Positions 1 through 24,091 of a stretch of 24,091 nt of DNA are shown here, in pieces. Origin of the DNA: a virus. The stretch lies in the IMG/VR virus record IMGVR_UViG_3300030339_000236, positions 1 through 24,091 of that record; one strand, given 5' to 3'. Position numbers and translations under genes: made by a program. Positions within the stretch are counted from its first letter, which is position 1, and every line of letters begins with the position of its first letter. The notes under the pieces were generated by a model, which saw only the letters and a program-made list of their open reading frames with translations, did not search any database and was not told the origin of the DNA.

Positions 1-287
1 GGGGAACTTTGTTTGGACTGTCAAAACTTCTAATGATAGATGAGTTCTATAGAATGAGGACAGAGGAAACGAATCTTGGTATAAATTATCCAACGTTTTT
101 AAAAATTAAATATAACAATTTTATTGTAAATTTGTTATCATGTCCATTATGTTTATCTGTATGGTTGTCTTCATTTATATCATTTGTTTTATTATTCTTG
201 GGTATTGATATTATATTACTTATTCCAACAATAACAGTATTATCGTTAATAACTTATGGAATAATTACCATACTACTAAAACTATAA
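1..287 (+). CDS. Small membrane protein with CPxC motif, 5'-truncated
   Basis: This plus-strand reading frame is open at the left edge, so the true start probably lies outside the window; TTG at 9 is the first possible start inside it. The visible part has a polar N-terminal half with a CPLCLSVW motif, followed by two hydrophobic segments that should span the membrane. A Cys-Pro-x-Cys pair just before a Trp and a membrane segment resembles DUF1360-type small membrane proteins of Firmicutes and phages, but the match rests on this motif alone. Its stop TAA overlaps the next ATG by one base (TAATG), so the two genes are probably translationally coupled. The function is unknown. Confidence 0.6.
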   Translation, partial: GTLFGLSKLLMIDEFYRMRTEETNLGINYPTFLKIKYNNFIVNLLSCPLCLSVWLSSFISFVLLFLGIDIILLIPTITVLSLITYGIITILLKL

Positions 288-574
288 TGAATTTTAATTC
301 TCCAAATGACTGTTACCATTTCTTGGTTGGGAATGGATTGGTTGGACTATGTCCTGAATCGCAGAATCTTATATCATGTATGGATATACTTTCTCGTATG
401 TGTTCGTGTGACCCAGCCGAAGCAAAGCAAACAAGATTCAATCAATGCAAGCAAAATTACATTTCGTTTGCAGGTAGGTCACAAAACTTCGCAGCTCAAT
501 TATTATCAAAAGCTAATGATAATAGAATTAATTTTTATCTGAACAATCAATTGTTAGCAACTATTGTAAGATAA
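287..574 (+). CDS. Conserved-looking phage protein of unknown function (95 aa)
   Basis: A soluble 95-residue protein with no recognised domain. Six cysteines are spread over the sequence, two of them in the central Met-Cys-Ser-Cys-Asp segment, which might bind metal; that is inference only. The start ATG overlaps the previous stop (TAATG), and no Shine-Dalgarno site is visible, so coupling to the upstream gene is likely. The stop TAA (572-574) directly abuts the stop of the convergent minus-strand gene at 575, leaving no intergenic space. A plus-strand shadow frame (306-542) was judged spurious because it is fully contained here. Confidence 0.7.
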   Translation: MNFNSPNDCYHFLVGNGLVGLCPESQNLISCMDILSRMCSCDPAEAKQTRFNQCKQNYISFAGRSQNFAAQLLSKANDNRINFYLNNQLLATIVR

Positions 575-1441
575 TCATTCTATCCAATTTTTTAAAGAAG
601 ATTCTACAGAGTCGTATACAGACGACATATAAATTCCTACACTGGACAATTTTTCAGAATTTAACACCGTATTTGACCGTGGTATTTTTGTAAGTTTGTT
701 TAACGTTTCCAATGACTCAAAATATTGAAAGTCTTTGTCTTTATCAATGTATTTTCGAACCATTACAGCAATTTCATCGGTTCTTATTCCACCAGGATTT
801 GTAACATGGTAAGTCCCAAAAGGAACTCCATCATAAAGACAACGAATACATGCCGACACCGATTCTATTCGATTGGATAGTGAATTTTCAGCAACAATCA
901 ATCTATCGAACTTCATTAGTTTTGTAAGGTAGTTTCTTGGATTATTAAAACAGTCAAATGGAAGACGTATCCTCCAAACGTACTTTTTATCAAGATTTAA
1001 CAAAGCCTCTTCGGCCATGACTTTTGTACCTGTGTAAAAACTACAATCAGTTTTAAAACTCAATCCTACAACATCATCTTCTTTGTAACCACCAAACGTA
1101 TATCCGTTATACACACAAGCGGATGACATATGACCCAAAATTATATTGTTATCTTCACAAATTTGTCCAAGCATGGTAGGAAACATTACATTTGCCAAAA
1201 TTGTTATGTCTTTATTTTTTTCACAGTCAGCCACGGAATTTATTCCAATATATGCTGAACAATTTACGATTGCATCTAACTTACCAAACGAATCAATTAC
1301 AGCTTTTAACTCTTTATAATTGTAGTAATTACCGTCAGCTTTTCTTGATGACGCAACATATACAGTTTCACCAATTCGACTTAGTTGATTGATAAACTCA
1401 GAACCAATATACCCTTTACTTCCAAATAATAAAATTTTCAT
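575..1441 (-). CDS. NAD(P)-dependent epimerase/reductase, RmlD-like extended SDR
   Basis: Extended short-chain dehydrogenase/reductase of 288 aa. The N-terminus MKILLFGSKGYIGS carries the Rossmann glycine motif GxxGxxG (Gly7, Gly10, Gly13). The catalytic Tyr136-x-x-x-Lys140 lies in FYTGTK, with serines near 106-107 in the usual active-site position. Members reduce or epimerise nucleotide sugars such as dTDP-4-keto-rhamnose; the exact substrate cannot be read here. In phages such genes may modify host surface sugars or virion glycans, which is inference. Its ATG overlaps the stop of the preceding DUF4338 gene (ATGA, 1438-1441), so it is the last gene of the operon that starts near 5079. Confidence 0.85.
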   Translation of the reverse strand: MKILLFGSKGYIGSEFINQLSRIGETVYVASSRKADGNYYNYKELKAVIDSFGKLDAIVNCSAYIGINSVADCEKNKDITILANVMFPTMLGQICEDNNIILGHMSSACVYNGYTFGGYKEDDVVGLSFKTDCSFYTGTKVMAEEALLNLDKKYVWRIRLPFDCFNNPRNYLTKLMKFDRLIVAENSLSNRIESVSACIRCLYDGVPFGTYHVTNPGGIRTDEIAVMVRKYIDKDKDFQYFESLETLNKLTKIPRSNTVLNSEKLSSVGIYMSSVYDSVESSLKNWIE

Positions 1442-2190
1442 TGTAATAATTTCTCTTTCCAGTCTTTTACCAACGGTTTGACAAACATTAACTTCTTTGC
1501 CACTTTAGTTACATTATAACCAGATTCAGTATGACCCCCTAAGTAACCGGCATATTGTTTTAAACACTCTTTTGGATTCTCCCTGGCCAATCTACCTCTT
1601 TCGCCCTTTTCCTTCGCCCACATCTTCATGGGAGTTTTTCTAATATGATGTCCTTGAGTTTCGCCTATCATCATCCAATTGTCGGCTAAGTAACAACTTC
1701 CGTTTCTCAACTTTTGTTCTTTATAATCTTCATTACGTTCAGGTTGAACAAACGTCTCTAAAAGAATCAAATCATCTCCATACTTAGATTTCCATCTTTT
1801 TGACCCTTCAATTCTTAACTGTTTTAATGTTGACGATGCAGCATTTTTAATTGTTATATTAGGTGTGGCAAGACAAAATCTCGAATTGTTTGCCAAATGA
1901 CATAGATTTTTTATTTTAGTGTTATTATCCCATCCAATAAACGCATCTCTAACACCAACTCCTATGGTAGCAGATGATAAACCTACTGCTCCGATATGAA
2001 TTCCACTTTCAGTCTCATACACCAACCATCTGATATTTCGTGTTGGCGAGTCTTTATACTTAACATAACTGTGATATTTATCAATAGTATCTCTGAATAT
2101 TTTGTTTTGTTCAGGAGTGTTACACTCCACCAAATATACTGGCGAACGATGCTTTACTTGATAGTCAAAAAAGGACACTTGGTTAGACAT
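1438..2190 (-). CDS. DUF4338 protein, DruA-like (copy A)
   Basis: A 250-aa protein that I recognise as a DUF4338 family member, the family of DruA from the Druantia defence system. The diagnostic stations appear in order: RD at 81-82 with FIGW at 84-87, NNSRF at 101-105, LLETFV at 143-148, GSCYLADNW at 164-172 and GETQG at 176-180. The biochemical role of the family is not firmly established; a nucleic-acid-related activity is commonly suspected. No other Druantia gene (for example a large helicase) is adjacent, so a defence role is unproven. It overlaps the dNMP kinase gene by 37 nt and the epimerase gene by 4 nt. A GAG-containing weak Shine-Dalgarno precedes the ATG. A second, divergent DUF4338 gene lies at 3757-5079. 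Confidence 0.8.
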   Translation of the reverse strand: MSNQVSFFDYQVKHRSPVYLVECNTPEQNKIFRDTIDKYHSYVKYKDSPTRNIRWLVYETESGIHIGAVGLSSATIGVGVRDAFIGWDNNTKIKNLCHLANNSRFCLATPNITIKNAASSTLKQLRIEGSKRWKSKYGDDLILLETFVQPERNEDYKEQKLRNGSCYLADNWMMIGETQGHHIRKTPMKMWAKEKGERGRLARENPKECLKQYAGYLGGHTESGYNVTKVAKKLMFVKPLVKDWKEKLLQ

Positions 2191-2870
2191 AACTTAATCT
2201 CTTCATTGAGATAAGTATTGTCCAACAAGGAGTCGGTAGTAATTTTAATACCGTTTACTCGTTGTTCTCTTTCTATCACATTTTCAAGTTCTAACCTATA
2301 ATCGGATTCTTTTTCACATATTGGGTCGTTCTTAGCTTCTTCATCGTTTGGCGCTTCATCAAATTGCTTCCACTCTCTATATCCAGTCTCTTTTCCAGTA
2401 CAAGAATCGTATTGAATTCCACTATTGACACTATATTTCTTCAAATGAACGAACCAACCACTCCATCTTAATTTTTGCCAATCATGAACCCAACTAACTT
2501 CATTTGGAAATCTACAGTCGCTGATAAATATTACGTGTTTAGAAACATCACAAACACTAACAATTCTTTGTATCTGTTCTTCTACTTTGTCTACCCAATA
2601 AATTCCATTTGTTTGAATTCTTTTTTGACATCCATGGGCTACTAACAAAGGACGTATTAACTTTTTTTCAGAAGAGTCGTCAGTCCACACATCAACACCA
2701 TAATATTGTTTTAGAAATGGGCCTATTTCAATTTTTAATACGTCAGCAAATGCTAATTTTTCAGAAGTGTATCCATTTTCAGAAAGAATTTTTCTTGCCA
2801 CTTTAACAAAGGTATCTTTGCCACTACGTGCAAATCCTCCGACGCCTATTACTATTGGGTTATTCTTCAT
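2154..2870 (-). CDS. Deoxynucleoside monophosphate kinase, T4 gp1-like
   Basis: A 238-aa P-loop kinase. The phosphate-binding loop is GFARSGKDT (residues 12-20), with Asp after the Lys as in T4 gp1-type dNMP kinases. A second signature, FISDCRFPNE (115-124), is typical of this phage family. The enzyme should phosphorylate dNMPs to dNDPs using ATP and so feed phage DNA synthesis together with the ribonucleotide reductase at 11881-14547. The C-terminal third (about 150-238) is acidic and less conserved. It sits in an operon between the gp62-like gene (11-nt overlap) and the DUF4338 gene (37-nt overlap). No clear Shine-Dalgarno site is seen, so coupling is probable. Confidence 0.85.
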   Translation of the reverse strand: MKNNPIVIGVGGFARSGKDTFVKVARKILSENGYTSEKLAFADVLKIEIGPFLKQYYGVDVWTDDSSEKKLIRPLLVAHGCQKRIQTNGIYWVDKVEEQIQRIVSVCDVSKHVIFISDCRFPNEVSWVHDWQKLRWSGWFVHLKKYSVNSGIQYDSCTGKETGYREWKQFDEAPNDEEAKNDPICEKESDYRLELENVIEREQRVNGIKITTDSLLDNTYLNEEIKLCLTKCPFLTIK

Positions 2871-3402
2871 TATAATTATCTTTTAGAGCCGACTCAACCT
2901 CTTTATCCGTCAATCCATAATTTCTACAGAAATTTTCCAACTCTTTTATTCCATTTTTTTTATTTAAAAGTAACAAAGCATAATCTTTTGCTTCTGATTT
3001 TGATATCTCGAAATATTTAGCAATCAATTCAATTATGGTTTCGTTAACAGGACTTTTAGTTACCTTTACCCAAGGATAAAAATGTCTGTCTGGCTGAATT
3101 AATCCAATAAGAAGTTGATAAAATTGTGGGGATGGAATCTTATCAAAATATTTAAATAAATCTGAAATATCAGAGAGTATTGTAGGATTCATACTTAAAG
3201 CCTTCAATATCATGAAATGATTAAAAGACTTTTTATCCAATTCTGTTAGATTTTTAAAATAGTCAGGGTCTTGAACCGTTCGAATGTGTTTTATATGGTC
3301 AAACAATCCAATTCCCTTTATCGTACCTTCTTCCTTTTTCTTCCTACCTTTACGTTTGATTTCGGTTGTCGATTCGGTATTGGATTTTGGCGTTTTTATC
3401 AT
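2860..3402 (-). CDS. Clamp loader small subunit, T4 gp62-like
   Basis: A 180-aa protein resembling the small subunit of the T4-type sliding-clamp loader. From memory, the stretch SFNHFMILKALSMNP (about 75-89), the YPWVKV segment after a basic loop, and the following helix ending in KSEAKDYALLLL parallel T4 gp62 DYSKFMVENALSQFP, YGKWAKL and the TNDAINYKSIL helix in the same order and spacing. The first 25 residues are basic and probably disordered. With the large ATPase subunit gp44, not in this window, it would load the clamp at primer ends. An AAGAAAG sequence just upstream of the ATG could serve as ribosome binding site. It overlaps the preceding membrane-protein gene by 53 nt. Confidence 0.72.
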   Translation of the reverse strand: MIKTPKSNTESTTEIKRKGRKKKEEGTIKGIGLFDHIKHIRTVQDPDYFKNLTELDKKSFNHFMILKALSMNPTILSDISDLFKYFDKIPSPQFYQLLIGLIQPDRHFYPWVKVTKSPVNETIIELIAKYFEISKSEAKDYALLLLNKKNGIKELENFCRNYGLTDKEVESALKDNYNEE

Positions 3403-3664
3403 ACTTTCTTATAATTCGATGTAATTCTTTAAATGAGGATGATATCAAAACTTGATTCTTATGTAAAGAATTTATATCGTTAGTAAGTTTCTTATTCGCC
3501 TGTTCCAATTCATCTATTTTATCTGTATGTTGGTGAATCAACCAACCAGAAAAAACTGTCCATAAAGTAACTAATATAAATACTATGACACTAAATATTA
3601 TCATCGGTTTCAATTGGTTCCACATCAGTTTGTGGCGAATGTGTCTTCGGATGTACGTATCCAT
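3350..3664 (-). CDS. Single-pass membrane protein with coiled coil (104 aa)
   Basis: A basic N-terminus (about 20 residues) is followed by one strong membrane segment (about 21-45) and a charged heptad-like region (about 50-95). This topology, N-in with a coiled coil outside the membrane, is shared by inner-membrane spanins and by many unrelated phage membrane proteins. No lysis partner is adjacent, so I do not call it a spanin. A GAAG sequence 6-9 nt upstream supports the ATG at 3664; internal Met codons at residues 14 and 21 would remove most of the 74-nt overlap with the previous gene and cannot be excluded. It also overlaps gp62 by 53 nt, so it is locked inside the operon. Confidence 0.6.
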   Translation of the reverse strand: MDTYIRRHIRHKLMWNQLKPMIIFSVIVFILVTLWTVFSGWLIHQHTDKIDELEQANKKLTNDINSLHKNQVLISSSFKELHRIIRKYDKNAKIQYRIDNRNQT

Positions 3665-3755
3665 CCTTGACTTCTTTAAATTTTTTACTATTACGGAAGT
3701 TCTGGTCTCTACGGTCTTTCTTCCACCTATCGTTTTTTCTGAATGTACGTCCCAT
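3591..3755 (-). CDS. Small basic phage protein (54 aa)
   Basis: The reading frame is open from 3812, but the ATG at 3755 is the better start. It gives MGRTFRKNDRWKKDRRDQNF..., which looks like the true N-terminus, and lies one base after the stop of the upstream DUF4338 gene at 3757. The protein is very basic at the N-terminus (many Arg/Lys up to about residue 28) and acidic at the C-terminus (EPIETDDNI). It is probably nucleic-acid associated, but no fold is recognised. It overlaps the following membrane-protein gene by 74 nt if that gene starts at 3664, one of the longest overlaps in the window. Confidence 0.6.
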   Translation of the reverse strand: MGRTFRKNDRWKKDRRDQNFRNSKKFKEVKDGYVHPKTHSPQTDVEPIETDDNI

Positions 3756-3756
3756 A

Positions 3757-5079
3757 TTATTTACTATTTTGATGTCCGACCGCATTAAAGAAGAGAGTTT
3801 TAGATTCTTCATAATGTTGTTCAGTCATCACATTATAAAACAGTTTGTTAGGATTCAACCTATTTTCTGCTTTAAGTTTTTTATATCTTTCAATTGCCTT
3901 TGGTTTCCACCAATCCACGATGGCTTTGGTATCCTCTTTAAATAGAGGCTTCATCACTAATTTATCCTCAGTAATTTTATTACATAAAAATTCTCTGGTA
4001 TTTTCATAGAAACACGAATAATACGCACCACGTTCAAATCCATGCATATAATCTGTCTGTTTAATCCCACACGCCTTAAATATCATGGCCAAAACCCTAT
4101 TCTTTGCGCCTGTGACTGGGCCTGACACGCCTTCTTTCTGTGTCATAGCTTTGTCATATTCCTCCTTCATGTGTTGTTTTAACCAACCATGCCAGTTAGA
4201 ATATCCCTTTTCATAAGGTTTTATAGCAATCTTACCCTTGGTCATACCGACAGGCTTCCACCACTTTAAACTATTATACATTGAAAACCCACCATACAAA
4301 CTTGTAGTTGTCATACCAACCAACTTGCCAGGATTAGCTTCAGCAGTTATTCCTGGATGTTCCCATTCGTTTCTTACAACTCCTGAGGTTACTAACGCGG
4401 CTACGAGTTTTCCACCAAGAAAGTTACTACCAAATGGTTGAGTTGGAACGATTGTCGTACCAATAGCAGAATGTTTTAACATTTTGTTTTTCAGTTTATT
4501 TTCAGGTGTCCAGCCAATAAACTTATCTCTATCGGATATAGAAATAACATCACTGGCAATAGAACATATTCCTAAAACCTTATTTGTTACTTCATCTACC
4601 ATTAGAAACTTAATAAATCTTCCTGGAGCCTGATTATATTCAGCGCTACTACAATAATATCGTAATGTTGTCCACAATCTTTCCAAATATTCATTATTTA
4701 CAACTATTGCCTTTGGTTGTAAATTAATAATTTCTTTAATGGTCAACTCTTCATCATTTATATCCGTAGGACTCCATATAGTGGCTTTAGCTTGATTAGC
4801 AAATTCTTTAATAAAATTGGTAAGCAACTGCATCTCTTCCCATTTCTTACGAAATGTAAATTCTTCGACAGACAAACTAGATAACCAATTTAAATCCGCT
4901 ATTACTATCTTTTTATTATCATCAACATCAAAGGCGTCTTTACCAGTTCCAACCTTGAAGGCATCGTTATTTGGATACTCTCCGCCATTATAATTTTCCT
5001 TTTGTTTTACTTCAAAGGCCTTTTTCTTAACTTCTTCCGGTCTTGGTTCAAAATCGAAAATGTTCGCAATATTAGACAT
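3757..5079 (-). CDS. Large DUF4338-like (DruA-related) protein (copy B)
   Basis: A 440-aa protein. The frame is open to 5139, but the ATG at 5079 (MSNIANIFDFEPRP) is chosen because a promoter (TTGACA-N16-TACAAT) ends 8 nt before it. Residues about 150-285 carry the same stations as copy A: FIKFLMVD, then SDRDKFIGW (182-190), TTIVPTQPFG (208-217), MTTTSLYGGFSMYNS (256-270) and LKWWKPVGMTKGK (271-283). It is thus a distant DUF4338 relative with an extra N-terminal region of about 150 residues and a C-terminal region of about 150. Long proteins of this type are, as I recall, common in T4-like environmental phages. The activity is unknown. It opens the operon that runs to the epimerase at 575. 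Confidence 0.75.
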   Translation of the reverse strand: MSNIANIFDFEPRPEEVKKKAFEVKQKENYNGGEYPNNDAFKVGTGKDAFDVDDNKKIVIADLNWLSSLSVEEFTFRKKWEEMQLLTNFIKEFANQAKATIWSPTDINDEELTIKEIINLQPKAIVVNNEYLERLWTTLRYYCSSAEYNQAPGRFIKFLMVDEVTNKVLGICSIASDVISISDRDKFIGWTPENKLKNKMLKHSAIGTTIVPTQPFGSNFLGGKLVAALVTSGVVRNEWEHPGITAEANPGKLVGMTTTSLYGGFSMYNSLKWWKPVGMTKGKIAIKPYEKGYSNWHGWLKQHMKEEYDKAMTQKEGVSGPVTGAKNRVLAMIFKACGIKQTDYMHGFERGAYYSCFYENTREFLCNKITEDKLVMKPLFKEDTKAIVDWWKPKAIERYKKLKAENRLNPNKLFYNVMTEQHYEESKTLFFNAVGHQNSK

Positions 5080-5115
5080 ATACTTATATTGTATGGTCAC
5101 ACTAATCAATGTCAA
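5079..5115 (-). promoter_or_regulatory. Sigma70-type promoter of the DUF4338-gp62-dNMP kinase operon
   Basis: On the minus strand TTGACA (5115-5110), a 16-nt spacer and TACAAT (5093-5088, 5 of 6 matches) precede the ATG at 5079 by only 8 nt. The expected transcription start is at about 5081, so the mRNA would have almost no leader. No Shine-Dalgarno site precedes the ATG. The -10 box overlaps the candidate start codon (5093) of the divergent plus-strand gene. Confidence 0.6.
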
Positions 5116-5614
5116 CAGTAAAATAGTTATAAAAACCACAACACCAAGGTATTTTCATTGTTTTAAATTAAATGAATCGAATTATGCTTTATTTGATATA
5201 AAAATGGACATGCCTCTGGTAATAGGGTCGTTATCAATTATAAAATCCACAAAACTACCAACAAATTCCACCGTATTTTATTATGAAATTGGTATGAAAG
5301 GAGGGTTTGAGAAGGGGCCGGAAAAGACAATCGAAATATCAGGCGAAGGGAAACGTCAAAAAGCGCCATTGCGATATCATTACATCGATAAAAATGTAAC
5401 GACATATCACAACTTCAAAATAAATTCAGTATTATTTTCTTTATGGGATAACAATTTTAAAATGCCTATTGTGTACGGGTCGAATCAAAAAGTTCAAGCC
5501 ACATTAAACCAAGTCTCAAAGGAATCGGCAATATTTTACTACCAAGAAGATATGACAGTAAAAAACTCTTTTAAATTGTTTATGACATTTGAAGGTAAAA
5601 AGTCACATTTTTAA
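5093..5614 (+). CDS. Tandem-duplicated beta-rich-looking protein of unknown function
   Basis: About 173 aa starting at ATG 5093; the frame is open from 5060, and the true start is uncertain because this ATG lies inside the divergent promoter and has no Shine-Dalgarno site. The protein consists of two related units of about 65 residues at roughly 20-84 and 105-169. Matching stations are FKLN / FKIN, MPLVIGS (40-46) / MPIVYGS (124-130), STVFYYEIGM (59-68) / SAIFYYQEDM (145-154), and IEISGEGK / FMTFEGKK. The linker is basic. The function is unknown; a repeated small binding or structural domain is likely. It stands alone on the plus strand, and its stop overlaps the convergent 65-aa gene by 12 nt. 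Confidence 0.65.
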   Translation: MVTLINVNSKIVIKTTTPRYFHCFKLNESNYALFDIKMDMPLVIGSLSIIKSTKLPTNSTVFYYEIGMKGGFEKGPEKTIEISGEGKRQKAPLRYHYIDKNVTTYHNFKINSVLFSLWDNNFKMPIVYGSNQKVQATLNQVSKESAIFYYQEDMTVKNSFKLFMTFEGKKSHF

Positions 5615-5619
5615 TGTGA
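5597..5619 (-). terminator. Intrinsic terminator of the MoxR-VWA operon
   Basis: Read on the minus strand, TCACATT, a 3-nt loop and AATGTGA are followed by CTTTTT. The hairpin includes the stop codon of the 65-aa gene. On the plus strand no T-tract follows the same dyad, so it should work leftward for the minus-strand operon. Confidence 0.5.
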
Positions 5620-5800
5620 TGTCAAAGTCACATTCTCTAAGTCCATCCGATAATCCTCCCATTAAAGCAACTTCCATTTGGATATCAGTCCTATCAAGAC
5701 TAATCTTTACGATGTTATTTTTCTTGGTATCAAAAATACCATACACATGTAAATCAATTAAAATAGATTTTTTAATTTTCTTTGATTTTTTCTTAAGCAT
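5603..5800 (-). CDS. Small conserved-looking phage protein (65 aa)
   Basis: The N-terminus is very basic (MLKKKSKKIKKS), followed by a compact region with alternating hydrophobic residues: LIDLHVYGIFD, then KNNIVKISLD, then EVALMGGL and CDFDITL. This looks like a small beta-rich fold and is coded consistently with its neighbours. No function is recognised. It is the last gene of the operon that starts with the MoxR ATPase, and its stop codon lies in the terminator hairpin. A possible local promoter (TTACAA-N18-TATAAT) overlaps the end of the upstream gene, giving a leader of about 24 nt. Confidence 0.65.
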   Translation of the reverse strand: MLKKKSKKIKKSILIDLHVYGIFDTKKNNIVKISLDRTDIQMEVALMGGLSDGLRECDFDITLKM

Positions 5801-5826
5801 ATGTATGGTATTATTGACTGTTACAA

Positions 5827-6240
5827 TTATACGTTTACCGTTGATGGAGTTGTAATATTACTGACGGGGGTTACTGTGGGCGTAACACTTGAAGATTGAT
5901 TTGTGATTTCCATGACAGGCATAATTTTTGCCATTTCAATTGTGGAAATTCCTTCTGACGATGCTTTTTCTACTACAGACTTTTTAACTGGTCTCATTGC
6001 AAATACCAATTGAGGTCTTCCTTTTCCAGAATGTTTCTGTCCAATAACTGCGACAAGATTTTCTTCAGCAATAGCTTTACTCAGTCGAACTCGAATTGTT
6101 ATGTCTGATGGCTTTTCTGCTGATGTAAGCATATGACTATTTGCTGCCACCAAGTCGGTGATGGTAAAATAGGTGTCATTCGACGGCCACGAAACAATCT
6201 GTTTCGTCTTATTCTTACGTTGTGTTTTTCTAATATTCAT
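5827..6240 (-). CDS. Putative winged-helix DNA-binding protein (137 aa)
   Basis: The frame extends to 6315, but the ATG at 6240 is preceded by a good Shine-Dalgarno (AAGG, 9-12 nt upstream) and gives a basic N-terminus (MNIRKTQRKNKTK). Residues about 20-82 look like a winged helix: helix FTITDLVAAN, then DITIRVRLSKAIAEENLVAVIG as a recognition-helix-like segment, then a wing with GKGRPQLVFAM. The pattern T-x-R-x-x-L followed by a GKGRP turn is typical of such folds, but no family is named with certainty. The C-terminus (about 110-137) is Thr/Pro/Val-rich and probably disordered. It lies 84 nt downstream of the VWA gene; the gap holds nothing else that I recognise beyond AT-rich sequence. Confidence 0.65.
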   Translation of the reverse strand: MNIRKTQRKNKTKQIVSWPSNDTYFTITDLVAANSHMLTSAEKPSDITIRVRLSKAIAEENLVAVIGQKHSGKGRPQLVFAMRPVKKSVVEKASSEGISTIEMAKIMPVMEITNQSSSVTPTVTPVSNITTPSTVNV

Positions 6241-6324
6241 AATTATTTTCCTTGTGTTCCTATAAATTTGGAATCTACAATCGAACACGTTACTATAAAT
6301 TCCCCCATTTGTCAACCACTTTTA

Positions 6325-8418
6325 TTATTCTTTCATTAAGAATAACTTGTTCATAGTTCTAGCAATATCCATAACGTTCTGAACATCAATAAACTGTGCG
6401 TCACTACCATACATCTTATCAAACATTCCCCTATATGTCAACTGTGTATTTTTATACGATGACAATCCACTATAACCGTCATTGCTGTCTATAAAATAGC
6501 TTAAAACCTTAACACCTCGTCTTTTAATTTTTTCTACTTGCATCTTTGTATGTAATGCTCCAGTCTCTCCACTATAATTTAAATCAGTGTGATATCGATT
6601 TGATAATGAATTTATAACATAACAAGGTTCTCCATCAGATATATTTAAAAAATAATGGTCTTGTTCGTTGGATTTTTTACCTATGATAAATTCTTCTGCT
6701 ATAGACTCAAATGTCAATCCTTCAGGGGTCGAACCTGTTGCGCATAAATAAGGAAATAGATGCCTAATTTTTGAAATTTTATCGACTTTCGAATCATAGG
6801 CCAACACAATATATGGCAATTCACTATTATTACATTTACTAAATATTGTACTTCTAAACGATACTGATACATCTAAATTTTCTACCATCGATGCGGCAAC
6901 ACATATCGCTACCACACAAGTCATCGTTGGACACCATTTAGTATAAGTCTGCATAGAACCACTAGCATCAACCGATATATGAAGCCTAAGTTTGTTGTAT
7001 TTTTCAATTATTGTTCTATTAAAAATGCCTTCTAAACCTGCGCCGACATCGGCCAGTAACCGTCTTTCTATTTTACCTGACGACTTTCTAATATACTTAA
7101 TGTGGTTTTCTTCTCCACGTATTTGAAGTTTTTTTCCTAACATCTTACCTAATGAAAACCCTCGTACAACAGCATCTTCATATTCTCTTATTGGGGCATT
7201 TGTAGTTCTTGATATAAATTTATCTAGTGAAACTAAAGGAAAAATATGTTTGCCTGCATCCATTAACTTCTTTGATAACTTTTTAACAACTACAACATCC
7301 ACCGATGCTCGTTCATAATCTCCAGATAATCCATATCCAGAAGGGACTAAAGAAATATCAGAGTTTTCTATAGCATCAAGAATAGTCTGTTCTTCTTTTG
7401 TTACCCTAGTTTTAATTTCTCCATACTTATGGTCAAGAACATTTCTTTGTTTGTTAAATTCATCACTTAACTCTTTAAGTTCATCGGATGAAAACTCATT
7501 TGTATCGCCCACATCATCAGGTTCATAATCTTTAAAATCATCTACATGCGAACTCTGTGATGTACCATTTTTTTCAGAAAGTTTTTCGTGAATTTTTTGA
7601 ATAGTCGAATCCGATGCCGATTTTTGTTCAGCTTGCTTTATGATATTATCCATTATTAACTCTACGACGGCATAACTCAAATTCATTCTCTTTAACGTGG
7701 TATTTAACCGATATATGTTATCTATATCAATTAACTCAGCAATTTCACGAAGACCAGGTAAAGCATCCAAATCCGTAGCTTCATTTGTAAGATTTATAAT
7801 TCTAAACTCATATGATAAAATGTTCGGAACTCTCATGATAAAAGACCGCAACGCTTTAGATTGTATTTCATTATTCCAAAACTTCTGATATAACGATTCA
7901 TAATATCCTCTATAACCAGGAGCTTCAGAAAAAACATAATTATCTATATATCTATCCTCTATAAAATTCCAAACCCATTTACAAATGTATGCAAGTTGCT
8001 CTCCTGACACATTTTTGTCCTTTGATTTTTTCTTTAAAGTCATTGGGACTGGAATAGGAATTTTAGAAAACGTAGAATGAAATACTTCAAAATCTGTAAG
8101 AAGAATATGCGATGCTTCGTGTAAAGCAAGTCCAACCGTCCAATCGAAGTCTTTCTTATTTTTTATGGTAGCAGAAATGTATATAGCTTTACCGTCAGTA
8201 AAACTTAACTTTGAATTTTCATCTGAATTAAACTGAACTGGAATATCCAGTCCCGTCAAAATAATAACAAAATTAGAAACCACTCTACGATAGGTAGCAA
8301 ATTGTATCAAATCCGTGGAAAATCCTTCTCCAACCGATTCATCGGTCATATATTGGTCTAATGCCGGAGTATTTAACCAAAAATCAGAATACGTTTGTTG
8401 TTTATCTATCTCACTCAT
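6325..8418 (-). CDS. VWA protein with zincin-like N-terminal domain (MoxR partner)
   Basis: A 697-aa protein with two recognisable parts. The N-terminal part has the metallopeptidase-like motif HEASH (100-104) in GLALHEASHILL, as in DUF2201-type putative metallopeptidases. The C-terminal part, from about 475, is a von Willebrand A domain with an intact metal-ion site: DASGSM (about 483-488), a TGSTPEG segment and NISDGEP (about 594-600). The middle (about 280-350) is acidic and helical. VWA proteins of this class work with MoxR/CbbQ ATPases to insert metals or remodel target complexes. Here the ATPase gene lies immediately upstream with a 1-nt gap. Whether the HExxH site cuts proteins is unknown, and the phage target is unknown. 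Confidence 0.85.
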   Translation of the reverse strand: MSEIDKQQTYSDFWLNTPALDQYMTDESVGEGFSTDLIQFATYRRVVSNFVIILTGLDIPVQFNSDENSKLSFTDGKAIYISATIKNKKDFDWTVGLALHEASHILLTDFEVFHSTFSKIPIPVPMTLKKKSKDKNVSGEQLAYICKWVWNFIEDRYIDNYVFSEAPGYRGYYESLYQKFWNNEIQSKALRSFIMRVPNILSYEFRIINLTNEATDLDALPGLREIAELIDIDNIYRLNTTLKRMNLSYAVVELIMDNIIKQAEQKSASDSTIQKIHEKLSEKNGTSQSSHVDDFKDYEPDDVGDTNEFSSDELKELSDEFNKQRNVLDHKYGEIKTRVTKEEQTILDAIENSDISLVPSGYGLSGDYERASVDVVVVKKLSKKLMDAGKHIFPLVSLDKFISRTTNAPIREYEDAVVRGFSLGKMLGKKLQIRGEENHIKYIRKSSGKIERRLLADVGAGLEGIFNRTIIEKYNKLRLHISVDASGSMQTYTKWCPTMTCVVAICVAASMVENLDVSVSFRSTIFSKCNNSELPYIVLAYDSKVDKISKIRHLFPYLCATGSTPEGLTFESIAEEFIIGKKSNEQDHYFLNISDGEPCYVINSLSNRYHTDLNYSGETGALHTKMQVEKIKRRGVKVLSYFIDSNDGYSGLSSYKNTQLTYRGMFDKMYGSDAQFIDVQNVMDIARTMNKLFLMKE

Positions 8419-8419
8419 T

Positions 8420-9373
8420 TTAGTTGAATGGAACTCTTACTTTTGTTTTTCTGACGGGGTCATTGATGGGCGACTTTACTTTTGATGCATTTAAATCAAT
8501 GTATTTTTGAACAAGTTGTTTTATAAACAATCGTTCACAATCCTGACCATTGTCTTCGCTATATAACGGATAGATAGTCATCTCCGCAATATCATTCAAC
8601 GAAAATCCATCAAGTATTAATCCAGACATCTCTATAACAGAATCAGTCGTTAAGAATGTACTAATTTTAGGATTTTCTGATTTGCAATTATTCTTAGTAT
8701 CTTCTGAAATTTTTGTGATTAAATGAAATGCCTTTTTGTGTTCATCCGTGGCATCAGGGTGAATTACATTTAATAGATATTCTTCCTGTCTGGCGGTGAG
8801 AGTTTTCATCTCAATTATTACAGGAAACCGTGAAGTTAAAGCTTTATCCATCACCCTCGTTGCGGTGTATTCATTTCCTACATTTGCCGTGGCAATAAAT
8901 GATACTCCATCCGCCACAGGTACTACCGACGACTCTTCCGTTTCATCAAGACGAATATATTTTTGAGTATTGTCTAATACAGGCATTAAAATATTCCATG
9001 CGTCATGATGACCTCGGGATAATTCGTCAAGAAGAATAATTGAATTCGGCGTACTAATTGCCTTTACAAATTCAGAAGGATGAAAAGCTGTACCGGTGTC
9101 TTTTTTAAAAGTAGTATTGCCGATTAAAGTAGCTCTAGCATCTTGAGTAGAGCCAAAATTGAAAGTAAAAAATTTTCTATCGGATGCGTATACAGACGCA
9201 ACAGATTTTGCCGCTTTTGTCTTGCCAGAACGTGTAGGGCCAATAAAAAGAATGTTTTTACCTCTTAAAACGGCCCATACAAGATATTTCCATTGTAATT
9301 CCTCGATAATTAAATCGTTGGGTTTTAATGTATTACAATCAAAAAGTTGTTTTTTAATTTCGTCACTTGTCAT
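8420..9373 (-). CDS. MoxR/CbbQ-family AAA+ ATPase
   Basis: A 317-aa AAA+ ATPase of the MoxR/CbbQ/NorQ type. Walker A is GPTRSGKT (45-52), Walker B is IILLDE (112-117), a sensor-1 region with Asn164 lies in ATANVGNEYT (161-170), and an Arg finger candidate is Arg182 in TSRFP. These ATPases act as hexamers with VWA-domain partners to activate or remodel other proteins. The partner here is the next gene. The ATG at 9373 has no Shine-Dalgarno site and lies 9 nt behind a promoter -10 box, suggesting a nearly leaderless mRNA. Similar MoxR-VWA pairs occur in T4-like phages, but their role in infection is not established to my knowledge. Confidence 0.88.
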   Translation of the reverse strand: MTSDEIKKQLFDCNTLKPNDLIIEELQWKYLVWAVLRGKNILFIGPTRSGKTKAAKSVASVYASDRKFFTFNFGSTQDARATLIGNTTFKKDTGTAFHPSEFVKAISTPNSIILLDELSRGHHDAWNILMPVLDNTQKYIRLDETEESSVVPVADGVSFIATANVGNEYTATRVMDKALTSRFPVIIEMKTLTARQEEYLLNVIHPDATDEHKKAFHLITKISEDTKNNCKSENPKISTFLTTDSVIEMSGLILDGFSLNDIAEMTIYPLYSEDNGQDCERLFIKQLVQKYIDLNASKVKSPINDPVRKTKVRVPFN

Positions 9374-9410
9374 TCGATAGGGAGTATATCACCGCCCTAT
9401 AAAAAGTCAA
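9373..9410 (-). promoter_or_regulatory. Sigma70-type promoter of the MoxR-VWA operon
   Basis: On the minus strand TTGACT (9410-9405), a 16-nt spacer and TATACT (9388-9383) end 9 nt before the ATG of the MoxR gene. The predicted start of transcription is about 9375-9376, leaving only 2-3 nt of leader. A 6-bp dyad ATAGGG/CCCTAT (9377-9382 and 9395-9400) flanks the -10 box and could be an operator. The promoter fills the whole gap between the two genes. Confidence 0.55.
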
Positions 9411-9417
9411 GAGTTAC

Positions 9418-10257
9418 TTACCCACTTGTTTTTTTGATAAACTTCGGAGTCTTTTTATCAGAGATTCTTAATTCTTTATCATTTTTATGCTTTGGTGGCT
9501 TAACTTTATCAGTCTTTTTGATATCCTTGTTCTTGCCTTCTGGGTCTTTGCCTGGCTCGGTCACCTGTTTCATAGGTTGGTCTGGCATATCTTCGTCTTT
9601 TTTAACCTGTGGTTCATTGTAGTTCATGTCCTTGGTCTTGGTGTTTTTAACACTGGCATCTTCTCCATTTTTCTTTTCTCCACGATTCTTAACTGAACTA
9701 TCTGGACCTGCCGATTTTGGATTTACACCTTTTTCGTCGTAATGGTCTAAAGCTTTCTTTTTAAGGTCATCCGCTTTTGTGGTCTTTTTAAGGTCACTAA
9801 AATTTGCCTTAACAAATGCTTTAACTTGTTCCCACGAAAGGGCTATCGCACGAACTCTATCAACCAACTTTACCATTGCATCGATATCGAAATTATTTTC
9901 AAATTTAGGAACAATACGAACGTATAACAAATTTTGAGCTCTAACAACCAATTGACCGTGGTCATCCCAATACGATTCCCATGTTGGGTCAATGCCATGA
10001 ACAATAGTCTCAAGTTCTTTCTGTTGTTTCTCATTGTTCTTGTCTAATCGTTCATTGCCATCCTTGGCAAATCCTTTAGAAACTTTTTCTTTTTCCTCTT
10101 TGGAAGGTTCTGGCTTCGTCACATTGGAAATTTCATTAAGAACGTTTTTGACCATCCCACGAAGAGACTCCTTCAAACGGGCCCTTGGGTCGGTTTCCTT
10201 TTTGATTTCAGAGATACATTCTCTGACAATATTTCTAAATTTGTTTACTTCGTTCAT
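9418..10257 (-). CDS. Highly charged protein of unknown function (279 aa)
   Basis: Residues about 1-45 form an amphipathic helix-like segment (FRNIVRECISEIKKE, LKESLRGMVKNVLNEI). Residues about 80-160 form a likely folded domain with WESYWDDHGQLVVRAQNLLYVRIVPKF and a following helix. Residues about 165-279 are Lys/Asp/Pro-rich, low in complexity and surely disordered. No family is recognised. Such architecture occurs in phage internal or scaffolding-type proteins and in nucleic-acid chaperones, but no assignment is justified. It follows the Mom-like gene after 21 nt and is probably transcribed with it. There is no clear Shine-Dalgarno site. Confidence 0.7.
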   Translation of the reverse strand: MNEVNKFRNIVRECISEIKKETDPRARLKESLRGMVKNVLNEISNVTKPEPSKEEKEKVSKGFAKDGNERLDKNNEKQQKELETIVHGIDPTWESYWDDHGQLVVRAQNLLYVRIVPKFENNFDIDAMVKLVDRVRAIALSWEQVKAFVKANFSDLKKTTKADDLKKKALDHYDEKGVNPKSAGPDSSVKNRGEKKNGEDASVKNTKTKDMNYNEPQVKKDEDMPDQPMKQVTEPGKDPEGKNKDIKKTDKVKPPKHKNDKELRISDKKTPKFIKKTSG

Positions 10258-10278
10258 AATACTATAAATATGGTTATT

Positions 10279-11055
10279 TCAACCAAAGAAGCTAAATTCT
10301 GTTGGTCTATTGACTACTATTTCTTCTATTTCGTCTTTATAAGTATTTCCATTGGGATATGGTAAAAACTTATGTTTTAGATTCTTTAAGATTTTCTTCT
10401 TTTCGGTCTTACTTCCTAAGAGATACACATATCGATGTTTAGTCGATTCTTTCTTTCTCCAAAAAGTCTGTCTTATTTGTTTCTTTATTATCTCTACATT
10501 ATGGGAACCATATAAAGATGATACCGTTCTGGAATGAATCCATTCATATGGTGGCCCCTTGAGAGATATGGAGAAGTTAGGCATCAGGGCCAACGATGAA
10601 TTGCCTTGATAATAAAAATTGGCAGCTTGATAGATGGTTCCTTTATGATTCTGTTCTCCATCTGCATAAGATATTATAGCTTTTATATGTGGAAAATCCA
10701 GTTTTACCATCCTCATAGATTCACTTATCGAATAACTTTCAATATTTTTCCCATATCCATCATAAATAAACAATCTAGTTAACTCGAACACTTCATCAAT
10801 TTTAACCAAATTGGAGATAGATTCGGCAGCAGACCTACCTACAGGTTGACCATAAATTACACAACCAATCAATTTTTCATCAACATTTGTAAAGAATTCA
10901 GAAGTTTCGTCAGATTTGTAAAAAATGCCATAAGCGACTTGACATAACGACCATTTATGAGAATAATGATTCTTTACAATCATATCTTCCGCAAGACGTT
11001 TGGACATTTGTCTTAATGTAACTCGTTTGGAATCAAAATACTTTTCTTCTACCAT
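10279..11055 (-). CDS. Mom-like / GNAT-fold DNA modification protein
   Basis: A 258-aa protein resembling the Mom family, the phage Mu protein that converts adenine in DNA to a methylcarbamoyl derivative and so blocks restriction. The stations seen are HYSHK (30-34), VIYGQPVGR (66-74), ELTRLFIYDGYGKN (91-104), IISYADGEQNHKGTIY (127-142) and QAANFYYQG (143-151). This is the arrangement of GNAT-fold Mom relatives in many phages. Mu Mom is 231 aa, so the length is compatible. The assignment is from pattern memory, and another GNAT function is possible. The gene starts directly behind a consensus promoter and would be expressed by host polymerase, consistent with early protection of phage DNA. 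Confidence 0.72.
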   Translation of the reverse strand: MVEEKYFDSKRVTLRQMSKRLAEDMIVKNHYSHKWSLCQVAYGIFYKSDETSEFFTNVDEKLIGCVIYGQPVGRSAAESISNLVKIDEVFELTRLFIYDGYGKNIESYSISESMRMVKLDFPHIKAIISYADGEQNHKGTIYQAANFYYQGNSSLALMPNFSISLKGPPYEWIHSRTVSSLYGSHNVEIIKKQIRQTFWRKKESTKHRYVYLLGSKTEKKKILKNLKHKFLPYPNGNTYKDEIEEIVVNRPTEFSFFG

Positions 11056-11090
11056 ATTCCGATTATAACAAAAAACAATCGTTATGTCAA
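11055..11090 (-). promoter_or_regulatory. Consensus sigma70 promoter of the Mom-like gene
   Basis: On the minus strand TTGACA (11090-11085), a 17-nt spacer and TATAAT (11067-11062) form a perfect consensus promoter. Only 6 nt separate the -10 box from the ATG at 11055, so the A of the ATG is itself the expected +1. The -35 box overlaps the stop codon of the preceding gene (11089-11087). Confidence 0.75.
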
Positions 11091-11404
11091 ACCATTGTTT
11101 CAGTTTCTTTTCTTAATTGAGAACCGTCTTTATAAATAATAAGCCGTATAGAAGGGTCGATGAGCTTTATAAAATTAGATAACATTTGAGAAGGATATTT
11201 TGTTCCGTTTTGATGAATTATTCCTACTTTATATTTTTGAGTTTTACTTGTACGAAGTTTATATAGAAGTTGTTTAAAATCAGTATATTGGTCTATATCT
11301 AAATTCATAGATTTAATTATTTCCATATCAGATTTACAACCATCTACCACGAATGCTTTCTGTCTATTACCAAACAGTTTATTGATATTTTCCATCATAC
11401 TCAT
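11087..11404 (-). CDS. Small protein of unknown function, possibly receiver-like (105 aa)
   Basis: The frame opens with TTG at 11422, but the ATG at 11404 (MSMMENINKLFG) is more likely; two further ATGs follow within four codons. The order of predicted elements is strand AFVVDG, helix MEIIKS, strand DIDQYTDF, helix LLYKLRT, strand YKVGIIHQ, helix MLSNFIKL, strand IRLIIYKDG. This recalls a CheY-like receiver with its phospho-acceptor Asp replaced; this is weak inference from the pattern alone. A TATAAT sequence at 11427-11422 lies just upstream, inside the end of the coiled-coil gene. The stop codon overlaps the -35 box of the Mom promoter. Confidence 0.6.
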   Translation of the reverse strand: MSMMENINKLFGNRQKAFVVDGCKSDMEIIKSMNLDIDQYTDFKQLLYKLRTSKTQKYKVGIIHQNGTKYPSQMLSNFIKLIDPSIRLIIYKDGSQLRKETETMV

Positions 11405-11422
11405 AACAATGTAAACCCACAA

Positions 11423-11800
11423 TTATATTTTTGTTTTTTCTAATTCAACAATTCTATTTTTATAAGTATCAACCAAACTCTCTAAAGTATGAACTTGTTC
11501 AGTTAGAGAAATTCTCAATTGGCTGGCAGAATCCAATTGTTTTCTTACTTCTGACAATTCACTGGCTTGTTGTCTTAATTCTTTACGAAGGTCAGCATTT
11601 TCCTGACGAACCTTATCTAGTTCTTCCCATATTTCAGAACGCATTTTCTCTTCGGCCAATCGAACTTGTTCAATGGCCTGACTCTGTACATCTGCCAATA
11701 CTCTGGCATTTTCTGCTCTAGCTTTTTTACTAGAAACAATGTATGTTAACACTGCGGCTACCAGCGGCGGAATGATGCTTAATATAGTTCCGTCTATCAT
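11423..11800 (-). CDS. Membrane-anchored coiled-coil protein (125 aa)
   Basis: An N-terminal hydrophobic segment (about 5-24, ILSIIPPLVAAVLTYIVSS) should anchor the protein. It is followed by a nearly continuous coiled coil (about 27-123) rich in Glu, Arg, Gln and Leu heptads. No enzymatic motif is present. Its role is unknown; anchoring or scaffolding at the inner membrane is a reasonable guess. It follows the nrdJ gene after an 80-nt gap that contains a hairpin and a longer dyad. Confidence 0.68.
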   Translation of the reverse strand: MIDGTILSIIPPLVAAVLTYIVSSKKARAENARVLADVQSQAIEQVRLAEEKMRSEIWEELDKVRQENADLRKELRQQASELSEVRKQLDSASQLRISLTEQVHTLESLVDTYKNRIVELEKTKI

Positions 11801-11812
11801 AATGTTTTAAAA

Positions 11813-11851
11813 TAGGTTATACTTGATAATATATATAAAAAATATAACCTA
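11813..11851. repeat. Perfect 9-bp inverted repeat upstream of the coiled-coil gene
   Basis: TAGGTTATA (11813-11821) and TATAACCTA (11843-11851) are perfect complements separated by 21 nt of AT-only DNA apart from one G. The dyad sits between the nrdJ stop and the start at 11800, where a promoter or operator would be expected. No good -35/-10 pair is apparent in it. Confidence 0.5.
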
Positions 11852-11854
11852 GAA

Positions 11855-11876
11855 TTAAAAAGTTTTATCAAAACTT
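11855..11876 (-). terminator. AT-rich hairpin after nrdJ, possible weak terminator
   Basis: Four bases after the nrdJ stop, the minus strand reads AAGTTTT, a 3-nt loop and AAAACTT, continuing into TTTAATTC. The stem is 7 bp with only one G-C pair, so any termination would be weak and readthrough into the next gene is likely. Confidence 0.35.
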
Positions 11877-11880
11877 ACAA

Positions 11881-14547
11881 TTAAGAACATTTAGACCAAC
11901 CACAAGTTGTACAAGATACACATCCTTCAAGATAAACCAATCCGTTTCCACAACTTGGACAAGATTGTCCCTTTGCAACTTCACCTTGAGGAATATACTT
12001 TTTCAAAACTCTTGCGGCGGCAGAACCCATTGAAGTAATATCTTCCGTAGCCTTCTGTAATTGGTCAACAATGAACTGAATAGGTACGCCATGTCTCAAA
12101 CTAGTTGAAGCTAAACGAAACATGATTTGTTCGGTAGGCGTAAACTGTTTACTAAAATCTTCTATTGTAATATCGTCAATTTCCAAAGCATACTGTTTAT
12201 TTTTAACCTTACGAATCTTACCTTTTTTGTAATTAGATTTCAATCCAAGTCCATTCAGATGTCCGCCAAAAATTTCATATGGTTGTCCGTTTTGAATACC
12301 AACAGCAATACAAAACTTCTGACCTTTAACGGTAACGATATGAATATCTGCATCCAATACAGGCAATCTTTCGGGAGCAGCATTTTGATTAGCCTTTGAA
12401 ATCTTCTGACGAGACACATTCAATTCCTTCAACTCTTCATCGGAAAAGTTTTGATGATGTGATTCAATTCCTTCATCCTTTAACTTAAACGCCAAATCTT
12501 TAAAGGCAATATTTGAAATAATTCCATACATTTTCTTATCAGGAAAAGCAGCAATCGACTTTACTTCCTTTTCATGAGAAGCTACGATAAACTTATAAAC
12601 TGATTTCCAGTCTGAACCTATTGGCAACAAATAAGTTGTTGAAATAGATGAATCCACCCATTTCATTACTTTTGACATAAACTCCAACTTTTCAATAGGG
12701 TCGATTTCGGTAGATGCTTTAAACTTAATACCAACTTCTTCCACGTGTTTATCAATAAACTCTGCAATTGGTTTGCCATGTTTTCCATCCCAATCATCAC
12801 GAATAGTATCAGAATTCATTGGAATTGGGAACCCTGCCTTTTCAAATGCCTCACGAACAACTTTAGGAACGTTAAAGTAATACTTGTAACTTCCGTGCAT
12901 TCTGGTTCTTTTCCAAAAATACATAAAAAACGCGGCTTCAATTCCATAACTCATAACCAAATCACGAAACATTAAACTTAACGTTCCTGTGGGAGCGATT
13001 GAACTATTTGTGACATTTCTAGCAGATTCGCCGGTCATTATGGGAACTTCATACACTTTACTCAAAGCCACAGAGTCTTCCACAACTCTCTTAACAAAAG
13101 GAGCAGAATTCCATTTTTCTTTATTGAACAACCCGAAATTACCTTTTTCTTGACCATTCATTTCAGAGCTGTAATACATCCAATAATTAAACAATCTCAT
13201 GAACTCTTCAAATGCCACATTAGCATCTGGAGTAGCATAAGCTAAGTTTTGTTTAAACAACCAACCAACAATGTTAGTTACTCCTGCTCCTGTTCTACGA
13301 AGTTTTTCAATGGCCATCTTCTGATGTGGGGTAGCATACGTCTGATATACCAATTCACATTCATTTACGTTATCCAAAAATCTGTTCATCGAAATGCCTA
13401 CTCGTTCCAATTCGTTTACATATATTTTTGGGTCTGTAGAAAATTTCCCAACATTCAAAGAACCTAAAACACATAGAGATTCACGACTCAAATATTGTTC
13501 CGAACAAGCATTAGTCGAAAGAATACGAGAATCATATTCGTCCTTTGGGTCATAGACATAATCAGAATTTGAATACTTTCTGGCCACATCAATATTTTGA
13601 ACTCCGGGTTCCGCATTTTGATGCATGTTCTTTGCAATCAATTCCATCAACTTACGAGCCTTCACAGTTTTAGAAAAAACTTCTTTCTTCTTATCGTGAG
13701 TAGCAATCTTATAATATTTACCATTTGAATCTTTTAATGTATCGGCATCAATGCTATGAACATCCAAATATATTTTGTCACCTTTTTTGATACCAGGAAC
13801 TTCAAAAGAAAGTTCCCAATCTTTATCATCTTCAACATACTTATAAAATTTATCAGTCAACTGAACAGAGATATTAGCATTTTGAATTTTTGTATAATCA
13901 CTCTTGACTGTAATAAACTCTTCCACGTCAGGATGATTAATACTCAAAGAAAATAGCATGGCCGGAATACGGCCTTTTTGACCAACAGAATAACCAATGC
14001 CATCAATGTGTTTCATCCAATGGACGGCGCCGGTTGATTGATTGGCGCTATTTAAAACTTTTGTTCCACAAGGACGAAGACGACTAAAATCCACGCCCAA
14101 TCCCTGACGATATGCGGCACATTTTGCAACCGTATATGCCGTATTCTTCATGATTGATTCCAAATTATCCCATTCTTCATTTTCACGAAGAGCGCCCAAT
14201 GAAATGGTTGTACAATTTGCCAAAGAAATTTTTCTATGTGTTCCTGCTCCCTGCATAATAGAACCGGCAGGATGCCACCAATCGTTATAAATTTCATCAA
14301 ACCAACGTTCGCTCCAATATTTTTGAAGTTCTGGCGTCCTTTCTACAGATGCAATATAATCACACACACGTTTTAATGCTTGAACGTATGTTTCCCCATC
14401 TTCAGCTGTGTATTTTTTATTAAATGCATCAATGGAAAATTGATTTCCATTAAAATATTCTTCCGTAGTTTGCTTTTTTACATCTTCGTGTCTGGTTGTA
14501 ATCTTATTGAAGTCCTCTTTTTTATTTGCAATTTCATCTTTACTCAT
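11881..14547 (-). CDS. nrdJ: Adenosylcobalamin-dependent (class II) ribonucleotide reductase
   Basis: An 888-aa reductase making deoxyribonucleotides from ribonucleotides with a B12-derived radical. The active-site loop is NACSEQ with thiyl Cys348 between Asn346 and Glu350. The redox pair is Cys112 (LANCTTISL) and Cys359, the latter 11 residues after Cys348 as in Thermotoga-type class II enzymes. APTGTLSLMFRD is the conserved phosphate-binding loop. The C-terminus has the Cys-rich tail with CPSCG, EGC, SCTTCG and SKC that regenerates the active site. An AGGA Shine-Dalgarno lies about 5 nt before the ATG. Class II enzymes need no oxygen but need cobalamin, so the host must make or import B12. 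The helicase gene precedes it. Confidence 0.95.
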   Translation of the reverse strand: MSKDEIANKKEDFNKITTRHEDVKKQTTEEYFNGNQFSIDAFNKKYTAEDGETYVQALKRVCDYIASVERTPELQKYWSERWFDEIYNDWWHPAGSIMQGAGTHRKISLANCTTISLGALRENEEWDNLESIMKNTAYTVAKCAAYRQGLGVDFSRLRPCGTKVLNSANQSTGAVHWMKHIDGIGYSVGQKGRIPAMLFSLSINHPDVEEFITVKSDYTKIQNANISVQLTDKFYKYVEDDKDWELSFEVPGIKKGDKIYLDVHSIDADTLKDSNGKYYKIATHDKKKEVFSKTVKARKLMELIAKNMHQNAEPGVQNIDVARKYSNSDYVYDPKDEYDSRILSTNACSEQYLSRESLCVLGSLNVGKFSTDPKIYVNELERVGISMNRFLDNVNECELVYQTYATPHQKMAIEKLRRTGAGVTNIVGWLFKQNLAYATPDANVAFEEFMRLFNYWMYYSSEMNGQEKGNFGLFNKEKWNSAPFVKRVVEDSVALSKVYEVPIMTGESARNVTNSSIAPTGTLSLMFRDLVMSYGIEAAFFMYFWKRTRMHGSYKYYFNVPKVVREAFEKAGFPIPMNSDTIRDDWDGKHGKPIAEFIDKHVEEVGIKFKASTEIDPIEKLEFMSKVMKWVDSSISTTYLLPIGSDWKSVYKFIVASHEKEVKSIAAFPDKKMYGIISNIAFKDLAFKLKDEGIESHHQNFSDEELKELNVSRQKISKANQNAAPERLPVLDADIHIVTVKGQKFCIAVGIQNGQPYEIFGGHLNGLGLKSNYKKGKIRKVKNKQYALEIDDITIEDFSKQFTPTEQIMFRLASTSLRHGVPIQFIVDQLQKATEDITSMGSAAARVLKKYIPQGEVAKGQSCPSCGNGLVYLEGCVSCTTCGWSKCS

Positions 14548-14576
14548 ATATCCTAAATTTTTCTATTTTTCTGTGA

Positions 14577-14620
14577 AGAATAATTAGTTGGTGCGAGTGT
14601 CAAAAATCCACTCACACCAA
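14577..14620 (-). promoter_or_regulatory. Hairpin and possible promoter in the nrdJ leader
   Basis: The 136-nt gap before nrdJ holds a 12-bp hairpin: TTGGTGYGAGTG and its complement at 14588-14599 and 14609-14620, with a 9-nt loop. The one non-Watson-Crick position is a G-U wobble in minus-strand RNA but a C-A mismatch on the plus strand, so the structure is selected in minus-strand RNA. It may terminate helicase transcription or control nrdJ. A TTGACA (14603-14598) with 15-nt spacing to TATTCT (14582-14577) overlaps the loop and could start nrdJ mRNA. The rest of the gap is AT-rich without other visible signals. Confidence 0.5.
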
Positions 14621-14683
14621 ACTATTTTTTTCGTTTATAACACTATTTTTTAACTTTTGATTTTTTTCTAAAGTACCTAATGA

Positions 14684-16078
14684 TTAATCGTTATCTTGGT
14701 CGACCTTACGATTTCTCTTAACGGCATTCCAATTATCCCTAACGACGTCCTGTAATCTCTCTTCTCCGGCTTTCATTCTTTCCTGACAATCTCTACCTTC
14801 AGGAGTGGCAGGGTCGAGAATTTTGATAGAACCATTTCCAGCATCAAAATAAGCAGGCCACGTCATACCATCTGCGCCGAAACGATTCTTAATAACGTGA
14901 ATACGAGCAGTTCCACATTGTTTATCTTCTTCACGTCTTGACAAACTTATTACAAAATCTCCAGTCATAATCTTACGATAAGAATCTGCAACATTATGAG
15001 CCTGAATAACTTCTTCTTCGTGTGCGCCACGATTTGCTTGTGAAGCTGACCAAATAGGAATTTGTAATTCTCCTGCGACAGCTCTAAGTTCTTCATATAC
15101 AGAACCGGCTTCACTATAAGAATTAGAATTTCGTTCTGCTACAGCGGGTCTTAACAAGTCGGCATAATCAACAACGACCATGTCAATCTTGTTGCCTGTC
15201 AACATTTGAATACGTTCCACATGCGTTTTAATTGTGTGCGAAGCAATTGTTTTAATTGGAAAATATTTAATAAATAACTTTCCTTCAATATCATCAATTT
15301 TTTGTTTTACTGCTTCGATATTTTTTCTAATATCTTGAAAATTAATACCTGTAAAACAACTATCATAACGAAGACCAACATAGTTTTCATTGAGTTCCAA
15401 TGTAACATGAAGGACATTTTTTCCCATTCTCATGGCCTCTGCGCCGAGACGTGTTAAAATCCAAGATTTGCCGGAACCTGCTGGCGCCACAACGAATCCA
15501 AGTTCACCTTTTGCCAAACCACCATCCAAGAGAATATCAATAGGCCCCCAATTGGTTTTAATTGTGTCACGACACATTTCAGACATACGTTTCTCAATAT
15601 CAATCAAGTATTCATGTCCTAAGTTTCGTTCCATGCCTGCCTTCAAAGCATTATCAACAACGGTTCTAATTTTATCAAATTCACCAAGTTTTAAATAATC
15701 AGCAGAAGAAATAATTGCATTCTTCATTTTTTGGTTTTTACAAAATTCCAAAAATTGTTCTTTTACAAAAGGCAAATCAATTGCGTCAACTTGGTTCTTA
15801 TAAACATTTTTGATTTGTTCTACGATTGAAACTTTCAATACGTCACTTCTTACCTTTTCAGCTTCTACTGCGAAGACTTGAAGAGTTGGAATGGATTTAT
15901 ATTTTAAAAAATAGTCCATTGTGGATTGAACAATCCACTTATTTGCGTCGGTTTCGAAGTAATCAGGAGTAAGAATGTCAAAAATACGTTCAACGAAAAA
16001 TTGGTCTGTTACCAATGATGCAATACATTTTGATTGAAACTCACTGCCGAATTTTTTTAGATTGTCTATGTCTTCCAT
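14684..16078 (-). CDS. Replicative DNA helicase, DnaB/T4 gp41-like
   Basis: A 464-aa hexameric helicase starting at ATG 16078 (MEDIDNLKKFG); an in-frame GTG at 16102 would add eight residues. Residues 1-150 form the helical N-terminal domain and about 175-464 the RecA-fold motor. Walker A is APAGSGKS (198-205), Walker B is MVVVDYADLL (300-309), a SASQANR segment (344-350) follows, and HVIKNRFGADG (394-404) carries the DnaB-type Arg-finger region. It unwinds DNA ahead of the phage polymerase, probably with a primase encoded elsewhere. The start has no Shine-Dalgarno site and CATAAT lies 9 nt upstream, like the leaderless starts elsewhere, though no good -35 is present. Confidence 0.9.
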   Translation of the reverse strand: MEDIDNLKKFGSEFQSKCIASLVTDQFFVERIFDILTPDYFETDANKWIVQSTMDYFLKYKSIPTLQVFAVEAEKVRSDVLKVSIVEQIKNVYKNQVDAIDLPFVKEQFLEFCKNQKMKNAIISSADYLKLGEFDKIRTVVDNALKAGMERNLGHEYLIDIEKRMSEMCRDTIKTNWGPIDILLDGGLAKGELGFVVAPAGSGKSWILTRLGAEAMRMGKNVLHVTLELNENYVGLRYDSCFTGINFQDIRKNIEAVKQKIDDIEGKLFIKYFPIKTIASHTIKTHVERIQMLTGNKIDMVVVDYADLLRPAVAERNSNSYSEAGSVYEELRAVAGELQIPIWSASQANRGAHEEEVIQAHNVADSYRKIMTGDFVISLSRREEDKQCGTARIHVIKNRFGADGMTWPAYFDAGNGSIKILDPATPEGRDCQERMKAGEERLQDVVRDNWNAVKRNRKVDQDND

Positions 16079-16092
16079 ATATTTTTTATTAT

Positions 16093-16147
16093 GTTGGTAC
16101 ACTACACCAAGTACCTCAATAGTAAACTTTTTATATCAGGTTTACTA
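16093..16147. promoter_or_regulatory. Divergent control region with two dyads
   Basis: The region between the divergent helicase and 16267 gene contains a perfect inverted repeat, TAGTAAAC (16120-16127) and GTTTACTA (16140-16147), with a 12-nt AT-rich spacer. A second, shorter dyad TTGGT/ACCAA lies at 16093-16109, next to CATAAT in front of the helicase start. On the plus strand TATAAT (16151-16156) directly follows the first repeat. Both dyads are placed like operators for the two divergent genes. Confidence 0.5.
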
Positions 16148-16169
16148 AATTATAATTTATTTTTTTTAG

Positions 16170-16277
16170 ATGAAAATAGTTTTCACACCTATGTATAAGC
16201 TTACGAAATTGGGTGTAGGCCCACTTAAGTTTAGTACAACAATAACAACTAAAAGAAAGATAAGATATGAGTTTTGA
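16170..16277 (+). CDS. Possible 35-aa leader or small protein
   Basis: An ATG at 16170 opens a frame of 35 codons (MKIVFTPMYKLTKLGVGP...) that ends inside the start of the next gene at 16277. The product would be basic at its C-terminus. There is no strong Shine-Dalgarno site, and it may be chance. It is listed because it fills the otherwise empty stretch before the 300-aa gene and overlaps its start codon, an arrangement that permits coupling. Confidence 0.25.
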   Translation: MKIVFTPMYKLTKLGVGPLKFSTTITTKRKIRYEF

Positions 16278-17169
16278 CCTTAACATAACAGTCAACGGTT
16301 CCCGTTGCAAACAATATTCCCACCAAGGAAAAATATTCATCGAAGCCAAACAAAGCTCGGAATACGTCATAGAAATAAAAAACAACCACTGGAAACGAGT
16401 TCTTATGGTAGGTTCTGTGGATGGATTAAATGTCTTAACAGGAAAAACAGCCAGTGAGAACGACACAGGATATATCATAGGTGCGTATTCAGCAGAAAAA
16501 ATCAAAGGATTCAGAGTATCAGATGATGAATGGGCATTATTCAAATTCGGATATAAATTCAATGGAAACACTTACGCCCAATCCAAAGAAGACGGTTCAG
16601 AAAAAAATTGTGGTGTGATTGGCGTAAGGCTCTTTTATGAAAAAGACCCAGTAGTTACATATTCAACTTGGAATTCTTCTTTTGCTGTAAGTTGTAGTTA
16701 TGCTGGTAACTTACAAACAAATTATATGTCAAACGTAAACTATCAGCCAAATAATCTTATATCACAAAATATGGATATGACAATGTACGCTTCAAACTGT
16801 ACAAAGGGCGGCGGACTTATTGGTGGACAATCTGCCACGTTAGGTTACAGTGGTAAAGAAAGAAGATTTACATCAAATTGTTCAACCATATCAACTCCGG
16901 CATCAGATGAATGTTTAGATTTTTCACAACTAGAGTATAGTAAAAGACCTGAGTTTAATATGGGTACAGAATTTGGTCGTAAAGAACATAGCAAGGTTCG
17001 TAATGTAGAATTTATTCGGGGATATATGGCCCAATCGTTTGATATTTACTACGCAAGTAGAGAAGCGTTAATTGCCATGGGAGTTCCGATTACAAATGAA
17101 CTTCAAATAAACTTGCCTCAAAGTTTTACTAACTCATATTGTACACCACCAAAAAATTGGGTAGGATAA
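16267..17169 (+). CDS. Conserved phage protein of unknown function (300 aa)
   Basis: A 300-aa soluble protein. Its N-terminal half has the stations SEYVIEIKNNHWKRVL (31-46), VGSVDGLNVLTGK (48-60), a YIIGAYSAEKIKGFR segment and GVIGVRLFYEK. I recognise this combination from widespread phage and bacterial proteins of unknown function. The second half (about 135-300) is Ser/Asn/Tyr-rich and has several cysteines. AAAGA about 12 nt upstream may act as ribosome binding site. It is the only long plus-strand gene of the right half, and it has its own terminator, so it is an independent transcription unit, possibly expressed at a different time from its neighbours. A minus-strand shadow frame over its start is not a gene. 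Confidence 0.8.
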   Translation: MSFDLNITVNGSRCKQYSHQGKIFIEAKQSSEYVIEIKNNHWKRVLMVGSVDGLNVLTGKTASENDTGYIIGAYSAEKIKGFRVSDDEWALFKFGYKFNGNTYAQSKEDGSEKNCGVIGVRLFYEKDPVVTYSTWNSSFAVSCSYAGNLQTNYMSNVNYQPNNLISQNMDMTMYASNCTKGGGLIGGQSATLGYSGKERRFTSNCSTISTPASDECLDFSQLEYSKRPEFNMGTEFGRKEHSKVRNVEFIRGYMAQSFDIYYASREALIAMGVPITNELQINLPQSFTNSYCTPPKNWVG

Positions 17170-17186
17170 TCATTGAAAATCAGAAA

Positions 17187-17225
17187 AGGCGTTGAAGAGA
17201 AATTTTCAACGTCTTTTTCTTTTAT
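17187..17225 (+). terminator. Intrinsic terminator after the 300-aa gene
   Basis: AGGCGTTGAA (17187-17196) pairs with TTCAACGTCT (17205-17214) over 10 bp with one G-U wobble that is valid only in plus-strand RNA. A T-rich tract follows to 17225. The structure overlaps the last codons and stop of the convergent minus-strand gene. Confidence 0.8.
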
Positions 17226-17427
17226 AAGTCAACTCGACTCTTTGCCAGTCGCCCGGTTCAATTTTTTGATATGCGGTAACATAATACTCTTCATAATCAT
17301 CATCAATTTTAGATATGACAGGTTTTATAATTGGAACGTTTTCTACTTTTTGTCGTCCTTCAAACTTCTCCATCCGTTTCTCTCCCTTTTTATCCGCATC
17401 AATCTTTTTTTGTGAAGTCCTCGACAT
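17206..17427 (-). CDS. Small charged protein (73 aa)
   Basis: The frame begins with TTG at 17451, but the ATG at 17427 (MSRTSQKKIDADKKG) is the likelier start. The product is strongly charged: a basic N-terminal half, then PIIKPVISKIDDDYEEYYVTAYQ and a basic end (TYKRKRR). No domain is recognised. It overlaps the preceding 44-aa gene by 29 nt, and its 3' end overlaps the terminator of the convergent gene. It is the last gene of the operon running leftward from the recA region. Confidence 0.6.
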   Translation of the reverse strand: MSRTSQKKIDADKKGEKRMEKFEGRQKVENVPIIKPVISKIDDDYEEYYVTAYQKIEPGDWQRVELTYKRKRR

Positions 17428-17533
17428 GAAAATTATCCATTTCTTTATCAATTATTTTTAACCACAACTTTAACCATCCATTCGTAACAAATGGTTTATT
17501 TTTTACTTTTCTCTTTTTTGGTAGTGGCTTCAT
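17399..17533 (-). CDS. Very small basic protein (44 aa)
   Basis: This frame starts one base after the stop of the YopX-like gene (TGA-T-ATG) and runs 44 codons to TGA at 17399. The product begins MKPLPKKRKVKNKPFVTNGW, has a Trp/Leu-rich middle (WLKLWLKIIDKE) and an acidic-to-basic end. The tight spacing to its neighbour and plausible composition support a real gene, though it overlaps the next one by 29 nt. A basic PKKRKV string resembles a eukaryotic nuclear import signal but is probably just a basic nucleic-acid-binding tail. Confidence 0.5.
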   Translation of the reverse strand: MKPLPKKRKVKNKPFVTNGWLKLWLKIIDKEMDNFHVEDFTKKD

Positions 17534-17534
17534 A

Positions 17535-17936
17535 TCAAAAATTCATTTCTTTAAGATGTGGAGTTTCAAAAATATTCCCAATCACTTCCATATCACCAAT
17601 CATCATATAAGCCAATTCATCGTCTGTTTCGTCGTCCCAACAACAGACATACATTGACGCAAAAAATTCAACGATACCTATTCTTCCTCTATAGTTTAAA
17701 ATGTCACCCTCGTATATTTCTTTTCCATTTTTATCATGTGCGGTAGTGTACTGTTGAATTATAGGCGGTTCTGAACAATCGAATGGGGATTCCCATGCTG
17801 GAGATTTCCAATCTTTGCCATAATTTTCATATATTTCGCCATTTAATCCAATCAAAAATCTATCATCAGAATAAATGATATTTTTATCACCATTTTGAGC
17901 GGTATAACAAATTCTAAATTTTAATTCTTTACTCAT
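17535..17936 (-). CDS. YopX-family phage protein
   Basis: A 133-aa protein of the YopX type, common in phages and prophages and of unknown function. The signatures are the YTTAHDKNGKEIYEGDIL segment (about 63-80) followed by a beta-rich core (GRIGIVEFF), and the C-terminal MEVIGNIFETPHL (about 116-128). The start codon overlaps the stop of the upstream 58-aa gene (ATGA), and its own stop is one base from the next ATG, so it is embedded in a tight run of small genes. YopX proteins form oligomeric assemblies, but no cellular role has been fixed. Confidence 0.85.
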   Translation of the reverse strand: MSKELKFRICYTAQNGDKNIIYSDDRFLIGLNGEIYENYGKDWKSPAWESPFDCSEPPIIQQYTTAHDKNGKEIYEGDILNYRGRIGIVEFFASMYVCCWDDETDDELAYMMIGDMEVIGNIFETPHLKEMNF

Positions 17937-18109
17937 TTATTTGAAATTTTAATAGACGGGGTTTCATACATTTCACTTAACAATCTCGTAAGATTATCAA
18001 ACGCATAATACAATTCGTCCAAATCTTCCTTAGATGCACCTAAAACCGCTTCTGCGTTAGATTCCTTTATTATTTGATTAAACTTTTTTCTTGTTAATGT
18101 TTTTTTCAT
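17933..18109 (-). CDS. Small helical protein (58 aa)
   Basis: ATG at 18109 preceded by a clear Shine-Dalgarno (AAGGG, 7-11 nt upstream) opens a 58-codon frame ending at TGA 17933-17935, which overlaps the next ATG (ATGA). The product MKKTLTRKKFNQIIKESNAE... has a basic N-terminus and two likely helices (about 8-22 and 26-48) with acidic faces. No family is recognised. The good ribosome binding site, the coupling on both sides and the position directly after the exonuclease gene make it a convincing gene. Confidence 0.7.
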   Translation of the reverse strand: MKKTLTRKKFNQIIKESNAEAVLGASKEDLDELYYAFDNLTRLLSEMYETPSIKISNK

Positions 18110-18110
18110 A

Positions 18111-19163
18111 TTAATCCCTTACAAAGTTGTTTAGTTTACTAAAACACTCATTCATCCAGTTTGGTAGATTGTAAATGGTATTGGTCAGATTATCAGAAGA
18201 CATCTGTTTCATCAACTCAAATCGGTTAAGTTTTGGAATAGGTTGTTCTATAACTTCTTTGACATGTAATTGGGCCATAGTAGTTAACGCAGTATCAGTT
18301 AACTGCATCAATGCGTAGTTTCTCTCCACATCGTTCCAATTTTCAACAATCGTATCGTAAATCTTCAATTTACCGCTGTTTTGGATTGCGTGTTCCTTCA
18401 ATACAGGCAATTCTATCCTTTCACCAGTCAACATAGGGAACGCCTTAATAATGGTCTTTAAACCGCAACCACGAATGCCAGGCACGTTATCTGACACATC
18501 ACCGTCAAGAGTTCTATAATACACGAAATTTTTGGAACTAACTCCATATTCATTTAAAACGTCTTGTGGCCCATACAATCTTTTCTTTGTCGGACTCCAG
18601 ACCTTTACATGGTCATTTACGATTTGTAAAAAGTCCTTGTCGGCCGACATTATGGTTGAGTTCCAGTCTTTGAAAGTGTCCAAAGCAAGGTGGGCGATAG
18701 TATCGTCGGCTTCTACATTTTCAAGAGCCAACATATTTACAGGCAAACTTTGAAGATAGGCTACCAATCTTTGAAGTTGTTTCTGCATCGAGATATCTTC
18801 ATCTGTAAGATTCTCTTCATAAATTCTATTCAATCGAATCTTTGTCCGTCGATGAGCTTTATACTCTGGATAAATTTTTCTCCGTTTGAATGACCCTCCA
18901 TGACCGTCAAAAACAATAACACATCTATCAGGTTGATATTGTTTTATTGCGTATCCAACACTCTTTAGAAATCCAGATATTCCTCCTGTATGAAGTCCGT
19001 CTTGATTGAGCGTCGGGATAGCACAAAATGCACGCAAATACGTATTAAATCCATCAATTATTAATACCTCTTTTTTGGTGACGGCATTAATTCCATTTTC
19101 TTGGGCAGCCTTCTTTTCTGCCTTCAAATTTTCCCAAATTGAAAATACATCACTCATACGCAT
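18111..19163 (-). CDS. FEN/PIN-type 5'-3' exonuclease, phage RNase H-like
   Basis: A 350-aa structure-specific 5' nuclease, the T4 RNase H/T5 exonuclease type that removes RNA primers and flaps from lagging-strand fragments. Acidic residues for two metal ions are in place: Asp37 (IIDGFN), Asp86 (VFDG), Glu151, Asp153 and Asp154 (VEADD), Asp175 and Asp177 (SADKD), and Asp222 and Asp225. The basic YPEYKAHRR segment (98-106) and the helix-three-turn-helix DNVPGIRGCGLKTI (225-238) bind DNA. About 30 extra residues precede the core. The ATG overlaps the stop of the 73-aa gene (TAATG), so translation is coupled. It would cooperate with the helicase and SSB of this window. Confidence 0.92.
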   Translation of the reverse strand: MRMSDVFSIWENLKAEKKAAQENGINAVTKKEVLIIDGFNTYLRAFCAIPTLNQDGLHTGGISGFLKSVGYAIKQYQPDRCVIVFDGHGGSFKRRKIYPEYKAHRRTKIRLNRIYEENLTDEDISMQKQLQRLVAYLQSLPVNMLALENVEADDTIAHLALDTFKDWNSTIMSADKDFLQIVNDHVKVWSPTKKRLYGPQDVLNEYGVSSKNFVYYRTLDGDVSDNVPGIRGCGLKTIIKAFPMLTGERIELPVLKEHAIQNSGKLKIYDTIVENWNDVERNYALMQLTDTALTTMAQLHVKEVIEQPIPKLNRFELMKQMSSDNLTNTIYNLPNWMNECFSKLNNFVRD

Positions 19164-19384
19164 TAAACATCATATTCAACGAATATATATTTTCGTGTCA
19201 ATTGGCCATCATCACTTAAAATGACCGATACGTTATTAAGGTCATAAGATTTTTCATTATACTGAATAGAATTATCGATAGTGGCTGGAAAAAAATCTTC
19301 TTTTAATTCAATTTCCTTAACAAGTTCCTTGGTTGGACGACAACTATTTGGTTCTGATTTTCTTAAACTAAACACTACTCTCAT
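19163..19384 (-). CDS. Small protein of unknown function (73 aa)
   Basis: The ATG at 19384 is preceded by a strong AAGGAG Shine-Dalgarno with 8-nt spacing, the best in the window. The 73-aa product has an N-terminal strand (MRVVFSLRK), an acidic helix (TKELVKEIELKEDFF), and likely strands near the end (VSVILSDDG, KYIFVEYDV). No family is recognised. It overlaps the end of the HNH gene by 17 nt and couples to the exonuclease gene by a TAATG overlap. The strong ribosome site may keep this and the exonuclease expressed independently of the inserted homing endonuclease. Confidence 0.65.
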   Translation of the reverse strand: MRVVFSLRKSEPNSCRPTKELVKEIELKEDFFPATIDNSIQYNEKSYDLNNVSVILSDDGQLTRKYIFVEYDV

Positions 19385-19892
19385 ATTTATATCTCCTTAT
19401 TGGTTTTGTAAATTTATAGAATATTTTATAATCTATATTTCGTTTCATTTGATTACACATCGGACAACAAACTACACAATTTTCTTTTGTATATCCAAGT
19501 GTATTATCTTTCCTATCTAAATTATATGGCGCATTTGTTTTATAACTATACTTTTCCCATCTTATGTCATTTTCACAATAATGACATCGTTTTATTTTTA
19601 AGAATTGTAAAAATTCATCAAATGTCAATTTACATTGTTTCTTTGAACGTCTTGAAATGTATTTAATACTTGCAAATAAATGATAATATGGTTTCTTTCT
19701 AACTCTATCACGATGTAAACATCCACAACTTTTTGTACGATTATGAACTAATGACCTACAAATTACATCTGTAATATTGCCACAATCACACTTACATCGC
19801 CATACAGGTTGATTATGCCCATCATTCTTCAATCTTGAAATAACTTTCAATCTACCAAATCGTTTATTTTTAAGATTGATAAGTGCGCCCAT
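19368..19892 (-). CDS. HNH homing endonuclease with Cys-rich N-terminal module
   Basis: About 174 aa from ATG 19892 (MGALINLKNKRFGRLKV), which lies one base after the recA stop; the frame is open further upstream but only inside recA. The N-terminal part has the CKCDCG and SCGCL cysteine clusters with RFGRL typical of phage homing endonucleases. The HNH nuclease follows with CHYCENDI, YNLDRKD (Asn/Asp core) and CVVCCPMCNQMK, including metal-binding cysteine pairs. Free-standing HNH genes next to recA/uvsX spread by cutting phages that lack them. Insertion here leaves both flanking genes intact. It probably uses no own promoter; none is visible. Confidence 0.88.
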   Translation of the reverse strand: MGALINLKNKRFGRLKVISRLKNDGHNQPVWRCKCDCGNITDVICRSLVHNRTKSCGCLHRDRVRKKPYYHLFASIKYISRRSKKQCKLTFDEFLQFLKIKRCHYCENDIRWEKYSYKTNAPYNLDRKDNTLGYTKENCVVCCPMCNQMKRNIDYKIFYKFTKPIRRYKYESSV

Positions 19893-19893
19893 A

Positions 19894-21051
19894 TTATTCG
19901 TCCTCAACAGTGGCTTCTTCTGATTCCAATCCTTCAATAATTTCACTATTGGCGGGTCTGTATTTCATAATATAATCGGTGGCAATCACATCATAAATCG
20001 CATCTTTAAAAGGTTGTTCAGCATGAATCTTATCAAGAAATTCCCGTGTAGAAAGTTTGATAGTTTCATTTGGAAGTTTAATGGAATATTTATCACCATC
20101 TTTTCTAGCAAAACCATTGTCTTTCAAAAATTCTAACCAACTGGTCAAGTCTTGAATACCACTATCATAGTGAATTTCAAACATTCCTGTTCTATGTGGC
20201 GGCCCCATACGATTCTTTGTAACAACAACTTTACATTTATTACCAATAATCTTTTGGCCTGCTCCTTTCAACTTACCCATGTTGCTCAAACGAAGTCTTA
20301 CAGAAGCGGCAAATGCCATGGCCTTACCACCAGGAACAATCCATTTGTCTTGATGACCAACAGCAGCCAAATTCATACGAAGTTGATTTACGAAAACAAC
20401 AAGAATTCTCTGTTGTCCAATCAATCCTGTAATCTTACGACAAGCCTTACTGATAATAATAGACTTAGATGTGTTGTAACCATCCTTACCATGTTCAGAC
20501 TCCATTTCAACTTCACTTGAAGCTTGTGAAAGAGAATCAACAACGATTGTTACCAATTGTTTCTTGTCATGTTTTCTTACGATGCCAATTACTTCTTCAA
20601 TTTTAGCGAAAATTGATTCGACCGTGTAAAGAGGAATGTAACCCAAATCTTTAATATTCAAACCAATAGATTCCCAGAATTGTGGAGCAGCAGCATTTTC
20701 AGTATCGATAAGTACACCATAACCTCCCATTTTCTGGGTTTCGGCTAAGATATGCGCACAAATCAAACTCTTGCCAGCGGCTTCTTGTGAACTTAGTTCA
20801 ACAATTCTACCAACAGGCAGTCCACCATTTTTTCGATTTGAAATTGCCAAATCCAAAAGAGTTGACCCTGTTGAAATCCAATCCGTAACCATAGACGGGT
20901 CTTCTTCTTCATCCAAAAAATAAGCAACTTTACTACCATCCGAAGAAGCTTTATTTAATGCTTTATGAACCAATTCAGCCAGTTCACTACGTTCAATTTT
21001 TTGAACTTTAGTAACTTCACCTTCGACGTGTGTAGATTTTCCTTTTGCCAT
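19894..21051 (-). CDS. RecA/UvsX-family recombinase
   Basis: A 385-aa strand-exchange recombinase. Walker A lies in VELSSQEAAGKS (84-95), Walker B in LVTIVVDSLSQ (166-176), and the L2/MAW-type region in VFVNQLR, then WIVPGGKAMAFAASVRLRL (237-255). The C-terminus is acidic (EGLESEEATVEDE), as in RecA. The first Gly of the P-loop is replaced by Ser88 (SQEAAGKS), an unusual variant. Phage recombinases of this type drive recombination-dependent replication and repair with SSB and helicase. A TTGACA promoter and dyad precede the ATG without a Shine-Dalgarno site. The HNH homing endonuclease follows immediately. Confidence 0.93.
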   Translation of the reverse strand: MAKGKSTHVEGEVTKVQKIERSELAELVHKALNKASSDGSKVAYFLDEEEDPSMVTDWISTGSTLLDLAISNRKNGGLPVGRIVELSSQEAAGKSLICAHILAETQKMGGYGVLIDTENAAAPQFWESIGLNIKDLGYIPLYTVESIFAKIEEVIGIVRKHDKKQLVTIVVDSLSQASSEVEMESEHGKDGYNTSKSIIISKACRKITGLIGQQRILVVFVNQLRMNLAAVGHQDKWIVPGGKAMAFAASVRLRLSNMGKLKGAGQKIIGNKCKVVVTKNRMGPPHRTGMFEIHYDSGIQDLTSWLEFLKDNGFARKDGDKYSIKLPNETIKLSTREFLDKIHAEQPFKDAIYDVIATDYIMKYRPANSEIIEGLESEEATVEDE

Positions 21052-21057
21052 ATATTA

Positions 21058-21092
21058 TTGTTTAAGTTTAACTGACATAGTAATTATGTCAA
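21058..21092 (-). promoter_or_regulatory. Promoter and dyad upstream of recA
   Basis: On the minus strand TTGACA (21092-21087), a 16-nt spacer and TAAACT (21070-21065) precede the recA ATG by 13 nt, predicting a leader of about 7 nt without a ribosome binding site. A perfect 7-bp dyad TGACATA/TATGTCA (21073-21079 and 21085-21091) overlaps the -35 box and spacer, the usual place for a repressor site. Confidence 0.5.
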
Positions 21093-21100
21093 TTTTTTAT

Positions 21101-21142
21101 ATTAAAAAGAATGGTGATGAGACTTATAATCCCACCACCATT
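21101..21142 (-). terminator. Intrinsic terminator of the ssb gene
   Basis: On the minus strand AATGGTGGTGGG (21142-21131) pairs with CTCATCACCATT (21121-21110) over 12 bp including two G-U wobbles, then CTTTTTAAT follows. The wobbles become A-C mismatches on the plus strand, which shows that the structure works in minus-strand RNA. It separates ssb from the recA promoter. Confidence 0.8.
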
Positions 21143-21165
21143 TTGTAATTTTTTATTTATTCAAC

Positions 21166-22143
21166 TTACTTCTTTTCAGGGAAGATGTTTTTGAAAGCAG
21201 CTTCAAAATCTGCAACAGAAGCAGCTTTCTTTGCCTTCTGAAGAGTTGGAGACGTTGCCGGAACGACGGTAGCAACGGCTACGGGAGTAGTGGCAGCTTC
21301 AACCTCAGCATCAGTAGGAAGAACAACATTATCATCATCGTCTTCGACAGGCGCTTGACGTTGGGTAGTGACCGATGGCGCTGGTGATGCCGTTCTTTCT
21401 GCGCCTCTTGGAGCAGAACCAGCAACAATACCGTTACGTTCGTTTTCCATCTTGATTTCAAGAGCAGCGACCAAATCATCATATGTAGCTACAGTGTAGA
21501 TATCAAAAATGTCAGGCTGTTTCTGTGTAATGAGTTCCAAAATTTCCCTAACTTTTGGATGTTCTGGGTCAACCACAGGACGGGTTTTTGGCTTGATAAG
21601 AATCTTAGTTTCAGGATAATCTTTCTTGGCATCTTCAGCTGTAGTAAAATCAACCTGAATATCATGACCGTTTACCAAATCCGTAATATCGCCATATTCT
21701 GGTTCATCGAGAGCGGCAATAAGTTGTTCATAAACTTGAACACCAAATCCCCAAAACTTAACACCCTCTTCTTCCTTACCACGAACGATAATCGGAACAT
21801 AAGTACGAAGTTTTGGTTGCATCTTACGTCCTTTAAGCCAAGTTTCTTTGACCTTTTCAAGTCGATTTGCCAATTCAACGATTGGGTCTGGCTTATTTTT
21901 ACTTGCCGGACTTAGATAACTAATCTTATCTCCGTTGAAATCGTAGTGCCATTTCAACTCAATAAATGGAAAATCTGGAGAATATTGATGAGGAACAATA
22001 CGAATTACCTGTTTACCTGGTTCAGGTTTCCAAATATATTGTTTGATTTTTGCTTGTGCTTCTGTGGGAGCTTTCTTTCCGCCTTTTTTGTTCTTGTCAA
22101 ACGAAGCCAATTTAGTACGAACTCTATCCATGTTAAGTGCCAT
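21166..22143 (-). CDS. Single-stranded DNA-binding protein, T4 gp32-like
   Basis: A 325-aa protein resembling gp32-type SSBs in its basic N-terminus (NMDRVRTKLASFDKNKKGGKK), the following strand IRIVPHQY with PFIELKWHYDF (59-69), and a core with VKFWGFG. The region about 240-300 is Ala/Pro/Thr/Val-rich and disordered, with an acidic patch VEDDDDN, and the last helix DFEAAFKNIFPEKK may be a partner-binding tail. The protein has no cysteine at all, so the zinc site of T4 gp32 is missing. It should coat ssDNA and interact with recombinase and helicase. A terminator follows it, and a homing endonuclease gene lies upstream. Confidence 0.75.
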   Translation of the reverse strand: MALNMDRVRTKLASFDKNKKGGKKAPTEAQAKIKQYIWKPEPGKQVIRIVPHQYSPDFPFIELKWHYDFNGDKISYLSPASKNKPDPIVELANRLEKVKETWLKGRKMQPKLRTYVPIIVRGKEEEGVKFWGFGVQVYEQLIAALDEPEYGDITDLVNGHDIQVDFTTAEDAKKDYPETKILIKPKTRPVVDPEHPKVREILELITQKQPDIFDIYTVATYDDLVAALEIKMENERNGIVAGSAPRGAERTASPAPSVTTQRQAPVEDDDDNVVLPTDAEVEAATTPVAVATVVPATSPTLQKAKKAASVADFEAAFKNIFPEKK

Positions 22144-22284
22144 AATTTTTAATCTTTCTTTAATTTTTAATTAGTTTTAAGTCAATCATTAACTACAATG
22201 TTAAATCTTGTCCTGTTACTAATAAGTATGAACCTTACAGGTAAAACAATCAAAAATCAACCTATAAAAAATGAAATATTTTTT
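22144..22284. other. Non-coding gap upstream of ssb
   Basis: 141 nt between the homing endonuclease stop and the ssb start. It is AT-rich. On the minus strand TTGATT-N17-CATACT is a weak promoter candidate, and TTACAGGTAA is a small palindrome (about 22236-22245). A purine-rich AAAGAAAG about 10-17 nt before the ATG may be the ribosome binding site. Nothing else is recognised. Confidence 0.35.
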
Positions 22285-23007
22285 TTAAAATTCCACTATA
22301 TTCGGTATTGTGTCTATGCCAGATTTAAATCGTTTCCAATCCGATTCCCAAATATATTTTACAGTATAATGTTTCTTTAAAATAGTCAATTTTTTTATTG
22401 TATTTTTGTACAATTCTCCAAAAGTTTTATTGCACGTAGGATTGTAATCATGGCATTTATATACTGACGGATTGCCATGATAATAATCACCCAAAAATTC
22501 ATAAACTGTATTTGTGTTTTTATTAAAACCATCTATATTCCGTCCTAATATCTTAACCTGTCTACTCTCGACTGTGTCTGGAATTTTCAAATAATTTAAA
22601 AATTCTATTTCAGGCTTCGATATATAACTCGAACATTTATTACAGCCATTACCTCTTAAATGATGATTTGTATTTTGTAAAAAATCACCATGTACGGGAC
22701 AAATAATTATGACTTTATTTTTGTGATTTATATAATTGACTTTTGAATAATTATAAAATCCATTGTGAACTATTTTAGCTCTGTCAATAAATTCTTGTTG
22801 GGTGAGTTTTTTTATTTTACTACATTTAAAACAACCTCTATTACGAAGATGATTGTTTGGAGTTTGATAAAATGAACCATGTATTGGGCAAATAATTTCA
22901 ATTTTATTTCGGCTGCTAATATAAACAACTTTAGAGTAATCATATTTATTGCCGTAAATTTTACGGGATTTATCAATAAATTCTTCAGTTGTTAATTTTT
23001 TAGGCAT
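22285..23007 (-). CDS. Homing endonuclease with two DUF723 modules and Vsr-like nuclease domain
   Basis: About 240 aa from ATG 23007 (MPKKLTTEEFIDKS); upstream Met codons lie inside the overlap with the previous gene. Two DUF723-type repeats (about 8-65 and 67-126) share KYDYSKVVYI / FYNYSKVNYI, CPIHGSFYQ / CPVHGDFLQ and HL-x-x-x-GC-x-KC. They are probably zinc-containing DNA-binding units. The C-terminal domain has YEFLGDYYHGNP (about 164-175) and YIWESDWKRF, as in EDxHD/Vsr-like phage homing nucleases. It is inserted between an unknown gene and ssb. Such genes are selfish elements that target conserved phage genes. There is no clear ribosome site. Confidence 0.85.
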   Translation of the reverse strand: MPKKLTTEEFIDKSRKIYGNKYDYSKVVYISSRNKIEIICPIHGSFYQTPNNHLRNRGCFKCSKIKKLTQQEFIDRAKIVHNGFYNYSKVNYINHKNKVIIICPVHGDFLQNTNHHLRGNGCNKCSSYISKPEIEFLNYLKIPDTVESRQVKILGRNIDGFNKNTNTVYEFLGDYYHGNPSVYKCHDYNPTCNKTFGELYKNTIKKLTILKKHYTVKYIWESDWKRFKSGIDTIPNIVEF

Positions 23008-23527
23008 CATTTTCAATAGCATTTATACAATCTGAAAATAATACAAACAATAAAGCATTGTCAATTAATATCTGTGAACTATGACCTCTTAAAGAATTTT
23101 CAGTAAACGATATTGCACGTACATTATCCTTCGTAGTATTCCCACATTTTTTAATCAAGTCGTTGATATATTCAGCTGACGTTGTATTATGAGCTAGAAT
23201 CAGACATTTGTTTGGTTTGTCCGTTTTTTGAACTCCGTCTTCCATAGGAGATGTATATTTATATGAATCAGATAGTACACCATTCAACATTCTAAACGTA
23301 TGTCCAACTTGTCTATTGAAATTGTAATACGAAACGATAAATTTCAATTTATCCAAAATCTTTTGAGTTTTTTCCGAACGAGGTAATTTGTGGATTTTTT
23401 CTAATGAATTTTTAACCATCCACTTAGGCAAATCTAATGCGTTTTTATCACAATGTTCTTTTATTGCATCGTAATCCGATTTTTGAATATTGATGACTCT
23501 TCTATCTTTTAATTTTTTTGGCTTCAT
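23000..23527 (-). CDS. Protein with ribbon-helix-helix-like N-terminus (175 aa)
   Basis: Residues about 9-45 (RRVINIQKSDYDAIKEHC, then a second helix LPKWMVKNSLEKI) have the strand-helix-helix pattern of ribbon-helix-helix DNA-binding proteins. The rest contains CLILAHNTTSAEYINDLIKK (about 108-127) and an end with LRGHSSQILIDNALLFVLFSD that looks like a Rossmann-type alpha/beta domain. I recognise no family for it. An inverted repeat TGTATT/AATACA lies a few bases before its start and could be its own operator. Its stop overlaps the homing endonuclease start region. There is no Shine-Dalgarno site at the ATG. Confidence 0.7.
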   Translation of the reverse strand: MKPKKLKDRRVINIQKSDYDAIKEHCDKNALDLPKWMVKNSLEKIHKLPRSEKTQKILDKLKFIVSYYNFNRQVGHTFRMLNGVLSDSYKYTSPMEDGVQKTDKPNKCLILAHNTTSAEYINDLIKKCGNTTKDNVRAISFTENSLRGHSSQILIDNALLFVLFSDCINAIENDA

Positions 23528-23533
23528 ATGACG

Positions 23534-23552
23534 TGTATTTACGCAGAATACA
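23534..23552. repeat. Dyad upstream of the ribbon-helix-helix-like gene
   Basis: TGTATT and AATACA form 6-bp arms around a 7-nt centre. It lies 7 nt before the start codon at 23527, the right place for an operator of an autoregulated gene. In AT-rich DNA such a dyad could also be chance. Confidence 0.35.
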
Positions 23553-23580
23553 TATACATCAAATGAATAAAAATGAATTA

Positions 23581-23976
23581 TTAATTCACTATTTCTAAAA
23601 TTTTAATTGGGATGACACGAATTGAAGGTGTACCAGTGATGATTAGAGAGTCTTTATACATTATCCAATTGACAGAAAACTTTTTGTCAAACAAGCCGCC
23701 GTTTTCATCTCTAATAATTTGATTCATAGCATTTAAAGTATAAAGCGTGTTCGTTTGCTTTTTTCTATGAATGGATATTGTATTTTGAAATTTTGGAAAT
23801 TCTCTCACATCACATAATATATTATATGTGATAAATACTTCCTTTGGATTAATCGTATTAATGAATACAAAAAACTTATTGTTATTGACAGAATAAAATT
23901 TCTTTATCTCTTCTATTGTTTTTTGAAACGATGATGTAGAAGAAAACGTGCAAAGCAGTTGTCTTTTATCATTCAT
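23581..23976 (-). CDS. Conserved phage protein of unknown function (131 aa)
   Basis: A 131-aa protein with the stations LLCTFSS (8-14), KFFVFINTINPKEVFITYNI (about 34-53), HRKKQTNTLYTLNAMNQII (about 70-88) and VNWIMYKDSLIIT near the end. I recall this combination, especially the NTLYT-x-NA-x-N segment, from T4-like environmental phages, always without known function. It looks alpha/beta and soluble. The ATG overlaps the end of the upstream gene by 8 nt. The 53-nt gap after the neighbouring gene is AT-rich with a GAATT/AATTC dyad at the stop codon. Confidence 0.75.
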   Translation of the reverse strand: MNDKRQLLCTFSSTSSFQKTIEEIKKFYSVNNNKFFVFINTINPKEVFITYNILCDVREFPKFQNTISIHRKKQTNTLYTLNAMNQIIRDENGGLFDKKFSVNWIMYKDSLIITGTPSIRVIPIKILEIVN

Positions 23977-24091
23977 ATTTCAGTTTCTCTTTTATTCTTT
24001 CCATTATGTGAGGGGCATTAAACCGTATATACTCAGAAACTTCTTCCAACATATAATCATCGCCTTTTAACATGGTTTTTATAGCATTCTT
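23969..24091 (-). CDS. C-terminal 40 residues of a gene running off the window
   Basis: The minus-strand frame is open at the right edge and ends at TGA 23969-23971, overlapping the next gene by 8 nt. The visible part is helical and charged (DDYMLEEVSEYIRFNAPHIM, then ERIKEKLKYE). Identity cannot be judged from this fragment. Confidence 0.6.
   Translation of the reverse strand, partial: KNAIKTMLKGDDYMLEEVSEYIRFNAPHIMERIKEKLKYE

Follow-up and report, generated by a model that had tools for sequence, protein, structure and literature searches.

The window, that is, the whole stretch of 24,091 nucleotides analysed here, is a 24 kb IMG/VR virus record. As seen in the following list, an AAA+ gene stands directly ahead of a VWA gene, and two smaller genes are found after them.

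9383..9410, minus strand: promoter-like site of the AAA-VWA unit, TTGACT-16-TATACT
8420..9373, minus strand: MoxR/CobS-type AAA+ ATPase, 317 aa
6325..8418, minus strand: VWA protein, 697 aa
8107..8121, minus strand: HEASH motif, residues 100-104 of the VWA protein
6952..6969, minus strand: MIDAS motif DASGSM, residues 484-489 of the VWA protein
6287..6315, minus strand: promoter-like site of the small gene itself, TTGACA-17-TAACGT
5827..6240, minus strand: small protein of 137 aa, winged-helix-like by eye only; a neighbour, not part of the core
5603..5800, minus strand: basic protein of 65 aa; a neighbour, not part of the core
5597..5619, minus strand: weak, A+T-rich terminator-like hairpin between convergent genes
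11881..14547, minus strand: class II-like (B12-type) ribonucleotide reductase

The AAA-VWA pair is located amid replication and nucleotide genes, and a single base separates its two ORFs. A 102 kb contig belongs to the same phage, its VWA protein being 100% identical to that of the window. The genes of this phage include a DnaB-type helicase, RecA, a gp32-type protein, a 5'-3' exonuclease, a clamp-loader protein, a deoxynucleoside monophosphate kinase and the class II-like reductase. The best named matches of the helicase are the uncultured 484 kb phage LR756508, Microcystis phage Mel-JY01 and Flavobacterium phages. Contigs related to the window reach 365 kb, and the lineage is therefore one of large phages. 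A further gene is DruA-like.

The ORFs of 317, 697 and 65 aa named in a preliminary description of this DNA are all present. The first had been called a MoxR ATPase, and its identity as an AAA+ protein is firm (Pfam AAA_5, 8e-14; PHROG 249 'porphyrin biosynthesis', 5e-17). Its best sequence match in solved structures is midasin (2.5e-12). Matches of the ATPase in PADLOC (best E 1.3e-9) were taken as generic AAA+ similarity. According to AlphaFold2 models, the 697-aa protein can be divided into a zincin-like N-domain (about residues 30-262), a disordered linker (265-306) and a VWA domain with MIDAS (about 355-697). The pLDDT is 76 for the whole protein and 89 for the N-domain folded alone, with low confidence at the linker.

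Both the HEASH motif and the intact VWA metal site that had been described are there, and their residues do not vary. H100, E101, H104, N151, E154, D155 and D159, together with the five MIDAS residues (D484, S486, S488, T564 and D595), are identical in 121/121 aligned sequences, namely the window and 120 distinct relatives of at least 600 aa (161 matches, shorter ORFs left out). Because the patterns of the VWA scan include parts of the conserved motifs, the residues were recounted in sequences reached solely via the neighbouring small gene, and the metal-site residues are identical in 42/42 of these (AAA ORFs below 290 aa left out). One of the conserved acidic residues downstream of the HExxH (E154, D155 and D159) may bind the metal.

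The closest solved fold to the VWA half is the VWA domain of NorD, with a Z of 20.7 over 259 residues (4.5 A rmsd) and an alignment starting at residue 355. The generic VWA domains listed align over 164-183 residues, from about 425-477 onwards, at Z 14-16; the next-best fold is the MIDAS domain of Rea1/MDN1 (Z about 18). In the predicted structure, the VWA fold resembles that of NorD, and by the Z and length of this match the modelled domain is one of the AAA+-partner kind. A VWA-profile sequence search of solved structures was unconvincing (best E 0.011, a cyclodextrin glycosyltransferase). For the N-domain model, Foldseek gave no E under 0.001 and no clear relative among solved structures. 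In a second fold search of solved structures, 23 rows had a Z of at least 3, and the best reached 5.7, where values below 8 may reflect merely a common arrangement; the top two rows (Z 5.7) are an uncharacterised lipoprotein and a putative hydrolase. About 20 of the 23 are metallopeptidases by name or proteins that we take to be zincin-like (ArdC, IrrE/PprI), and one row is ambiguous. The support of solved structures for a zincin fold in this model is weak. In a viral structure library, 9 matches with E <=0.001 were obtained, mostly phage CobT/VWFA by name and including an HCTV-2 protein and an uncharacterised HHTV-2 protein.

The VWA protein of the window has no family match in Pfam, PHROG or NCBIfam. 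Among 22 aligned members, PHROG matches were to the nameless phrog_1576 (14/22), phrog_5298 cobalamin biosynthesis (5/22), phrog_17276 CobT (3/22) and peptidase (2/22), and Pfam matches were to CobT_C (5/22), VWA (2/22) and CobT (1/22). Searches of named phages found a VWA relative in two records, plus a third, partial match. The family looks viral, with 403 viral stretches compared to 3 bacterial or archaeal contigs (one genome per species, all three from metagenome bins), a ratio that is rough since the two scans used differing alignments and patterns.

The pairing of the two genes extends well beyond the window. At 54/65 loci found through VWA, an AAA gene of the same strand is no more than 3 kb away (upstream in 28, downstream in 26); this is also true of 54/54 loci found through the small gene, where it is always upstream. 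These loci have at least 3 kb on each side of VWA and come from the best 80 of 403 in the VWA scan and the best 80 of 98 in the small-gene scan; near-identical contigs were counted, and ten contigs occur in both scans. Within 3 kb, no AAA gene was found at 11/65 VWA loci; in Mel-JY01 it lies about 13 kb from VWA. No other neighbour approaches this constancy: the ATPase occurs within four genes of VWA in 61/90 loci, the next clusters in 12/90. From the 90 VWA loci that were examined for the small gene, L001, L002, L005, L016 and L017 were omitted because they duplicate or adjoin other loci, and Mel-JY01 shows no AAA there because L005 was omitted. With an AAA gene nearby, an intact MIDAS and an HExxH followed by acidic residues, the locus is a phage MoxR/vWA-metallopeptidase pair.

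The preliminary description had all four genes transcribed as one unit, from a promoter at 9410-9383 to a terminator at 5619-5597. A conserved promoter pattern, TTGAC(A/C/T)-15..19-TA...T, was counted in relatives with 30 shuffles as control. It was found upstream of the ATPase in 32/50 distinct regions (shuffle mean 0.8, maximum 4), upstream of the small gene in 46/64 distinct sequences (mean 0.9, maximum 4) and upstream of VWA in 8/50 (mean 0.4, maximum 2). A simple promoter scan of the region gave 22 sites compared to 18.6 in shuffles, and therefore the window alone would not reveal the two promoters. The proposed promoter stands, with a score of 10/12 and its counterparts in the relatives. 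The single unit does not: the small gene has a promoter-like site of its own, so that joint transcription is wrong or at best read-through. The patterns therefore suggest that AAA and VWA are mostly one unit and that the small gene has its own promoter. Some VWA genes may also have their own, and consequently AAA and VWA need not always form one unit. As for the terminator, the hairpin exists but is weak (fold z -2.1; 7/200 shuffles as good), A+T-rich and absent from the list of the scan; it overlaps the stop codon of the 65-aa gene.

The third gene, described earlier as a winged-helix-like protein, exists, but its start is not TTG 6315; relatives show ATG 6240, giving 137 aa (15 sequences aligned, window included). 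For a winged helix, no convincing Pfam match and no PDB sequence match were obtained, and no relative was matched in named phages. The NCBIfam MreA regulator appeared at E 0.04 only, and a Tubby_C_like match (E 0.014) was treated as chance. By BLAST in flanks of limited length, the small gene was detected in 20/90 VWA loci: 27-86 bp downstream of VWA in 8, 1,334 bp away in L006 and 3.4-3.5 kb away in 11. In the small-gene scan, VWA is present in 73/80 loci, and with a stricter cut-off the small gene starts <=100 bp from VWA in 64/72, which makes it a regular neighbour within this phage clade. The 65-aa gene was found in 19/80 loci of the clade. The preliminary description had named a lack of conserved four-gene linkage as its refutation, and for the family as a whole such linkage is indeed lacking; within the clade, the regular association of small gene and VWA holds.

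Natural absences of the pair are also seen. Seven of the 80 small-gene loci are without ATPase and VWA, two of them (L108 and L144) cut by the contig start. In the other five (L097, L098, L103, L106 and L161), neither profile matched anywhere in the contigs of 19-215 kb, which may be fragments; both profiles matched in three control contigs. L097 and L098 are near-identical at the small-gene locus. In L097, a 279-aa homologue is followed after 280 bp by the small gene, and the flanking genes are conserved. The 65-aa gene is kept in L097, L098, L103 and L106. Upstream of the small gene, the promoter pattern is present in L106, L103 and L161 and not in L097 (3/4 distinct cases); the 'pair absent' group of the promoter tally (5) includes L123, whose VWA is merely cut by the contig end. 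ATPase and VWA are thus present together or missing together, and the small gene does not need them. Along with the 65-aa gene, it seems to form a transcription unit apart from the pair, and neither of these two genes is an obligate part of the machine. A single four-gene operon was ruled out by the separate conserved promoter-like sites and the pairless contigs.

Pairs of this kind are known from other phages, and the earlier term 'undescribed' has to be withdrawn, as MoxR genes paired with metallopeptidase-vWA fusions appear in two papers (PMC7824862, PMC8651126). In the first, Iyer et al. 2021 describe them in group 2.2 jumbo phages, with a MoxR gene and a vWA protein carrying an N-terminal metallopeptidase domain, as in the window, and propose a role in virion assembly. 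Their example is ASV44728/ASV44729; the window has AAA first, a promoter-like site of its own and a small conserved gene afterwards. In the second, Liu et al. 2021 report the same gene pairing as cobS/cobT in tailed viruses and state that the cobT of cyanophages is usually mis-annotated as peptidase. AAA and vWA-MIDAS genes occur in haloviruses (PMC7911831), CobS and CobT in a Microcystis phage (PMC9503304), MoxR in a cyanophage (PMC9964418), and a peptidase with CobS in Stenotrophomonas phage DLP6 (PMC5349666). For the N-domain model of the window, HCTV-2 and HHTV-2 each have a matching VWA protein (E about 5e-4), and the match in HVTV-1 is weak (E 0.07). In DLP6, the peptidase AAY80_059 aligns with the window VWA protein in its N-terminal HExxH-like and ED stretches, and the CobS AAY80_061 belongs to PHROG 249 like the window ATPase. 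In contrast to the window, the gene order is reversed with one gene in between, and the likeness is weak (hhalign probability 9%, E 0.0035; ATPase BLAST E 5e-4).

A further comparison is NorQD. In this system, a finger of the VWA domain enters the AAA+ pore, and NorD contacts the ring with its C-terminus; a rotation powered by ATP has been proposed, by which the linker leading to the N-domain would be stretched, and the N-domain contributes to target binding (PMC13036017, PMC9976466). NorD and the phage protein share the layout of N-domain, linker and VWA (PMC9976466, PMC13036017), and the VWA fold is alike including the part ahead of the VWA core. NorD serves iron insertion into NO reductase, whereas the phage N-domain is zincin-like, a difference drawn from the description of NorD. 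Midasin/Rea1 resembles the window both in being the best solved-structure sequence match of the ATPase and in the fold of its MIDAS domain; it is one giant eukaryotic ribosome-assembly protein.

In five contig groups (L006; L018/L019; L070, L071, L073, L075 and L082; L166; L183), an ORF interrupts the MoxR gene and divides it in two, always at one site. In L073, the intervening ORF was matched to homing endonucleases in PHROG; the corresponding ORFs in L006, L018, L166 and L183 are related to it (E 1e-38 or better). Piece one ends with a common tail and piece two starts with a common head; the unsplit ATPases are without both peptides. Third codon positions of these peptides change most in 11/12 comparisons, with one tie (the comparisons are not independent), and therefore the extra peptides look translated. 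A scan with the tail gave 5 loci, the contigs of L006, L018, L019 and L166 plus L183, which is again a split MoxR. An intron was rejected, as L006 has no Rfam match at gathering thresholds and the extra peptides look translated. Work on T4-like phages describes reductase, topoisomerase and polymerase genes in pieces around homing endonucleases (PMC2988022). No report of a split MoxR gene was found in searches of the open-licence literature, nor of the association of the small gene with the pair. As an observation, the MoxR gene split around a homing endonuclease, with matching extra peptides, may be newer than the pair.

Taken together, the analysis shows the pairing of the genes, the invariant metal-site residues, a VWA domain predicted to fold as in NorD, the separate promoter-like sites and the joint occurrence or joint absence of ATPase and VWA. 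The AAA and VWA genes probably form a two-gene accessory remodelling cassette resembling NorQ/NorD, in which a zincin-like domain holds, or may cut, a client. The earlier proposal that a MoxR-VWA pair with a zincin-like domain probably remodels a client is supported by the pairing, the conserved sites and the NorD-like fold. In such a cassette, the AAA+ protein would most likely be a hexamer, and the VWA domain would dock on its ring as NorD does on NorQ. The zincin-like N-domain, carried on the flexible linker, would hold the client. ATP hydrolysis would twist the VWA domain against the N-domain and thereby remodel the client, which the putative zincin site may also cut. A bolder version seems rather unlikely to us. 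It would be a new mode of AAA+ proteolysis: a ring that does not thread clients into a chamber would twist the VWA adaptor, and the tethered zincin domain, as the arm that holds the client, would thereby cut or release a complex of host or phage. In phages whose MoxR gene is interrupted, always at one site behind the P-loop helix, the conserved tail and head peptides would keep this motor working.

Among the other explanations, an assembly chaperone joined to a maturation protease for virions, following the analogy with Acidianus two-tailed virus drawn by Iyer et al. 2021, is possible, though we do not favour it. As a special case of the remodelling cassette, with a virion protein as client, it overlaps that reading in likelihood. 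The zincin-like plus MoxR-VWA architecture agrees with it (PMC7824862). However, the pair is missing from relatives with conserved neighbours, and is therefore probably not essential; it also sits amid replication and nucleotide genes behind a host-type promoter-like site. An assembly chaperone made early is possible.

A second explanation regards the proteins as viral CobST, cobaltochelatase subunits that borrow CobN from the host and make B12 for the B12-dependent reductase of the phage. It was proposed in PMC8651126, which reads viral cobST as B12-boosting, and cobS also figures among the cobalamin genes in an account of the cyanophage core genome (PMC3037559). The match of the ATPase to PHROG 249, those of VWA relatives to phrog_5298, phrog_17276 and CobT_C, and the class II-like reductase in the same window (NrdJ_Z 1e-88; 298 bits, below the curated cut-off of 400) agree with such a role, and none of the pairless contigs showed a class I reductase. 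However, of the contigs with the pair, 33 have a class I reductase and 15 have class II, and five class II contigs, all the pairless ones above, are without the pair; these are contigs and not independent lineages, with near-duplicates included, unclassifiable contigs and the window contig left out, and the loci of ten contigs merged. Counted by distinct reductase sequence, the numbers are 26 for class I with the pair (three weak), 15 for class II with the pair (some from one contig) and 4 for class II without it. The reductase link is therefore removed as support for a B12 role, and the reductase class here does not bear out the B12-linked reading of Liu et al. CobN was found in 0/12 contigs searched, which may be fragments, and a class I small subunit in 2 of the same 12, both with the pair. 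DLP6 combines its peptidase/CobS pair with class I reductase subunits. The window VWA protein, without any Pfam match, also has neither CobT domain (PF06213/PF11775), which are weak matches in 1/22 and 5/22 aligned members. A vitamin-B12 role for the pair is poorly supported and quite improbable; it keeps some probability because the host may supply CobN.

More improbable still is the initial proposal of a four-gene machine for remodelling or processing nucleoprotein, in which the winged-helix protein would serve as client or as tether to DNA: the small gene does follow VWA closely in most loci of the clade, but it stays behind in pairless contigs, with its promoter-like site in 3/4 distinct cases, was not detected at 70/90 VWA loci by the same BLAST, and lies 3.4-3.5 kb off in more than half of the loci having it.

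The pair is found with a B12-independent reductase, and a B12-type reductase is found without the pair. These natural experiments argue for re-reading the pair of this clade as a remodelling machine. As some phages have the cassette and others with identical neighbouring genes do not, its role can be tested.

The gene for the MoxR/CobS-type AAA+ ATPase, which precedes the VWA gene in the window, is split in five viral relatives, and a homing-endonuclease ORF separates its two pieces:

L006, 5904-7999: split MoxR/CobS gene with homing-endonuclease ORF
L018, 4086-5990: the same
L070, 4309-5989: the same
L166, 5782-7640: the same
L183, 281-2217: the same

The break point is common to all five and lies directly after the P-loop helix. 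The first piece has a conserved added tail and the second a conserved added head, and these added peptides are apparently translated.

One group of loci has RIIA-like and RIIB-like genes interposed between the VWA gene and the small gene for a 137-aa protein (PHROG matching was run on L032 and L025):

L070, 8125-11435
L032, 8080-10278
L025, 10297-11358

Among the genes of the window, two have matches to DruA in Pfam, which is the family of Druantia defence proteins, and the same phage has a Mom-like gene, immediately upstream of the 279-aa gene that flanks the pair:

1438-2190: DruA-like gene (Pfam DruA, 1.4e-20)
3757-5139: DruA-like gene (Pfam DruA, 1.5e-24)
10279-11055: DNA modification gene, Mom-like (Pfam Mom, 1e-42)

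Both the MoxR and VWA genes are missing from contigs L097, L098, L103, L106 and L161, in which neighbour genes are retained; all five have a class II-type ribonucleotide reductase. Near the pair itself, the reductase differs among relatives, being class I (NrdA and NrdB) in some and class II in others, as seen when L021-L024 and others are set against the window. Apparently, the reductase class has been exchanged within one conserved neighbourhood.
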